Origin: an uncultured Arenicella sp.
GTDB taxonomy: Bacteria; Pseudomonadota; Gammaproteobacteria; Arenicellales; Arenicellaceae
Assembly: GCA_937974565.1 (NCBI GenBank)
Contig: CALJWL010000054.1
Location: forward strand, 1 to 64,000
Direction of reading: 5' to 3'
DNA: 64,000 nucleotides
Positions 1 to 64,000 of the stretch are shown here, in pieces. Below the pieces are notes generated by a model. It worked only from the letters and a program-made list of their open reading frames with translations, did not search any database and had not been told where the DNA came from. Numbering within the stretch: position 1 is the first letter of the stretch; every line of letters begins with the position of its first letter. Both the position numbers and the translations under genes were made by a program.

Positions 1-195
1 ACTTCTGGGCAAGAGGATATTTTTGCGTTACGGCGGGTGAGTTAACAAAAGAAATGATTAGAGAATATTTAGAACATCATTTTGAGAGAAACCCAGATGA
101 TAATTTTGACGTTGAGAGTTAGGCAATCGGCTTTAGCCGATGATATGGACTTTCAGTCCTATTGGTTAACCCACCGTCTTTAGACGGTGGTTGTT
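1..195 (+). mobile_element. 3' end of an IS200/IS605-family insertion sequence
   Basis: The stretch carries the last codons of a TnpA-like transposase and then three hairpins in a row: TCGGCT/AGCCGA at 127-140, GGACT/AGTCC at 147-159 and CCACCGTC/GACGGTGG at 171-190. IS200/IS605 elements end in subterminal hairpins that TnpA recognises as single-stranded DNA. The outer hairpin at 171-190 is the best candidate for the right-end recognition structure. The left part lies outside the window, so the exact border and whether the element is intact cannot be judged; the end given here is approximate. Confidence 0.7.
3..122 (+). CDS. TnpA-like transposase of IS200/IS605 family, C-terminal end
   Basis: The open frame entering from the window edge reads FWARGYFCVTAGELTKEMIR and continues for about 20 more residues to a TAG stop at 120-122. 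The FWARGYF block followed by a short strand and a helix resembles the C-terminal part of single-domain Y1 transposases (HUH superfamily), where the catalytic tyrosine helix lies near the C-terminus. No Tyr in a convincing catalytic position can be assigned from this fragment. The hairpins just downstream support the assignment. Only about 39 residues are visible, so completeness is unknown. Confidence 0.65.
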   Translation, partial: FWARGYFCVTAGELTKEMIREYLEHHFERNPDDNFDVES

Positions 196-434
196 AAGTT
201 TTAAGTCAGACTGCTTAGACGGGGAAGTTCCTTTAAGTATGCGTGAAATTGTGTAAATACCAATTTATTTTTCATTGGCCATGCGGTACTGTCAATGGCG
301 TTGTTTTTAGTAAAGCAGCAATAAGTAGTTGGCGAATCAGGGCATCAAAAAGCACGTTAGTTCTCTGCAGTAACCTCAAGTAGAACAGTGTTAGACCCAT
401 GTTTCGCCTTTAAGCTAATCATGGGAGACATTTA

Positions 435-776
435 ATGAGTAAACGCGAAGAACTAATCGAAAAGTACGCAAGTGATCTAGAAACCAAATGCGATGAAAAG
501 GTGGATAAGAAATTATTGACAGCCGTGACCGTTGGTTGTGGTCCGTCAATTTATAATAAGGACGCATGCACTGTTTCCGCTGGAGACCCAAAAGAGCTAG
601 AGCGTGTTAAGAAAAACTTTTTGATCAAAAAGTTGGGTTTAAGTGATTCTCCAAAATTGGATGAAGGAATTCAAGCGGTGATCGAAAAGTACGGACGCTC
701 GAATCGCAATAAGTACCGTGCGGTAGTCTACTACCTATTGGTAAAGCACTTTCGCAAAGCATCGATGTACAAGTAA
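435..776 (+). CDS. DUF2853 family protein
   Basis: A 113-residue soluble protein with no signal peptide or membrane segment. Its sequence matches the pattern of the DUF2853 family: the KKNFLIKKLGL block, the GRSNRNKYRAVVYYLL block, and a C-terminal KHF. It is rich in charged residues and probably all-helical. The family has no established biochemical function. A good ribosome site (GGGAGAC, about 423-429) sits just ahead of the ATG. It stands alone between the insertion-sequence end and the convergent trkH gene, and a strong terminator follows. Two Cys residues flank the N-terminal third, but no metal-binding motif is evident. Confidence 0.85.
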   Translation: MSKREELIEKYASDLETKCDEKVDKKLLTAVTVGCGPSIYNKDACTVSAGDPKELERVKKNFLIKKLGLSDSPKLDEGIQAVIEKYGRSNRNKYRAVVYYLLVKHFRKASMYK

Positions 777-823
777 GCGACTTTATCCGCGGCCATGGAA
801 TTTTAAAATCATGAGCATGCCGC

Positions 824-867
824 AGAGTAATAGCGCAGTCTAAATTTAGATATTAGCGCTTTACTCT
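824..867. repeat. Compound inverted repeat after the DUF2853 gene
   Basis: AGAGTAA (824-830) pairs with TTACTCT (861-867), AGCGC (832-836) pairs with GCGCT (856-860), and the core TCTAAATTTAGA (839-850) is itself palindromic. Together they would form a long, slightly bulged hairpin. It lies between the stop codon at 776 and the terminator at 884-913. It could be mRNA 3' structure or part of a small RNA using the same terminator. Confidence 0.5.
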
Positions 868-883
868 TAAGCTCAGTATTCAG

Positions 884-913
884 GAAAGGCCGCAATTTGC
901 GGCCTTTCTTTCT
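884..913 (+). terminator. Rho-independent terminator of the DUF2853 gene
   Basis: A perfect 10-bp stem, GAAAGGCCGC (884-893) with GCGGCCTTTC (899-908), closes a five-base loop and is followed by TTTCT on the plus strand. The minus-strand side lacks a T run, so it is less convincing as the trkH terminator, although the convergent trkH gene ends about 90 bases away. Confidence 0.88.
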
Positions 914-1004
914 ATTAACAACGTGGGGCTGTGTTCATGTAAGAGTCTCTTTAGGTTTAGAGCGGCATTGATGAGTGCCAAGGTCTAAGGTGAGATAAGC
1001 CGTT

Positions 1005-2456
1005 TTAATCGCGCCAAAATGTCGTGGTGAAAAGTACCAGTAGAGTAAACAATTCCAATCGACCTAGTAGCATGGCGAAGGACAGTATCCATTTTGCGGC
1101 ATCATTGATTTGCGCGTAGTTATCGGCCACTAAGCCAAGCCCTGGGCCGAGGTTGTTAAGGCAAGCGGCGGCAGCGGAGAAGGCGGTAACCCAGTCTAGA
1201 CCAACCAAACATAAAGCAAAGCCGGTCATCGCGAAACTCAGCATGTACATTGAAAAAAAGGCCATCACGGTATTGATGATCTTTTCGCTGATAACTTGAC
1301 CGCCGGTTTTTATTGATAGCACTGCATTAGGGTGAACGAGCCGTACAATTTCTTTTCGACCTTGTTTGTACATCAATTGCACGCGCATTACCTTCATGCC
1401 ACCTGCTGTGGAGCCAGCGCAGCCACCCATAAAACTGAAGAGTATCAACATCACTGGGAGTGCGCCGGGCCACCATGCAAAACCTCCGGCGGTAAACCCC
1501 GTGGTGGTTACCACTGATACGATATGAAACAGACCGAATCTGATGGCTTCGAATGCGGTGTCAAACACATGTTGACCGATTAATAAGGCCACTAGGAAGA
1601 AGGCGGCGCAGCTAAGCACAAGTAAGAAAAAACGATACTCACTGTCGTTAAAATACGGCGTTAGAGTTTTACTGCGCCAAGCTAGAAAGTGGAGCGAAAA
1701 ATTGGCCGAAGCAATGAGCATAAAAATCATGGCAATGGTTTCGATGAGCGCGCTATCAAAGTGCCCGATGCTGGCGTCGTGCGTTGAAAAACCACCGATG
1801 GCGACGGTGGAAAACGCATGCCCAATGGCATCAAATAAGCTCATACCAGCCAGCCAATACGCAAATATGCAACTAACGGTGAGTCCGAGATAGATATACC
1901 AGAGAGCTTTGGCGCTTTCAGTAATTCGAGGCGTGAGCTTGCTGTCCTTCATCGGACCGGGTGTCTCAGCTCGGTAGAGCTGCATGCCGCCAATGCCTAG
2001 CATCGGCATAATAGCAACAGCCAACACCACAATCCCCATGCCACCCAGCCACTGCAATTGCTGTCGATAATAGAGTGTGGATTCGGGCAATTGGTCCAAA
2101 TTGACCAATATCGTGCCCCCAGTGGTTGTCAGTCCTGACATGGATTCAAAAAAAGCATCGGTAATGCTGAGTGAATAAGCTGGCGATAGGATGAAAGGCA
2201 GGGCGCCAAAGGTGGCGAGTACAGTCCAAAATAAAACCACTACCAGAAAGCCGTCTCGGTATCGTAGGTCTTTTTTCAACTTGCGATTGGGTGCCCACAG
2301 TAATAAGCCTGTCAGTAACGTGACTGAGAAAGAAATGATAAATGGTGTTGCGTTCTCATCACCATAAATCAATGAAACAAGTAGTGGCGTTAAATGCGTG
2401 ACGCTGAAGATCCCCAGCAGTACTCCAAGTATTTTTGCAACGGTTTGATAATGCAT
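1005..2456 (-). CDS. trkH: TrkH potassium transporter, membrane subunit
   Basis: A 483-residue polytopic inner-membrane protein, the usual TrkH length. The four repeated M1-P-M2 units of the SKT superfamily can be followed by their filter loops: SGLTTTGGT near residue 110, VAIGGFSTHD near residue 220, VTTTGFTAGGF near residue 315 and AACLNNLGPGLG near residue 435. Each has the filter glycine that coordinates K+. TrkH forms the K+ pathway and is gated by TrkA, encoded directly upstream with a 75-base gap. It is the last gene of the minus-strand operon that begins at def. No truncation or missing filter glycine is apparent. Confidence 0.95.
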   Translation of the reverse strand: MHYQTVAKILGVLLGIFSVTHLTPLLVSLIYGDENATPFIISFSVTLLTGLLLWAPNRKLKKDLRYRDGFLVVVLFWTVLATFGALPFILSPAYSLSITDAFFESMSGLTTTGGTILVNLDQLPESTLYYRQQLQWLGGMGIVVLAVAIMPMLGIGGMQLYRAETPGPMKDSKLTPRITESAKALWYIYLGLTVSCIFAYWLAGMSLFDAIGHAFSTVAIGGFSTHDASIGHFDSALIETIAMIFMLIASANFSLHFLAWRSKTLTPYFNDSEYRFFLLVLSCAAFFLVALLIGQHVFDTAFEAIRFGLFHIVSVVTTTGFTAGGFAWWPGALPVMLILFSFMGGCAGSTAGGMKVMRVQLMYKQGRKEIVRLVHPNAVLSIKTGGQVISEKIINTVMAFFSMYMLSFAMTGFALCLVGLDWVTAFSAAAACLNNLGPGLGLVADNYAQINDAAKWILSFAMLLGRLELFTLLVLFTTTFWRD

Positions 2457-2531
2457 AATTAAAGGCTCATGCGCGCCTGAGCGGGCAGTTTCGTTGGCAA
2501 CAGTTTGGATTGAGCGTGGGTGTTGAAGCCA

Positions 2532-3911
2532 TTATATAAAAGTGACTCCGACCTGAAACAGAGCTTCCACATCCGTGATGCAAGATTTGTTATCCATAAA
2601 GATAATGACGTGATCTTCGGGCTCAATGATAGTGTTTACATTAGGGATAATAACGTTGCCATCGCGTACAATGGCGCCAATGCCGGTGCCGGGCGGGAAG
2701 GGTATTTCACGTACGCCGCGACCAATGACCTTTGACGAATTAGCGTCCCCATGAGCAATGGCTTCAATGGCCTCGGCCTTGCCTCGACGTAAAGAGTGTA
2801 CTGATACTACGTCGCCACGACGAATGTGCGCCAATACGCTACCAATGGTGGCTATTCTGGGCGACACGATGACATTGATGTCGTGGTGTTCCAAGTGATC
2901 GACGTAGGCGGGTTTATTCACCAAAGCCATAACGCGACTGGCCCCCAACTGCTTGGCTAGGTTTGCCGAAAGTATATTGATTTCATCCTTTTCAGTGACG
3001 GAGCAAAATACGTCAGCATTCTCAATATTTTCCTGCAATAGCAATGTGGCATCAGCGGCATCGCCATTGAGAACAACGGTTTTATTCACCATATCGGCAA
3101 TGGCGTCAGCGCGGTGTGGGTTTTGTTCAATTAGTTTCACACTGTAGCCTTTGCGCTCTAACTCACGAGCCAAATTAAGACCAATATTGCCGCCGCCGGC
3201 GATGAAGACTCGTTTTGTTTTGTTGGTTTTTCCGCGCATTTCGCGCATCACGGCTGCGATGTGTTCGCGAGCCGCAACAAAGAACACTTCATCGTTGATT
3301 TTGATTTCCGTCTCGGATTTAGGTGTGATCACTTCCCCGTCTCGATAAATCGCTGCCACGCGTGTTTCAATGCCCGACATGTGGTTTTTCAAATCCGATA
3401 ATGGGCAGTTTATTAAGCCGCCGTTCTTGACGGCTTTTACGCCAACCAGTTGTACCAGTCCGTCCGCAAAGTCCAGCACCTGTAATGCGCCTTGAAACTC
3501 AATAAGGCGAGCGATGTGATCACGAACGATGACTTCCGGGGAGATAACCACGTCCACGTTAAAACCAGAGTCGCTACTAAACAGTTCCTGATTGCTTAGG
3601 TATTCTTTAGAGCGTAAACGGGCAATTTTAGTGGGCGTGGAAAAAAACGCTTCCGCTATTTGGCAGGCAACCAGATTGACTTCGTCATTATTGGTTACGG
3701 CTAGAATGAGTGATGCGTCTTCAGCCCCGGCAGCACGCAATATTGACGGGTGAGCGGCGTTGCCTGCAACGGTGCGAATGTCCAATCTGTTTTGCAGTTG
3801 TTGGAGTGTTCGCTTGTCAATATCAACAATGGTGACGTCGTTTTCTTCGCCGACCAAGACTTCAGCGATAGAAATGCCAACTTGGCTTGCGCCTAGAATG
3901 AGAATCTTCAT
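2532..3911 (-). CDS. trkA: TrkA, NAD-binding regulatory subunit of the Trk potassium transporter
   Basis: A 459-residue cytoplasmic protein with the doubled RCK architecture of proteobacterial TrkA. There is an N-terminal Rossmann unit beginning MKILILGASQVGISIAEVL, an RCK-C lobe near residues 140-220, a second Rossmann unit with VFIAGGGNIGLNLARELE near residue 235, and a final RCK-C lobe. The acidic residues at the ends of the second Rossmann strands are as expected for NAD(H) binding. TrkA assembles as a ring under TrkH and gates it in response to nucleotides. It lies between ntrX (27 bases upstream) and trkH, an order common in Gammaproteobacteria. Confidence 0.95.
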   Translation of the reverse strand: MKILILGASQVGISIAEVLVGEENDVTIVDIDKRTLQQLQNRLDIRTVAGNAAHPSILRAAGAEDASLILAVTNNDEVNLVACQIAEAFFSTPTKIARLRSKEYLSNQELFSSDSGFNVDVVISPEVIVRDHIARLIEFQGALQVLDFADGLVQLVGVKAVKNGGLINCPLSDLKNHMSGIETRVAAIYRDGEVITPKSETEIKINDEVFFVAAREHIAAVMREMRGKTNKTKRVFIAGGGNIGLNLARELERKGYSVKLIEQNPHRADAIADMVNKTVVLNGDAADATLLLQENIENADVFCSVTEKDEINILSANLAKQLGASRVMALVNKPAYVDHLEHHDINVIVSPRIATIGSVLAHIRRGDVVSVHSLRRGKAEAIEAIAHGDANSSKVIGRGVREIPFPPGTGIGAIVRDGNVIIPNVNTIIEPEDHVIIFMDNKSCITDVEALFQVGVTFI

Positions 3912-3938
3912 AAATTACCGGAGCGTGCGATTGCCCAT

Positions 3939-5324
3939 CTACGTTTTCGAGTCTTTGGTGTTTACATCAAGGCTTTTGAGTTTTCGGTATAGGTGGGTAC
4001 GTTCTAGGCCAATTTTCTTTGCTAACGCGCTGACATTGCCATCAACTAATGATAAATGATGCGTTAAATAAGAGCGTTCAAAGGCTTCTTTAGCGGCCCG
4101 CATATCATGATTAAAATAGTCCGGTATTGCCGTTATGTTGGACTCAGTTTCAATGCGCGCATCTCCCCCAAGTGCGCTTTTCACCTGTTCAACATCAATA
4201 ATTTTACCCATATTTAATACGATCAAACGTTGGACTATATTTTGCAGCTGTCGCACATTGCCTGGCCAAGAATAGTCGTTAAGCCACTGCAGTGCTGCTG
4301 GCGTAATTTCAGGCGCCGCGGCTTGGGTTTTACTCGCCGTGCTGTCGATAAACATGGCAATGAGTTCTGGTAAATCTTGCTTACGTTGCCGCAGCGGTGG
4401 CACTTCTATCGGGATTACGTTCAGGTGATAATATAGGTCTTCACGGAACAAGCCATCGCTGACCGCTTTTTGAGGGTCGCCACTGGTAGTAACAATGACT
4501 CGAACATCAAGCTCAACATATTGGGTGCCGCCAAGGCGCAAAAATTGCCGTTCTTGTAGTGCGCTGTACAACTTATTTTGTGTGTCGGTGGTTAAATCCA
4601 GCACTTCATTAATGAAGAGTGTGCCGCCTTTAGCCGCTTCAAATCGCCCCAACATGACAGTACCATTTTGTTCACTTCCGAACAGAGCTTGAGCCACATT
4701 TTCAGCGGGCATGGCCGCTAAGTTAAGTTCCACAAATGCGTTGTCTACTCGTGGGCTATTTTCGTGTACCTTTTTCGCAACTAAGTGTTTTCCTGTGCCG
4801 GACTCACCGGTAATAAATACCCATGAGTCCGTTGGACCCAATAATTGAACATGGCGCATTAACTCGCGACTGGCATCGCTGTTCGCAATCATAGGCTCAT
4901 CACGGCTCAGGCGTGATTTAAGCTTTTGATTCTCAGCGCGTAACGACGCATTTTCCAGACCGCGTTCAACGCTTAATAGCAATTTCCCTGTGGAGAGGGG
5001 CTTTTCTAAAAAGTCATAGGCTCCTAAACGTACGGCTTCTACCGCGTTCTCTACGGTGCCATGACCTGAAATCATCACCACGGGTGTGTTGGCGAGTTGC
5101 TCGGTTTCCACCCATTGTTTAAGCACACTGATGCCGTCTTCACCGGGCATCCAAATGTCGAGTAAGACTAAGTTAGGTTGGTCGTTTTTAAATCGTATTC
5201 GCGCTTGCTCGGCATTCTCAGCCACACTGACTGTGTAACCTTCATCTTGCAAAATATCTTGCAAGATATTTCTGATATCTGGTTCGTCATCAACAACCAG
5301 TATGTGCGCGTTATTGTTGGCCAT
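3939..5324 (-). CDS. ntrX: NtrX-type response regulator with sigma54-activator-like AAA+ domain
   Basis: 461 residues. Residues 6-120 form a receiver domain with the phosphoacceptor Asp56 in LLDIWMP and the acidic pair at 12-13. An AAA+ domain follows, with Walker A GESGTGKH near residue 170 and an FREDLYYHLNV arginine-finger region. A Fis-type helix-turn-helix closes the protein (AKKIGLERTHLYRKLKSL). Two key elements differ from active sigma54 activators. The GAFTGA loop is not present; the equivalent stretch is ALFGSEQNGTVMLGRFEAAK. Walker B reads GGTLFINEV, so the usual Asp is Asn239 (codon AAT read directly). Some gammaproteobacterial NtrX homologues also lack GAFTGA, and they may regulate sigma70 promoters as DNA-binding proteins. 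Its partner kinase NtrY is encoded 24 bases upstream. Confidence 0.9.
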   Translation of the reverse strand: MANNNAHILVVDDEPDIRNILQDILQDEGYTVSVAENAEQARIRFKNDQPNLVLLDIWMPGEDGISVLKQWVETEQLANTPVVMISGHGTVENAVEAVRLGAYDFLEKPLSTGKLLLSVERGLENASLRAENQKLKSRLSRDEPMIANSDASRELMRHVQLLGPTDSWVFITGESGTGKHLVAKKVHENSPRVDNAFVELNLAAMPAENVAQALFGSEQNGTVMLGRFEAAKGGTLFINEVLDLTTDTQNKLYSALQERQFLRLGGTQYVELDVRVIVTTSGDPQKAVSDGLFREDLYYHLNVIPIEVPPLRQRKQDLPELIAMFIDSTASKTQAAAPEITPAALQWLNDYSWPGNVRQLQNIVQRLIVLNMGKIIDVEQVKSALGGDARIETESNITAIPDYFNHDMRAAKEAFERSYLTHHLSLVDGNVSALAKKIGLERTHLYRKLKSLDVNTKDSKT

Positions 5325-5348
5325 AATAAAGGTCTTAGCTTGACTGTG

Positions 5349-7619
5349 TCAGTCGGACTGTAAGGGATTTTGATTACGATTGCCACGATATGTTTGCATG
5401 GCATTGATCGGCAACCGGATGTGCATTGCAGCGCCACCGATTTCACTATCACGAGCCCATACTGAGCCGCTGTGTTCCTCAACGATACGCTTTACAATTG
5501 CCAACCCCAAACCCGACCCTTTGGCTTTAGAGCTTACGTAAGGGTCGAAAATTGAATCTCTAATGTCGGTGGGTATGCCCTCTCCAGAATCTTCAATAAC
5601 AAAATCAATGTACTGGCCAGCGACTTGCGCAGCGGAATTGGTGCTGACGCGAATTTTTTTATCATGCTCAGCGTTGCTGATTGTGGCGCTTTCAATGGCG
5701 TGGCAGGCGTTGATTAGCAGGTTGTTCAATACTTGCCTTAGTGCGGTGTGATTTGCTTTTATTTCAGGCAGTTCGTCATTGAGTTCCAATATCAGTTCAA
5801 CATTCGTTAAACTGGAAACGTGCAACTCGATCACATCTTGGACTAACTGATTGAGATTCAGTGGCGCCAGTTTTGCTCGCACAGGTTGGGCGTAGCTCGA
5901 AAAGGCGTTTACCATTTCTTTCATCGACTCGACTTGTTGCACAATGGTGCGTGTGCTGCGATCCAGCGTGTCCCTCAAATCGCCTTCAACGTGGCTGGAT
6001 AACTTATGTTTAATGCGCTCAGCCGATAGCTGTATTGGTGTGAGTGGGTTTTTAATCTCGTGCGCCAAACGGCGGGCCACTTCACCCCAAGCGGCATCGC
6101 GTTGTGCCTGAATGAGGTTGGTTACGTCATCAAAAACGATCACATAGGTTTCAGTTGCGCTGGCCTGTGAGCCGTTTGATTTGGTATTCGCGACATTGTG
6201 CCTGAGCCGGCTACCGCGTAAGATCAGCATTTGCCGGCCGTGCGCGCCCAGCAAGTTGACCTCATCTTGCCATTGATCTTTGCCCGACTCGATGCCTTGG
6301 TTTAACCGCTCAAAAAACACACGGCTGTGACCTTGTTGCTCCGCCAACTCTAAGGCTGTTTTACCCAGAGCATTACTTAGATCTAATCCGAGTATTTCTG
6401 AGGATGCACTGTTGCTTATTTCTAATTTTTTATCGCTGTCAAATGAAAATACACCGGATGACAGGTTAGTTAGAACCGTTTCCAAATAACCTTTTTGTTG
6501 TTCTGTTTCCGTTTGGCTGGCCAGAGCGGCTTGTTGTGCGTCGCTAATTTTGCGACTCATGTTATTGAATGAATCGGTAAGAATGCCCAGTTCATCGTGG
6601 GTAGTGACAGGGAGTTTTGCGTTGTAATTTCCTTCGGCGACACTTTGTGTTCCTGCGGCTAGATTAGAGATTGGTGCAACCAATCGGCGTGATACGTAGA
6701 TCGCCGTTAAAATGGAATACAACAAACTCGCCAGCGATATCATGGACAAGGTAACAAACAAGCTGTATTTGAGTGGGCCTTTGGCAAAGACCATTTGTTT
6801 GTATTGTTTGTTCGCGGCTTCTACGCTGCTGGCTAATGTGGCGTATCGTAGCGGCAGCACTCTAATGGCTTGTAAACCGTATACTTGGCGCCCCAGTTCG
6901 TTGACGGCTACGGGGGCGACTACTCTGAACTGTTGAACGTCTTCTGACAAGACTTCCAGTTGAGTAAAGGTTTGATTAAGCCGCAACTCAGCTAACGCTT
7001 CTTCCGGCGGTGTGTTGGGCAGCAGATTTGATGAGTTTTCGGCCGAGAACGAGATCACTCTGCCAGCGTCACTGAAAAGTGATAATTCCGAATACCCTTC
7101 AACTTCTCGAATATTTTCTAAGGTGCGCCATACACCGCCAGCGGGTAATGAGTCGCGTAAATTTTTCGCATACCCTTCTACGTCTGACGTAATTTCTTCT
7201 TTCAAGCCTTCCAGCGCGGATTGACTCAGCAGCAATGAGTCTTGAATGGTTTGCTCTATGCGTACGTCAAACCAACCGTCAACTCCTTTATTAAGAAATT
7301 GAATCGAGAAAAAATAGAGTAAAGAAAATGGAATAAGGGTGAGAAAAACAACGATCGCAACCAGTTTGACCGTTAATTTAGAGCCCATGTCACCACGTAT
7401 AAATTGACGCAGTAGCTTGAAAAGGTTATAGGCAAGAGACAATGAGAGCAATACAATGCCTGTGCCGCCCAGCACATTGACCCACAGATGCAGCTCGCCT
7501 AAGTTGTCATCGCTGAGTGACTTTACAATGACAAAGCACAGAGCAAACAGCAGCCCCGTACTGATAATCGTAACGGGGACTGGATGCGCGAGTTGTTTGA
7601 CTAGTGTTCGAATTGCCAT
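5349..7619 (-). CDS. ntrY: NtrY-type membrane sensor histidine kinase
   Basis: 756 residues. The N-terminus has two hydrophobic segments (about 15-70), a third near 85-110, a periplasmic sensing region to about 285, and another membrane segment. A HAMP linker follows (AAGTQSVAEGNYNAKLPV), then a PAS domain, then a HisKA domain with the phosphoacceptor His in RRLAHEIKNPLTPIQLSAER. The ATPase core shows the N box (NNLLINACHAIE), DSGEGIP and GSGLGLAIVKRI. This is the standard NtrY order. It is thought to phosphorylate the NtrX protein encoded immediately downstream. Its start overlaps the end of the DUF4390 gene by 19 bases, suggesting translational coupling. The signal sensed cannot be read from the sequence. 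Confidence 0.93.
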   Translation of the reverse strand: MAIRTLVKQLAHPVPVTIISTGLLFALCFVIVKSLSDDNLGELHLWVNVLGGTGIVLLSLSLAYNLFKLLRQFIRGDMGSKLTVKLVAIVVFLTLIPFSLLYFFSIQFLNKGVDGWFDVRIEQTIQDSLLLSQSALEGLKEEITSDVEGYAKNLRDSLPAGGVWRTLENIREVEGYSELSLFSDAGRVISFSAENSSNLLPNTPPEEALAELRLNQTFTQLEVLSEDVQQFRVVAPVAVNELGRQVYGLQAIRVLPLRYATLASSVEAANKQYKQMVFAKGPLKYSLFVTLSMISLASLLYSILTAIYVSRRLVAPISNLAAGTQSVAEGNYNAKLPVTTHDELGILTDSFNNMSRKISDAQQAALASQTETEQQKGYLETVLTNLSSGVFSFDSDKKLEISNSASSEILGLDLSNALGKTALELAEQQGHSRVFFERLNQGIESGKDQWQDEVNLLGAHGRQMLILRGSRLRHNVANTKSNGSQASATETYVIVFDDVTNLIQAQRDAAWGEVARRLAHEIKNPLTPIQLSAERIKHKLSSHVEGDLRDTLDRSTRTIVQQVESMKEMVNAFSSYAQPVRAKLAPLNLNQLVQDVIELHVSSLTNVELILELNDELPEIKANHTALRQVLNNLLINACHAIESATISNAEHDKKIRVSTNSAAQVAGQYIDFVIEDSGEGIPTDIRDSIFDPYVSSKAKGSGLGLAIVKRIVEEHSGSVWARDSEIGGAAMHIRLPINAMQTYRGNRNQNPLQSD

Positions 7620-8188
7620 GTTCCCCAGCCCGAATCAAATTTCCACTCGTTGGATGTGAATGCCGTCAGTCGTATTGGTGCGGGCAACATGAATTTGCTC
7701 AAAGAGATGCGCAATTGTAATTCAGGTTTCTGTTGTGCGTAGCTTTGGAATAAATTTTGAGCCGATTTGGTGATATAGCTCATTCCTTGCGAGCTGGAGC
7801 GAAATATGGAAGGTATTGCTCGATCATTGCGATGCACTAAATAACGATCGGATAACGCGTGCTTACTTATAACAAACGTGTGTCGCTTGTATGTTTGAGG
7901 CCATTCGATAAAAAGCCACTTGTTCAGTATCGCGTACTCGCTTTCGAAGGTTAGGCTTACTCCACTATTAATGGCATCCAGTGTTGCGGCTGAAAGTTCG
8001 ATCACCGGCCCATCAGCTGTGTGTCTAATGCCATGTTCAGCCATGACTTTTGGCATTGCAAGCCACAGCAAGCTTACAATAATAACCTTAAAAGCAGCGT
8101 GCCTCGAAGTGAGAAACGCGGGCATTAACCGTACTGAACCAAGGTAGTGTTGCGCGGTTTTCGACTTTATCTGTTTCACTGTTATCAT
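7601..8188 (-). CDS. DUF4390 domain exported protein
   Basis: 195 residues as called. A hydrophobic segment (FKVIIVSLLWLAMPKVMA) followed by EHG looks like a signal peptide; with the internal ATG at 8125 the peptide would be of normal length, so that start is also possible. The mature part ends with the typical DUF4390 pattern: a PELQLRISLSKFMLPAPIRL stretch, then WKFDSGWGTWQF. DUF4390 proteins are very often encoded between rsmB and ntrY in Gammaproteobacteria and may work in the periplasm with the sensor kinase; that role is inference. The gene lies 27 bases after rsmB and overlaps ntrY by 19 bases. Confidence 0.85.
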   Translation of the reverse strand: MITVKQIKSKTAQHYLGSVRLMPAFLTSRHAAFKVIIVSLLWLAMPKVMAEHGIRHTADGPVIELSAATLDAINSGVSLTFESEYAILNKWLFIEWPQTYKRHTFVISKHALSDRYLVHRNDRAIPSIFRSSSQGMSYITKSAQNLFQSYAQQKPELQLRISLSKFMLPAPIRLTAFTSNEWKFDSGWGTWQFEH

Positions 8189-8215
8189 GGCTAGGGGGCT
8201 GTGTGATGTGACAAA

Positions 8216-9547
8216 CTATACCTTTTTTATCAGGCTGTAGTAAAAACCATCCATGGCGTGTAACCCGGGCAGGGTTTGTAAGCCGCATTCAAGCTTGAGC
8301 CCCATTGAATGTTTGATCATTTGAATTTGCGCGTTGTCTGTTTTCGTAACAAATTTTCGAATTTGATGCTCATTTTCACTCGGTAATATCGAACAAGTCA
8401 TGTAAAGCATTAAGCCGCCTTGCGCTAAATGCGGCCATAAATTGTTTAACAAGCGAGCTTGAACTTCATTTAGCTTTTCAATATCACTGAGTCTTCGATG
8501 GTGTTTGATGTCCGGATGCCGACGTATTACGCCCAAGCCTGAGCAGGGCGCGTCAATGAGTATTCGGTCATAACCACCTGTTGGCACGAGCCAATTGGGT
8601 TTTAGGCTCGCATCAGTGACGTGTATGTCTGCATTTAAATTAAGCCGTTTAAGAGTGGTGTTAAGTTGTTCACAGCGCTTTTCGGATATGTCCAATGCAT
8701 GCATTGTGCCTTTATTGTTCATACACTCAAGCATGTGGGCTGTTTTACCACCCGGGGCAGCACAGGCGTCTAACACCGCTTGGTGAGGCTGAACATCCAA
8801 TATCGTTGCGGCTAATTGTGCTGCTGTGTCTTGCACTGAACAACTGCCCTCAAAGAACCTCGGTAAATCGCCAACCGCACGCGGTGTCTGTAAAATAATT
8901 CCGTGCATTGAATGTGGGTCTGCAACCGCATCAATAGTTTCGTTGTTAAGTAGTTCAAGGTACGCGTCCCGAGTTTGAATCATTTGGTTTGTGCGTAAGC
9001 ACATCGGCGGCCGTTGATTGTTTGCGTGCATCACAGCTAAGGCATGATTTGGCCAGGCATGAGCGAGTTCTTTTTGCAACCACTCGGGGTGGCTGGCGCT
9101 TACGGCATCGGCTACTTCTGCTGGGTTGCGCAAGTGATTTCTCAAACAACCATTGACCAGTTGCTTGGCCCAAACTTTATTGAGTTGTTTGCAGCCCTGT
9201 ACTGTTTCAGCCAGCACTGCGTGGTCCGCCGTGTTGAGGTGGCGTAATTGATAAAACCCCACAAGTAATAAAAAATGAACCAGACGATCTTTTTTTCGAA
9301 TCGGAGACCGCAGGTACTTTTTTGCTACCAAATTTAACTCACCATACCAGCGGCACACCCCATACACCAGTTCTTGAGTAAAGCCTTTATCTGATGGTGA
9401 AGGTTGCTGTTGTTCTACGTGATCAGCTAAAGCCGTATCAAGAGATCGACCTTGGTCGACAATCTCCCAGCAAATCTTAGCAGCCGCTGCACGTGAATTA
9501 AGCTTTCTAACTTGATTTTTTGGTTGCTGTTGTTGTTTTGGAGGCAT
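8216..9547 (-). CDS. rsmB: 16S rRNA (cytosine-967-C5)-methyltransferase RsmB
   Basis: 443 residues from the ATG at 9547 (MPPKQQQQ), which sits 11 bases after the fmt stop; the open frame reaches further into fmt, but without a better start. The first 140 residues are a NusB-like RNA-binding domain (ELVYGVCRWYGELN, then LLLVGFYQLRHL). The C-terminal half is the SAM-dependent methyltransferase with VLDACAAPGGKTAHMLE for SAM binding, RILIDAPCSGLGVIRRHPD carrying the PCS cysteine, and MTCSILPSENE carrying the TCS catalytic cysteine. It methylates 16S rRNA at C967. The fmt-rsmB pair is conserved in enterics as well. Confidence 0.95.
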   Translation of the reverse strand: MPPKQQQQPKNQVRKLNSRAAAAKICWEIVDQGRSLDTALADHVEQQQPSPSDKGFTQELVYGVCRWYGELNLVAKKYLRSPIRKKDRLVHFLLLVGFYQLRHLNTADHAVLAETVQGCKQLNKVWAKQLVNGCLRNHLRNPAEVADAVSASHPEWLQKELAHAWPNHALAVMHANNQRPPMCLRTNQMIQTRDAYLELLNNETIDAVADPHSMHGIILQTPRAVGDLPRFFEGSCSVQDTAAQLAATILDVQPHQAVLDACAAPGGKTAHMLECMNNKGTMHALDISEKRCEQLNTTLKRLNLNADIHVTDASLKPNWLVPTGGYDRILIDAPCSGLGVIRRHPDIKHHRRLSDIEKLNEVQARLLNNLWPHLAQGGLMLYMTCSILPSENEHQIRKFVTKTDNAQIQMIKHSMGLKLECGLQTLPGLHAMDGFYYSLIKKV

Positions 9548-9558
9548 AAGTGGCAATC

Positions 9559-10512
9559 TTAACGAAGTTGAAATCCGACAGTCAAAGCAAAGCCGTTGGA
9601 GAATTGCTGCCAAGGCATCGCCCGGCTTCCATCACGCTGCAAAATTTCTAATCTCAGCACACCTTGACCGCACTTTACATACACGCCGTACTCGTCTTGA
9701 GCGATGATTGTTCCGGGTAAGACAGAATGTGACGGCCGCTCATTGCTGTTATCGTCTGCCGGCGAAATCACCTTAGCCTGCCAAACACGAAGGCGTGTAC
9801 CATCGTATTGGCACTGCGCCACCGGAAACGGGATAAACGCGCGAATTTTACGATCGATATCGATTGCACTTAACGACCAGTCGATGTGGCTTTCTTCTTT
9901 TTTGAGTTTTCTTGCGTAGCACGCTTTTGTGTGATCCTGTGCTTTGGCGTCAAAAGACGGATTCTCATCCAATGCACGTAACGTTTCGCAAACGCCTTGG
10001 GCACCCAACTCGGCCAACTTATCGTGCAGGCTTAACGTGGTGTCAGTATCGAGTATGGGTGTTTCCAATATTTGGAAGACCGGCCCAGTGTCTAAGTCCA
10101 ATTCCATGCGCATTATCGCAACGCCGCTTTTGTTGTCCCCAGCTTCTATCGCACGATGTATCGGTGCCGCCCCACGCCATCTTGGTAGCAAAGAGGCGTG
10201 AATGTTAATACAACCAAACCGAGGAATATCCAGTATTAGCTGAGGTAACAACATGCCGTAGGCAACCACCACCATCACGTCTGGAGCAAGATTAGCGATG
10301 TGTTCAGCTTGGCCTTTCAATGTCTCCGGTTGGAAGACGCTGAGCCCCAAATCTTGAGCGGCTTTTTTTACGGCCGGCGGTGTTATTTTTTTGCCTCGAC
10401 CGGATTGACGATCAGGCTGTGTGAAAACCCCAATAATTTGGTGTTCTTTAGCCAAGGCCTGAAGCGCTGGCACGGCAAACTCTGGTGTGCCGGCAAATAT
10501 TACGTTCATCAT
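9559..10512 (-). CDS. fmt: Methionyl-tRNA formyltransferase
   Basis: 317 residues, the usual length. It transfers a formyl group from 10-formyl-tetrahydrofolate to initiator Met-tRNA. The formyltransferase domain has FAGTPEFAVPALQAL at the N-terminus, the basic loop RQSGRGKK, and the catalytic region INIHASLLPRWRGAAPIHRA with the Asn-His pair, then LDTGPVF. The C-terminal OB-like tRNA-binding domain ends with LRLEILQRDGSRAMPWQQF. It lies 16 bases after def, so the enzymes that add and remove the formyl group are made together. No irregularities are seen. Confidence 0.97.
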   Translation of the reverse strand: MMNVIFAGTPEFAVPALQALAKEHQIIGVFTQPDRQSGRGKKITPPAVKKAAQDLGLSVFQPETLKGQAEHIANLAPDVMVVVAYGMLLPQLILDIPRFGCINIHASLLPRWRGAAPIHRAIEAGDNKSGVAIMRMELDLDTGPVFQILETPILDTDTTLSLHDKLAELGAQGVCETLRALDENPSFDAKAQDHTKACYARKLKKEESHIDWSLSAIDIDRKIRAFIPFPVAQCQYDGTRLRVWQAKVISPADDNSNERPSHSVLPGTIIAQDEYGVYVKCGQGVLRLEILQRDGSRAMPWQQFSNGFALTVGFQLR

Positions 10513-10528
10513 TACCTCAGTATTGTCG

Positions 10529-11029
10529 TTAGCTCATTTTTGCGCGTTTTACTAACTTCTTTCGCACTCGATCTTGTTTGAGCCGTGATAGGTAATCCAC
10601 AAATACCTTGCCAGCCAGGTGATCCATTTCATGCTGGATACAAACCGCCAACAATCCTTCTGCGTCAAGCTCAAAAATTTCGCCTTGCTCATCCAAAGCG
10701 GTAACCTTAACTCGTTCAGCGCGTTTGACCGGTGCGTGGTATTCTGGAACAGAGAGGCAGCCTTCGTCGTAAACTTGTTCGCCATCGCGCTCAATGATGG
10801 TTGGGTTGATTAAGACTAGGCGCTCATTTCGCTCTTCTGATAAATCCATGACAATGACTTGCTGATGCACATTGACTTGGGTGGCAGCAAGCCCGATGCC
10901 GTTGGCGTCGTACATTGTTTCTGTCATGTTTTTAACCAGTTCGCGGACATCGTCGTTGACTTGTTCAACGGGGGTGGCAACGGTTCGTAAACGCGGGTCA
11001 GGGTAAACAAGAATTTCTAAAATAGCCAT
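10529..11029 (-). CDS. def: Peptide deformylase
   Basis: 166 residues from the ATG at 11029 ([15 protein letters not shown]); an ATG nine bases upstream is also in frame. All three catalytic motifs are intact: [16 protein letters not shown] (metal-binding Cys) and QHEMDHLAG (the HEMDH metal site with the catalytic Glu). It removes the N-formyl group from nascent proteins. It is the first gene of the minus-strand block that runs through to trkH, with a plausible promoter at 11089-11116. The lysM-dprA genes are divergent, as in many Gammaproteobacteria. Confidence 0.97.
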
Positions 11030-11077
11030 AATTGGCAACTAAATCTCTAATATGGGTTACAGTTTGAGCTAAAAATA

Positions 11078-11106
11078 ACGTAAACTATATTCTACATTGT
11101 TTACGT
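11078..11106. repeat. Perfect inverted repeat, operator-like, upstream of def
   Basis: ACGTAAAC (11078-11085) and GTTTACGT (11099-11106) form a perfect 8-bp inverted repeat with a 13-base AT-rich spacer, so the half-site centres are 21 bases or two helical turns apart. That spacing fits a dimeric DNA-binding protein, and the repeat covers the predicted -10 box of the def operon. The regulator is unknown. Confidence 0.5.
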
Positions 11107-11116
11107 AACATGCTAA
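11089..11116 (-). promoter_or_regulatory. def: Predicted sigma70 promoter of the def-fmt-rsmB operon
   Basis: Read on the minus strand, TTAGCA (11116-11111) and TAGAAT (11094-11089) are separated by 16 bases, giving 4/6 and 5/6 matches to the -35 and -10 consensus. The site is about 60 bases ahead of the def ATG. It is overlapped by the inverted repeat at 11078-11106. Confidence 0.4.
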
Positions 11117-11681
11117 ATTAGCTGTGGTTATTGGTTTTTTTCAGGCTTTTCATGCTATCAGTTTAACTTGCCATAGGCCTGTGAGTGACGGCTAATACAA
11201 CTACGTAACACAACGGTTAAGTGGGTTTTAGCGAATGCTAAGTTAGCGTCAGCAAGACTCTTTAGTTATCGGCTAAATCCGAAGTCTGAAACAATATATC
11301 GTAGTATCTAGGTTTCTAGCTCGGTTTTAAATACCAAATTAACGTTGTTGGTGATTAAGATTCTAACGAGTATCTATATGCCCTTTAATGTGTATTATAG
11401 TGAACTCTGGGCGGATTGAGCAGATTGATGGGTGATTGGGTGACTGCAAACATAGGCTGAAACCCGGTTTGTAGTTCGTTGTGATGGTTTGATTGGCATC
11501 GCAACTCTTACATTAGCCTGAAAAGGCTTTTGTGTGTCGATGGTTACGGCTATGCGATACGCTACCCGTAATTTAATACCGAATACATACTAAATTTTTA
11601 GGCACACCTTTAAATATGACAAAAATGAATACACAGATACAGGTTTGTTCTGGTAGAACCCATCAATCTACCTTGGGAAAA
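11117..11681. other. Non-coding region between the divergent def and lysM genes
   Basis: About 565 bases with stops in all frames apart from a possible N-terminal extension of the LysM gene (ATG at 11616). It must contain the lysM-dprA promoter, but no single -35/-10 pair stands out. I see no tRNA-like or riboswitch-like fold. The length is unusual in an otherwise compact region. Confidence 0.5.
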
Positions 11682-12737
11682 ATGGTGAAAAAAATCACTA
11701 AAAATGTTGCCGGCTTATTAGCTGGGTTGACATTGACATTGGGTGTGTCTTCGACCGCTTTAGCGGACACCCCTGAGTTGGCGTCTAACTTTCCAGATCG
11801 TTATACTGTGGTCGATGGTGACACATTATGGGGCATTTCGTCGCGATTTTTGAGTGATCCATGGCGTTGGCCTGAAGTATGGCAGGGCAACCCTCAGGTT
11901 GAGAACCCAGATTTGATTTACCCAGGTGATGTGCTTGTCCTGACGTTCGTCGACGGCCGTCCAGTACTTCGAGCCTTGCGTCGGGAGACCGTTAAACTAT
12001 CGCCCTCCCCGAGACCAACACGGTTTGTTGATGCGATACCACCCATTGACCCTGCTGCAATTGAAGCGTATTTGAGTTCCCCGCTGGTAACAGACAAAGG
12101 CGAACTCGAAAAAGCCGGTTACATTGTTCAAGGCATGGATAATCGTTTGGTCGCCGGAAAGTATGATCAGGTCTATGCGCGCAAGGTGGGTGAAGACGCT
12201 GAATCTTTTCGAGTTTTCCGACCAGGACGAACTTTTGTTGATCCGGTTAGCAAGGAATTACTTGGTTATGAGGCCATCCATGTTGGCGATGCAAACATGT
12301 TGCGCAGAGGCGATGATGTATCTCGATTAGTGTTAACTAAGACCCATACTGATGCCAATATTCGAGACCGCTTGCGACCTATTTATAAGAAAGAGGCGCT
12401 GCCATTCTTTCACCCTAAGCTGCCTAAAAATGATGATATTCGAGGCGTTATTTTAACAACAGAGAACGAATCCACTGAATTGGGTGCGCTGTCTGTTGTT
12501 GCAGTAAGTCTCGGTGAACGCGAAGGCGTAGAGGCGGGTGATGTGTTTCGCGTGCTGAGTCAAAAGGTCGCCAGAGAAGACCCGTTTACAGGAGAGGCGT
12601 TTCAGATACCCGAAGAAAAAATTGGCGTCGCGTTAGTGTTTAGAACCTTTGAGAAGGTGAGCTATGCACTGATTACCGATTCCAGTCGCCATATTGAGCC
12701 AGGGGACGTGTTTATGAGTCCTAATGCTGATTATTAG
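11682..12737 (+). CDS. Exported LysM domain protein
   Basis: 351 residues from the ATG at 11682. This start gives a canonical signal peptide, MVKKI then GLLAGLTLTLGVSSTALA, cleaved before DTPEL; an in-frame ATG at 11616 would add 22 residues. A LysM module follows directly: YTVVDGDTLWGISSRFL, WPEVWQGNPQVENPDLIYPGDVL. LysM binds peptidoglycan, so the protein should be periplasmic or cell-wall bound. The long C-terminal region (about 110-351) has beta-rich repeats of the type seen in other LysM proteins encoded next to dprA; it has no recognisable hydrolase motif. The gene precedes dprA, an arrangement frequent in Gammaproteobacteria, and has its own terminator. Confidence 0.88.
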   Translation: MVKKITKNVAGLLAGLTLTLGVSSTALADTPELASNFPDRYTVVDGDTLWGISSRFLSDPWRWPEVWQGNPQVENPDLIYPGDVLVLTFVDGRPVLRALRRETVKLSPSPRPTRFVDAIPPIDPAAIEAYLSSPLVTDKGELEKAGYIVQGMDNRLVAGKYDQVYARKVGEDAESFRVFRPGRTFVDPVSKELLGYEAIHVGDANMLRRGDDVSRLVLTKTHTDANIRDRLRPIYKKEALPFFHPKLPKNDDIRGVILTTENESTELGALSVVAVSLGEREGVEAGDVFRVLSQKVAREDPFTGEAFQIPEEKIGVALVFRTFEKVSYALITDSSRHIEPGDVFMSPNADY

Positions 12738-12791
12738 GGCTAATGTTTGCTCCGTTGTTTTCGCTTAAAGCGCAAAAGTACTGAAAAATTT

Positions 12792-12827
12792 AAAGGCTTG
12801 CTGACTCGTATATTAGCAAGCCTTTTA
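12792..12827 (+). terminator. Terminator after the LysM gene
   Basis: AAAGGCTTGCT (12792-12802) pairs perfectly with AGCAAGCCTTT (12815-12825) across a 12-base loop and ends in TTTTA. It lies between the LysM gene and dprA, so dprA is probably transcribed from its own promoter or by read-through. Confidence 0.8.
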
Positions 12828-12948
12828 TGTTGTAATAGTCAGTGAAGGTTTGTTACATTGATTTTAGGATTCATTTTTATATAAGCTTGATCGTTGTATA
12901 TCAAATACGGTCGTAAGCATTCTACTTTGGCTAAGGAGAGCCGCTGTT

Positions 12949-14103
12949 ATGTATAAGCGCAATTTTCGTGGGGTCTCGCAAGTATTAAATCAGCAAGGCA
13001 TGGAGGCGGAGTCTGCAAAGTGCTGGTTTTCGTTTATTCGTGATAGGCGTTGGTCTCGCACTCAAAAAAGAAAACTACTTGAGTATTTTGGCGATTTGAA
13101 CTCGGTTCTTTCAGCAAGTGAGAGCGAGCTTGATCAAGTTTTGGGTACCAAGCGGCGTTCACGTAAACCGGGCGTTGACGCTAGCCAAATAAATAAAGAT
13201 ATTCTTTGGGTGGCTTCTGGACATCATCAGTTAATAACGTTTTTTGATCCTCGTTATCCTGATGTCTTGCGCGAAATAAATGATCCGCCAATAGCGCTGT
13301 TTGCGGCCGGTGATCTTTCGCTTCTTGATAAACCCAAAGTGGCCATTGTTGGGTCGCGCAAGCCTAGTCCAATTGGGGTAAGAGTGACGACGCAAATTTC
13401 ATCATCACTCAGCGCTTTGGGCATAGCGATAGTCAGCGGCCTTGCATATGGCATAGATGCGATTGCTCACGAAGCGTCGTTATCGATCAACGGCCCAAGT
13501 ATTGCGGTGATCGGTTGTGGAATTGATGTGGTTTACCCTGCAAGGCATCGGGCGATATATCAAAAAATGCATAACAACGGTTTGATTTTAAGTGAGTACC
13601 CTCTGGGCTTTGCCCCGAGCAAATACACGTTTCCAGATCGAAACAGATTGGTGAGTGGCTTATCCAGTGGCGTAGTGATTGTGGAGGCGGCTGAGAGAAG
13701 TGGTACGTTAATCACAGCCAGATTGGCAATTGAGCAAAATCGTGAGTTGATGGTGGTGCCAGGGCCCGCGGTCAGCAATCAATACTCGGGATCACACCGG
13801 TTGATAAAAGACGGCGCGGCGCTGGTTTGCAATGGCGATGACGTGCTTGAACTCCTTTTCACAGAGATGAGCGAATTCTGTGCTAATCTAGAATCGTCTG
13901 AGCAAAAAGCCAGTGCTTATGTGGGTCTTAATCAACAGCAACTGAAAGTATTCGAAGTGCTTAGCCATGAGCCGTTGAGTATTGATGCAATTATTAATCA
14001 GACGGCGTTAGCGTCAGAAGAAATCACCGCGTTATTATTAGAGCTGGAATTAAGTGGAATGGTTGCTGCGACACCCGAAGGCGGTTACATTAGAGCCCAA
14101 TAG
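12949..14103 (+). CDS. dprA: DNA processing protein DprA
   Basis: 384 residues. The central Rossmann-like DprA domain is clear: VAIVGSRKPSPIGVR, IVSGLAYGIDAIAHEASL, VIGCGIDVVYPARHR, LSEYPLGFAPSKYTFPDRNR and EAAERSGTLITARLA. The N-terminal 90 residues fit the helical SAM-like region. The last 65 residues resemble the winged-helix domain of the family. DprA loads RecA on incoming single-stranded DNA during natural transformation. The start is supported by a strong ribosome site (AAGGAG, 12933-12938). Together with the pilMNOPQ genes in this window it suggests that the organism could be transformable; this is inference. Confidence 0.95.
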   Translation: MYKRNFRGVSQVLNQQGMEAESAKCWFSFIRDRRWSRTQKRKLLEYFGDLNSVLSASESELDQVLGTKRRSRKPGVDASQINKDILWVASGHHQLITFFDPRYPDVLREINDPPIALFAAGDLSLLDKPKVAIVGSRKPSPIGVRVTTQISSSLSALGIAIVSGLAYGIDAIAHEASLSINGPSIAVIGCGIDVVYPARHRAIYQKMHNNGLILSEYPLGFAPSKYTFPDRNRLVSGLSSGVVIVEAAERSGTLITARLAIEQNRELMVVPGPAVSNQYSGSHRLIKDGAALVCNGDDVLELLFTEMSEFCANLESSEQKASAYVGLNQQQLKVFEVLSHEPLSIDAIINQTALASEEITALLLELELSGMVAATPEGGYIRAQ

Positions 14104-14185
14104 CTTATGGTTATCTATGTGCATCTGGTGTTTTATATTGATGCTTTATTCAGCCAACAACCGTATTCCTATTCGGGAGGCCGTA

Positions 14186-14671
14186 ATGAAAGAAGACATG
14201 CTAGAAGTACTTGTTTATCTCTTTGAGAATTACATTGCTGATGGCCTAGATTGGGATACGGATCATACCGAAATTGAAGAGGAGCTTCTGGGGGCTGGCT
14301 TTGATGGCGCAGAAATCGATAAAGCTTTTTTTTGGTTAGAAGAGCTATTAACCGTTTGCGACCAAGAATCGATTACACTCTTTAATACGCAAAGCACGAA
14401 TTTGATCCGACATTACGCGGAAGGCGAAAACGCTCGTTTAGGTGGCGAAGGTCAGGCCCTGTTGGCCCGTCTAATGGGGGTCGGTGTGCTTGATTTGAAC
14501 TCTCGAGAAATGGTCATTGATAGAGTAATGGCTTTGGATTCGCGTGATGTCAATATCGATCACATAAAATGGGTTGTGTTGATGGTATTGAGTAACCAGC
14601 CCAATTTTGACGAAGTGGCTGAGTGGGCCGAAACCATCGTAAGTGATGGCTTAGTGCCACTGATACATTAG
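14186..14671 (+). CDS. smg: Smg family protein (DUF494)
   Basis: 161 residues from the ATG at 14186, which has a GGGAGG ribosome site at 14175-14180; a longer open frame starting inside dprA is not credible. The N-terminus, MKEDMLEVLVYLFENYI, and the mid-region LARLMGVGVLDLNSREMVID fit the Smg/DUF494 family of small acidic helical proteins. The family is conserved beside dprA and topA in many Gammaproteobacteria. Its molecular function has not been settled. The gene follows dprA by 82 bases and is probably co-transcribed with it. Confidence 0.93.
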   Translation: MKEDMLEVLVYLFENYIADGLDWDTDHTEIEEELLGAGFDGAEIDKAFFWLEELLTVCDQESITLFNTQSTNLIRHYAEGENARLGGEGQALLARLMGVGVLDLNSREMVIDRVMALDSRDVNIDHIKWVVLMVLSNQPNFDEVAEWAETIVSDGLVPLIH

Positions 14672-15142
14672 TACTTACAGCCCTTCATTGCGTCGGTTAT
14701 TTGTTTGGGCAAGGACATATCGAATGCAAAGTCGTGTTTTGTTAAATCTAACCTACCTTTGCCTGAGGAAAAACTGTCATCAGAGTTTATGAGGGTCGAA
14801 AACAACGATCCATCCCCCTATTCTTGTCGACAATTGCTATCGAAGGCTTGCTCGACGAGTGAAATCAATGGATACTCGCGCCCCGCATGGCCTATTATTT
14901 AGGTTGATAACGATGGTTTCATTATTTTGAAGACAATGCTGTTTTGTTTGAATGTGGATTATCGTGGTTCAGTAAGCGGCAACAATATACGTCTATTTAA
15001 TAGTATGTAACAGTTGGGGCCAATAAAGGTGTTGTTATCTGGTCGAAAACTCGGTTATGGTAAATAAGGTATTCGGAAGACTCTGGTTACCATAACCTTT
15101 AACCTCATTATTTAATCGCACTGCGACATAGTTAAGTTTGAT
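14672..15142. other. Non-coding region between smg and topA
   Basis: 471 bases. A 65-codon open frame at 14705-14902 has no ribosome site and no family resemblance, so I treat it as chance. The distal part carries the perfect 11-bp inverted repeat described at 15053-15097. The topA promoter should be here, but I cannot place it with confidence. Confidence 0.5.
15053..15097. repeat. Perfect inverted repeat upstream of topA
   Basis: GGTTATGGTAA (15053-15063) and TTACCATAACC (15087-15097) are exact reverse complements separated by 23 bases, ending 45 bases before the topA ATG. It could be a hairpin in the topA 5' leader, a cruciform-forming site or a protein-binding site. It is not followed by a T run, so it is not a classical terminator. 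Confidence 0.6.
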
Positions 15143-17863
15143 ATGGGTAAATCTTTAGTGATTGTGGAGTCGCCAGCTAAGGCGAAAACGATCAACAAAT
15201 ACTTAGGTAGCGACTACATCGTTAAGTCCAGTGTGGGGCATATACGTGATTTGCCCACCAGTGGTAGCGATAAAAAACCCGTTGATGCTAAAGAAAGAGC
15301 TCGCCAAGCCGCGATTACCCGCAAACTGTCGCCAGAACGAAAGGTGGTGCATAAAAAGAAAAAGGCCAAAGAGCAACTGATTCGACGAATGGGTATTAAC
15401 CCTGAACAGGGCTGGTCGGCGCGTTATGAGATACTGCCCGGTAAAGAAAAAGTGGTGGACGAACTTGTTTCTTTGGCCAAAAAAGCCGACACAATCTATC
15501 TCGCAACGGATATGGACCGAGAGGGAGAAGCCATCGCTTGGCACTTGCAAGAAGCCATTGGTGGTGACCCGTCACGATACAGGCGTGTGGTGTTTAACGA
15601 GATAACCAAACCTGCAATTCAAGCGGCGTTTGAGAACCCTGGGCCAGTTGATATGGCGCGAGTGAACGCTCAACAAGCGCGGCGTTTTTTAGATCGTGTT
15701 GTTGGGTATATGGTGTCACCGTTGTTGTGGGCAAAGATTGCTCGGGGTTTATCCGCTGGTCGAGTGCAGTCTGTGGCCTTACGTTTAGTGGTAGAGCGCG
15801 AACGTGAAATCAGAGCGTTTATCCCGGAAGAATATTGGGATCTGTTTGCAGATCTGAAAACGGGGGCTGGCAACCAAGTAAAGTTTGAAGTAAAAAATCA
15901 CAAAGAGCGTGCTTTCAAGCCTGTTAATGAAGAGCAGGCCCAGGCCGCGGTTGCTGACCTTAAGGGCGAAAGCTTCACTGTTGCTGATATCAATGAAAGG
16001 CCTACGTCAACTAAACCAACAGCGCCTTACATCACCTCTACATTGCAGCAAGCGGCTAGCACTCGGTTGGGTTTTGGCGTGAAGAAAACAATGATGCTAG
16101 CGCAACGTTTGTATGAGGCGGGCTACATCACTTACATGCGTACTGACTCAACTAATTTAAGTAAAGACGCCGTGTTTCAGTGCCGTAACTATATTGATAA
16201 AGAGTACGGCCAAAAGTATTTGCCACAAAGCCCTGTTTCGTACTCTAGCAAAGAAGGCGCGCAAGACGCTCACGAAGCAATACGGCCGTCAGACGTTCAA
16301 ATTAAGCCCACCCAACTCTCCAATGTGGATAGAGACGCAGAGCGCCTATACACGTTGATATGGCGTCAGTTTATTGCTTGTCAGATGGTGCCGGCCAAAT
16401 TTCTGAGTACTAGGATATCGGTTAACGCGGGTGACTATGAGCTTCGTACCCGTGGCCGTGTTGAGGTTTTTGATGGCTATCAACGTGTTCAGCCACCGAT
16501 GAGTAAGGGCGATGATGATGGTGTGCTGCCAGCGATGAAAGTAGGTGAGACATTGGGGCTGGATGCGTTGTTGCCGAATCAGCACTTCACTAAACCTGCG
16601 GCTCGATACACGGAAGCCAGTTTGGTTAAAGAGTTAGAAAAACGAGGTATTGGCCGACCTTCTACTTACGCGGCTATTATCTCTACAATTCAAGATCGAG
16701 GTTATGTTCAGGTTGAGAAGCGTCGCTTCTATGCCCAAAAGATGGGTGACATCGTAACTGAGCGATTGGTCGAAAGTTTTACCGATTTGATGGATTACGA
16801 TTTCACCGCCAACATGGAAGAATCACTGGATGACGTGGCTAAAGGACGTAGACAGTGGAAAAACTTATTAGACAGCTTTTACGATAAATTTTCCGAAACG
16901 CTGTTAAAAGCTGAAAACGACGATGACGGCGGGATGAGGCCTAATGCGCCTACTGAAACAGACATTGCCTGTGGCTCATGTGGCCGTAATATGCAAATTC
17001 GCACTGGCAGTACGGGTGTTTTTCTAGGATGTTCGGGCTACTCATTACCACCGAAAGAGCGTTGTAAATCAACCATGAATTTGGTGGCTGGCGATGAGGC
17101 TGTCAATGTTGATGAAGACGACGAGGCCGAAGCTAAATTATTGATTAAAAAGCGGCATTGCACTATTTGCAATGCCGCCATGGATGGTTACTTTCTGGAC
17201 GAGAAGCGAAAATTGCATATTTGCGGTAATAACCCAGACTGTTCGGGATTTGAGATTGAAGAAGGTACATTCAAAATCAAGGGCTATGAAGGGCCGGTGC
17301 TTGAGTGCGATAAGTGCGGCAGTGAAATGCAGCTTAAAAACGGTCGATTCGGCAAGTACTTTGGTTGCACTAATGACTCTTGTAAGAATACACGTAAGCT
17401 TTTACGCAACGGTGAGGCGGCGCCTCCAAAAATGGACCCAGTGCCAATGCCGGAACTAAAATGCTTAAAAGTAGATGATCATTATGTGTTGCGCGATGGC
17501 GCCGCAGGCCTGTTTTTGGCCGCCAGTGGGTTCCCTAAAAATCGAGAAACACGTGCGCCCTTAGTTGCTGAAATTTTGCCGCATCGAGACGAAATCGACG
17601 TCAAATACGATTATCTATTTTCAGCCCCGGTCGCGGATGCGGATGGCTTGCCAACGGTTATTCGCTATAGTCGAAAGACAAAAGAGATCTATGTACAGTC
17701 TGAAGAAGACGGCAAAGCGAGTGGTTGGAAGGCTTTTTATGAGGGTGGAAAGTGGGTTGTTAGTGCCGCTAAGACGGTAAAGAAAAAGGCGAAAAAGAAG
17801 GCATCTAAAAAGAAAGCCTCGAAGAAAACTAAAAAAAAGGTCAGTAAGAAAACCCCTCACTGA
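15143..17863 (+). CDS. topA: DNA topoisomerase I
   Basis: 906 residues. The TOPRIM domain opens with [18 protein letters not shown] and has the acidic triad region [12 protein letters not shown]. The catalytic tyrosine is Tyr331 in [14 protein letters not shown], followed by the conserved Arg333. Three C-terminal zinc-finger modules can be seen: CGSCGR with CSGY and a later Cys, CTIC with CGNNPDC, and CDKCG with CTNDSC. The last 35 residues are a lysine-rich tail ([16 protein letters not shown]), common in proteobacterial TopA and probably DNA-binding. The enzyme relaxes negative supercoils. A 23-residue lysine-rich insertion in the TOPRIM region (near residues 65-80) resembles that of other gammaproteobacterial homologues. 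Confidence 0.97.
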
Positions 17864-17866
17864 CAC

Positions 17867-18180
17867 GCCACGGCATTGGTGAGCCTTTTTTAGCTCTATG
17901 ATCGGATGTTCATCTTTTCATTCACTTTTGCTCAGCAGTGGTGGTTGCGCCGTGGCCGAACAAGCCACTTAACAATGGTGGCTCTTAAGAACTTGAAGGC
18001 GTGAATCGAAATAGAGCCGTCAATGCCGCGCCTTCCTCTTTTCTGTACGTTAAGCTCGCTCAAGTAATCGACAAAGGTTGCTTGACTGTGCCCATCGCAG
18101 CTCTTGGTCTTCATCTAAATTAGTCTGATTTGTTTGCGCTAACTTGGGGTTAAACGAAGAGGAGGGCCGAGAGATTACAA
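17867..18180. other. Non-coding region between convergent topA and mrcA
   Basis: About 314 bases. A 60-codon minus-strand frame at 17932-18114 has no clear ribosome site or family pattern and is not called. A CTCAC...GTGAG pairing followed by CCTTTTTT near 17855-17890 could act as a weak topA terminator, but the loop is about 18 bases, so I give it little weight. Confidence 0.45.
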
Positions 18181-20934
18181 TTAGAATAAGCCGTCTGTGT
18201 CTTCTTCAGTTTCTAATATGCGTTCTGCGGGCTCTTGTGCGCCGAGTTCTGGTTTTGAGTTCTCAGCATCAAACTCGTCGTTGATCTGAGGGTTTCCCTC
18301 ATCAAACCGTGGTGGTTCAAGGTCCAATTCAGGGCCGAGTTCCGGATTGTTAAAGCCCTCGTTATCGTCGAACGGATTGGGCATTGCGGCTGCCATGCGT
18401 TCCTGTAAAAGCATTGTTTCAGGTGTGAGGTCAGAAATTACAAACAGTTCTGGCGTAGCCAATGAATCACTTTCATCCGTTCGGGTTCCCGTGTTTCTAT
18501 TAACATACCCTTGCTCCAAATAACTCGGAAGCGCATTTTCATCTTGCTCGACATCTCTTAACCCAGTTTTCATGTAATCAACCCAAATAGGCAATGCCGC
18601 CAAACTGCCTGCTTCGCCGCGACCCATGGTGCTGGGTTGGTCAAATCCAACCCACACAGTGGTGACAACTTGAGAGTTAAAGCCAGAAAACCACGCGTCA
18701 ACGTAATCATTGGTGGTGCCGGTTTTACCTGCTAAATCTGATCGTTTCAGCGCTTGTGCTTTTCTTGCCGTGCCGCGATTCACTACGTCTTTGAGCATGC
18801 TTACTGTGAGGCGGTTGTTTGCATGAGTCATTACCCTGGGAGCTGAGTATGTTTCTTTGGTTTCTTGTTCAATGACACTGTTCTCTTCTTTGATGTTTAA
18901 TGCCTCATCAGAGTCATCAGTAAGTACTTCATCCTCAATTTGGCTCGGGTCTTGAGTGTGTTGAGATGCAACGATTTCGGGCGTTGGTAAGTAGTCTAAA
19001 ATGCACTCATCGCAAAACTCGGGCTTTTGAGCTTGATAGATAAGTGTGCCGTTGCGATCGGTTATGCGTTCAATGAAATATGGGTTGATGCGGTATCCGC
19101 CATTAGCAAGAATGGCATATGCCGAGACCATTTCAATTGGTTTAACGCCGCCGGAGCCAAGCGCCATTGTCAATGAATTAGAAAATCGAGACGTATCTAG
19201 TCCAAAGCGTTGAATGTATTCTTTAGCGTAAGCGATACTGATTGACCTTAACAATCTGATCGACACTAGATTCATGGACTTGCTAAGAGCGACTCGCATT
19301 CTTGTTGGGCCGAAAAACTTACCACTGTAGTTTTCAGGTCGCCATCGAGTGCCATGAACAGGATCAGTCAATACGATTGGCGCGCCGCTGATTAAGCTGG
19401 CAGGCGTGAACCCTTTTTCCAATGACGCTGAGTAGATAAATGGTTTGATGTTCGAGCCTGCTTGACGAATCGATTGTGTGGCTCGGTTGTACTTATTCAG
19501 GAAAAAATCGTAGCCACCCACCAATGATATAATGGCGCCGGTATCCGGCTTGATTGATATTAACGAGCCGCTGACCGCAGGAATTTGTGTTAGCTGCCAG
19601 TTGCTTAGGCTGTCTTGGGTGTTAGTCGTTTCAGGGTCATTGCTCTCTGTTATGGCCGGCTTAATGTAAACAACGTCGCCGCGGCTAAGAACGTCACCAA
19701 CTTGTTTAGGAGGCGCGCCTACTCGGTTTGCTGTGATGTGTCTTTTGGCCCACTTGACGTGTCTAAAATTCAGCGATAGAAAGCCCGCTTCACGTGACCA
19801 CAGTTCAGCCGTGCCTTTGCCCTGGGTATCGTCGACACTGATAACGAGTGCTGGGGTTTGCTCGCGGCTGTCTGGATATGGCCGTAAAATGTCTTCGTAT
19901 ATTTCGGATTCATTTTCTGGCGTCAACTCATATTTGGTGAGGTCTATCTGGGTGACTGGGCCTCGATAGCCGTGCCGCTTATCGTAAGCTTGCAAGCCGG
20001 ACCGTAATGAAGCTGTTGCTGCATTTTGTTGTGGGGTTGCAATTGTTGTGTAAACGTTTAAGCCTTGCCAGTAGGCGTCTTCACCGTATTGCTCAGTCAG
20101 TTGGGCGCGAACCATTTCAGCTATATGTGGCGCGTCTAAGCCGGTTTCTCTAGCATGGCGTTTGGCCGTTACCGGTTGCGTTATGGCTTCTTGATGGGCT
20201 TCAGAAGTAATCCAATCTAGGTTCTTCATGCGCCCTAAGACGTAGTTTCGACGTATTGTTGCGCGTTCTGGATTACGTATCGGGTTGTAGTTTGATGGTG
20301 CTTTTGGCAGCCCTGCTAGCATTGCAATTTGAGCTAAATTTAGTTCAGATAAGGGTTTTCCATAATAGGTCTCTGCGGCAGCCCCGAATCCGTACGATCG
20401 ATGCCCAAGAAATATCTTGTTCAAATACAGTGACAGAATTTCTTCTTTCTCAAGTGCTTGTTCAATTCTAATCGCTAACAGTATCTCTTTTATTTTGCGA
20501 GTGTAGGTTTTCTCTGGCGACAAATAGAAGTTGCGAGCCACCTGCATGGTGATTGTGCTTGCACCTTGGCCTGAGCGGCCACTGCTAAAATTAGCCAGTG
20601 CTGCTCTGACTAAGCCAACAAAGTCTATACCAAGGTGGTTGAAAAAGTTATCGTCTTCACTGGCTAGAACGGCATTGACCAGACTTTTTGGTGTGTCTTG
20701 ATAGTCGATGGGTATTCGCCGTTCACTGCCAAATTCGGAAATCAAGAGCCCATCCGAAGAGTACACTCTCAATGGAACCTTTAGCTCAATCTCTCGAATT
20801 CCTTCGGCGTCTGGCAGGCCTTGACTGAACAGTAAAACGGAAAATGTGCCAGCAATAAGCCCCGCGCAAAATAATGCGCTTAGGCTGGTTGTGATGTTCA
20901 ACCAAAGTGTGGGCTTGTTCAAAATTACGGTCAT
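18181..20934 (-). CDS. mrcA: Penicillin-binding protein 1A, bifunctional peptidoglycan synthase
   Basis: 917 residues. An N-terminal membrane anchor (about 12-35) is followed by the GT51 transglycosylase domain with ASEDDNFFNHLGIDFVG (catalytic Glu), GQGASTITMQVARN and the LYLNKIFLGHRSYG region. An OB-like domain then leads to the transpeptidase domain, with the active-site Ser in RQAGSNIKPF, SMNL as the SxN motif and KTGTTNDYVDAWF as the KTG motif. The protein polymerises and crosslinks peptidoglycan in the periplasm. There is an acidic insertion near residues 655-700 and an acidic, Pro/Asn-rich C-terminal tail of about 60 residues. It is divergent from pilM, the standard ponA-pilM arrangement. 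Confidence 0.96.
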   Translation of the reverse strand: MTVILNKPTLWLNITTSLSALFCAGLIAGTFSVLLFSQGLPDAEGIREIELKVPLRVYSSDGLLISEFGSERRIPIDYQDTPKSLVNAVLASEDDNFFNHLGIDFVGLVRAALANFSSGRSGQGASTITMQVARNFYLSPEKTYTRKIKEILLAIRIEQALEKEEILSLYLNKIFLGHRSYGFGAAAETYYGKPLSELNLAQIAMLAGLPKAPSNYNPIRNPERATIRRNYVLGRMKNLDWITSEAHQEAITQPVTAKRHARETGLDAPHIAEMVRAQLTEQYGEDAYWQGLNVYTTIATPQQNAATASLRSGLQAYDKRHGYRGPVTQIDLTKYELTPENESEIYEDILRPYPDSREQTPALVISVDDTQGKGTAELWSREAGFLSLNFRHVKWAKRHITANRVGAPPKQVGDVLSRGDVVYIKPAITESNDPETTNTQDSLSNWQLTQIPAVSGSLISIKPDTGAIISLVGGYDFFLNKYNRATQSIRQAGSNIKPFIYSASLEKGFTPASLISGAPIVLTDPVHGTRWRPENYSGKFFGPTRMRVALSKSMNLVSIRLLRSISIAYAKEYIQRFGLDTSRFSNSLTMALGSGGVKPIEMVSAYAILANGGYRINPYFIERITDRNGTLIYQAQKPEFCDECILDYLPTPEIVASQHTQDPSQIEDEVLTDDSDEALNIKEENSVIEQETKETYSAPRVMTHANNRLTVSMLKDVVNRGTARKAQALKRSDLAGKTGTTNDYVDAWFSGFNSQVVTTVWVGFDQPSTMGRGEAGSLAALPIWVDYMKTGLRDVEQDENALPSYLEQGYVNRNTGTRTDESDSLATPELFVISDLTPETMLLQERMAAAMPNPFDDNEGFNNPELGPELDLEPPRFDEGNPQINDEFDAENSKPELGAQEPAERILETEEDTDGLF

Positions 20935-21077
20935 TTTAATCGGTTTGCTTCAAGCGGATAATATATTAATTGTTGGATTTCCTAAATAGAAGTGTGGCAT
21001 TATTGCGGCGGGTTGGTTAGACTTTAAGGTAAGTGTTTATAAAAACAATATAAATAGCGGTTTTTTATGGAGGTTTC

Positions 21078-22127
21078 TTGAAATTTTTCAGCCCCAAATC
21101 TAAAGCAGTGGTCGGCATTGACATCGGGACTCACTCGGTGAAAGTGGTCGAGTTGGCTGGCACAAAGGCCAACCCTAAGGTCTTATCGTGGGGAGTTGCG
21201 CCCCTTCCTTCTGGCGCTTTTTCCGAGAATGCCATCGCCAATGCTGAGCTGGTAGCCGATACGCTGTCCGGCTTATTAGTCAGTGCCGGTGTTAAGGGAA
21301 CGAACGTTGCCGTAGCGGTTTCGTCTTCTCATGCGATCACCAAAGTGCTTGGAATGCCGTCAGGTATGCGAGACGTTGAAATGGAAGAGCAGATCAGCAT
21401 TGAGGCACTGCATTTTATTCCATACCCGATTGACGAAGTTAATCTGGATTTTGAAATTCTTGGCCCGTCCTCAACTAATGAAGGCGAAGACGATGTGCTT
21501 TTAGTTGCTTGTCGGCGCAGTATTGTTGAAGATTACATCGATCTTGTTGAGGGTTTGGAATTATCGCTCGACTACGTGGACATCGATACCTACGCTCTTG
21601 AGCGAGTGTACCGAGCGCAAAATAACTTGATGGCGAACTCCGATGAACCAGTGGCTATTTTTGATATTGGTTCGTCAAGCAGTCATTTGATGGTTGTTGA
21701 TAATGAGCGAGTGCTGTATTCGCGTCATCAAAACTTCGGAGCCGCTCAACTGGTTAAGTTGGTGCGTAAAGAATATGGCGTATCCGCTGATGAGGCCGAA
21801 GAGATATTGAACTCATCGCAACCGCCTGCTGATTTCTTGCAAACGGTTCAAGAACCATTTGTCGAAATGCTTCGTCAAGAGATCAGTCGAGCATTACAGT
21901 TTTTCTATTCTTCGAGTTCGCATTCGAACATTGATAGCGTGGTACTTGCGGGTGCTTGTTGTGCGTTGGCGGGGCTTGGTGGTGACCTTGAGTTAAAGCT
22001 TCGTTCCAAGGTGGTGGTCATGAATCCAGTTGTTAATGCTAGCGTTCAATCACGTCGAGATGCAATTACAGCCAAGGCATCAGCACTGTCAGTGGCATAC
22101 GGTCTTTCTTTGCGAGGTTTAAGCTAA
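21078..22127 (+). CDS. pilM: Type IV pilus assembly protein PilM
   Basis: 349 residues starting at a TTG codon preceded by GGAGG (21069-21073); the protein then begins with KFFSPKSKAVVGIDIGTHSVK, the expected PilM N-terminus, and no ATG fits. It is an actin-like cytoplasmic ATPase-fold protein with the phosphate-1 motif VVGIDIGTHSVKVVEL and a second nucleotide loop at AIFDIGSSSSHLMVV. PilM binds the cytoplasmic tail of PilN and helps to assemble the inner-membrane alignment complex. It opens the pilMNOPQ operon and overlaps pilN by one base. Confidence 0.96.
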   Translation: MKFFSPKSKAVVGIDIGTHSVKVVELAGTKANPKVLSWGVAPLPSGAFSENAIANAELVADTLSGLLVSAGVKGTNVAVAVSSSHAITKVLGMPSGMRDVEMEEQISIEALHFIPYPIDEVNLDFEILGPSSTNEGEDDVLLVACRRSIVEDYIDLVEGLELSLDYVDIDTYALERVYRAQNNLMANSDEPVAIFDIGSSSSHLMVVDNERVLYSRHQNFGAAQLVKLVRKEYGVSADEAEEILNSSQPPADFLQTVQEPFVEMLRQEISRALQFFYSSSSHSNIDSVVLAGACCALAGLGGDLELKLRSKVVVMNPVVNASVQSRRDAITAKASALSVAYGLSLRGLS

Positions 22128-22699
22128 TGGCGAATATCAATTTACTACCCTGGCGTGAAGCCCAACGGCGCGAGCGCAATCAGGTAACGCTTTTTATGTG
22201 CATCGGTATTTGGCTTGTGGCTGGTTTGATCGTCTTTGCCGGAATAACCGTGATGGATATGCGGATTTCATACCAGCAAGATCGTAACCAGTATTTGCAA
22301 ACAGAAATTGATAAATTAGCACGAATTATTAGTGAAATTGAGACACTAAAAGACAAACGTGACGCTTTGTTAGCCAGAATGGAAGTCATTCAAAACTTGC
22401 AGCAAAATCGTTCTCAGATTGTGCATGTGTTTGACGACTTAGTGAGTAAACTGCCTAATGGCGTTCATTACGACAGCATCAGCAAAAACAGTCAAGGTCT
22501 AAGCATAAATGGTAAGGCCCAGTCAAACGGCCGTGTTTCCGCATTAATGCGTAGTCTTGATGCCTCTGATTGGTTTGATGGGGCAGCTCTAAAGGTGGTT
22601 GATGTGGTGGATGAAAACGGAGCCTTGGTAAGTAAATTTGATCTTAGTGTAAGAGAAGAGCGCAAAGATCAAGAAGGCAATGCCACTGGCGACTTATAG
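22127..22699 (+). CDS. pilN: Type IV pilus assembly protein PilN
   Basis: 190 residues. The N-terminal INLLPWREAQRRERN is the conserved PilM-binding tail. A single membrane segment follows (about 22-42), then a coiled-coil (about 45-95) and a small periplasmic ferredoxin-like domain. PilN pairs with PilO in the inner membrane to form the alignment complex of the pilus. Its ATG overlaps the pilM stop (TAATG), so the two are translationally coupled. Confidence 0.95.
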   Translation: MANINLLPWREAQRRERNQVTLFMCIGIWLVAGLIVFAGITVMDMRISYQQDRNQYLQTEIDKLARIISEIETLKDKRDALLARMEVIQNLQQNRSQIVHVFDDLVSKLPNGVHYDSISKNSQGLSINGKAQSNGRVSALMRSLDASDWFDGAALKVVDVVDENGALVSKFDLSVREERKDQEGNATGDL

Positions 22700-22752
22700 A
22701 AACTCGTGCAAGTAGCCAAATTACAGCAAAGAGAATCAGAGAATAAATTGTT

Positions 22753-23346
22753 ATGGGACTAATTGAAGAATTAAACGGCCTAGATATAAACGACATAGGT
22801 TCGTGGACTCGCCGTGTAAAGTTGATTATGGCCACCGTTGTCGGGATTTGTTTAGTGTTTGCGGGGTATCATTTTTTTATCAAGGACCAAATAGTCCAAC
22901 TTGAAGGCATTGAGCGTAAAGAACCCCAGCTAAAGGGTGATTATTTGGCAAAAAAAGCGTTGGCTATCAATTTAGATGCATACAAGGCTCAAATGATTGA
23001 AGCGGAAGAAACTTTTGGTGTGCTCTTAAAACAGTTACCGAATGAAAGTGAAATTCCTGATTTGCTGATTGATATGACTCAAGTGGGGTTGTCTCGTGGT
23101 TTGCAGTTTCAGCAAATTAAACCAGGAAATATCATCGAAAGAGACTTTTACGCTGAAAAGTTAGTCAACGTTAAAGCCACGGGAACGTATCACCAAATTG
23201 CCGGGTTTGTCAGCGATATTGCAGCCTTACAGCGAATTATCAATGTCGACAATTTCAAGCTTGAGCGTAATAATGATACCAACGAGTTGAGTTTGGATGC
23301 TGTAACCAAAACTTACCATTACTTGGAAGAGTCCGATGTCCAATAA
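22753..23346 (+). CDS. pilO: Type IV pilus assembly protein PilO
   Basis: 197 residues. A short cytoplasmic segment with the GLDINDIGSW pattern typical of PilO precedes a membrane segment (about 22-42), a coiled coil and a periplasmic domain with DMTQVGLSRGLQFQQIKPG. PilO forms a heterodimer with PilN and contacts PilP. It lies 53 bases after pilN and overlaps pilP by 11 bases. Confidence 0.95.
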   Translation: MGLIEELNGLDINDIGSWTRRVKLIMATVVGICLVFAGYHFFIKDQIVQLEGIERKEPQLKGDYLAKKALAINLDAYKAQMIEAEETFGVLLKQLPNESEIPDLLIDMTQVGLSRGLQFQQIKPGNIIERDFYAEKLVNVKATGTYHQIAGFVSDIAALQRIINVDNFKLERNNDTNELSLDAVTKTYHYLEESDVQ

Positions 23347-23875
23347 AATTTCAAAGTTGATGACGGTGGTGGGTATTGCTTTGTTGACCCAGTCTTGTAT
23401 TGGTTCGGATATGTCCGACCTTGAAAGTTTTGTGGCGACAGCCCACAAAGATAGGCGTCCAGAAATTGAACCGTTACCTGAAATACCCCCCTTTAAAGCA
23501 TTCGAGTACGCAAGCCAAGACGGCAATGACCCGTTCAGTTCTGACAACATTGTTACTAACAATGGTGAAGGAAGAGGAGCAGGAGTAGGCACTCGACCAG
23601 ATTCAGATCGCCGGCGTCAACCCTTAGAGCAGTATCCCTTGGATGCGTTAACCTTGGTCGGTACGATAACCAAAGATGGTATACCTAACGTGGTTGTCAA
23701 AACCAATGAAGGCTCGGCTTTATTGGCTACTATTGGCAACTATATGGGTCAAAACGATGGAAAGATTAAAGAAATTATCCCAGAAGAGCAGCGTGTAGTC
23801 TTGGTTGAAACTGTGCTTGACCCTGCTGGGCGTTGGATTACACGTGATGTTGAGATGACGATAAATGAACAATAA
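23336..23875 (+). CDS. pilP: Type IV pilus assembly lipoprotein PilP
   Basis: 179 residues. The N-terminal hydrophobic stretch ends in LLTQSC, a degenerate lipobox (Gln at -2), so Cys19-21 is the likely lipidation site but not a perfect one. A flexible Pro-rich region with PLPEIPPFKAFEY follows, then a beta domain with LTLVGTI, GKIKEIIPEEQRVVL and a final RDVEMTIN. PilP links the PilNO complex in the inner membrane to the secretin PilQ. It overlaps both pilO and pilQ by 11 bases. Confidence 0.94.
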   Translation: MSNKISKLMTVVGIALLTQSCIGSDMSDLESFVATAHKDRRPEIEPLPEIPPFKAFEYASQDGNDPFSSDNIVTNNGEGRGAGVGTRPDSDRRRQPLEQYPLDALTLVGTITKDGIPNVVVKTNEGSALLATIGNYMGQNDGKIKEIIPEEQRVVLVETVLDPAGRWITRDVEMTINEQ

Positions 23876-23894
23876 TAAATCAGGAAGCAGAGTT

Positions 23895-26189
23895 ATGAGA
23901 GCAAGCCTATTACTTAATTGCATGCAAAAGAGCTTCAAGCGAATCGTTACAGTGATTGTATTGGCTCTGATGTCTGGAGCTGCTGTAACTACCGCCCAGG
24001 CGGCCAATTTAACTGATCTCGTTTTTAGTAAGCTAAGCGGCGATAACATACAGATCAATATTGTTGCAGACGCACCTCTCGCAGAGCCGGGAAGCTTCAG
24101 CACAGACACGCCAGCGCGAATAGCGTTAGACTTTTTTGGTATGAAAAGTGAGCTTGCTGCTGCGCAGACCTTGGTTGAGGCTGGCAAAGTCAAAAGCATT
24201 GTGGCCGCTGAAACTTCTGATAGAACAAGAATTATTATTAACCTTTATGAGTCTGCTCGCTACACTATTAATGAAAGTGAGAATGGGTATTCGATAACGG
24301 TATTTAATAAAACAACCGATCTCAGCGGCACAGTTGCCCCTAAGCCATTCGCTAAGCGGGCTGATGTGACGCCTGATACGTCCGTTTCGAATATTGACTT
24401 TCGGCGCTCTGAGGCTGGTGGTGGCACATTGATTGTGGATCTTGACGATGACAACTTTGCTGTCGATACCCGTGAACGAGGTGGTGAAATTGTGGTCGAT
24501 CTTTTAGGCGTCACATTACCAGCTCAGTTTGAGCAAAGCCTTGACGTGACTGACTTTGCTACCCCAGTTAGAAAAATTGACTCGTTTCAAAACTCAGATA
24601 ACGTTCGATTGATTGTTGTACCTCAAGGAAAGTATCAGCACTTGTCTTTTCAGGCTGGGGGGCGTTTTACCTTGATAGTGGACCCTATTATTGAAACCAT
24701 TGAGGACACGCGAAACCAAGAAGATTTGGCTCTTGGGTATGAGGGTGAGCGCTTATCTATCAACTTTCAGAATATCGACGTTAGGGCTGCGCTGGCTGTG
24801 ATTGCGGACTTTACTGGCATCAATTTCGTGACCAGTGATGCCGTGGAAGGTGAGATAACCATTAATCTTAAAGACGTACCGTGGGATCAGGCGCTGGATG
24901 TTATTCTTAAAACGCAAGGTTTAGGGCAGCGTAAAACCGGCAATGTGATCTGGATTGCTCCGAACGACGAAATTATTGAGTTTGAAGAGTCTGAGCTTAA
25001 AGCCAACGCGGTTATTGAAGAGTTGGCGCCATTGGTGACTGAAATTATTCAGATCAATTACGCTAAAGCTGAGGATATAGCGAAAGTAATTCAAGAGGTT
25101 AAGCAGCAGTCGGAACAGTCTCAGACTAATTCAGTGAGTGGTCTATTGGGCGCAAGCGAAAGCACAACGACGGAAACCGAAACGTCGGATGGTGGTAACT
25201 CGTTACTTGGAAAAAGAGGAAGTGTTACGGTGGATGTGCGGACCAACAGTTTGTTGGTGCAAGATTTGCCCCACAAAATTGTAAGCTTAAGAAAAGTGAT
25301 TGCTCAGCTTGATAAGCCGGTTCGTCAGGTGTTAATTGAAACTCGAATTGTTGAAGCCAGTGATAACTTCAGTAAGGAACTTGGCGCTAGGTTAGGCTTT
25401 CAACAGGTGGTGCCAAATGTGAGACTGCCTGGTGCTAATAGCTCAAACGTAGGAGACTTGTTTACTGGCGGCACACTGGCTGGAAATACGGGCAATATTG
25501 AGTCTTTTAACGAGCGACTAGAAGACAGCTTTGAAGACCCTAATGCATTCACAACGCAGACGTTCACTGGTGGTTCGCCTGGCTTGGCCGTTGATTTGGC
25601 GGCCGATGTTATTGGTGGTGAACGGCCGGCCTCCTATGCATTTGACTTGTTTCGAACTCGTGCAGGAATCAGTAGCATTTTGTCCCTAGAGTTGTCCGCG
25701 CTTGAAGCGGATGGGCGTGGTAAAATTGTCGCCAGCCCTCGCCTTACAACGGCAAATCAACGAGAAGCGCGTATCAGCCAAGGGCAAGAGGTGTTTGTCA
25801 ACGTTCCTGGTAGCGGCCTTAGTGGTGGCTCATTGGAACGTATCGACGCTGAGTTAGAACTCATTGTTACGCCTCAGATAACGCCCGATGATCGAGTGAT
25901 TTTAGATGTTGAAATTCAACAAGACGTATTGATTGCTGCATCGCAGGGTGTGTCTACTGTTGGTACAAAAGAAATTATTACTCAAGTTCTAGCTGACAAT
26001 GGTGAGACTATTGTTATCGGTGGCATTTACCAAGAAAATGAAGCTCAAAATGTAACGAAAGTGCCGGTTTTAGGTGATGTTCCTATATTACGCAATTTAT
26101 TCAGACAGAAGAGCCGAGAATCCACAAGAACGGAGCTATTAATCTTCTTAACACCAAGAATTATTAGCCCTAAATTGAATTTAGGCTAA
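23895..26189 (+). CDS. pilQ: Type IV pilus secretin PilQ
   Basis: 764 residues from the ATG at 23895, chosen for its AGGAAG ribosome site at 23882-23887; an ATG at 23865 would add ten residues. A signal peptide ends in TTAQA before ANLTDL. Two AMIN domains (about 30-125 and 150-255) bind peptidoglycan. They are followed by an STN/N0 domain with the INFQNIDVRAALAVIADFTG pattern, an N1 domain with a Ser/Thr-rich loop, and the C-terminal secretin barrel ending VPVLGDVPILRNLFR then RTELLIFLTPRI. PilQ forms the outer-membrane pore for the pilus. It closes the pil operon and is followed by a double hairpin. Confidence 0.96.
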   Translation: MRASLLLNCMQKSFKRIVTVIVLALMSGAAVTTAQAANLTDLVFSKLSGDNIQINIVADAPLAEPGSFSTDTPARIALDFFGMKSELAAAQTLVEAGKVKSIVAAETSDRTRIIINLYESARYTINESENGYSITVFNKTTDLSGTVAPKPFAKRADVTPDTSVSNIDFRRSEAGGGTLIVDLDDDNFAVDTRERGGEIVVDLLGVTLPAQFEQSLDVTDFATPVRKIDSFQNSDNVRLIVVPQGKYQHLSFQAGGRFTLIVDPIIETIEDTRNQEDLALGYEGERLSINFQNIDVRAALAVIADFTGINFVTSDAVEGEITINLKDVPWDQALDVILKTQGLGQRKTGNVIWIAPNDEIIEFEESELKANAVIEELAPLVTEIIQINYAKAEDIAKVIQEVKQQSEQSQTNSVSGLLGASESTTTETETSDGGNSLLGKRGSVTVDVRTNSLLVQDLPHKIVSLRKVIAQLDKPVRQVLIETRIVEASDNFSKELGARLGFQQVVPNVRLPGANSSNVGDLFTGGTLAGNTGNIESFNERLEDSFEDPNAFTTQTFTGGSPGLAVDLAADVIGGERPASYAFDLFRTRAGISSILSLELSALEADGRGKIVASPRLTTANQREARISQGQEVFVNVPGSGLSGGSLERIDAELELIVTPQITPDDRVILDVEIQQDVLIAASQGVSTVGTKEIITQVLADNGETIVIGGIYQENEAQNVTKVPVLGDVPILRNLFRQKSRESTRTELLIFLTPRIISPKLNLG

Positions 26190-26210
26190 CGATCACTATA
26201 TTATGTGAGG

Positions 26211-26280
26211 CTTCTCGCAGCAGGGTTGCGAGAAGGCCTTAATATTTAAGCAGGGGCTAGTCTCCTGCTTTTGTTTTTCT
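26211..26280 (+). terminator. Tandem hairpins terminating the pilMNOPQ operon
   Basis: The first hairpin is CTTCTCGCA (26211-26219) with TGCGAGAAG (26227-26235), without a T run. The second is AAGCAGG (26248-26254) with CCTGCTT (26264-26270), followed by TTGTTTTTCT, and is a good Rho-independent terminator. This separates pilQ from aroK transcriptionally. Confidence 0.78.
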
Positions 26281-26426
26281 TAGAACTCATGCACTTTCTT
26301 GTGCTAGATGACTCTTAAAACGTTGAATTACACGTTGTATCCCGTTGTGTGGTCAATAAATTGCGGGCCTCATTTTCACTGATTTTAGTAAGTTAAAACT
26401 TGGTCGTTTTACAAATTGGAAGCATT

Positions 26427-26933
26427 ATGCAAAATATAATTTTAATTGGCCCCATGGGGTCAGGTAAAACAACGGTTGGCAAACAGCTAGCCAAGCGCTT
26501 GCGCATGGATTTTGTTGACTCTGATCATATGATCGAAGAGCGTTGCGGTGTGTCAATTTCAACTATCTTCGATATTGAAGGCGAAGATGGGTTTCGTAAG
26601 CGCGAAACAAAGATGTTGGCTGAGCTGTGCGATCGAACCGGGGTGGTTCTGGCCACGGGTGGCGGGGCGATCACCACTGAAGAAAACCGAATATTATTAC
26701 GCAAAGGCTTCGTTATTTATTTGAAGACCAGTATTGAGACGCAATTAGCAAGAACTCAGAAAAATCAAAATCGTCCGTTGTTGGACAATGTTGATGCAGA
26801 GGAAAAACTTACTCAATTAATGGAAGAGCGTGGTGCTTTGTATGAGCAAGAAGCGGACCTTGTTGTTGTGTCAGGCGATCGCGTGGTCTCAAAGGTGGTG
26901 GATGAAATTGTTGAAACTCGAGATCGCCTTTAG
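26427..26933 (+). CDS. aroK: Shikimate kinase
   Basis: 168 residues from the ATG at 26427 (MQNIILIGPMGSGKTT), preceded by GGAAG. The P-loop GPMGSGKTTVGKQL is followed by the shikimate-binding Asp in FVDSDHMIE, GFRKRETKML, the GGGA loop (ATGGGAITTEENR) and the LID region QNRPLL. It phosphorylates shikimate in the chorismate pathway. aroK after pilQ is the classical gammaproteobacterial order, but the usual next gene aroB is missing; a long non-coding gap and gltB follow instead. Confidence 0.96.
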   Translation: MQNIILIGPMGSGKTTVGKQLAKRLRMDFVDSDHMIEERCGVSISTIFDIEGEDGFRKRETKMLAELCDRTGVVLATGGGAITTEENRILLRKGFVIYLKTSIETQLARTQKNQNRPLLDNVDAEEKLTQLMEERGALYEQEADLVVVSGDRVVSKVVDEIVETRDRL

Positions 26934-27089
26934 TTAATCGCCAAGCTTAATCTTTTGATATCAACCCTAATTACAGTGAAATGGCGATTTATAAGCGGGT
27001 TGGAAACGGTTTGATTTTTAAGCTAATCATTTTTTGATGCCTAATGGTGGTGCGGTGCCGTAAATGGCAAATAATAGACGTTAAGTAGG

Positions 27090-27118
27090 ATGACTTATCA
27101 AGCCGCATGGCGTATACT
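27090..27118 (+). promoter_or_regulatory. Weak sigma70-like promoter upstream of gltB
   Basis: ATGACT (27090-27095) and TATACT (27113-27118) are 17 bases apart, 4/6 and 5/6 matches to consensus. The distance to the gltB start is more than 500 bases, so a long leader would result; a closer promoter may exist. Confidence 0.3.
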
Positions 27119-27137
27119 TTGGCTCCTTTTTGATTTG

Positions 27138-27170
27138 AGCCGAATTAAATTCGGTTGAAACGGCTTTTTT
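27138..27170 (+). terminator. Terminator-like hairpin in the aroK-gltB gap
   Basis: AGCCG (27138-27142) pairs with CGGCT (27161-27165) directly before a T run, with an inner alternative hairpin CCGAATT/AATTCGG. It lies just after the predicted promoter at 27090-27118, so it could be an attenuator for gltB or simply a late aroK terminator. Confidence 0.4.
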
Positions 27171-27653
27171 GAAAATAAGATTCATTTTCGGCGTGGCAAT
27201 AATTAGTCTCGTTTAAACATGACTATTATTGACGGATGAGCTTTCTAAATAGTTAACGGTTTTTAAAAGTCAAAGGTGTTAGTAGCTAAAGGCTTCCTAC
27301 ACAGCTATAGTTTCTATGCCTTATCAAAGCTGATTTAATCTTTAGGTTTTATTGGGTTTGAAAAAGGCCCGACACTTCAAGTTGGGCACCACTAACCACA
27401 CACTGTAATGCGTGTTTTCATAAGACATGCGACTATCGTGTCTTCTTATTATAAAAACAAGCTCTCAGACTTGTGTCGTGCAAATAGTTCGCTGCGCGAG
27501 GCGGCCGTTCGGCATGCTCGGTAACTCGTATTGCGCTCTGGGAATAGGGTTCATTCTTGATGCGCCCTGATTCACAAAAATATTGACGTTGATTTGGCTT
27601 TAGTCAGAGACGTAAGAGCCGATGGCTCGTAGAAACTACGTAGGTATTGATTC

Positions 27654-30600
27654 ATGAGTAATATGTATCATGGTGCGGGCGGCCTGTATCGTCCAGAGTT
27701 TGAAAAAGATAATTGCGGCTTTGGCTTGATTGCCCAAATGGATGGTAAGCCCAGTCATTGGTTAATTAGTACCGCAATTGGGGCATTGGCGCGTCTAACG
27801 CATCGAGGCGCGGTGGCCGCCGACGGTAAGACTGGCGATGGTTGTGGGATACTCATGGCGATGCCTGATTCTTTTATGCGTTCGGCGGCTGAGCAATGTG
27901 GCTATCCGCTTATTGGCGATTTTGCCACCGGTTTGGTGTTTTTATCAAACGATGATGCGGATGCTAATAAAGCTAAGTCTGAATTAGTCAGCGAACTACA
28001 GGCCGAAGATTTGAACGTTTTAGGTTGGCGTGTGGTTCCGACCGACGAATCGGCTTTAGGTGATCAAGCCAAGCGTTCAGTGCCGAGAATAGAACAAATT
28101 TTCGTTACCGCAAAAGACGGCGACACGCAAAGTGGTTTCGAGCGTAAATTATTTCTTGCCCGCCGGCGCGCAGAGAAAACTATATGGGCGTCGCAACCCG
28201 ACTTTTACATTCCCAGCCTATCTAGCAAAGTAATTCTGTACAAAGGCTTGGTGATGCCTGAGTATTTACCTGTGTTCTATAAAGATCTTAATGATGAAAG
28301 CATGGCGTCGTCCTTATGTCTTTTTCATCAACGATTCTCCACTAATACGTTACCGCAGTGGCGCCTTGCGCAGCCATTCCGTTACTTGGCGCATAATGGG
28401 GAAATTAATACGATTCAAGGCAACCGAAATTGGGCTATCGCCCGTGGCGCAAAATTAAGCTCACCAATATTGCCAAATTTGAGTGACGCGGCGCCGTTTG
28501 TGAACAAAACTGGTTCAGATTCAATGAGTTTGGACAATATGTTGGAAGTCTTTTTGATGGGCGGCATGGATATCTTTCGAGCCACGCAAACATTGGTGCC
28601 ACCAGCGTGGCAGAATGCCGAATACATTGACCCTGACTTGAAAGCTTTTTATCGTTTCCAGGCAATCCATGCGGAGCCTTGGGACGGTCCAGCCGGCATA
28701 GTGTTAACCGACGGTCGCTACGCTTCCTGTGCGCTTGATCGCAACGGTTTGCGCCCAGCTCGATATGTGGTCACCAAAGACCGGTTTATTACTCTGGCGT
28801 CTGAAGTGGGGGTTTATGACTATGATGAAAAAGACGTGGTCGAGAAAGGCCGCTTAAAACCCGGTCAAATGATGGCCGTTGACACGCAAACGGGCGACAT
28901 TATTACGCCGAGCCAAGTTCATGATCGTATTAAGTCACAACACCCCTATAAAGCGTGGTTGAAGAATAATATCGTGCGGCTCAAGTCTGAGCTAACTGAG
29001 CAAGAAGAAACCGTTTCATTGAACTCGGCATCACTTAAAATTTACCAGAAGCTGTTTCAGGTTACCAATGAGGAATGCACCGATGTAATTCGGGTTTTGG
29101 CTGAATCGGCGCAAGAAGCCACAGGTTCTATGGGCGATGATACGCCCATGGCCGTGTTGTCGATGCGGCATCGCATGTTAAGCGATTATTTTAGACAACA
29201 GTTTGCCCAGGTAACCAATCCGCCAATCGATCCATTGCGTGAACAAATAGTGATGTCGCTTGAAACCTATTTTGGTGCCGAGTCTGGCTTGTTTGAACCC
29301 AATGAGCGCATGGCAAAGTCCATCGTGGTTGACTCTCCAGTGTTGTCCACCAGCAAATATCAAAAGCTTACTAGCAATGAGTATCAAGGCTTTCAAAGCC
29401 GAGTGATCGACATTACTTACGCAGCCGATGAAAAACTGGAAACTCGAGTGCGATCGATTTGCGATGAAGCTGAACAGGCCGTGCGTGATGGCATTAGAAT
29501 TATTGTTCTTTCTGATCGTGATATCGCCAAAGACCGTTTGCCGGTTCAAGCGCTGCTAGCCACCGGTGCCGTGCATCATCGCCTTACGGCATCTGGGCTT
29601 CGCTGCAATGCGAACTTGGTGATTGATACCGCCACTGCACGCGATTCACATCAATTTGCTGTGCTAATTGGGTACGGAGCAACGGCAATACACCCCTATC
29701 TTGCCTACGAAAGCATTAATGACATGTGTCGTGCAGGCAAGCTTAAGGGCGAGCTTACTGTTTTATTACGTCATTATCGAAAAGGCGTTAACAAAGGGCT
29801 TTATAAGATCATTTCCAAAATGGGAATCTCTACCATACACAGCTACCGCGGGGCTCAGTTATTTGAAGCCGTTGGTCTCGCTGATGAAGTTGTTGAGCTT
29901 TGTTTTAACGGCACTACCAGCCGTATTCAAGGCAGCCGTTTTAAACACCTAGAAAACGATCAGCGGGTTCTCAATGCTTTTGCGTGGAACGCACAAACAG
30001 GTTTAGAGCAAGGTGGGCTCTTGAAGTTTATCCACGGAGGAGAATATCACGCTTATAACCCAGACGTGGTTCGCACCATGCACGCGGCGGTTGAAAGCGG
30101 TGACTATGCTCTTTATCAAGACTATGCCGATACGGTGAATTTACGCAAACCGATGGTGCTGCGTGACTTACTAAAGGTGCGCGATGATCTAGAACCCGTA
30201 GATATAGATCAGGTTGAACCTTGGGAAGATATTGTGCTTCGTTTTGACAGTGCGGGCATGTCATTAGGAGCTTTGTCGCCAGAAGCGCATGAATCACTTG
30301 CCGAAGCAATGAATACGCTTGGCGGGCGTTCAAATTCAGGCGAGGGCGGCGAAGACGCCGCGCGTTTTGGCACTCCCAAGATGTCTAAAATTAAGCAGGT
30401 TGCTTCTGGCCGTTTTGGTGTGACTCCCCATTACTTGGTGAACGCTGAAGTGCTGCAAATAAAGGTAGCGCAAGGTGCCAAACCTGGTGAAGGTGGTCAA
30501 CTGCCCGGCCATAAAGTAAACAGCCTAATTGCTAGATTGCGTTATTCGCGGCCCGGTGTGGCGTTAATTTCGCCGCCACCGCATCACGACATCTATTCGA

Positions 30601-32117
30601 TTGAAGATTTGGCGCAATTAATATTCGACCTAAAGCAAGTGAACCCCGATGCGTTAGTCTCGGTGAAACTGGTGGCTGAAGCCGGCGTTGGCACCATCGC
30701 GGCAGGCGTGGCTAAAGCGTATGCTGATTTGATTACCATTTCAGGTTACGACGGTGGAACCGGTGCTAGCCCATTAACGTCGGTGCGTTATGCCGGCTCA
30801 CCATGGGAGTTAGGCCTCACTGAGGCCCATCAAACGTTAAGAGCCAACGATTTGCGTGATAAAGTGCGCTTGCAAACAGATGGCGGATTAAAAACCGGGT
30901 TGGATGTGATCAAAGCCGCTATTTTAGGAGCAGAGAGCTTTGGATTTGGTACTGGGCCAATGGTGGCATTAGGGTGCAAATACTTAAGGATTTGTCATCT
31001 GAATAATTGCGCAACAGGCGTTGCCACTCAGCACAGCGTGTTGCGCCAAAAGCATTACGTAGGCACCGTTGAACGTGCGGTTAATTATTTTAAATTTATC
31101 GCAATGGAAACTCGGGAATGGATGGCTAAGCTAGGCGTCACCCAGTTAACAGACTTGATTGGGCGTACTGATTTACTTGAAGTGCTTGATGGTGAGACCG
31201 ACAAGCAACAAGGCTTGGATTTATCGCAAATTTTGTCCAGCGATTACGTTTCCGATGATAAGCCACAATTTTGTGTTGAACCTAAGAACGAACCTTTTGA
31301 TAAAGGCGAATTGGCCGAGCAAATGGTGCGAGATATGTTGCCAGCAATTAAAGGCAAGCTTGGTGGCGAGTTTAATTACGATGTGGGTAATGTTCATCGC
31401 TCAATAGGTGCGCGATTATCAGGCGAAATAGCTAAAGCACATGGGCTGGACGGCTTAAGTGATGCTCCAGTCACATTAAATCTAACCGGCCATGCCGGTC
31501 AAAGTTTTGCAGTGTGGAATGCGGCAGGTCTGAACATTAACCTTGAGGGTGACGCTAACGATTATGTAGGTAAAGGCATGTCTGGCGGCACTGTGGCGAT
31601 CTATCCAGCGCAAGGCACTCGCTTTGTGGCCGCTGATTCAAGCATTATTGGTAACACCTGTCTTTACGGAGCAACGGCGGGTGAATTGTTTGCGGCGGGT
31701 AAAGCTGGTGAAAGATTTGCCGTGCGTAATTCCGGAGCCTTTGCTGTGGTTGAAGGCTTGGGTGATCACGGTTGTGAATACATGACTGGTGGTGCTGTTT
31801 GCGTGTTAGGTGAAACAGGGGTTAACTTTGGTGCCGGTATGACAGGTGGTGTTGCATTTGTACTGGACGAAGATCGACGTTTTATTGATCGCTATAATCA
31901 TGAGTTAATCGACACCTACCGTTTGATGCCAGAGGCCATGGAATCGTACGCTTTGTTTTTGCAAAATATGATAGAGAAGCATGTGGCTGCAACGGGCAGT
32001 GTGCGTGGTATTGAAATATTAGAAGACTTTACCGATTTCTTGCCGAGTTTTTGGATGATCAAACCAAAAGCCAGTGATCTTGAAACCTTAATCGATTCGT
32101 TGCGAGCGGCGGCATAA
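27654..32117 (+). CDS. gltB: Glutamate synthase (NADPH) large subunit
   Basis: 1487 residues, full length for the proteobacterial alpha subunit. The N-terminal amidotransferase domain has its nucleophile at Cys21 in KDNCGFGL, after a short leader that is normally removed. Other landmarks are [13 protein letters not shown] and [11 protein letters not shown]. The FMN-binding synthase domain includes [11 protein letters not shown], the [13 protein letters not shown] loop and [15 protein letters not shown]. The 3Fe-4S cysteines lie in [17 protein letters not shown]-terminal beta-helix glycine-rich domain (about 1230-1480) completes the protein. It makes glutamate from glutamine and 2-oxoglutarate with GltD, encoded 24 bases downstream. 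Confidence 0.98.
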
Positions 32118-33554
<1,437 letters not shown>

Positions 33555-33643
33555 CGCTTAATATTCAGTGACTAAGATTGGATGGCATTAATCAAAACCT
33601 TAAGCTTATTGTTGTCTGTGTTCTTGTCATAAGAACATCTTAC

Positions 33644-33673
33644 AAAAAAAGCCGCTTTCGTAGCGGCTTTTTT
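33644..33673 (+). terminator. Terminator of the gltBD operon
   Basis: GCCGCT (33651-33656) pairs with AGCGGC (33662-33667) around TTCGT, with an A run before and TTTTTT after. This is a textbook Rho-independent terminator that would work on both strands. Confidence 0.9.
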
Positions 33674-33709
33674 ACGTTAAGTCCGTGTGACCAAGTTATA
33701 CTTTGACCT

Positions 33710-34786
33710 ATGACTGATATGCAAAATGATTTATACCTTCGAGTGCTACGTGGTGAGAAGGTCGAACGAACACCGATTTGGGTAATGCGACAAGCTGGGC
33801 GGTATCTCCCTGAGTATCGGGCCACGCGCAAGCAAGCCGGAGATTTTCTAACGCTCTGCAAAACCCCTGAGTTGGCTTGTGAGGTAACCATGCAGCCCAT
33901 TGACCGTTTTGGTCTTGATGCGGCGATTTTGTTTTCCGATATTCTGACCATTCCAGACGCCATGGGCTTAGAGTTGGTGCTGGAAGAGGGGGTTGGCCCT
34001 GTCTTCAATAAGCCCATTCGCAGCCAAGCTGACATCAACGCATTGGGCGTGCCCGATCCAGAGCGAGAGTTGGCTTACGTGATGAACGCTGTGCGGGTAA
34101 TCAAAGCTGAGTTAAACGGTCGAGTGCCGCTGATTGGTTTTACCGGAAGCCCTTGGACTTTAGCCAGCTATATGGTTGAGGGAAGTGGAAGTAAGGAGTT
34201 TCGACGCATAAAAGGGCTGATGTTTGAGTCACCGGCGGCGGCGCATCAATTGCTGTCCGTAGTGACTGAATCGGTTATCCAATACTTGAAAGCGCAGGTT
34301 TCTGCCGGCGCTCAATCTTTGATGGTTTTCGACACTTGGGGAGGCATGCTTTCAACCGAAAAATATCAAGCCTTCTCTTTGGCTTATATGGCGCAGGTTG
34401 TGTCAGCAATTAAGTCCGACCCCGCTTGTGAGAATGTTCCTATTGTTCTGTTCACTAAGGGAGGCGGCCAATGGTTGGAAATGATGGCGGATACAGGGTG
34501 CGATGGCCTTGGTCTTGATTGGACCGTGGATATGGCTAAAGCCAAACAACGGGTCGGTGACCGAGTGGTGTTGCAAGGCAATATGGACCCAGTTGTAATG
34601 AACACTGGCCGTGCCCAAGTCGCAGAACAGGCTGAGCAGGTGCTCAGCTGTTATGGTAGACACTCGAAGAATGACAAAGGGCATATTTTTAATCTAGGGC
34701 ACGGTATTCAGCCGTTTGCCAAGCCAGACAATATGCAAGCCTTAGTAGAGACAGTGCAAGGGCAGAGCGCTCAGTATCACGACTGA
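33710..34786 (+). CDS. hemE: Uroporphyrinogen decarboxylase
   Basis: 358 residues, usual length. The signature near the N-terminus is WVMRQAGRYLPEYRATR, which contains the substrate-binding arginines; the catalytic Asp lies in ILFSDILTIPDAMG; the second signature is GFTGSPWTLASYMVEG, and the late GHGIQPFAKPDN carries the conserved His. It decarboxylates uroporphyrinogen III to coproporphyrinogen III in heme synthesis. The gene stands behind the gltBD terminator and 27 bases ahead of a small phosphatase gene that is probably co-transcribed. Confidence 0.97.
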   Translation: MTDMQNDLYLRVLRGEKVERTPIWVMRQAGRYLPEYRATRKQAGDFLTLCKTPELACEVTMQPIDRFGLDAAILFSDILTIPDAMGLELVLEEGVGPVFNKPIRSQADINALGVPDPERELAYVMNAVRVIKAELNGRVPLIGFTGSPWTLASYMVEGSGSKEFRRIKGLMFESPAAAHQLLSVVTESVIQYLKAQVSAGAQSLMVFDTWGGMLSTEKYQAFSLAYMAQVVSAIKSDPACENVPIVLFTKGGGQWLEMMADTGCDGLGLDWTVDMAKAKQRVGDRVVLQGNMDPVVMNTGRAQVAEQAEQVLSCYGRHSKNDKGHIFNLGHGIQPFAKPDNMQALVETVQGQSAQYHD

Positions 34787-34813
34787 TCTCTCATAAAGAA
34801 AGAACGTATCGCC

Positions 34814-35287
34814 ATGATTAATTTTAGTCGTATAGAACAGAATATTTTTGTTGGTAGCGCACCTCAAAGTAGCGTGGACGTTACTCGACTATCGCAAATG
34901 AAGATCACAGCGGTACTCTCTTTGCAAAGTGACGCTGACCTTCACACTCATCGTATTGATTGGCCAGCGTTGCAAAATGCGTATGAATACCAACAAATAC
35001 ACGCCCAACGCTTTCCTATTATAGACTTCGATGAAATAGACCTTGGCAACAAACTACCTCAGCCGGTGACTTGCCTGAACCAAATGTTGACTCTGGGCCA
35101 TCGTGTTTATGTGCATTGTAATGCAGGCATTTGCCGAGCCCCTGCTACGGTATTAACCTATTTGTGCCATTATCGTGATATGAGTTTAGAAGAGGGGTTG
35201 GCCTACCTTCGCAAGGCGCGACCACAGGTTCACCCCTATATGAGTGCGGTTGATATCGCCTTGAAATCAATGCCTGAAAAAGACTGA
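34814..35287 (+). CDS. Dual-specificity-phosphatase-like protein
   Basis: 157 residues. The CX5R active-site loop is intact: VHCNAGICRAPATVLTYL, with the nucleophilic Cys and the phosphate-binding Arg. A candidate general-acid Asp is in PIIDFDEIDLG. The N-terminus (IEQNIFVGSAPQS) and the overall length match compact cysteine phosphatases of the dual-specificity type. The substrate cannot be deduced; phosphoproteins, phosphoinositide-like or small phosphorylated molecules are all possible. It follows hemE by 27 bases in the same direction. Confidence 0.85.
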   Translation: MINFSRIEQNIFVGSAPQSSVDVTRLSQMKITAVLSLQSDADLHTHRIDWPALQNAYEYQQIHAQRFPIIDFDEIDLGNKLPQPVTCLNQMLTLGHRVYVHCNAGICRAPATVLTYLCHYRDMSLEEGLAYLRKARPQVHPYMSAVDIALKSMPEKD

Positions 35288-35332
35288 TTCTCTGCACGGC
35301 GTGTTCCGTACAGGTAAAGACTTTCTGGAAAA

Positions 35333-35971
35333 TCAGGCAAACTTTCCAAGCGCGGCTATGGCGGCATTTCGCGCGAATAATGTGTCTCTGTAAGTCAGGT
35401 ATGTCTCAGGCACATCAAATTTAAAGCGATCAGCCCAGTTGAATGTTTGTGCTAATAAAATGTCAGCAAAACTGAATTCGCCGCCCAAAGCATACCCGCC
35501 TTCGTGACACGGTTGAGCGTGTAGATCGCAAAGTTCCCCCAAGGCTTTCAACGCCTTTTCAAATTCCCATTGCGCTGTTTGTAGAACTTCCGGCACTCGA
35601 TGCTCTTCAGGGATAGCAAAACGATGTTTGCCAGTCGTCCAAAGCGGTTGTTCTAACTCACAGAGAACAAAGTAAGCCAGTTCGTCGTACTTTGCTCGTG
35701 CTTGGGGTGCCAAGGGAATCAGATGTTTATCGGTAAGCGCATTTATGTAATTCACTATTGCCGCGCTTTCGGTTAATACGAAATCATCGTGTACTAATGT
35801 GGGTACTTTGCCTTGAGGGTTCAGTGTTAAGTATTCCGGTGACTTAGCACCATCTGGACCAGTCCCCGCCAGGTCTAAAGAGATAAAGTTGTAATCCAAT
35901 TGAGCTTCTTCAAGTGCCCAAAGGCATCGAAAAGAGCGTGATGGGCCTAAGCCGTAAAGTGTTAAGGACAT
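35333..35971 (-). CDS. Glutathione S-transferase family protein
   Basis: 212 residues from the ATG at 35971 (MSLTLYGLGPSRSFR), which has an AGGAGA ribosome site; the open frame extends 11 codons further without one. The thioredoxin-like N-terminal domain shows LYGLGPSRSFRCLWALEEA and the cis-proline GKVPTLV, followed by the glutathione-contact pair TESAAIVNYI. The helical C-terminal domain has the YALGGEFSFADILLAQ N-capping box. Soluble, probably a dimer. It may conjugate glutathione to electrophiles. It is convergent with the phosphatase gene and in the same direction as the esterase gene upstream. Confidence 0.92.
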   Translation of the reverse strand: MSLTLYGLGPSRSFRCLWALEEAQLDYNFISLDLAGTGPDGAKSPEYLTLNPQGKVPTLVHDDFVLTESAAIVNYINALTDKHLIPLAPQARAKYDELAYFVLCELEQPLWTTGKHRFAIPEEHRVPEVLQTAQWEFEKALKALGELCDLHAQPCHEGGYALGGEFSFADILLAQTFNWADRFKFDVPETYLTYRDTLFARNAAIAALGKFA

Positions 35972-36020
35972 TTCATTTCTCCTGATTTTCTTAAATAACC
36001 ACAAATAAAACAGCCGTGAT

Positions 36021-36752
36021 TTAGTGGCTGGGCGTTGAGCCTAATTCGATCAATGCGTTGTCAATTAAAAACTCAACCACTAAGTCCCTGATAATTGGTT
36101 GAGTGACCTCGGTTGGGTGTAAGCCATCCTCTTGAATGTACCCCGGGGTTTCAACAAAGCTGGGTTGGTATAAGTCAAGCAATGGGATTTCATGTTCTTC
36201 CGCCAAATCGAAATAAACGGCTCTAAACTGGTCTATATAGCGAGGGCCGTAGGTGGGCGGCAGAGAAACGCTGGCTAAAACTGCCACCGCACCAGAGCCT
36301 TGGATGGCTTCAATCATCGCCGCCAAGTTGCTTTTCAGAAGATCGGTTGATTGGCCCCGTAAGCCATCATTAGCGCCTAATTCCAGCAATACCAAGTCAG
36401 GGAAAAGTTCCTTGAGCGTCAGAGGTAAACGTGCCAAACCACCGCTGCTTGTTTCGCCGGAAATGCTGGCGTTATAAACTTCGTGACTGGGTCCTAATTT
36501 TCTCGCAAGCAGTGCTACCCAACCGTTTTCTTCGTCCATACCGTAGGCCGCGCTTAGGCTGTCACCGTATATCATTATGCGCTTAGTCGCGTCAACGGAC
36601 CTGGTTTCAGCTTCGGCGGTCTTAAAAAATACGTCACTAATAACGGCACTGCCAAGCAATGAGTTAGCCCAAAACAGAGGATTGGATAATATCGTCGTCA
36701 GCAGTAAAAGTGCACTAAGCGTGAAATTTTTGATCTTTGTGTTAAGTATCAT
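36021..36752 (-). CDS. tesA: Exported SGNH esterase/lysophospholipase (TesA type)
   Basis: 243 residues with a hydrophobic N-terminal leader (about 8-35) and a long linker before the domain. SGNH block I is IYGDSLSAAYGMD (catalytic Ser), block II SISGETSSGGLARLP (Gly), block III LLELGANDGLRG (Asn) and block V EDGLHPTEVTQ (Asp and His). This is the multifunctional periplasmic thioesterase/arylesterase/lysophospholipase family. As in E. coli, the gene is divergent from a YbbA/YbbP-type ABC pair. The enzyme's substrate is not determined by the sequence. Confidence 0.92.
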   Translation of the reverse strand: MILNTKIKNFTLSALLLLTTILSNPLFWANSLLGSAVISDVFFKTAEAETRSVDATKRIMIYGDSLSAAYGMDEENGWVALLARKLGPSHEVYNASISGETSSGGLARLPLTLKELFPDLVLLELGANDGLRGQSTDLLKSNLAAMIEAIQGSGAVAVLASVSLPPTYGPRYIDQFRAVYFDLAEEHEIPLLDLYQPSFVETPGYIQEDGLHPTEVTQPIIRDLVVEFLIDNALIELGSTPSH

Positions 36753-36838
36753 TAGTACCTAATTATTCGAATTTCGTGTTTGCTATTTTTGCCTCTTTTA
36801 AGACTCTAGCATACGATTAACAAATAGAAGTTAAATTC

Positions 36839-37561
36839 ATGTCAGATACTATTTTGAGTGTGCGTTCCGTTAGTAAAACGGTTCGTACTGCCAATCACGA
36901 TCTTACTATTTTGCACGATGTCTCTTTTGATATCAGACAAAGTCAAAGTCTGGCCATCGTTGGCCCATCCGGGGCCGGCAAGTCGACTCTGTTAGGGTTG
37001 TTGGCCGGCTTGGATGAGCCCAGCGCGGGTGATATTTGGCTGGGCGAACATCAAATCACCGCCATGGGGGAGGAGGGGCGCGCGAAGGTTCGTGCCCAAC
37101 TCGTGGGGTTTGTTTTTCAGACATTTCAGTTATTGGGTAGTTTGACGGCACTGGAAAACGTGGCTCTGCCAATGGAGTTGGCTGGTCAGAAGGGCGCACA
37201 AGATCGTGCGCGAGAATATCTTGATAAAGTGGGTTTGGGACAGAGGGTTACTCATTATCCCAAACAACTCTCTGGTGGCGAACAACAGCGTGTGGCGGTG
37301 GCTCGAGCTTTTGCGTGTTCACCAAAACTGTTGTTTGCTGATGAACCAACGGGTAATTTAGACCAAGCCACTGGGGCTAAAGTTTCTGACTTACTGTTTG
37401 AGCTAAATGAACAATCCAATACCACTTTAATTTTGGTAACGCATGAAGCGCGTTTAGCCGATCGTTGCCAAACCACCATTACCATTGACGGTGGAAGGCT
37501 GATCAGCCAAGTGGAAAACCGTGAACAAGTCGCCGTGACTAACGCACGAGCCATTGCGTGA
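36839..37561 (+). CDS. ABC transporter ATPase, YbbA/LolD type
   Basis: 240 residues. Walker A GPSGAGKSTLLGLL, the Q-loop FVFQTFQLL, the signature LSGGEQQRVAVARAF and Walker B LLFADEPTGNLD are complete. It belongs to the MacB/LolD-like group that drives mechanotransmission systems rather than classical uptake. The permease gene starts 7 bases after its stop codon. Confidence 0.93.
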   Translation: MSDTILSVRSVSKTVRTANHDLTILHDVSFDIRQSQSLAIVGPSGAGKSTLLGLLAGLDEPSAGDIWLGEHQITAMGEEGRAKVRAQLVGFVFQTFQLLGSLTALENVALPMELAGQKGAQDRAREYLDKVGLGQRVTHYPKQLSGGEQQRVAVARAFACSPKLLFADEPTGNLDQATGAKVSDLLFELNEQSNTTLILVTHEARLADRCQTTITIDGGRLISQVENREQVAVTNARAIA

Positions 37562-37568
37562 GTTGTTC

Positions 37569-40163
37569 ATGAACTGGATTGATTTTAAGTTGTTGTACCG
37601 TGATTGGCGTGGTGGCCAATTAAGTTTGGTGATTTCAGCTCTGGTGTTAGCGGTGACTGTTGTCACGGCAGTCAGTTTATTTGCAGACCGAGTCGAGCGC
37701 GGCATACGGCAACAAATAAGCCAATTTTTGGCGGCGGATTTAGCCGTGCGTGGCGGCATAGAAATTGATCAGGAATACCGCCTCAAGGCCGAGTCTGAAG
37801 GGATTACTACCGCCGATACGGCCAGTTTTCGTTCCATGGTGTTTGCTGGCGATAAAAATCACCTTGCTGCGGTAAAGGCGGTCAGTTTCTCTTATCCGTT
37901 ACGTGGAAAGATTGAACTCAGTGATAATGTTCGTGGGCGAAATGTCGAAAGCTTAAGCAACGGTCCAGCGCAAGGCGAAGCTTGGGTAGAGCCTAGGCTG
38001 TTGAATTTATTGAATTTGGAGATCGGCGACACAATAGAAGTCGGTTATTTATCACTCGCAATTACTCGGTTGATTGTAAACGAGCCCGATCGTGGCACCG
38101 GTTTTGGTGCGGCAGGGGCCAGAGTCATGATCAGTTTAAGCGATTTGCCAGAATCCAAACTTATTCGGCCTGGCAGTCGTGTCACCTATCGTTTATTGAT
38201 GCAGGGTGATGAGCGAAGCATCGAAAATTATAAAGCGTGGTTTGATAACAAAGAAGCGAAGCGCAAAGCTGGCAATGCAGAACCACATTACCGATTGCTG
38301 ACACCGCAAGATTCAGAAGAACAACTGGGTGAAACCTTTGCTCGCGGTCGCTCTTTTCTGCTGCTCAGTGGAACCATCGGAGTGCTGTTGGCTGGGTTGG
38401 CCATGGCGCTGGCCAGCCACCGATACGCCGGCCGGCTAACCGACCAAGTGGCTCTCATGAAAGCGTGGGGGCAGTCGAGCGCCGTTGTAAGACGCAGCCA
38501 GTTTGTGCGTCTGCTAATGATTGCTCTGGTTTCCAGTTTGTTGGGTATGTTCATAGGTTGGCTTGCTCATTATTTCTTACTGGAAATTGCACGTGGCTTT
38601 CTCAACGTTGAATTACCATCACCAAGTTGGAGGCCGTGGTTTGTGGCCAGTGTGACCGGCATGGTTTGTGTGCTGGGGTTTGCGTTGCCTGCATTGTGGC
38701 ATCTACCTACTATTGCTCCGTTAAAGGTATTAAGAAGGGATCTGCCAACGTCGCTGGTTAGCCAAAGCAAGCGCTTGTGGGTGGGAGTTCTAGCATTGTT
38801 CGCACTGACTGCTTGGTACAGTGGCAGCGTTGTGACAGCGGCGTTGTTTTTAGGCGCCTTGTTTGCGCTATTTGGGGTATGCGCTTTGGTTGCGCTACAG
38901 TTTTTGAGGTTGGTGAAAGGGTTGGGTGCTTGGCAGGGCAGCTTCGTGCGACTTGGTTTGGCCAACTTATGGCGTCGACGGTCTCAGACCTTAGTGCAGC
39001 TCGTTGCGTTCGCTACCACGTTAATGTTGTTGTTGATTGTGACAGGCATGCGCACCAATTTGATATCAGAGTGGGAAGCGCAACTACCCGATGACACACC
39101 CAGCCACTTTTTGTTCAATGTGGCGGACAAAGAAGTGGATGCGGTTCGTAGCTTACTGGATGAAAATCAATTGAAGACCACCGAGTGGTACCCGATGGTG
39201 CGAGGCCGCTTGGTTGAAATTAACGGCGAAACGATTACACGAGAGCGTCTTGCTCGATCAGGCGGGTTGAGTCGCGAAGTGAATTTCACTCAAACGTTTT
39301 ATTTGCCAGACGGCAATAAAATTACCGACGGTCAATGGTGGAATAAAGACACAGAAAATTTGGCTGATATCGAAACGCAATTGAATCCAAAAGGCGTGCA
39401 AGAGACACTCAATTCGCTGATGCAACAGTTTTCTATGGAGTCCGACGTGGCAACCGAATTGGGAGTGAATCTGGGCGATGTAATCACTTTCAGTGTTGGG
39501 GGTTTAACGTTCAATGCCCGCCTGACCAGCATTCGTACGGTCAATTGGCAGAACATGAATCCTAACTTTTACATTATCTTTCACCCAGGTCTACTCGACA
39601 AATATGCACCTAATTGGGTGACAGCCGTAAAAGCGGGCACCCCCATTCGTGCCGAAGGTGATGCGCTAAGTCAACAGGCGCCCTTCGTGGCGGAAATGGT
39701 TCAACGTTTCCCTACCGCAATTGTGCTTGAACTGACCGATGTGGTGTCGCGTATTCGTGAAGTGATCAGTCGTGTAACACAAGGTTTAGAGCTAATATTG
39801 TTGTTGGTGTTGGCTTGCGGCGCCATGGTACTCTTTGCTTCGATTAGCGTGTCATTCGACGAACGGCTTCGAGAGAACGCAATTTTGCGTACTTTGGGCA
39901 GTTCTAAAAACGTCATTCTGGGGGCATTGGCCGTCGAATACGTCACGCTTGGTTTAGTCTCAGGTGTGATTGCCAGCGCAGGCGCCGAAATTGTGCTGTA
40001 CTTTGTGCAAACTAAGGTGTTTGACTTAAGTGCTCAGTGGCATCCTTCTTTGTGGCTGTTGGGTATTTTCTCTGGCGTGGTGCTGATTACCGTTCTTGGC
40101 TTAATGCGAAGTCGTGAAATTATCACCGTGCCGCCATTGGAATCTTTGCGACGTTTGGCGTAA
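37569..40163 (+). CDS. ABC transporter permease, YbbP type (FtsX-like)
   Basis: 864 residues from the ATG at 37569; an in-frame TTG at 37554 overlapping the ATPase gene is less likely. There is one N-terminal membrane segment, a large periplasmic domain, a central pair of membrane segments (about 275-400), a further segment cluster (about 415-470), a second periplasmic domain, and a C-terminal FtsX-type trio of segments. This doubled layout fits the YbbP family. It is likely partnered with the preceding ATPase, and the link to the divergent esterase is conserved across Gammaproteobacteria. Its substrate is unknown. Confidence 0.92.
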   Translation: MNWIDFKLLYRDWRGGQLSLVISALVLAVTVVTAVSLFADRVERGIRQQISQFLAADLAVRGGIEIDQEYRLKAESEGITTADTASFRSMVFAGDKNHLAAVKAVSFSYPLRGKIELSDNVRGRNVESLSNGPAQGEAWVEPRLLNLLNLEIGDTIEVGYLSLAITRLIVNEPDRGTGFGAAGARVMISLSDLPESKLIRPGSRVTYRLLMQGDERSIENYKAWFDNKEAKRKAGNAEPHYRLLTPQDSEEQLGETFARGRSFLLLSGTIGVLLAGLAMALASHRYAGRLTDQVALMKAWGQSSAVVRRSQFVRLLMIALVSSLLGMFIGWLAHYFLLEIARGFLNVELPSPSWRPWFVASVTGMVCVLGFALPALWHLPTIAPLKVLRRDLPTSLVSQSKRLWVGVLALFALTAWYSGSVVTAALFLGALFALFGVCALVALQFLRLVKGLGAWQGSFVRLGLANLWRRRSQTLVQLVAFATTLMLLLIVTGMRTNLISEWEAQLPDDTPSHFLFNVADKEVDAVRSLLDENQLKTTEWYPMVRGRLVEINGETITRERLARSGGLSREVNFTQTFYLPDGNKITDGQWWNKDTENLADIETQLNPKGVQETLNSLMQQFSMESDVATELGVNLGDVITFSVGGLTFNARLTSIRTVNWQNMNPNFYIIFHPGLLDKYAPNWVTAVKAGTPIRAEGDALSQQAPFVAEMVQRFPTAIVLELTDVVSRIREVISRVTQGLELILLLVLACGAMVLFASISVSFDERLRENAILRTLGSSKNVILGALAVEYVTLGLVSGVIASAGAEIVLYFVQTKVFDLSAQWHPSLWLLGIFSGVVLITVLGLMRSREIITVPPLESLRRLA

Positions 40164-40267
40164 CCGCTTTTGGGTCGTGACTTGATTCGTGTTCTTTCTC
40201 ATTATTCGTGATCGTGCATTAGAAAACAATGCGCTCAAACGAGCGCGATGTTTCATGGTAAACGACT

Positions 40268-40321
40268 ATGAGTAAGTGGGAGTGGGCAAACGGAAAACCA
40301 GAAGCTAACGTCGGTAAATGA
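40268..40321 (+). CDS. Possible leader peptide of 17 residues
   Basis: An ATG at 40268 opens MSKWEWANGKPEANVGK and the TGA stop overlaps the ATG of the next gene in an ATGA arrangement, the usual geometry of translational coupling. There is no strong ribosome site ahead of it. It may be a chance frame; the overlap and position are the only support. Confidence 0.2.
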   Translation: MSKWEWANGKPEANVGK

Positions 40322-40938
40322 AGCATCAATATTTAAATATATTCAGTGCCATAGAAAATGGCAATGACGAGCTCGTAAGTGAAACTACTGTGTCCAACTC
40401 CATTGAAATTAGTACGACTGAGCGCTGGGTAGAAAACGTTGTAATTGGGCTAAATCTATGCCCTTTTGCTAAACGAGAATGGAGTCAGAGCAAAGTGCGT
40501 ATTCAGCTAAGTCAGGCCAACAGCCAAGAGCAATTGCTTCAAGATTTGGTTGTGGAGTTGGCGCTGTTAAATAGACGGCCGGATATTGAGACCAGCTTAT
40601 TGGTACACCCTTACGTATTGCAAGAATTTGATGAATACAATCAGTTTTTAGCCTTTGCTGATGCCTTGATTACTGAAATGGGCTTAGACGGTGTGTACCA
40701 GATCGCCAGTTTTCACCCTGATTATCAATTCGATGGAACAGCCCGTAATGATGTTGAGAATTACACAAACCGCTCGCCTTACCCTATGTTGCATTTATTA
40801 CGTGAAGCGAGCTTGGAGCGAGCAATTGAGGCCCACCCAGACACCGTATCGATTCCACAGACAAACATACAGCGGCTCAAACAACTTGGCGCAAGTTACA
40901 TGCATGATTTGCTGAACGATTGTAATGAGGAGTACTAG
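40318..40938 (+). CDS. DUF1415 family protein
   Basis: 206 residues. After an N-terminal extension of about 35 residues the family core begins: TERWVENVVIGLNLCPFAKREW, followed by the pattern LLVHPYVLQEFDEYNQFL, IASFHPDYQFDGT and NRSPYPMLHLLREASLERAI. DUF1415 proteins are small, cytoplasmic and without an established function. The N-terminal extension is longer than usual, so the true start may be downstream, although no other ATG fits before the core. It precedes the permease gene by five bases and is probably co-transcribed with it. Confidence 0.9.
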   Translation: MKHQYLNIFSAIENGNDELVSETTVSNSIEISTTERWVENVVIGLNLCPFAKREWSQSKVRIQLSQANSQEQLLQDLVVELALLNRRPDIETSLLVHPYVLQEFDEYNQFLAFADALITEMGLDGVYQIASFHPDYQFDGTARNDVENYTNRSPYPMLHLLREASLERAIEAHPDTVSIPQTNIQRLKQLGASYMHDLLNDCNEEY

Positions 40939-40943
40939 GCCTC

Positions 40944-42257
40944 ATGCGAGATTCAAACGGCGTAACGCCGAGTCATCAATTTGGTTTATGGACCCTTGTA
41001 ACGTTGGTTGTTGGTAACGCCATTGGTGCAGGAATTTACACCACATCAGGCTTCTCACTGTCCGATTTAGGCTCGCGTGAGTGGGTCATGTTAGCTTGGT
41101 TTGTGGCCGGTGTGATCGCGGTAATGGGCGCTCTTTCTTACGGTATGCTGGCCAACGGTATCACCGAGTCCGGAGGAGAGTACCTTTATCTCACGCGCTC
41201 CATTCACCCGCTCGCGGGTTTCATCGCCGGTTGGGTATCGTTGCTTGCCGGCTTTCCCGGCGCCATCGCTTTTGCAGCGACCGCCTTTGAGGCTTATTTT
41301 CGAAGTGCGTTTGATATTAATGGCATTGTCGAAGACTCACTGGCTATAGGCATTATCCTGTTTGCAGGGGGGGTACACATTGTTAAGGTGAAGGCGGGCG
41401 CCAAAGCGCATGAATGGGTTGTGGGTCTTATGCTGTTGGTTCTTGTGATGGTTGTGCTATGGGGAATGGTTCATTTTAGTACTAACCCTGAATTGCCGAT
41501 CGTGAGCGGCCACTTGACTCAATTTTCTTGGTTGGCATTTGCCAACAGTTTGGTTTGGATATCATTAACGTATTCTGGTTTTAATGCAGCCGCCTATGTC
41601 GCGGGAGAAGTTGAAAATCCCAAACACACGGTGGCCCGTGGCATGGTGATCGGCACTTTGATTACGATGATTTTGTGTCTGTTTGTTAATGGCATAATAC
41701 TTTATGGAACACCGGCAGAGTTAATTGCAGGGCAAGCTGATATCGCGGCGATTGCAGCGCAAAACTTAGCTGGTGAGGCCGGTCGGCGCATTGTGGAAGG
41801 CGTGATTGCCATATCCCTACTCACATCGATTACCGCCATGGTGTTGGCCGGTCCAAGGGTCTATGCAAAAATGGCGGATGACGGCGCCTTACCAAGGCTT
41901 TTTCGAGCTAGCGAGAGTGAGCCACCGCGTGCTTCTATTGTCTTGCAAGTTGGCACCGCGATGGCTCTGGTGTTGGTGGCTGACTTGCAGGATTTGTTAT
42001 CTTACCTTGGCCTCACTCTGTCATTGTGTTTGGCCCTAGCGGTAAGCAGCTTGTTTGTACGACATTGGCGATTGTCGGAGATTCCCGAGTCGAAGTGGTA
42101 CCCCGTTGCACCGATAGTGTTTTGTGCCGCCACGGTGTTATTTGCGATACTATCGGCCATCTCTCAACCTACTAAATTACTCACTGTTATCCCAACCATT
42201 GCCCTGGGGGCTTTGGCCTACTTTATTTCAACCAAACGTAACGCCACTTATGTCTGA
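40944..42257 (+). CDS. APC-family amino acid permease
   Basis: 437 residues with about 12 hydrophobic segments. The first segment has the APC helix-break GNAIGAGIYTTSGF, which binds the carboxylate of the amino acid. Further landmarks are ANGITESGGEYLYLTRS and WISLTYSGFNAAAYVAGEVENPK, both typical of APC transporters. It is an inner-membrane secondary transporter; the exact amino acid cannot be told. It follows the DUF1415 gene by five bases and overlaps the following lipoprotein gene by eight. Confidence 0.92.
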   Translation: MRDSNGVTPSHQFGLWTLVTLVVGNAIGAGIYTTSGFSLSDLGSREWVMLAWFVAGVIAVMGALSYGMLANGITESGGEYLYLTRSIHPLAGFIAGWVSLLAGFPGAIAFAATAFEAYFRSAFDINGIVEDSLAIGIILFAGGVHIVKVKAGAKAHEWVVGLMLLVLVMVVLWGMVHFSTNPELPIVSGHLTQFSWLAFANSLVWISLTYSGFNAAAYVAGEVENPKHTVARGMVIGTLITMILCLFVNGIILYGTPAELIAGQADIAAIAAQNLAGEAGRRIVEGVIAISLLTSITAMVLAGPRVYAKMADDGALPRLFRASESEPPRASIVLQVGTAMALVLVADLQDLLSYLGLTLSLCLALAVSSLFVRHWRLSEIPESKWYPVAPIVFCAATVLFAILSAISQPTKLLTVIPTIALGALAYFISTKRNATYV

Positions 42258-42960
42258 CTCCAAATCAACTAATGCCGGTTTTCCTTGTCATTTCTATCGG
42301 CTAAAACAGGCAACCTTAAGGGTGAAGGCGTTTAAAAGACCTTTTGTTGTCGTGTTTGTTTTGGCGTTGATTTTAGGTTTATCCTCATGCGCAAGTATCC
42401 TCACACCATTGGTAACACCGCAGGTTAGAACCGAACTTAGCTCGTTAAAACCTGGCCAATATCGACTGGATAAATCGCACGCCACTGTTTTATTTAAAGT
42501 GCAGCACTTAGGGCTTTCTACTTATGTGGGTCGTTTTAACGACATGGATGCCACGTTAGAGTTCGATCCAAAAAATACTCAGGCTGCATCATTAACCGCC
42601 ATCATTGAAATGGGCTCAGTGGATATTAATGACCAAGACTTAGAGCAAACCTTATTGGGCGGAGCGTGGTTCAATCATAAAAATTACCCACAAGCGGTGT
42701 TCACGAGTAAGCGTGTCTCTTCCGTTAATGAAAATACCTTCGAATTTACAGGCGACCTTCAGTGGCGAGGGGTGCAAAAGCCAATTGTGATGACGGCGGT
42801 ATTTCATGGTGGCGCAAATAATATTTTGACGGGTAAATACACACTGGGCTTTTCGGCGACAGGCCGTTTTAACCGATCTGATTTTGGTATGAGTGACTAT
42901 ATTCCCTTAGTGGGTGACGAGATTTTGCTTGAGGTCTATGCTGAGTTTCAGAGAAATTGA
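42250..42960 (+). CDS. YceI-like lipoprotein
   Basis: 236 residues from the ATG at 42250, which overlaps the stop of the permease gene; the longer open frame inside the permease is not credible. A hydrophobic stretch ends in LGLSSC, a good lipobox, so the protein should be lipid-anchored. The YceI lipocalin-like barrel starts at YRLDKSHATVLFKVQHLGLS and has the pattern LGFSATGRFNRSDFGM typical of the family. YceI domains bind isoprenoid-type or amphiphilic molecules. The N-terminus before the membrane segment is unusually long (about 35 residues), so an internal start is possible. Confidence 0.88.
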   Translation: MSDSKSTNAGFPCHFYRLKQATLRVKAFKRPFVVVFVLALILGLSSCASILTPLVTPQVRTELSSLKPGQYRLDKSHATVLFKVQHLGLSTYVGRFNDMDATLEFDPKNTQAASLTAIIEMGSVDINDQDLEQTLLGGAWFNHKNYPQAVFTSKRVSSVNENTFEFTGDLQWRGVQKPIVMTAVFHGGANNILTGKYTLGFSATGRFNRSDFGMSDYIPLVGDEILLEVYAEFQRN

Positions 42961-43185
42961 GCCGACGTTATCTCACAACTCTTAAAGCAACGGCAATGCC
43001 TTGTTAAAAATGGCCTCAATGGGGTGATGCTGTTTCGATAAGCCTCACTTTTGCGGCTATTTTGGCCACGTTCATGCATTACTTTATTGGCATAAACCGG
43101 GCGTGAATTTCCGCTTCTGGGTATAGTAGGATTTACATGTTGATGGTCACACACATCAGCGCAATTACGTTATCTGCTTTAAATT

Positions 43186-44244
43186 ATGAGATCAAGCCCG
43201 TTAAAAATTCTGTTGTTATCGTTGGTGTTAATCGGTATTAATAATCAAGCTCACGCGTGGGGAGAGCGTGGTCACGACTTGATTACGCGTGTCGCTGTGC
43301 AGCACATGAGAAACATCAATAATGACAATTTAGCATTGATGCGTCCGTTCCTGCTGCGCGACCATATGTTAGCGCATTTATCCAATACGCCTGATACTGT
43401 ATGGCGGGCTGACTACATGGGTGAGGAGGTAATAAAAACCAATTCCCCAACGCACTATATTAATTTAGAAAAGGTCGCCACCGGCGTTGAGAAGTGGAAT
43501 GATCTGCCAAGAAGCTTTCGTGAGTATCGTGCCTTGTGTCAATCCAAGGGTCATGACACCACGGACGTTGGCACTGCGCCATGGCGGGTATTGCAACTTT
43601 ATACGTTGATTGTCGACCAATTAACCAATCTCGATGCAAAACCCGATGAACTTAAAGAGCAACACATCAATCAAGCTTTGTTGTACAGCGGTTTAATGTC
43701 ACACTTTGTGGGTGACTTGGCGAACCCGCACCACACCACCGCCAATTACGATGGCCAACTGACCGGTAACAAAGGGTTGCATGCCTACTTTGAGTCGGTT
43801 GTGGTTGCTGAACTGTCTTTTGAGTTGCCAGAAAAAATGCTTAAGAAGGCGGGCAGTCGGGGCTTATGGTTACGTACTTACGGGGCCAAAGAGCGTGCCG
43901 AAATTTTAGCCGACCCACAAAAATTGATTTGGGCTTTGATGGCCGACAGCCACACTCATGTCGAGAAGCTAATCAAGTTAGATGACCGACACTCCATTGT
44001 TGCTAAAAGCATTGTGGATGCAGACTCTGGTGAACAAGCTTCAGCCAAACGGAAACCAGCCAAAGAAGTGAGTCGCCGTTATGAAAAATTTGCGGTTGAG
44101 CGTTTAGCGGTGGGGGCAGACGCCCTAGCCAGATTGTGGCAACTGGCGTGGGTGGAGGCCGGGTCACCCGATATGTCGCAATTTCGCAGCTACCACTACC
44201 CCGTGCAACCGCCGTTTATTACACCGGTTTACGAGTCTGAATGA
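43186..44244 (+). CDS. Exported S1/P1-family nuclease
   Basis: 352 residues. A signal peptide ends in NNQAHA before WGERGHDLI; the N-terminal Trp of the mature chain is one of the zinc ligands in this family, and the following GERGH supplies another. Further zinc-site motifs are SPTHYINLE and SHFVGDLANPHHT, with the conserved HxxxD-H arrangement. These enzymes cleave single-stranded nucleic acids and can remove 3' phosphates. The C-terminal region lacks the fungal disulphides. A role in phosphorus or nucleoside scavenging is plausible. It is convergent with the ABC-2 transporter genes. Confidence 0.85.
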   Translation: MRSSPLKILLLSLVLIGINNQAHAWGERGHDLITRVAVQHMRNINNDNLALMRPFLLRDHMLAHLSNTPDTVWRADYMGEEVIKTNSPTHYINLEKVATGVEKWNDLPRSFREYRALCQSKGHDTTDVGTAPWRVLQLYTLIVDQLTNLDAKPDELKEQHINQALLYSGLMSHFVGDLANPHHTTANYDGQLTGNKGLHAYFESVVVAELSFELPEKMLKKAGSRGLWLRTYGAKERAEILADPQKLIWALMADSHTHVEKLIKLDDRHSIVAKSIVDADSGEQASAKRKPAKEVSRRYEKFAVERLAVGADALARLWQLAWVEAGSPDMSQFRSYHYPVQPPFITPVYESE

Positions 44245-44401
44245 GGGTTGTTACGTCTAAAATCAAGGTATTGCGAGGCATAGTAACCGAGCAAGTTAAT
44301 GAAAAGTAACGGACGTTAACGGGGCTAACAAGGCGGCGTGTTTCAAACCGAGATAGACGGTTTTAGGCCGCCTGAAAGGCGATGTCTAATTTGCACGCCG
44401 T

Positions 44402-44447
44402 AACAATAAACAGCCCGCACGAATTAAAGTGCGGGCTGTTTATTGTT
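44402..44447. terminator. Bidirectional terminator with a 19-bp perfect stem
   Basis: AACAATAAACAGCCCGCAC (44402-44420) is an exact reverse complement of 44429-44447 with an 8-base loop. It sits between the convergent nuclease gene (ends 44244) and the ABC permease gene (ends 44461) and has AT-rich outer arms on both strands, so it should stop transcription from both sides. Confidence 0.8.
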
Positions 44448-44460
44448 GATGCAATGGTGC

Positions 44461-45669
44461 TTAGCCTAGTATGCCTTCGCGTTGATAGAACTTCATTGCG
44501 ATAAAGGACAATGTTGCGGCGACCGCCAAGCTGGATATCATCGACAGCGCCACTAGGTGGTTGGCGATGGGTTCCCCCTTCAAGGTTTCAATAATGATAA
44601 GCGCTTGACTCAAGCTTGGGACCCACATGTTAGATGCGCTTGCTTCTGGGGAAAGAAATGCCAGAAAAATCAACGGCATGCTTGGCAACATCATGATAAA
44701 CCCCAGATACGATTGCGCTTCTTTGTAACTTTTGGTAAATGAAGCCACAAGGATTAACAAACCGCTGGCGACAAACACGAAGGGTAAGCAAGTTAAGAAA
44801 AGATAGATGATGCGAGCAGGATCAATGACAAGTTCAATGGAATCCACTGGCGCGTACTTCATTGACACCGTCAACCCGATCAATACAAATAAAAAGGTAA
44901 GAGCGGAAAAGAAGGCTGCCGCTAATAACTTGGCCAGCAATAAGTATTTTCGATCAATAGGCAATGTGAGCAGTGATTCTAATGACCCTTTTTCCCGTTC
45001 ACCGGCGGTGGTGTCGATGGCTAAATACATGCCACCGGCCATGATAAACATAATGATTAAGTATGGCAGTATGCCCAGAATTTGCCCATTACGAGATTCC
45101 GGAGTTGAAATGTCCGAAGTGTTGACGGTGATCGGCCTTACCAGTTCAGGGTTAATGCCTCTGACCTGCAAACGCATCGCGGCGACTTGATTGCTGTAGC
45201 CGGCGAGTGAACGGCGTACTTTCTGCATACCTAACTGTTCTAGGCCTTGAATTGAACTGTCGTGCATCAGTAGCACGGGCGCCGATTTGCCTTTTTCAAA
45301 GCGTTCAACGTAATTTTTCTTGATGATCATCACCACCCGGCGTTCACCACGTTTAATGCTTGATTCTGGACTATCAGGGGCGTCGACAATGCGGATGTTG
45401 CTTTGCCGTAACCAGTTCATTAAATTGGGCGCATGTTCTGCGCCAATCACAGGAAGCTCGAAGGGAGGCGAAGTAACTGGGTCGGTTTCTTCTTTGACTT
45501 TAGACTCAGAAAACCACTGAATGCCGATGATAAACAATGGCGCGATAATGACCGACACGGTCATTGTTATCAAGGTGCGACGATCTCTTAAGTTATCGAC
45601 CACTTCTTTTGTAAATACAGTCCAAAGGCCGCTTAATCGACCGATTGAGTTGTTTGTGATTGTCCCCAT
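44461..45669 (-). CDS. ABC-2 type transporter permease (NatB-like)
   Basis: 402 residues. One N-terminal membrane segment (about 32-52), a long extracytoplasmic domain to about 205, then five membrane segments to the C-terminus. The sequence TAGEREKGSLESLLTLPIDR is the conserved coupling region of ABC-2 exporters of the NatB/YhaP type, which in known cases export Na+ or other cations. It overlaps the ATPase gene by one base. The substrate is unknown in this organism. Confidence 0.9.
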   Translation of the reverse strand: MGTITNNSIGRLSGLWTVFTKEVVDNLRDRRTLITMTVSVIIAPLFIIGIQWFSESKVKEETDPVTSPPFELPVIGAEHAPNLMNWLRQSNIRIVDAPDSPESSIKRGERRVVMIIKKNYVERFEKGKSAPVLLMHDSSIQGLEQLGMQKVRRSLAGYSNQVAAMRLQVRGINPELVRPITVNTSDISTPESRNGQILGILPYLIIMFIMAGGMYLAIDTTAGEREKGSLESLLTLPIDRKYLLLAKLLAAAFFSALTFLFVLIGLTVSMKYAPVDSIELVIDPARIIYLFLTCLPFVFVASGLLILVASFTKSYKEAQSYLGFIMMLPSMPLIFLAFLSPEASASNMWVPSLSQALIIIETLKGEPIANHLVALSMISSLAVAATLSFIAMKFYQREGILG

Positions 45670-46400
45670 TAGATTAATCCCTCCTCTGAGCCAATGGATT
45701 TCACGAAGGCGTCTTCCAGTGTGTTTGCCTCCGTTATTTCAAGTAGCGTGTCGGGGGTGCCTTGGGCCGCAATTTGGCCAGCCGCAATAATGACAATGTC
45801 ATCGCATAAAGCGGCCACTTCTTGCATGATATGGCTGGAAAAAACCACGCAGTGGCCGGCCTCTTTCAGGCGTAAAATTACCTTGCGTAGTCCACGAGTT
45901 GCCATGATGTCTAGCCCATTAGTAGGCTCGTCAAGCAGTACGTTTTTGGGCGAATGCACCAGTGCGCGTGCCAATGCTACTTTGGTTCTCTGGCCTTGAG
46001 AGAAGCCTTTAGCACGGCGCTCGATGAAGTCTTCCATTTCGAGCAAATCAGCCAGTTCATCGATACGACTATCCAGTGCCTTGCCTTTTAGGCCATGCAA
46101 CTTGCCGAAATATTGAACATTCTCCCTCGCGCTCAAGCGTTCGTAAATGCCCGCGCCGTGGGTTAGTACGCCAATGTTAGGTTTCACTTGCATGGCTTGT
46201 TTTTGAATGTCATAACCGTCAACAGTGGCGGTGCCCGCATCCGGTTTGAATACGGTGTAAAGCATTCTAAGTGTTGTTGATTTGCCTGCGCCATTTGGGC
46301 CTAGTAAACCGGTGATTTTACCGTCTTCGGCTGTAAAGCTGACGTCACTCACGGCTTTTATATTGCTGAATGACTTACTTAAATGTTTGGCGAGAATCAT
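45669..46400 (-). CDS. ABC transporter ATPase (NatA-like)
   Basis: 243 residues. Walker A GPNGAGKSTTLRML, the signature region GFSQGQRTKVALARAL and Walker B NVLLDEPTNGLD are complete; the FSQGQRTK form of the signature is typical of NatA-type proteins. It powers the permease encoded directly downstream. It overlaps the S33 peptidase gene by four bases, so the three genes form an operon. Confidence 0.92.
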   Translation of the reverse strand: MILAKHLSKSFSNIKAVSDVSFTAEDGKITGLLGPNGAGKSTTLRMLYTVFKPDAGTATVDGYDIQKQAMQVKPNIGVLTHGAGIYERLSARENVQYFGKLHGLKGKALDSRIDELADLLEMEDFIERRAKGFSQGQRTKVALARALVHSPKNVLLDEPTNGLDIMATRGLRKVILRLKEAGHCVVFSSHIMQEVAALCDDIVIIAAGQIAAQGTPDTLLEITEANTLEDAFVKSIGSEEGLI

Positions 46401-47968
46401 GGTCGTGGCCCCGTAAGTGTTGAGAAAAATGGCATGGCGCGTTCACGCTCAACGCAACGGGCATCGATGTCAGTAAGAGACGTGTTGTGAACGAAATTGC
46501 TCACCAAGGTGCTTGCGCAGCCTCTGGCCGCCACGCCATGTCCGTGTGCGGGTACGACGACGTGCTTCGTGTTACCTAGCATGTTGGCAGCCATATCGCC
46601 GTTTTCTGGGGGAGTGACTGGGTCAGTTGCGCCAGACAATACGAGTACCGGAACCTCGCTTTCAAACGGTGTGAAAAAGTCTTCATCAACCGGCCCCTTA
46701 GGCCAATGGTCGCAAGTGACTTTCATTGCTTGCGACATTTTGCGGCCAATTAATGTGCCATCAGCCTGTGCAACATCTTCTTCTGTTACAAAAGGCGCGT
46801 CTTCGGCACAAACAACCGAATTGTGCATTCCCGTTGCAAATTGACCCGTAAAAATTTCTTTAGCTTGAATGATTTGAGCTGCCACGAACGCGTAGTTTCC
46901 GTGTTGTGCTTCGCTAAGCAGTATTGGAATTAAAGCACGCTGTTCCGTGCTATAGAGCATTAACCGCAGGGCCACCAACAGGCTGTCTTCTGTAAAGGTG
47001 TAGTTGGTTGGCTGCGCGGTGAGCGGGTGTGGCACGGTGACGCTCAGACTCTGAGTTTCGAACCGCTGTTGTAATTCAATAAAAATGCGCCGCAAATTGC
47101 CATGCGTTGCCTTACATGCGTCACTTTCAAGGCAGCGCTGAGTGAGTTGCTCAAAGCCGTCTTCCCATCGGCGGGCGATTTCACCGCCAGCCAGGTTTAG
47201 ACCAATTGGAGTGACGCCATCAAGCACGACTGAACGCGTGTTAGCCGGGTATTTACGTAGGTAGTGTTGGGCAACTCGGGTGCCGTAAGACACCCCATAA
47301 ATATTAAGTTGCGTATAGCCTGCGGCAGCGCGCATTGCTTCAAGGTCATCCACTGCGATGCTGGTGGTGTAAAAGCGTAGGTCGTTATTTTCAGACAGCT
47401 TGTTGACGCACTTTTTAGTCTGCTGTCTAACCAGTGCAAGATCGAAACCACTCTCCTCTTCTGGCGGCGCATCGCAGGTAAGTAAATTCGACCGCCCAGT
47501 GCCGCGTTGATCTAATATGATTAAGTCTCGTTTTTTGCGTATTTCATTAAACGCCGAGCTGTACGACATTGCCATATCGATGGATGAGCCACCAGGGCCA
47601 CCTTGTATGATCGTAAAGGCATCGGGTTCTGGTTCTGGCGAATGCGAGAGCAGTTTGATAACGGATAAGTCGATGAGCCTGCTGTTCTTATCGTTGGGGT
47701 TTTCATGGCGTTGAAGGGTTGCGCACTGAGCGTCCATTTCATAAGCCTCGACAGTGACTGTACAGCGTTTAAATTCAAGTGTATCAACAGTGGCATTGAG
47801 TTCATTGGTTGCGTGCGCAGGGCCGCTGGTTAATGCAACCATTAAGACTGAACTGAATAATGCTGGGCCAATTAAAGACAGCTTTAATTGGCGACCCAGT
47901 GATGGCAAAAGGGTGAAAGTTGACGTTATTCCTTGCCTAACTCTCTGCTTAAGGGTGTTTTTTTTCAT
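46397..47968 (-). CDS. Exported alpha/beta hydrolase, peptidase family S33 (tripeptidyl aminopeptidase-like)
   Basis: 523 residues. A long basic N-terminus leads into a hydrophobic signal ending in GPAHA before TNELN. The hydrolase fold is marked by IQGGPGGSS (oxyanion loop), LDQRGTGRSNLLTC and the nucleophile elbow YGVSYGTRVAQ; the catalytic Asp is in LSGATDPVTPPENG and the His in VVPAHGHGVAA. Two Cys pairs fit disulphides in the exported protein. Homologues remove N-terminal amino acids or tripeptides. It is the first gene of the operon with the ABC-2 exporter and is divergent from tex. Confidence 0.9.
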   Translation of the reverse strand: MKKNTLKQRVRQGITSTFTLLPSLGRQLKLSLIGPALFSSVLMVALTSGPAHATNELNATVDTLEFKRCTVTVEAYEMDAQCATLQRHENPNDKNSRLIDLSVIKLLSHSPEPEPDAFTIIQGGPGGSSIDMAMSYSSAFNEIRKKRDLIILDQRGTGRSNLLTCDAPPEEESGFDLALVRQQTKKCVNKLSENNDLRFYTTSIAVDDLEAMRAAAGYTQLNIYGVSYGTRVAQHYLRKYPANTRSVVLDGVTPIGLNLAGGEIARRWEDGFEQLTQRCLESDACKATHGNLRRIFIELQQRFETQSLSVTVPHPLTAQPTNYTFTEDSLLVALRLMLYSTEQRALIPILLSEAQHGNYAFVAAQIIQAKEIFTGQFATGMHNSVVCAEDAPFVTEEDVAQADGTLIGRKMSQAMKVTCDHWPKGPVDEDFFTPFESEVPVLVLSGATDPVTPPENGDMAANMLGNTKHVVVPAHGHGVAARGCASTLVSNFVHNTSLTDIDARCVERERAMPFFSTLTGPRP

Positions 47969-48337
47969 TACTGACTGGCTCCATAATACCGTTGTCGGGT
48001 GTTAGTGGTTACTTGTTAGCAGCAAATAGGTGGCTGTTGGCCATCTACAGAGTGTTTAATGTCGAACTCGACGAGGTGAAATTAACACATCCTTGGCTTA
48101 ATAAAACCTCTTGTCTGTCATTCGTCGTACTTTGGTCACACCGCTGTCGTGCGTTGTCTTGCGCTGTCATGTCAGTGTCACACGCTATTCGTAAGAAAGT
48201 GAATGTTTTTATTACCAACTGACTTTACTTCTCATAACGAATGATTATTGATCGCAGATTTAAATTGCAGTTGAATCATAGTCGAGCAGACTTGATAATC
48301 ACGCCCTAATTTTAAAAGTAAAAGTACCACGCCATTC
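47969..48337. other. Non-coding region between the divergent S33 hydrolase and tex genes
   Basis: 369 bases that must contain two divergent promoters. A 76-codon plus-strand frame (47992-48222) has no ribosome site or family pattern. I see no hairpin or repeat worth naming. Confidence 0.45.
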
Positions 48338-50686
48338 ATGTTGTCTATTGAAAAACGAATTGCCGAAGAACTATCACAAACTTCGACCCCAGTTAAACAG
48401 GCCCAAGTTTCTGCCGCAATCACTTTGCTTGATGAAGGTGCCACGGTGCCGTTTATTTCACGATACCGAAAAGAGGTAACTGGAGGGTTGGATGACACTC
48501 AGTTACGCAGCCTTGAAGAGCGTTTAAAGTACTTGCGTGAATTAGAAGAGCGTCGAGTCAGTGTCCTGAAAAGTATTGAAGAGCAAGGTAAGTTAACCGA
48601 CGATCTTAGTGCGGCGGTTATGTCGGCTGAAACAAAAACTGTGCTGGAGGATTTATATCTTCCATACAAAAAAAAGCGACGCACCAAAGGGCAAATAGCC
48701 ATTAAAGCCGGCTTAGAACCATTGGCAGACGCTCTATTGGCAGATGCCATGCTGGTGCCTGAAGACGAAGCCGTGTCTTATATTAACGAGTCTGAAGAAA
48801 CCCCCGTAGCGGATGTGAAGGCGGCATTAGATGGCGCTAAAGCCATACTGATGGAGCGCTTTGCTGAGGATGCCGCTCTATTAAATGAGATACGAACCTA
48901 TTTAGAAGACAAGGCCGTTGTGAGCGTCAGCGTAGCCAAAGATAAAGAGCAAGAAGGCGCTAAATTTCGTGATTACTTTGATTACCAAGAGCCATATAAA
49001 AGCATCCCTTCACATAGAGCGCTAGCGATATTTCGTGGACGCAACGAAAGCATTTTGATGTCGAATCTGGATATTGAAGCGCCTGAAGGTGGTTGGGTTG
49101 GCGACTTAGCGCACCCATGTGAAAAAATGATTGCCAAACGCTTTCATATCTCAGTGCAGGGACGGCCCGCTGATAAATGGCTGGCTCAGGTGGTGAGTTG
49201 GACATGGCGTATCAAAGTGCTGCTGCACATCAGTGGCGATTTGATGATGAAGTTAAAAGAGAAAGCAGAAACAGAAGCGATACGTGTTTTCTCAATGAAC
49301 TTAAAAGACTTATTGCTTGCGGCACCAGCGGGCGCCAAAGCAACCATTGGTTTGGACCCCGGCCTGCGTACTGGCGTAAAAATAGCGGTCGTGGATAATA
49401 CTGGTCAATACAAAGACCAAGGCACGATTTATCCGCATGCACCTAAAAACCAGTGGGATCAATCCATTGCCGAACTGGCCGTTTTGGCAAAAAAACACGG
49501 CGCCGCGTTGATCGCCATTGGTAATGGCACGGCTTCGCGAGAAACCGATAAATTGGCGGGCGATTTAATCAAGCGTCACCCAGAATTAAAGCTGCAAAAA
49601 GTAATGGTCAATGAGGCTGGTGCTTCGGTGTATTCGGCTTCTGAATTTGCCGCCAAAGAGTTTCCCGATTTAGACGTGACTATCCGCGGTGCGGTATCCA
49701 TTGCTCGTCGTTTGCAGGATCCGTTGGCTGAGCTTGTAAAGATTGAGCCAAAGTCGATTGGTGTTGGGCAATACCAGCACGATGTGAATCAGTATCAGCT
49801 TGGTCGCCAATTAGACGTGGTCATCGAAGATTGCGTAAACGACGTGGGCGTTGACTTGAATATGGCGTCCATGCCTTTGCTTAAACGCGTCTCTGGATTG
49901 AATGAAACCATAGCCACCAATATCGTTAACTATCGAAACCTGAATGGTGAGTTTAAGAGCCGAGATGCGCTTAAAGAAGTACCAAGACTGGGCGACAAGA
50001 CTTTCGAGCAAGCGGCTGGTTTCTTACGCATAGTGTCGGATAATGCTAACCCTCTTGACGCGTCAGGCGTACACCCAGAAGCGTATTCTGTGGTTGAGTC
50101 AATAGCGCACAATAACGACCGTGAAATCAATTCAATCATTGGCGATACGGCGTTCTTAAAATCTTTGCGCCCAGAAGACTACACGTCTGAACAGTTTGGT
50201 GTACCCACAATCACCGACATCATTAAAGAGTTAGACAAACCTGGTCGTGACCCTAGGCCTGAGTTTAAAACCGCCAACCTCAAAGACGGCGTAGAAACAA
50301 TTAAAGACTTAGTTGAAGATATGGTCCTTGAAGGCACGGTCACCAATGTGACTAATTTTGGGGCGTTTGTGGACATCGGCGTGCATCAAGATGGGTTGGT
50401 ACACATCTCATGTTTGGCCGATAAGTTCATTGAAGACCCGCATACCGTTGTCAAGGCAGGGCAAATTGTTAAGGTTAAGGTAATGGAAGTTGATGTGGTG
50501 AGAAAGCGCATTGCATTGACTATGCGGTTGCAAGACACCAAGCAAGACCAACGCGATCGTGGCGCTGGCAAACGTGGTGGTGATAAAGGCAGCGCAAAGC
50601 CCAGAGTAAATCAGCAACAGTTTAAACAAAAACCAACGGCGAATAATGCGATGGCGGCTAAGCTGGCGGCGGCGTTTAAAAAGTAA
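48338..50686 (+). CDS. tex: Transcription accessory protein Tex
   Basis: 782 residues, the family length. Order of domains: helical N-terminal region ([20 protein letters not shown]), YqgF-like RNase H fold ([17 protein letters not shown]), helix-hairpin-helix units ([18 protein letters not shown]) and a C-terminal S1 RNA-binding domain ([29 protein letters not shown]). The tail is basic and rich in Gly, Gln and Ala. Tex binds nucleic acids and acts with RNA polymerase; it is the bacterial relative of Spt6. A single gene with no obvious operon partner. Confidence 0.97.
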
Positions 50687-50892
50687 CGTATACTGGATCG
50701 CATATACTGGATTGAGAAACGCAGCGTTATACTTACAGAGTGAAAATAACGCTGTTTTAGCCGTTGTAAATACTCGGCCTTTACCACCGCGGTTGTTGAT
50801 GGGCATTGGGGCGCACCTAAGAAGCCCCAGTTATTTGCGATACTCTAGAATATGATGGATTTTTAAGTTGATTCTATGTAAACGTTGAGCCA

Positions 50893-52224
50893 ATGTTAAA
50901 ACGATTGATACAACCTTGGGTTGCTAGGTGCTTTGCAAGTACTGCCTGGTTACGCTTGCGTCGAGCTACTGCTTCGTTGCGCAACACGGTCGATGGTGGC
51001 AAACATGGCGTTTTAGTGTTTATCCGCACAGACGACCCCTATAGTTATTTATTGCTTCAAGTCTTAGGTGAATTTCGATCTCGTTTTCAGGTTCAGCTGT
51101 CGTTTTACGTTGTGTCGGATCTACAACGTGATATGTATCCTGAGCCAGAAAAGTGGCGACAAAATGCCATTACGGATGCGCGCTTACTTGCGGGCTTGTA
51201 TAGATTAAATTTTCCTGAACGTAAGACCATCACCGCAAGCGAAGAAGGTAAAGAGGGTGAGCTAATCGGTCGAACGCGTGACGTTAGCGAGCATTTGGTT
51301 ATGCTTCAAGATGCTGAAGATTTTATCGAACAGGCCCTAGTGGTGTTAACGGCTTACTGGGCCGGTGAAAAGTTGGAAGTCCATGATTCAACGCGGGCTA
51401 ACACTGGCCGTGAAACCGCCAAAATAGCGTTAATAAAAAACGACCAGCTTCTAAGGCAGTTGGGCCACTATTTTAGTGCCACGTTATTGTATCAAGGTGA
51501 ATGGTATTGGGGGCTTGATCGTCTGGATCACCTTGAACACAGGCTTAATGATAAAAGCCTTAGTAGAACCGATAATACCGTGGTGTATGATTTAACCAGC
51601 AGACACCTTTGCTCGCCGCACCGCCATCGTGCGGAACGTGCAACGACAGTGCCTCTGGAGATGTATTTTTCCGCTCGCAGCCCGTACTCTTATCTTGGTT
51701 TGGAAAAAGCCTACGCGATTGCCAAGCATCATGGCGTGGAACTGAAGATAAAATTGGTGCTGCCTATGATGATGCGAGGGATGAATGTCCCATCCGCTAA
51801 AAAATGGTATATTTTTTCTGACACAGCAAGAGAGGCCAGAAAGGTTGGGTTGCCTTATGGTTTTGTGGCCGACCCTTTAGGGCTTGCCGTTGAACGTTGT
51901 TATGCGTTGTTTGATTACGCTCGTTCCCAAGGCAAGGAAGCTGAATACTTATTGAGTTTTGCTCGTGCGGTTAATACACAGGGGATTAACGCCGAATCGA
52001 ATGGTGGCATGCGTTTGATTGTTGAACGTGCTGGTCTGCAATGGAAGGTGGCTAGAGGTTTACTTTCCAATCAAGATTGGCGTGAGGAAGTTAATGGCAA
52101 TTATAATGAGTTAAGTGAATTAGGGCTTTGGGGAGTACCTTGCTTTAAGTTCGGCAGTTTTGTGGTTTGGGGGCAAGATCGCCTCGAATTTATTGAGCAA
52201 AAAATTTGCAGCGCCACGCCTTAG
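50893..52224 (+). CDS. Tandem DsbA/HCCA-isomerase-fold protein
   Basis: 443 residues made of two thioredoxin-fold modules with helical insertions. Module 1 starts at VFIRTDDPYSYLLLQVL (about 42) and ends GEWYWGLDRLDHLEHRL (about 215). Module 2 starts at EMYFSARSPYSYLGLEKAY (about 255) and ends with the cis-Pro motif GVPCFKFGSFVVWGQDRL. Both have PYSYL in the place of the DsbA CxxC, so they match the 2-hydroxychromene-2-carboxylate isomerase/kappa glutathione transferase branch rather than oxidoreductases. No signal peptide is seen; the N-terminus is basic. The function is unknown. A secreted beta-helix protein is encoded 130 bases downstream. Confidence 0.8.
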   Translation: MLKRLIQPWVARCFASTAWLRLRRATASLRNTVDGGKHGVLVFIRTDDPYSYLLLQVLGEFRSRFQVQLSFYVVSDLQRDMYPEPEKWRQNAITDARLLAGLYRLNFPERKTITASEEGKEGELIGRTRDVSEHLVMLQDAEDFIEQALVVLTAYWAGEKLEVHDSTRANTGRETAKIALIKNDQLLRQLGHYFSATLLYQGEWYWGLDRLDHLEHRLNDKSLSRTDNTVVYDLTSRHLCSPHRHRAERATTVPLEMYFSARSPYSYLGLEKAYAIAKHHGVELKIKLVLPMMMRGMNVPSAKKWYIFSDTAREARKVGLPYGFVADPLGLAVERCYALFDYARSQGKEAEYLLSFARAVNTQGINAESNGGMRLIVERAGLQWKVARGLLSNQDWREEVNGNYNELSELGLWGVPCFKFGSFVVWGQDRLEFIEQKICSATP

Positions 52225-52356
52225 TGCCTCCGACGCTATTATTGCCCCCCCCGATGGTATTACTCAGACAATAGACCTTACTTGTAAACCGGTTGTCACA
52301 CATATGCCTTAGAATTTTCTTATTCAATGCGACCAACCCACACTCTTTATCTGACC

Positions 52357-53631
52357 ATGAAGCAAATTTTACTGTCGGTTGTTGCGTGCATTTGCATTTC
52401 AGCAAGCTCAAGCGCAACAGCAAAAAACATTATCCATGTAGAAAATGGCCATAACAGCGGTGCGGGTTCTTTACGTGCGGCTCTAGAGAGCGGCGCATCG
52501 GTCATTCATATACCCAGCTCAATCTCGTCTATTACTGTCAAGCAGCCATTAGAGTACTCGGGCAATAGCATACGCATCAACGGCAACCATCAAACCATTG
52601 ACGCATCAGCTTTGCAAGGCAATGATACTATTTTCTCTATTTCTTCAGCCACCAACATTTCTATTAGTAATCTGCGCCTGGTCGGAAATGCTTTCGAAGT
52701 AAATCAAAACCCGGCTTCTGCCGTTGGAGGAAAAGGAATTTTTGTTAACGTACCAGTCAGTAGTCAAGGCATTGTTAAATTAGTACTTAATCACGTCACT
52801 GTCTCTGGTGTGGGCAATCATGGCGTACACGTATCAGACTGCACCTTACTTGATGATTGTGGTGCTGGCAGTGGTGGTGCGGGTCAAGGGTCAGCGGCAT
52901 CAGTGCAGGTGAAACTAAATCAAGTTGTAATAACCGACGTTGGGTTTGGTAAGCAGGACGCTGACGGCGTTCGTGTGGACGAGCGCGGTGAAGGCAATAT
53001 CTATTTTACGGTTAAAGATTCCGTGTTCAGCAACGTGGGGGCCGACGGCATTGAACTGGATGAAGGAGGGCAAGGCGACATTGTGGCTGACGTTCGTGGC
53101 AGTGTGTTTCAAAATAATGGAGAGTATTGCGCGCTTATCCCTTTTCTCGAGGCAGGACCTTGTGATGATGACGGCGACGCCGATGTGGATGATGGTTTTG
53201 ACATTGATGAAGCCGGCGCCGGCTCGATCTACGTGAGTGTCAGAGAGTCTCAGATTAACAATAACTTCGATGAAGGCTTAGACTTCGATGAAGAAGGGCC
53301 TGGTAACATCGTTATGCGTCTTGAAAATGTGATAACGCTGTCCAACGTTGACGAAGGCATCAAGGCCTCTGAAGAAGACGAAGGCAATTTGGTTGCCACT
53401 TTACGAAAGGTCAGTGTTGCTAATAATAACGGCCGAAAAGAGGCGGTTGAATTGGAAGAGGAGAGTGGCGGTAATGTCCATGTTGTCATTCGCGATTCAA
53501 CCTTCGTGGGTGGCGACAAAGAAGCGCTTAAAGTCGAGCAGCAGGGTGCGGGCAGCGGTCGGCTAAAAGTTCGAAGGTCAAAACTTGATGAAATTGATAC
53601 CGATGGTATTTCTGAGATTGATGTAAATTAA
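52357..53631 (+). CDS. Secreted acidic right-handed beta-helix protein with 27-residue repeats
   Basis: 424 residues from the ATG at 52357 (MKQILLSVVACICISASSS), with a signal peptide ending near SATA. Residues 25-200 fit a parallel beta-helix of the pectate-lyase type (GAGSLRAALESGASVIHIPSS; INGNHQTIDASAL). From residue 203 to the end a repeat with an exact 27-residue step occurs: units begin DG, DG, DG, EG, EG, EA, EA, DG at residues 203, 230, 279, 306, 333, 362, 389 and 416. A 22-residue Cys-containing insertion sits in unit 2 and a two-residue insertion in unit 5. Each unit has an acidic cluster, a Gly-x-Gly and a beta strand. No catalytic residues are recognised; the acidic turns could bind calcium. 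Confidence 0.8.
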   Translation: MKQILLSVVACICISASSSATAKNIIHVENGHNSGAGSLRAALESGASVIHIPSSISSITVKQPLEYSGNSIRINGNHQTIDASALQGNDTIFSISSATNISISNLRLVGNAFEVNQNPASAVGGKGIFVNVPVSSQGIVKLVLNHVTVSGVGNHGVHVSDCTLLDDCGAGSGGAGQGSAASVQVKLNQVVITDVGFGKQDADGVRVDERGEGNIYFTVKDSVFSNVGADGIELDEGGQGDIVADVRGSVFQNNGEYCALIPFLEAGPCDDDGDADVDDGFDIDEAGAGSIYVSVRESQINNNFDEGLDFDEEGPGNIVMRLENVITLSNVDEGIKASEEDEGNLVATLRKVSVANNNGRKEAVELEEESGGNVHVVIRDSTFVGGDKEALKVEQQGAGSGRLKVRRSKLDEIDTDGISEIDVN

Positions 53632-53793
53632 AAGCCTTTATGGTATTTCATAATGTTCTAGGCACTTGCTGCGCTTTTTAATAAAAGGAAAGACGGTTCG
53701 GCTTTGCCCTTTTGCCTGCCGCTGTTGTGAAAAACAAGAGATAGGCTCGATAGTGAGACGCTTAAGTTCTATACTTTGTGTCCGTCCACTTTT

Positions 53794-54816
53794 ATGATTC
53801 ACGCCTGTACAACAGATATGGCACTAGGCCCTGAAACTAAAATTTGTTTGGCACCTATGGAAGGCGTAGTAGACGCTGAAATGCGTGCCGTGCTTACGGC
53901 CATTGGCGGTTATGACCGTTGTGTTACTGAGTTTGTGCGTGTAACCGAACAAACGATTCCCGACCATGTCTTTTTTCGTTATTCACCAGAATTAAATAAT
54001 GGAGGAATGACCGCCACGGGTGTGCCAGTCTTCTTACAATTATTAGGCGGAAATGCCAAATGGATGGCCGTGAATGCGGCCCGAGTTGCACAATTGCAGC
54101 CGCCCGGAATTGACCTTAACTTCGGTTGCCCATCCAAAACCGTTAATAAGCGCGAGGGTGGTTCTGTGTTGCTAAAAGAGCCAGAACGTGTGGGCGAAAT
54201 TGTGAGTGCGGTGCGTGATGCCGTTGACCCAGCCATACCAGTAACCGCAAAGATCAGGCTTGGTTTTTCCAACTCAGATGATCTTGAAGAGATCACTGAG
54301 CGAGTATTGCAAGCCGGCGCAAATGAGTTATGCATACATGCCCGAACTAAAGAAGATGGCTATAAGCCCCCAGCGCATTGGCATCAAGTTTCTCGAGTAT
54401 CAGCACAAACGCAGTTAGCGCAGGTGCCACTCATTATTAATGGGGATATCGCCTGTGTCGATTCGGCAGAGCAAGCAATCAAGCGCAGCAATGCTCAGCA
54501 CATCATGCTAGGGCGAGGTGCATTGCGGATGCCTGATCTGGCGATGTTGATTAAATCAAAGTCTAAAGCCGGTCGTGAACGAACGCCTTACCAACCTTTG
54601 GGCTGGGTGGCAATTTTGCAAACGTTGATTGCCTATTTAAATCGATCAACGAACGAACACCCACATTTTGTGGGCAATCGTGCTAAGCAATGGCTTGGGT
54701 TTCTAAAAGTCACCTACCCAGAGGCCGAAACCGCTTTTCAATGCATAAAGCGTTTAAAAGGTGAGAGTGAGGTTATGACCGCATTGAACGGCTGTTTGGG
54801 TCAGGCTGACTTCTAG
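53794..54816 (+). CDS. dusC: tRNA-dihydrouridine synthase (DusC type)
   Basis: 340 residues from the ATG at 53794; a second ATG at 53818 is also possible and neither has a strong ribosome site. The FMN-binding barrel has CLAPMEGVVDAEMRAV, LLGGNAKWMAVNAARV, DLNFGCPSKTVNKREGGS (catalytic Cys in GCPS) and ELCIHARTKEDGYKPPAHW. The ARTKEDGY block is typical of DusC, which reduces U16 of tRNAs. The C-terminal helical tRNA-binding domain is present. The end of the gene overlaps the end of the convergent MOSC gene by 44 bases. Confidence 0.92.
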   Translation: MIHACTTDMALGPETKICLAPMEGVVDAEMRAVLTAIGGYDRCVTEFVRVTEQTIPDHVFFRYSPELNNGGMTATGVPVFLQLLGGNAKWMAVNAARVAQLQPPGIDLNFGCPSKTVNKREGGSVLLKEPERVGEIVSAVRDAVDPAIPVTAKIRLGFSNSDDLEEITERVLQAGANELCIHARTKEDGYKPPAHWHQVSRVSAQTQLAQVPLIINGDIACVDSAEQAIKRSNAQHIMLGRGALRMPDLAMLIKSKSKAGRERTPYQPLGWVAILQTLIAYLNRSTNEHPHFVGNRAKQWLGFLKVTYPEAETAFQCIKRLKGESEVMTALNGCLGQADF

Positions 54817-55612
54817 CAATCAGTTCTACAGCATCTCCGACTCGTATTTTCCCCAGCCCATGATGCAATGCATTTTGACCAAAATAGGTGATTTGTTCGT
54901 GGCGTCTGGTTTTAAGTAAGGCTTGGTTGACGGCCATTTCCTTTTGGCCCGTGTCAGGGTTGACTGATGGAATAATGCACCGCGAACACGGTTTTACCAG
55001 ATTGAACTCAATCTCGCCAACTCGAATGGTCTGCCAACTGTCTTCGGCGTAAGGCGTGGCGCCAGCAATAACGATGTTAGGCCTAAATCGACGCACATCA
55101 ACAGGAACCTCTAAGTGTGAATTGAATTCATCTAATGATTCTTGCGTCACCACCAAGGTAGGAAACCCGTCGGCAAAGGCCACAAGTTCACCAGCCTTAG
55201 CAAAGTCAGTGTTGACGCTGCGAACGGTTCGATTATTAAGACAAACCAGACGACAAGACGTGCCTAAGAATTCACTTAACCAGATCGCCACTGATTCTCC
55301 ACAATCTGAGGCGATGACACTGTCCTTCCAAATTGTAACGTTAATGTCTTTCCGGTCGGTTCCGTTTGATGAGTTTATAAGAATCGACTTATGGCCAACG
55401 GCACTGAGTTTGAGGTTTTGTGTTTGCACGCTTACTTCGGCTTTAAGTAAGCACAACTTAGGGTGTTTACGCTGACTCATAAACACCCCAACGTCATTCA
55501 CTATCATCCATTGTCGGTCGCAATTTGGCCCAAGAGCTGTGTAGTCAAGCTCTTGCACAGAAATTGCCGCCGTTGATTTAACCGGATGTAGGTAAAGTTC
55601 AGAAATATGCAT
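54773..55612 (-). CDS. MOSC domain protein (YcbX-like, no ferredoxin domain)
   Basis: 279 residues from the ATG at 55612, two bases past the end of the neighbouring stop codon region. The N-terminal MOSC beta-barrel begins MHISELYLHPVKS, as in YcbX and eukaryotic mARC. The MOSC domain has VRRFRPNIVI and KPCSRCIIPSVNPDTGQKE, with the molybdenum-ligand Cys in the KPCSRC region. E. coli YcbX has an additional C-terminal 2Fe-2S domain, which is missing here, so electrons must come from a separate protein. The probable role is reduction of N-hydroxylated compounds. The gene overlaps dusC tail to tail. Confidence 0.88.
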   Translation of the reverse strand: MHISELYLHPVKSTAAISVQELDYTALGPNCDRQWMIVNDVGVFMSQRKHPKLCLLKAEVSVQTQNLKLSAVGHKSILINSSNGTDRKDINVTIWKDSVIASDCGESVAIWLSEFLGTSCRLVCLNNRTVRSVNTDFAKAGELVAFADGFPTLVVTQESLDEFNSHLEVPVDVRRFRPNIVIAGATPYAEDSWQTIRVGEIEFNLVKPCSRCIIPSVNPDTGQKEMAVNQALLKTRRHEQITYFGQNALHHGLGKIRVGDAVELIARSQPDPNSRSMRS

Positions 55613-55616
55613 GGCT

Positions 55617-56144
55617 TTAGTTTGAAGTTTCTGATGAAGCAAGTTGTGTGTTTGCTACAGTCTCTTCCATTCTTTCGAACCAGAATAGATCATCATCAGG
55701 TTGAAATGAAAAACGAGTTAACATTCCCGTCAATAACATTAACCAAGCAAAGAGCCCTAACAAGCTTACGCTTTTAAAACTTGGGCTGAATATTTGTTCT
55801 TCAGAAATTAATGTACCACTTTCATTTTCTGTTAGTGTGAGAATGGTTTTATTTTTTATTCCGGCTTGATGCCTCAATGTTGAAAAGCTCTGATATTGTT
55901 TTAAGCCGATTATCACTGACTTAACAATATCTCCTTCGCAATCCTTTCCAGTGTGAACCTCTGTCCAAAAATGTTTTTTTTCAAGTACAAAATCGTTTGA
56001 TATTTCACAATAATAACAAGGGTCTTTAGTAAATTTTACGACATGTTTTGGATGTACTAAAAATTCCCAAATTTCTTGAGGTTTAAATTTACTTTGAAAA
56101 TGAACAATTGTTTTTCTGTATTTTCTTTTACCCTGAAATGACAT
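55617..56144 (-). CDS. Uncharacterised protein with C-terminal membrane segment, possibly SRPBCC-like
   Basis: 175 residues. I do not recognise a family with certainty. The first 125 residues alternate short strands and a helix in an order that resembles START/SRPBCC domains (IVHFQSKFKPQEIWEFLVHPKHVVKF; LTENESGTLISEEQIFSP). A membrane segment (SLLGLFAWLMLLTGML) follows near residues 128-145 and the chain ends in a short acidic tail. The DNA is clearly more AT-rich than its neighbours and the codon use differs, which suggests acquisition. Its stop is five bases from the MOSC gene start, so the two may be co-transcribed. Confidence 0.7.
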   Translation of the reverse strand: MSFQGKRKYRKTIVHFQSKFKPQEIWEFLVHPKHVVKFTKDPCYYCEISNDFVLEKKHFWTEVHTGKDCEGDIVKSVIIGLKQYQSFSTLRHQAGIKNKTILTLTENESGTLISEEQIFSPSFKSVSLLGLFAWLMLLTGMLTRFSFQPDDDLFWFERMEETVANTQLASSETSN

Positions 56145-56260
56145 GAACTAACTCTCTTTAAATTATAATAACTATTGCTGAATGCTCAAAAAATACAATT
56201 TACGAACGCTAAGTTTAGCGGCATGCGTTTGTAGTCTTAAGATCAAGCGCTTTATTAGAT

Positions 56261-56599
56261 TTATTTTGATGATAATATATTGAGCCAGTATGCAGCGACT
56301 TCTTGTGCTTCAGTTACAGATTGTTGTGCATCGAGACTACAAGCATTATAAGGCTCATCTTCGGCTATTTCTCTTGAAGTTTGGCGGACCATAGATAGAA
56401 ACGTAGAATTTAATCTGGCTGAGACAGCTTGATGTAATTGCTCGAATGATTGCTCAAGTTCGTTTCCTTCACGCTCAGAAAGGATTAAGCATTTTTTATT
56501 GATTTCGACTCCAGCGGCAACACCTGCATAAACTTCTATCAGTTCATCAGATGAGATGTGTTTTTTGGAACGGCTAAATAATTTTTTGAGAAAAATCAT
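56261..56599 (-). CDS. Uncharacterised 112-residue protein
   Basis: I do not recognise this protein. It begins with a basic stretch (MIFLKKLFSRSKKH) that is too short and too charged for a normal signal peptide, followed by a helical region (SSDELIEVYAGVAAGVEINKK; ELEQSFEQLHQAVSARLN) and ends in LNILSSK. Two Cys residues are present without a motif. It lies in the AT-rich stretch between the SRPBCC-like gene and a gene remnant, on the same strand as both, about 115 bases from the former. Confidence 0.6.
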   Translation of the reverse strand: MIFLKKLFSRSKKHISSDELIEVYAGVAAGVEINKKCLILSEREGNELEQSFEQLHQAVSARLNSTFLSMVRQTSREIAEDEPYNACSLDAQQSVTEAQEVAAYWLNILSSK

Positions 56600-56628
56600 A
56601 AAAAATATTGTTTGGAATTTGAAATTTA

Positions 56629-56868
56629 TTAACTACTTGACCACAAGCCTTCATGATTTATCACGCCTGACGAACGAACAATGTAGCCCTCAAAAGCGTT
56701 AGGTGGTAGCAAGATTGATAGCCCACGAATAACAGCCTGATCACCGTCGGTTATTTCCAAGCTGCTTCTTGAGTCATTGGTATCAATAACATCATCTTCT
56801 ATGTATAGACCACAGTCTATAGAGACGCGGCTAATACTAACTATTTTTTCAAACGCCCTAGCCCTTGT
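56629..56868 (-). pseudogene. 3' remnant of an unidentified gene
   Basis: Reading the minus strand, an open frame of 79 codons leads to a TAA stop at 56629-56631. It begins right after a stop codon at 56869-56871 and has no ATG, GTG or usable TTG near its beginning. The translated text (for example LEITDGDQAVIRGLSILLPP and GYIVRSSGVINHEGLW) looks like normal protein, not a random frame. An adjacent frame further upstream (ATG near 57000) ends at a TAG close to the junction, so a frameshift near the T run at 56844-56849 is possible. No family is recognised. Confidence 0.35.
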
Positions 56869-57626
56869 TTATAGACGGTTTTTTGAGTAATTCAAATAAC
56901 GAGCAAAAACCGTTTTCGGGCCCATTCTGAGATCTGTTTGGCAAACAAGGTATTAGAAACCAATGAGGTAATATATGGCTCACAGTCATCGCGCTTACTG
57001 ATGTTGGCAAAAAGCGCTAACGTGGCGATTTTCTAAACTGAACTGAGATATGCAATGAATAAAGTGTTCATCATTGTAGGTAAACGCGGTATTTCTGGCT
57101 CATTGGCAAGTGATTTTGCGATTTGGGCCATTTGAGATTTGATTGTGTCAATTTTTGGGGTGCTATTGAGCTTTTTCTGGCTGCGAGTTATCAATATGTG
57201 TTGTATGGTATGGAGCTTCGGGCTGACTTCTCTCAAATAAGCGTATGTGCATACAGAAAAGTCGCAGGCAGAGTGCATCATTCAGCAGAACAAGAACACA
57301 TTACGCGCGCTGTCAACACACCGAAAACACATTGAAAAATGGTTGCCAACAGCATCATTATTAAACAGTAACTTGGCTTGCGATACTGAGTTACTGTTTG
57401 AGGCCGTATTGGGTTTTACGCTGTGTGGGTTATCATTTCGCAATAGCATGTACCGAATTCGGTTGAGTTTTTAAGGCCCTTTGAATCATTAACAGTGAGT
57501 CAGGTTTGTGCATGATACTGAGCGTGATTGGCAGAAAAACTCGGCTTTTAATACTAACGGCAAGCACATTTACAGAATGTTTCGTGAGTGTGGCGGCCCA
57601 CAATAAAAATATTAGAAATTAGAACA
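56869..57626. other. AT-rich region without convincing genes
   Basis: About 760 bases. Several short frames occur: a GTG-started plus-strand frame at 57247-57474 (75 codons, protein-like ending LFEAVLGFTLCGLSF) and overlapping frames at 57033-57281 and 57123-57335. None has a ribosome site and a family match together, so I call none of them. It looks like decayed or acquired DNA. Confidence 0.45.
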
Positions 57627-58394
57627 ATGGCAGAATTAGTAGAATTAACCCCGCAAGCGCACGGTGACTTAAAAGTGGATACCCAGGCGGCTATCGAAGT
57701 AGCAAAACGAACTCATATTATGAGTCTTCGGGTGACCGAAATCAGTCGCGCGGCTTGCGAAGTTCCGGTGTTCTTAACCCAATCAAGCGAAGGCGGTGAC
57801 TGGTTAATATCGTCAATTACTTCCTTAGAAGTTGAGAAAAGCTTATTGGTCAGGGATGACAAGTGGCAAGGCCTTTATCAGCCTACAACGATGCTAACTT
57901 ATCCATTCTTTTTGATGCGTCACCCAACTGAGGAGAAGCAGTACACCATTGGCATTGATCCCGAACACAAAGCGTTCTCTAAAGAAACCGGTGAGCCGTT
58001 GTTTGAAGACAGTGAAAAAGCCGGCCCACTGTTGTCGCGTGTCACGGCCACTTTGCAAGAAGATATGCGTAACGATATTCATACGTATCAGTTTTGTAAG
58101 CACATAAACGAACTGGGTTTGATTCGTTCTATTGATGTGATGGTCACTTACGAAGGCGGTAAGGTAAATACGCTTAAAGGTTTAAACACCATTGATGAAG
58201 CCAAATTGACTGAACTTAGTGAAGACCAGTTCAAAGAGTTGCGAGAAAAGAACTATTTGGCACCACTATACTCGTTGTTGGTTTCCTTGTATCAACTTAA
58301 CCATTTGATCCGTTTGCATAACGATCACAGTGGCACAGAGCGTATTGTTCAAGTGACGATGGGCCTTGAGAAAGATGAGAACGAAGCGACATAG
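57627..58394 (+). CDS. SapC family protein
   Basis: 255 residues from the ATG at 57627 (MAELVELTPQAHGDLKV); the open frame starts 13 codons earlier without support. The pattern matches the SapC family: HIMSLRVTEISRAACEVPVFL, WQGLYQPTTMLTYPFFLM, YTIGIDPEHKAFS and a helical C-terminal half with LAPLYSLLVSLYQLNHLIRLHN. SapC was named from S-layer loci, but homologues are widespread in marine Proteobacteria and often lie near TonB-dependent receptor genes. No signal peptide is evident. Its function is not established. A TonB-dependent receptor lies about 2 kb away. Confidence 0.88.
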   Translation: MAELVELTPQAHGDLKVDTQAAIEVAKRTHIMSLRVTEISRAACEVPVFLTQSSEGGDWLISSITSLEVEKSLLVRDDKWQGLYQPTTMLTYPFFLMRHPTEEKQYTIGIDPEHKAFSKETGEPLFEDSEKAGPLLSRVTATLQEDMRNDIHTYQFCKHINELGLIRSIDVMVTYEGGKVNTLKGLNTIDEAKLTELSEDQFKELREKNYLAPLYSLLVSLYQLNHLIRLHNDHSGTERIVQVTMGLEKDENEAT

Positions 58395-58420
58395 ACAGAG
58401 TTAAAATTTCGTCCTAAACC

Positions 58421-58451
58421 AAAAAACGGTGAGCTTAACTCACCGTTTTTT
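58421..58451. terminator. Bidirectional terminator between SapC and mscS
   Basis: AAAAAACGGTGAG (58421-58433) pairs perfectly with CTCACCGTTTTTT (58439-58451) around a five-base loop. The A run before and T run after make it effective for both the sapC-like gene and the convergent mscS-like gene. Confidence 0.92.
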
Positions 58452-58494
58452 GATTGGTTTCGTTACAGACGAAACCGCTAAACTGTTTCTTAAA

Positions 58495-59310
58495 TCAGTG
58501 GTTATAGATATGTACATCTCGTTGCGGATAAGGAATGCCGATATTAGCGTCATCCAAAGCCACTTTTATTATTTCTAATAACTCGAGTGTTGCGGCTGGG
58601 TGGTCCGATGCTTTGACCCATGGTCGTACTGTCAAGTTAACGCTGTTGTCAGCAAGTTCGGTTACTCCAACGCTGGGGGCTGGTGACTCGAGAACATGGT
58701 CCGATTTAGCGATGGCTTTGAGTATCACGTCACGAGCTTCTTGAATGTTGGCGTTATAAGAAATGCCCACGCTTAGGTCCATGCGGCGATCGCCTGCCTC
58801 TGTGTAGTTAATAATGGGGCCATCGAGAGCTTGTCCATTGGGGATAATGATTTTTGTTAGATCTGGAAGGCGAAGCGTTGTGGTGAAAATATCCACTTCT
58901 TCAACTTTGCCGGTCAAACCGGCGACCTCGGCGACATCACCAACATTGTAAGGTCTAAATATAATGGCCATGACACCGGCGGCGAAATTGGCCAGTGAGC
59001 CTTGCAGTGCTAAGCCCACCGCTAGGCCTGCCGCGCCTAAGATAGCGACCAATGATGCCGTTTGCACACCCAGTTGTGAGATCGAGGCAATTACCACAAA
59101 AGTTAGCATTAATGCATACGCAATGTTGGTAACAAACTTGGCTAACATGGGGTCTGTGCCAGAGCGCTCCATGCCTTTGCCGACCCCTTTGGCGATAAGG
59201 TTGACAATAAACTTACCGATTAAAAATATAATCAGTGCTTTAAGGAAGTTAACCCCGTACACCATTGCGTTGTCTATGATGATGGGAATATAAGTTTGAA
59301 TTTGTTCCAT
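58495..59310 (-). CDS. mscS: Small-conductance mechanosensitive channel MscS
   Basis: 271 residues from the ATG at 59310 (MEQIQTYIPIII), which has a GGAGA ribosome site; the open frame extends far upstream, overlapping the hydrolase remnant, but that part is not MscS-like. There are three membrane segments, the third being the Gly/Ala-rich pore helix (ASLVAILGAAGLAVGLALQGSLANFAAGV). The beta domain follows with the RPYNVGDVAEV motif and the carboxy-terminal vestibule. It opens when membrane tension rises and protects against hypo-osmotic shock. E. coli MscS is 286 residues. Confidence 0.94.
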   Translation of the reverse strand: MEQIQTYIPIIIDNAMVYGVNFLKALIIFLIGKFIVNLIAKGVGKGMERSGTDPMLAKFVTNIAYALMLTFVVIASISQLGVQTASLVAILGAAGLAVGLALQGSLANFAAGVMAIIFRPYNVGDVAEVAGLTGKVEEVDIFTTTLRLPDLTKIIIPNGQALDGPIINYTEAGDRRMDLSVGISYNANIQEARDVILKAIAKSDHVLESPAPSVGVTELADNSVNLTVRPWVKASDHPAATLELLEIIKVALDDANIGIPYPQRDVHIYNH

Positions 59311-59431
59311 ACTGTCTCCTGTGGTCAGTGTTTTGTTAAAATTGATGCCGACAAATCTTAAACAGATTGCCGCGATATAAATAAAAAGTTTTGTAAATTT
59401 AAGCTCTTTTTGCCGCCAGTACTGGGTTTGT

Positions 59432-59857
59432 TTACGAACGTTTGCCTTTGTAAAACTTGATTCCGGTTCCAAATCTATTTTTAAAGCCTGGCCATGGTTC
59501 AGTAAAAGTTCCGTCTTTTTGTTTTTTTTGCGTGATGTCTTCGCGCATAGGCAGCATCTGGCAAGCGCCTTTGATGGTTTTAACGTAGCAGTTTAAAAAA
59601 GCCAAGATCATATGTTGATTAATGCGATTTAATACTTCGCTGTTCCAGGCTGGCTCGAAAAAGTGCCCAAGCGATAGATCATCACCGTAGGCGACCTTGG
59701 GAGCTGGGTGAGGGACAATATTATGTCTGGCGGCTTGGCAAACCATTATGTAGTTGTGCGGCGTGTTGATCTGAGTAAAAAGCTTTTTAACGCCATTGTC
59801 GTAACCAGAAGGTTGATTCGTATAAAGTTGTTCGGGCTTAAGGTGGGTGTGATCCAT
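59432..59857 (-). pseudogene. C-terminal remnant of a dienelactone-hydrolase-like alpha/beta hydrolase
   Basis: 141 codons with an ATG at 59857. The sequence fits only the last third of family members of about 400 residues: YDNGVKKLFTQ, YIMVCQAARHNIVPHPAP, GHFFEPAWN (catalytic His region), INQHMILAFLNCYVK and GFKNRFGTGIKFY. The nucleophile elbow and the first ~250 residues are absent and no coding trace of them is seen before the TonB receptor gene. It is therefore probably a deletion remnant, although the piece retains a start codon. A functional small protein cannot be excluded. Confidence 0.65.
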
Positions 59858-60251
59858 TGCTAATGAGTTCTTTCATCCTTGGTTAACGTTGGTAAAATAG
59901 TAGCAAAGAATGTTGTAATAAAGAAGAGTACGCAATGATGTCTGTTCATAACGACCTACTCACAAATACAAAAATTGCTTGAGCATGTTTGGCGGCAGAG
60001 TGGCTTTTGGATGGCATATAGTCACCTTGATTGAACGGCTTTTGAAGCTCGGAGAAAACCCAAATTCGACTAAATTAGCGGCGTATGGGTTCTTGCCTTT
60101 CTCAGGGTAACACTGATTTGTTCAGCAAAGCGCGATTGAAGTCATGGTGATGAACATCAATTAATGAGGGCCTTGGGTGAATGCGTCGATTGAGGCTCAC
60201 ATCAAAGGTGATATTCTTGCGATCGATAAATTTCACGTTGAATCATGCATT
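59858..60251. other. Non-coding region ahead of the TonB-dependent receptor gene
   Basis: About 394 bases. It contains a short plus-strand frame starting ATGATG at about 59936 (15 codons) without other support. The promoter of the receptor gene should be here; no Fur-like palindrome or riboswitch is apparent by eye. Confidence 0.4.
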
Positions 60252-62333
60252 ATGAACGCTGTTAAATCATTGTTGCCTGTGTTGTTGATAGTCACCTTGG
60301 TCGTTAATTGCCAAGTTGCACAGGCCGAAATCGAAACCGTTGTTGTGTCGGCCACCCGGACGGAACAGCCGTTGAATGAAGCACCCAGCAATATTACGGT
60401 AATAAGCGCATCGCAGATTGCGGTTACGCAGGCCGAGCATATTCAGCAACAGCTAAGCCAGGCTCCTGGTGTCAGTTTACAGCGTGGCGATGGGCAAGAA
60501 TCCTTACCCGGTATTCGCAGTGCTGTTCTTACTGGCGCGGGCGCGTGTGGCAATGTATTGATTATGGAAGAGGGATTACCGGTGCGCGGGCCTGCCTTTT
60601 GTAATGTCAATGAGTTATTTGATACTCACTTCGAACAAGCCGCTCAGATTGAAGTGACCCGTGGACCCAGCACTTCATTTTATGGTTCCAATAGCCTTAC
60701 CGGCAGCGTTAACATCAGCCTTCCTTTGGTTGGTAAAGACTTTGTTGCTTTGGAGGTGGGCGAAGAATCCTATCGACGAGCGAAAGGCGCTTTCTCTTAC
60801 GGTGATAGCGGCCACAATGAGTTTGCTCAAGGTCGATTTTATGTCACCATTACTGACACCAATTCGTTTCGCGAAAATGCTGATTATCAGCAGCACAAGA
60901 TAAGTTGGCGTCATCAACAAGAACTGGGGTCTTGGCGAGTGAACGCCGGTTTTACCGCGACCCAACTTGATCAAGAGACAGCCGGGTTTATTGTTGGCTT
61001 AGACAGTTATTTGGATGAAACATTGGCGCGTGAAAATCCAAATCCTGAAGCGTTTAGAGACACCGATTCGTTTCGAGCTTGGGCGCGTTTTAACACCGAA
61101 ACCCGCAGCGGTAAGACACTGCAAATTACGCCCTACGTTCGTGCCACTGAGATGGACTTTCTGTTGCATTTTTTACCGGGTGACCCTTTAGAACAAAACA
61201 GCCAACAAGGGTTTGGTTGGCAGTCTTCGTTGCGAGGTGAGTTAAATCAAAATGTGAACTGGGCCATCGGTTTGGATGCTGATTTTTCAGAAGGTGAGCT
61301 ACGGCAAAGCCAGGCGGAACCCACTCGGGGTTCGGCATTCTTACAAGCAACCATTCCCACAGGTGTACACTACGATTATCAAGTTGATTCAGAGCAGCTA
61401 GGCCTGTTTGGAAATTTGGATTGGCAAATAAACGATGCTCTGAGTTTGGTTGCGGGCGCGCGCGCGGAACGTTTAGATTACGATTATAACAATCTCTCGC
61501 TCGATGGGCGTACTCGTGATGATGGCACTGAATGCGGTTTTGGCGGTTGTCGTTATAGTCGGCCTGCGGATCGAAGTGATTCGTTTTCAAATATCTCACC
61601 GAAATTGGAACTAAGATACACCGTGAATGACAAGCTTCGGCTATACGCCGCAGCGGCATCGTCTTTCCGTGCCCCCCAAGCTACCGAACTTTATCGGCTT
61701 CAACGCCAGCAACAAGTGGCGGACTTAGACAGTGTGCAGGCCGATAATGTGGAGTTTGGCTTGAATTATCGCAGCGATAAAACGCACATTTCTTTGAGTT
61801 TTTATCAGTTAGAGCAAAGTAACGTAATTATTCGTGATAGTAATTTTTTCAATGTGGACGGTAATGAGCTTGAGAGCCAAGGGCTTGAGTTCTCTATAAA
61901 GCACGCTGTTTCTAACTCACTTGAGTGGCGTGCTGCGGGTGCTATTGCGGAGCATGATTACGCCTCTGACCAATTCTCTGGCGGTGTGAATATCAACGGC
62001 AACGAAGTGGATACCGCGCCCACCAGTTTGATCAACACGGCCATTTCATGGCAAGTATTTGAAGGTCTCGAAGCCGAGCTGGAAATGCAGCATGTGGGTG
62101 CCTATTTTCTGGAGCCAGAAAATCTCAGAGAATACCCAGGTCACGAGGTCTTTAATTTGCGTGCCTCGTATCAAATCAGCCCACGCTTTTCAGCCACTGC
62201 ACGGTTAATTAATTTAACCGATAAACGCTTTGCAGAGCGAGCTGACTTTACTGGGTTTACCGCAGAGAGGTATTTCCCAGGGGCACCGAGAACCGCTTAT
62301 TTGGGTGTGCGTTATGAATTCGGTGCGCAGTAA
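60252..62333 (+). CDS. TonB-dependent outer-membrane receptor
   Basis: 693 residues from the ATG at 60252, which starts a normal signal peptide (MNAVKSLLPVLLIVTLVV, ending in AQA); an in-frame GTG at 60177 is less likely. The TonB box is ETVVVSATR. The plug domain has the ITVISASQI, LPGIRSAVL and IEVTRGPSTSFYGSNSLTGSVNI blocks. The barrel occupies about 180-693. A Cys pair in the plug (GACGNVL and PAFCNVNE) and another in an outer loop (TECGFGGCRY) may be disulphides. The chain ends YEFGAQ rather than in the usual terminal Phe or Trp. Substrate unknown. Confidence 0.93.
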   Translation: MNAVKSLLPVLLIVTLVVNCQVAQAEIETVVVSATRTEQPLNEAPSNITVISASQIAVTQAEHIQQQLSQAPGVSLQRGDGQESLPGIRSAVLTGAGACGNVLIMEEGLPVRGPAFCNVNELFDTHFEQAAQIEVTRGPSTSFYGSNSLTGSVNISLPLVGKDFVALEVGEESYRRAKGAFSYGDSGHNEFAQGRFYVTITDTNSFRENADYQQHKISWRHQQELGSWRVNAGFTATQLDQETAGFIVGLDSYLDETLARENPNPEAFRDTDSFRAWARFNTETRSGKTLQITPYVRATEMDFLLHFLPGDPLEQNSQQGFGWQSSLRGELNQNVNWAIGLDADFSEGELRQSQAEPTRGSAFLQATIPTGVHYDYQVDSEQLGLFGNLDWQINDALSLVAGARAERLDYDYNNLSLDGRTRDDGTECGFGGCRYSRPADRSDSFSNISPKLELRYTVNDKLRLYAAAASSFRAPQATELYRLQRQQQVADLDSVQADNVEFGLNYRSDKTHISLSFYQLEQSNVIIRDSNFFNVDGNELESQGLEFSIKHAVSNSLEWRAAGAIAEHDYASDQFSGGVNINGNEVDTAPTSLINTAISWQVFEGLEAELEMQHVGAYFLEPENLREYPGHEVFNLRASYQISPRFSATARLINLTDKRFAERADFTGFTAERYFPGAPRTAYLGVRYEFGAQ

Positions 62334-62394
62334 CGTTTATGACTATTCGCTGTTGCTGGGAAATGGCGGCTGGCGATGACGTGAAAATAACCCC

Positions 62395-63312
62395 TTAGAG
62401 TGCGTTCATTTTACGAGTTCGTCGTTGATCACGCCGCTGCTTAATTTTATCCATTGGCGTAAGCACAATGGCATTACCAATAATTACCAAAGCAAACCCA
62501 ATGAAAACATTGGCGCTCCACGTGAATTCTTCAAAAAGACTGCTGAGTATGACGGCGACAACTGGAAACAGCACGATTGCATAACTGGCTTTTTCCGGTC
62601 CCATGTCATTGAGAAGTACGTAATAGGTGGCGAACGCAATGACGGTGCCGAACACCGCTAAGTAGATCAGGGATAATGTGTAAGCCGGTTCCCAAGAAGC
62701 ACTGAAGCTTGACCCTGTTGTCACTACCACCAAGGCCAACATCAAAGCGCCATAAAGCATGCCCCAAGCGTTCACCGCAAAAATATTCATGCCTTTGCGT
62801 GAATTGCGCACACTTGCCATATTGCCCAGCGATGCTAATAAAGCTCCACTCATTACCAGCGTCAAACCTAACAGAGAGTTGCCGTCACTGGCATTTAAGT
62901 CGTTCCAAAATAAGGCTAAGAGGCCAAACAAACCTAATATGGCCCCAATATAAACTCGCACACTGATGTGCGTAGAGAAGAACAGTCGGGCATTAATAAT
63001 ATTCATGATCAACATGGTGGAAAAGGCGATGCTGGTCATGGCCGAGGTTAGGTACTCTTGCGATAAATAAATCAGCACGTAGTTCATGCTGAAATTAAAC
63101 AGGGCTAAAATAAATATAAAAATATGATCACGGCTAGAAAAAGCCATCGGAACTTTGGCGATTAGGCAATAAGCCCACATGATCACGGCGGCGATAACAA
63201 ACCGATAGAATACCGAGGTCAATACCGCCGCCTCGCCAAGCTGAAACTCAATGGCCAACCAAGTTGAGCCCCAAATCACAACAGTGGCAATATACAACAC
63301 AAGGTTTTTCAC
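62395..63312 (-). CDS. EamA-family (DMT) transporter
   Basis: 305 residues with ten hydrophobic segments arranged as two EamA repeats. The first segment has VIWGSTWLAIEFQLG, typical of the family; the second repeat begins near LVMSGALLASLGNMAS. The tail is basic (KIKQRRDQRRTRK). It is an inner-membrane exporter or importer of small metabolites such as amino acids; the substrate is not determined. It is divergent from a MocR-type regulator, which probably controls it, by analogy with similar pairs. Confidence 0.92.
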   Translation of the reverse strand: MKNLVLYIATVVIWGSTWLAIEFQLGEAAVLTSVFYRFVIAAVIMWAYCLIAKVPMAFSSRDHIFIFILALFNFSMNYVLIYLSQEYLTSAMTSIAFSTMLIMNIINARLFFSTHISVRVYIGAILGLFGLLALFWNDLNASDGNSLLGLTLVMSGALLASLGNMASVRNSRKGMNIFAVNAWGMLYGALMLALVVVTTGSSFSASWEPAYTLSLIYLAVFGTVIAFATYYVLLNDMGPEKASYAIVLFPVVAVILSSLFEEFTWSANVFIGFALVIIGNAIVLTPMDKIKQRRDQRRTRKMNAL

Positions 63313-63464
63313 GATAGGCTTCTCAAAAACGGTGATCTTTATAATACGTGTATCCAGTTTAAGGTTTAACTGTTTACATAACAGATACAGATATTGTTAA
63401 ATGTAACATGCACAGATAGGTGGTTTTCCAAAGAGTCACGTGCCTTAACCGATCCGAGATTATT
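63313..63464. promoter_or_regulatory. Divergent promoter region of the EamA transporter and MocR regulator
   Basis: Two short inverted repeats are present: CTGTT-TACAT-AACAG (63370-63384) and TGTTA-AATG-TAACA (63395-63408). They share a TGTTA/TAACA core and are spaced by about 23 bases, so they could be binding sites for the MocR-type protein. The -35/-10 elements cannot be assigned clearly. Confidence 0.4.
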
Positions 63465-64000
63465 ATGTCAATTTCCATACAACGTGAGAGCGGTGAATAT
63501 CTTTATCACCAAGTGGTTTCGATGGTATTAGAAATGCAACGCTCAGGTTCACTTCGCGCGGGTGATAAACTTCCTTCGTTGCGCGGGTTGAGTACCAAAC
63601 TGGACGTCAGTGTACCCACCGTAAGGCAGGCTTATATTGAACTGGAGCGCCAAGGCGTGATCTCTGCGAGACCTAAGTCGGGTTATTTTCTTAAAGCTAA
63701 AATTTTAGAAGTTGCGGCCCCCAAAAAAGCCCGTCCGCCTTGTAAACCAAAGCTGGTCGAGAGGCAAAGTTTGATTGAAGACGTATTTGATGCTATCCAC
63801 GCGCCAGGCTTTATTCCTTTCGGCGTTGCTAACCCTTCAGCGGCGTATTCATCGGATAAAGCATTGGCCAGAGCCATGCGCAGAGTGTTATCTCGTGCCG
63901 GTGCGAAAGCGGTTGAGTGTGGGCCTATCGATGGTTTCTTCCCGTTGAAAAGGCAGTTGGCACTTCGTTACATTGATTGTGGAATGCAGGTTGACCCTGA
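63465..64000 (+). CDS. MocR-type GntR-family regulator with aminotransferase domain (partial)
   Basis: The first 178 codons are visible; the gene runs off the window. The N-terminal winged helix is of GntR type: EYLYHQVVSMVLEMQRSGSL, AGDKLPSLRGLS, VSVPTVRQAYIELERQGVI and ARPKSGYFL. After a basic, Pro/Lys-rich linker the start of a fold-type I aminotransferase region appears (FGVANPSAAYSSDKALARAMRRVL). MocR proteins use PLP or its adducts as effectors and commonly regulate a divergent gene. The likely target is the EamA transporter. The PLP-binding lysine lies outside the window. Confidence 0.9.
   Translation, partial: MSISIQRESGEYLYHQVVSMVLEMQRSGSLRAGDKLPSLRGLSTKLDVSVPTVRQAYIELERQGVISARPKSGYFLKAKILEVAAPKKARPPCKPKLVERQSLIEDVFDAIHAPGFIPFGVANPSAAYSSDKALARAMRRVLSRAGAKAVECGPIDGFFPLKRQLALRYIDCGMQVDP

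Follow-up and report, generated by a model that had tools for sequence, protein, structure and literature searches.

An acidic beta-helix protein encoded by an uncultured Arenicella sp. carries a single, strongly conserved charged face, and its relatives make up a marine beta-helix family that, as searched, has no Pfam or NCBIfam model of its own and is marked by a position-specific charged groove. The window analysed comprises 64,000 nucleotides (positions 1 to 64,000 of contig CALJWL010000054.1, assembly GCA_937974565.1). In the predicted model the acidic units correspond to a single strand, PB1, as it recurs from coil to coil, and together they would form one charged groove. We tentatively propose that the protein is carbohydrate-active, with a cation-loaded groove on a Sec-exported single-chain beta-helix, a reading that we place a little short of an even chance.

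Results

The gene and its 27-residue rhythm

The gene (52357..53631, + strand, as are all features of the protein given below) encodes 424 residues, and ORF, translation and AlphaFold2 (AF2) model together describe an acidic protein with a Sec-like N-terminus and the fold of a right-handed beta-helix. Another ATG is in frame 10 codons further upstream; relatives begin at the ATG used here (e.g. with MKQIL in L003). Judged by eye from the sequence, residues 1–23 (52357..52425) form a signal peptide, and hydrophobic N-termini are likewise apparent in many homologues, which supports the initial annotation's description of the protein as secreted as far as a Sec-like N-terminus can. Counted from the letters, residues 24–424 have a pI of 4.3 and a net charge of -36, and Asp and Glu make up 53 of the 225 residues in 200–424.

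Eight unit starts, at residues 203, 230, 279, 306, 333, 362, 389 and 416, had been reported and are found exactly there, in the ORF as described, with steps of 27, 49 (27 + 22), 27, 27, 29 (27 + 2), 27 and 27 residues. Among lags 5–79 in residues 200–424, lag 27 scores best (mean BLOSUM62 score 0.64, compared with -0.81 ± 0.16 at this lag in 5000 shuffles, z 8.8; the top shuffled value at any lag is 0.13), and the seven full units score 34.8 per pair versus -20.8 ± 2.5 in 10000 shuffles (maximum -11.0). Both the ORF and its period of 27 residues are genuine, the latter exceeding chance by far. Homologues were expected to share the period, and they do in the middle coils but not in the last ones: across 55 rows the 27-residue step is kept at 204–231 and 280–307 in 55/55, at 307–334 in 52/55 and at 334–363 in 41/55, while the last step, 363–390, is 27 residues long in only 10/55 and 30 residues long in 30/55.

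Predicted fold and structural matches

Supplied with 55 family members, AF2 predicts the solenoid that the annotation had anticipated, a right-handed beta-helix over residues ~25–424 (mean pLDDT 91.5, pTM 0.90); the single-sequence run gave a poor model (pLDDT 56.5), which was set aside. The predicted model has the three-strand coils of the pectate-lyase-like right-handed parallel beta-helix fold, with DSSP helix 39–44 as N-terminal cap. PB1 strands occur once per coil, at residues 205–209, 232–236, 281–285, 308–312, 335–339, 364–368 and 391–395, and an equivalent strand lies in an earlier coil (157–160). Since the solenoid is predicted to begin near residue 25 and contains the same strand in that earlier coil, the eight units would cover roughly its second half.

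We compared 501 chains, picked by Foldseek, using VIA-align 2, which gave Z 26.4–34.3 over 281–350 residues among the 50 entries listed. They include an alginate epimerase/lyase (8ja4, Z 30.4), several tailspikes (Z ~30) and plant polygalacturonases (Z 29.0–29.5). Foldseek TMq values were 0.23–0.55 among the 50 rows listed, with a modest 0.42–0.49 for the 2pyg/2pyh chains. Matches from viruses do not discriminate, being tailspikes and a variety of beta-helix proteins; a common fold does not fix function.

The cap helix and first coils (residues 24–120, 52426..52716) show weak sequence likeness to pectate-lyase-like proteins: PF20585 (Pectate_lyase_5) matches residues 61–114 at E 0.018, under its cut-off (15.6 bits versus 24.3), and the family profile matches VexL at E 0.0032 and RbmB at E 0.0014, in the N-terminal part only. 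RbmB, a polysaccharide lyase of Vibrio (9ozl, 9ozd), also matches the model in structure at Z 31.8 over 317 residues, but its sequence match stops before the acidic units. For the repeat region we found no sequence relatives in the PDB; the single-sequence search returned one chance match, and the family-profile search one more besides its N-terminal matches. Against Pfam and NCBIfam, neither the window protein nor, in six members scanned, the beta-helix part gave a match above cut-off. PF13229, the general Beta_helix model, does not match the window protein at E <= 1. At E 0.1 or better, PF20585 is found in 3/55 and PF13229 in 18/55 members (best E 0.018 and 1.2e-6). Apart from these two general models, no polysaccharide lyase or glycosidase family is among the 13 Pfam families matched by any of the 55 members (E <= 0.1).

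One charged face, conserved coil by coil

Relatives were collected from a species-genome collection with the seeds HG[VI]H[VI]SDC and ADG[IVM]ELDE; 404 stretches matched and 137 were confirmed, of which the best 80 were retained and the remaining 57 left out. They yielded 56 non-redundant rows, reduced to 55 by omitting L070, whose ORF lies at a contig edge, with L079 trimmed to its beta-helix part. Eight rows from profile searches brought the set to 63, repeats of rows already present being dropped. The seeds make the conservation of H155, G156, H158, S160–C162 and A229–E236 partly ascertained.

Invariant in the 63 rows are D161, D201, D203, R206, D208, D230, E233, D235, D276, D279, D282, D284, D305 and D309. 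The earlier coil contributes NHGVHVSD (residues 154–161, 52816..52839), in which H155 is kept in 58/63 and D161 in 63/63, and H158 is His in 59 and Tyr in 3; it is partly covered by the first seed. DGVRVDE (203–209, 52963..52983) and DGFDIDE (279–285, 53191..53211) lie outside the seeds and keep D203, R206 and D208, and D279, D282 and D284, in 63/63 each, as DGIELDE (230–236, 53044..53064), partly ascertained by the second seed, keeps D230, E233 and D235. EGLDFDE (306–312, 53272..53292) has E306 in 62/63, D309 in 63/63 and D311 in 61/63, and EGIKASE (333–339, 53353..53373) has at position 336 Lys in 61 rows and Arg in 2, with S338 in 55/63; E236, E285 and E339 are kept in 62/63. Two less conserved coils follow. 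At 362–368 (53440..53460) position 365 is Val with weight 0.52 and Glu with 0.25, and E367 has weight 0.96; at 389–395 (53521..53541) position 392 is Glu with weight 0.52 and Lys with 0.34.

The residue at G+2, counted from the glycine of each coil, reads H158-R206-E233-D282-D309-K336 and thus differs between coils but hardly between species. Across R206, E233, D282, D309, D208, D235 and D284 there is no exchange between Asp and Glu (63/63), and R206, D208, D282, D284, D309, D311 and K336, all outside the seeds, are as fixed as the positions the seeds cover. Over the five coils G204–G334 (55 rows), mean conservation percentiles are 94 at G+2, 92 at G+4, 91 at G-1 and 88 at G+5 and G+9; the outward positions of PB2 and PB3 are the least conserved, with mean percentiles of 9–17. 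In the same coils the PB1 outward positions, assigned like the others from strand alternation in the predicted model and not from coordinates, have a mean conservation of 0.76 (minimum 0.67) versus 0.22 (maximum 0.33) for PB2/PB3. All ten outscore the twenty PB2/PB3 positions; the p of 5.7e-6 is descriptive only, because the positions were picked after seeing the conservation profile. A distant branch, L090–L092, found by profile in 3 of 369 sampled class genomes, keeps R206, E233, D282, D309 and K336 in 3/3.

The observation that no enzyme motif is visible stands in so far as no known motif appears, but the acidic units make up one near-invariant, position-specific charged face. A groove that changes so little speaks for a specific ligand, which might be a sugar chain, and not for a purely structural repeat.

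Cys-bearing loops and the age of the repeat

Two loops carry cysteines. The first, 162–181 (52840..52899), has C162 and C168, each in 53/55 rows and presumably disulphide-linked. The second is the 22-residue insertion 257–278 (53125..53190) between two coils, with C258 and C269, both present in 55/55 rows and both absent in L090–L092. The stretch from C258 to before D276 measures 18–25 residues in 16 rows and 56–66 in 39 (n = 55). The Cys-containing insertion reported earlier is thus present, but as a loop of variable length that is Cys-free in the distant branch; it is an accessory loop between coils, probably pinned by a disulphide. By eye, its end and the next strand resemble a calcium loop (D276-x-D-D-G-x-D-x-D-E).

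The proposal that the structure grew by repeat duplication found no support: no coil gain was seen in 55 rows, although copy number was read via the alignment, which might overlook an extra coil within a long insertion. Recent duplication is unsupported, the step being 27 in 55/55 rows at two places and the other steps varying by residues or loops. For coils 204–334, the query coil and the same coil in relatives have a mean identity of 0.56–0.81, and the coils compared with each other within proteins 0.32–0.51. Any duplication would therefore be ancient, as the same coil across relatives is more alike than coils within a protein; the alignments make the repeat number look fixed, which again speaks for an old event.

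Genomic surroundings

Upstream, a DSBA-domain gene (50893-52224; 443 residues, a single DSBA domain in the C-terminal half) separates the beta-helix gene from the ORF 48338-50686, which we take to be Tex-like from its sequence; in L007 these two are adjacent without the DSBA gene. Downstream, a dihydrouridine synthase gene (dus, 53776-54816) adjoins the beta-helix gene, followed on the minus strand by a MOSC protein (54773-55642). A promoter scan of 52200-53800 found 5 sites versus 2.4 ± 1.6 in shuffles, none of them in the gap before the beta-helix gene, and one terminator-like site versus 1.2 in shuffles. Elsewhere in the window are an S1/P1 nuclease family protein (43186-44244; PF02265, E 8.7e-08), with a 60% identical ORF in L007, and, 6.5 kb downstream of the beta-helix gene, a TonB-dependent receptor (60177-62333; PF00593, E 2.4e-41).

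The genome (3.37 Mb) holds no other copy of the protein at E <= 1; its 16 PF13229 matches all lie on other contigs, and this model also rings in 8/14 control genomes. It does encode a GspD-type secretin above cut-off, which makes release of the beta-helix protein by type II secretion possible, and we saw no link between the two. Within the window, 24759-26168 is a secretin-like match to the GspD model, under cut-off, in a cluster (21078-26189) that is presumably type IV pilus pilMNOPQ.

Within the genus, the gene and dus are neighbours in G000 and G013, and in G011 they lie ~10 kb apart. The other seven of ten dus loci hold no other window gene within ~1.5 kb; in two of these (G007, G017) the genome carries the beta-helix gene on another contig. 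An operon partner was sought by clustering neighbouring ORFs, called by length only and without family models, and no neighbour is common to most of the 55 non-redundant loci, the nearest ones differing. Apart from the beta-helix gene itself, which forms the first cluster for 49/55 loci, the widest clusters span 11, 7 and 6 of 55 loci. The 11-locus cluster is ABC-transporter ATPase-like (named from sequence), at varied distances and on varied strands; the 6-locus one is LysR-like (also by sequence), directly upstream in two loci.

Distribution

The nearest named relatives are Arenicella MAGs. A full-length gene is found in 5/18 genomes of the genus, our own included (seven of the 18 are <90% complete). 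G012 (locus L006), of the same genus, has a short broken remnant with ~70 residues matched and one TGA, so that at least one close relative shows decay of the gene. Relatives are patchy across gamma- and alphaproteobacteria, SAR11 included: the best 80 of 137 include Arenicella, Kangiella, Neptuniibacter, Marinomonas, Halieaceae, Oleiphilaceae, Roseobacter relatives, Methyloligella and SAR11, together with two 'actinobacterium' MAGs, and many of the host names are those of marine or saline organisms. Prevalence is low where sampled: the gene occurs in 6/369 sampled class genomes and 7/398 sampled phylum genomes (own genome included in both; two of the seven are weak partial matches), and in 5/198 genomes of the family of G745, with G745, its centre, included. 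In the tree, Kangiella falls among Arenicella rows with modest support (89/84).

An origin from a mobile element or phage, for instance as a tailspike, was considered and rejected: plasmids gave no match at E 1e-5, two scans of IMG/VR viral contigs returned 7 and 146 pattern stretches of which none was confirmed, PHROG gave no match at E <= 0.01, and the adjoining genes encode DSBA, Dus and MOSC proteins. In Halochromatium glycolicum (L079:5667-9182) a 1171-residue ORF starts with a 5'-nucleotidase (PF02872, E 7.4e-17) and has the beta-helix as its C-terminal part, preceded by a weak dockerin/EF-hand-like stretch (PF00404, E 0.0017, under cut-off); this fusion would fit a binding module no less well than an enzyme. 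A literature search found nothing recognisable as this family, which is no proof of its absence from print.

Selection and a diversity dip in SAR11

Nei-Gojobori counts were made for seven pairs, two of them saturated at synonymous sites. The five usable pairs gave dN/dS of ~0.14 (L010/L083), 0.15 (L068/L086) and 0.07 (L077/L086, dS 1.9), and, at dS <0.03, of ~0.15 (L050/L048) and 0.37 (L043/L059), indicating purifying selection by a wide margin. In the SAR11 L034 group (L034:7959-9347 with L031–L033, L035–L042, L044–L047 and L069; loci aligning at 97.1–98.5%), 45 pairs of 10 genes are too alike for dN/dS (dS at most 0.013). Among 17 L034-type genomes (136 pairs), the gene halves differ by 0.15% and 0.26% per pair, whereas 500-base windows of the 3.5-kb flanks differ by 0.9–2.8%. 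The dip edges coincide with the gene, and a position-wise analysis shows the same dip. With flanks far more diverse than the gene, the near-identity is not that of one lineage counted repeatedly. In five L043-type genomes the gene differs by 0.9–1.5%, downstream windows by 4.9–9.0% and upstream ones by >=23% (indels and misalignment included); in five L050-type genomes (Alphaproteobacteria) it differs by 0.7–1.2% versus mostly 1.7–5% nearby, one window being as low (1.0%). The SAR11 dip suggests a recent sweep or exchange at the level of the gene, or else an unusual constraint extending to synonymous sites. We treat it as a lead only, because the groups were formed by >90% identity of the beta-helix protein, which favours low gene divergence and acts in the same direction.

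Discussion

If the protein is carbohydrate-active, the helix would, once exported by Sec, present one long charged face. With the beta-helix coil spacing of ~4.8 Å, the outward side of PB1 would form a groove ~24 Å long over six coils (5 steps of ~4.8 Å). Its Asp/Glu core would probably hold several calcium (or magnesium) ions and be flanked by conserved residues, His and Arg N-terminally and Lys C-terminally, with the two Cys-bearing loops, and their putative disulphides, expected beside it. Its most likely job would be to bind an extracytoplasmic carbohydrate chain and probably to process it as a lyase, epimerase or glycosidase would, and export may extend beyond the periplasm. A face so rich in carboxylates requires counter-ions, which sea water supplies in the form of calcium and magnesium, so the simplest reading is a groove filled with cations; the calcium stabilisation suggested by the initial annotation is plausible. 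Without cations to fill it, a groove of such acidity would be an unexpected site for a polyanionic substrate. Against a carbohydrate-active protein stand the absence of any family match above cut-off and of a common partner gene, and also the modest Foldseek TM-scores and the Halochromatium fusion.

In the pectate-lyase-like fold class, active sites lie on the PB1 face. Among the 501 chains the highest Z belongs to the A-module of AlgE (2pyg, AlgE4, Z 34.3; 5lw3, AlgE6, Z 34.2; 326 residues, 3.0–3.2 Å). AlgE enzymes are described in PMC7385640 as secreted mannuronan C-5 epimerases that are calcium-dependent or calcium-stimulated, with Tyr149, Asp152, His154 and Asp178 as catalytic residues. 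These are spaced 0, 3, 5 and 29, and D203, R206, D208 and E233 here 0, 3, 5 and 30; the match is a lead by spacing only, setting Tyr, Asp, His, Asp against Asp, Arg, Asp, Glu. At 15% identity, the window protein differs from AlgE in having no R-module and many more acidic residues on the face. The surface adhesin PfbA (3zpp, Z 29.3; 4mr0, Z 27.9) is of the same fold class at 14–15% identity, with Foldseek TMq of 0.55 for 4mr0_B and 0.23 for 3zpp, and no anchor is apparent in the window protein. RTX proteins bind calcium through the nonapeptide repeat GGxGxDxUx; by eye GGxGxD is absent here, and the period is 27, not 9. BapP, another Ca2+-dependent adhesin, is presented without a beta-solenoid in PMC12153261.

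What the conserved face is for can be read in other ways. The main rival, possible though less likely, is a non-catalytic Ca2+-dependent adhesin or matrix protein, whose groove would bind a polysaccharide or cell-surface polymer via bridging cations. PfbA is among the structural matches, and its chain 4mr0_B shares the top TMq among the rows listed with 5gqc_A; the best Pfam lead, under cut-off as it is, is named 'putative pectate lyase-like adhesive domain'; and both the fusion behind a 5'-nucleotidase and the lack of a common neighbour in the 55 loci would suit a binder. Yet by eye the last 25 residues of 56 rows show no apparent anchor or secretion tail, and a face fixed residue by residue, at many positions in 63/63, goes beyond what an adhesive surface would lead one to expect.

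That the acids merely build a solenoid, as carboxylate ladders binding Ca2+ for rigidity or salt-water adaptation without a specific ligand, goes back to the calcium-stabilised structure of the initial annotation, and the 27-residue spacing of the units and the many marine or saline hosts agree with such a solenoid. We hold this reading to be improbable. A pure carboxylate ladder should allow Asp/Glu exchange and should not fix Arg or Lys, and the opposite is seen: the acids do not interchange from coil to coil, Arg206 and Lys336 vary as little as the acids do, only one face is conserved, with the outward positions of PB2/PB3 far less so, and in the last two coils the repeat persists but its residues do not. 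More improbable still, in our judgement, is a periplasmic or surface scavenger of a small cation (a divalent metal or polyamine), or a cation buffer. The dense carboxylates on one face and the presence in SAR11, which are not known as polysaccharide specialists, would suit such a role, but the ABC-transporter ATPase-like cluster is scattered, leaving no transporter gene as a steady neighbour, and the strip contains conserved Arg and Lys.

Returning to the carbohydrate-active groove, a bolder form of it would be a new class of beta-helix enzyme whose groove, lined with carboxylates and holding several cations, is flanked by His/Arg and Lys. Such an enzyme would be spread across marine proteobacteria, SAR11 among them, its gene would have no partners in the genome, and in SAR11 populations that gene alone would have undergone a recent sweep or exchange. 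We regard this as speculative, and doubtful in its entirety.

Altogether, regularity alone is no proof that a repeat is structural or duplicating. What was an anonymous 'acidic repeat protein' becomes a testable family in which six coils place fixed charged residues on one face, in a fold known for polysaccharide chemistry and in organisms that include streamlined SAR11 lineages. Should the protein be an enzyme, marine bacteria would carry an unlisted, cation-rich type of sugar-chain-processing protein; should it be an adhesin, the same groove residues would be the targets to break binding. The gene-sized dip in SAR11 diversity suggests that the beta-helix gene matters to cells at sea now.
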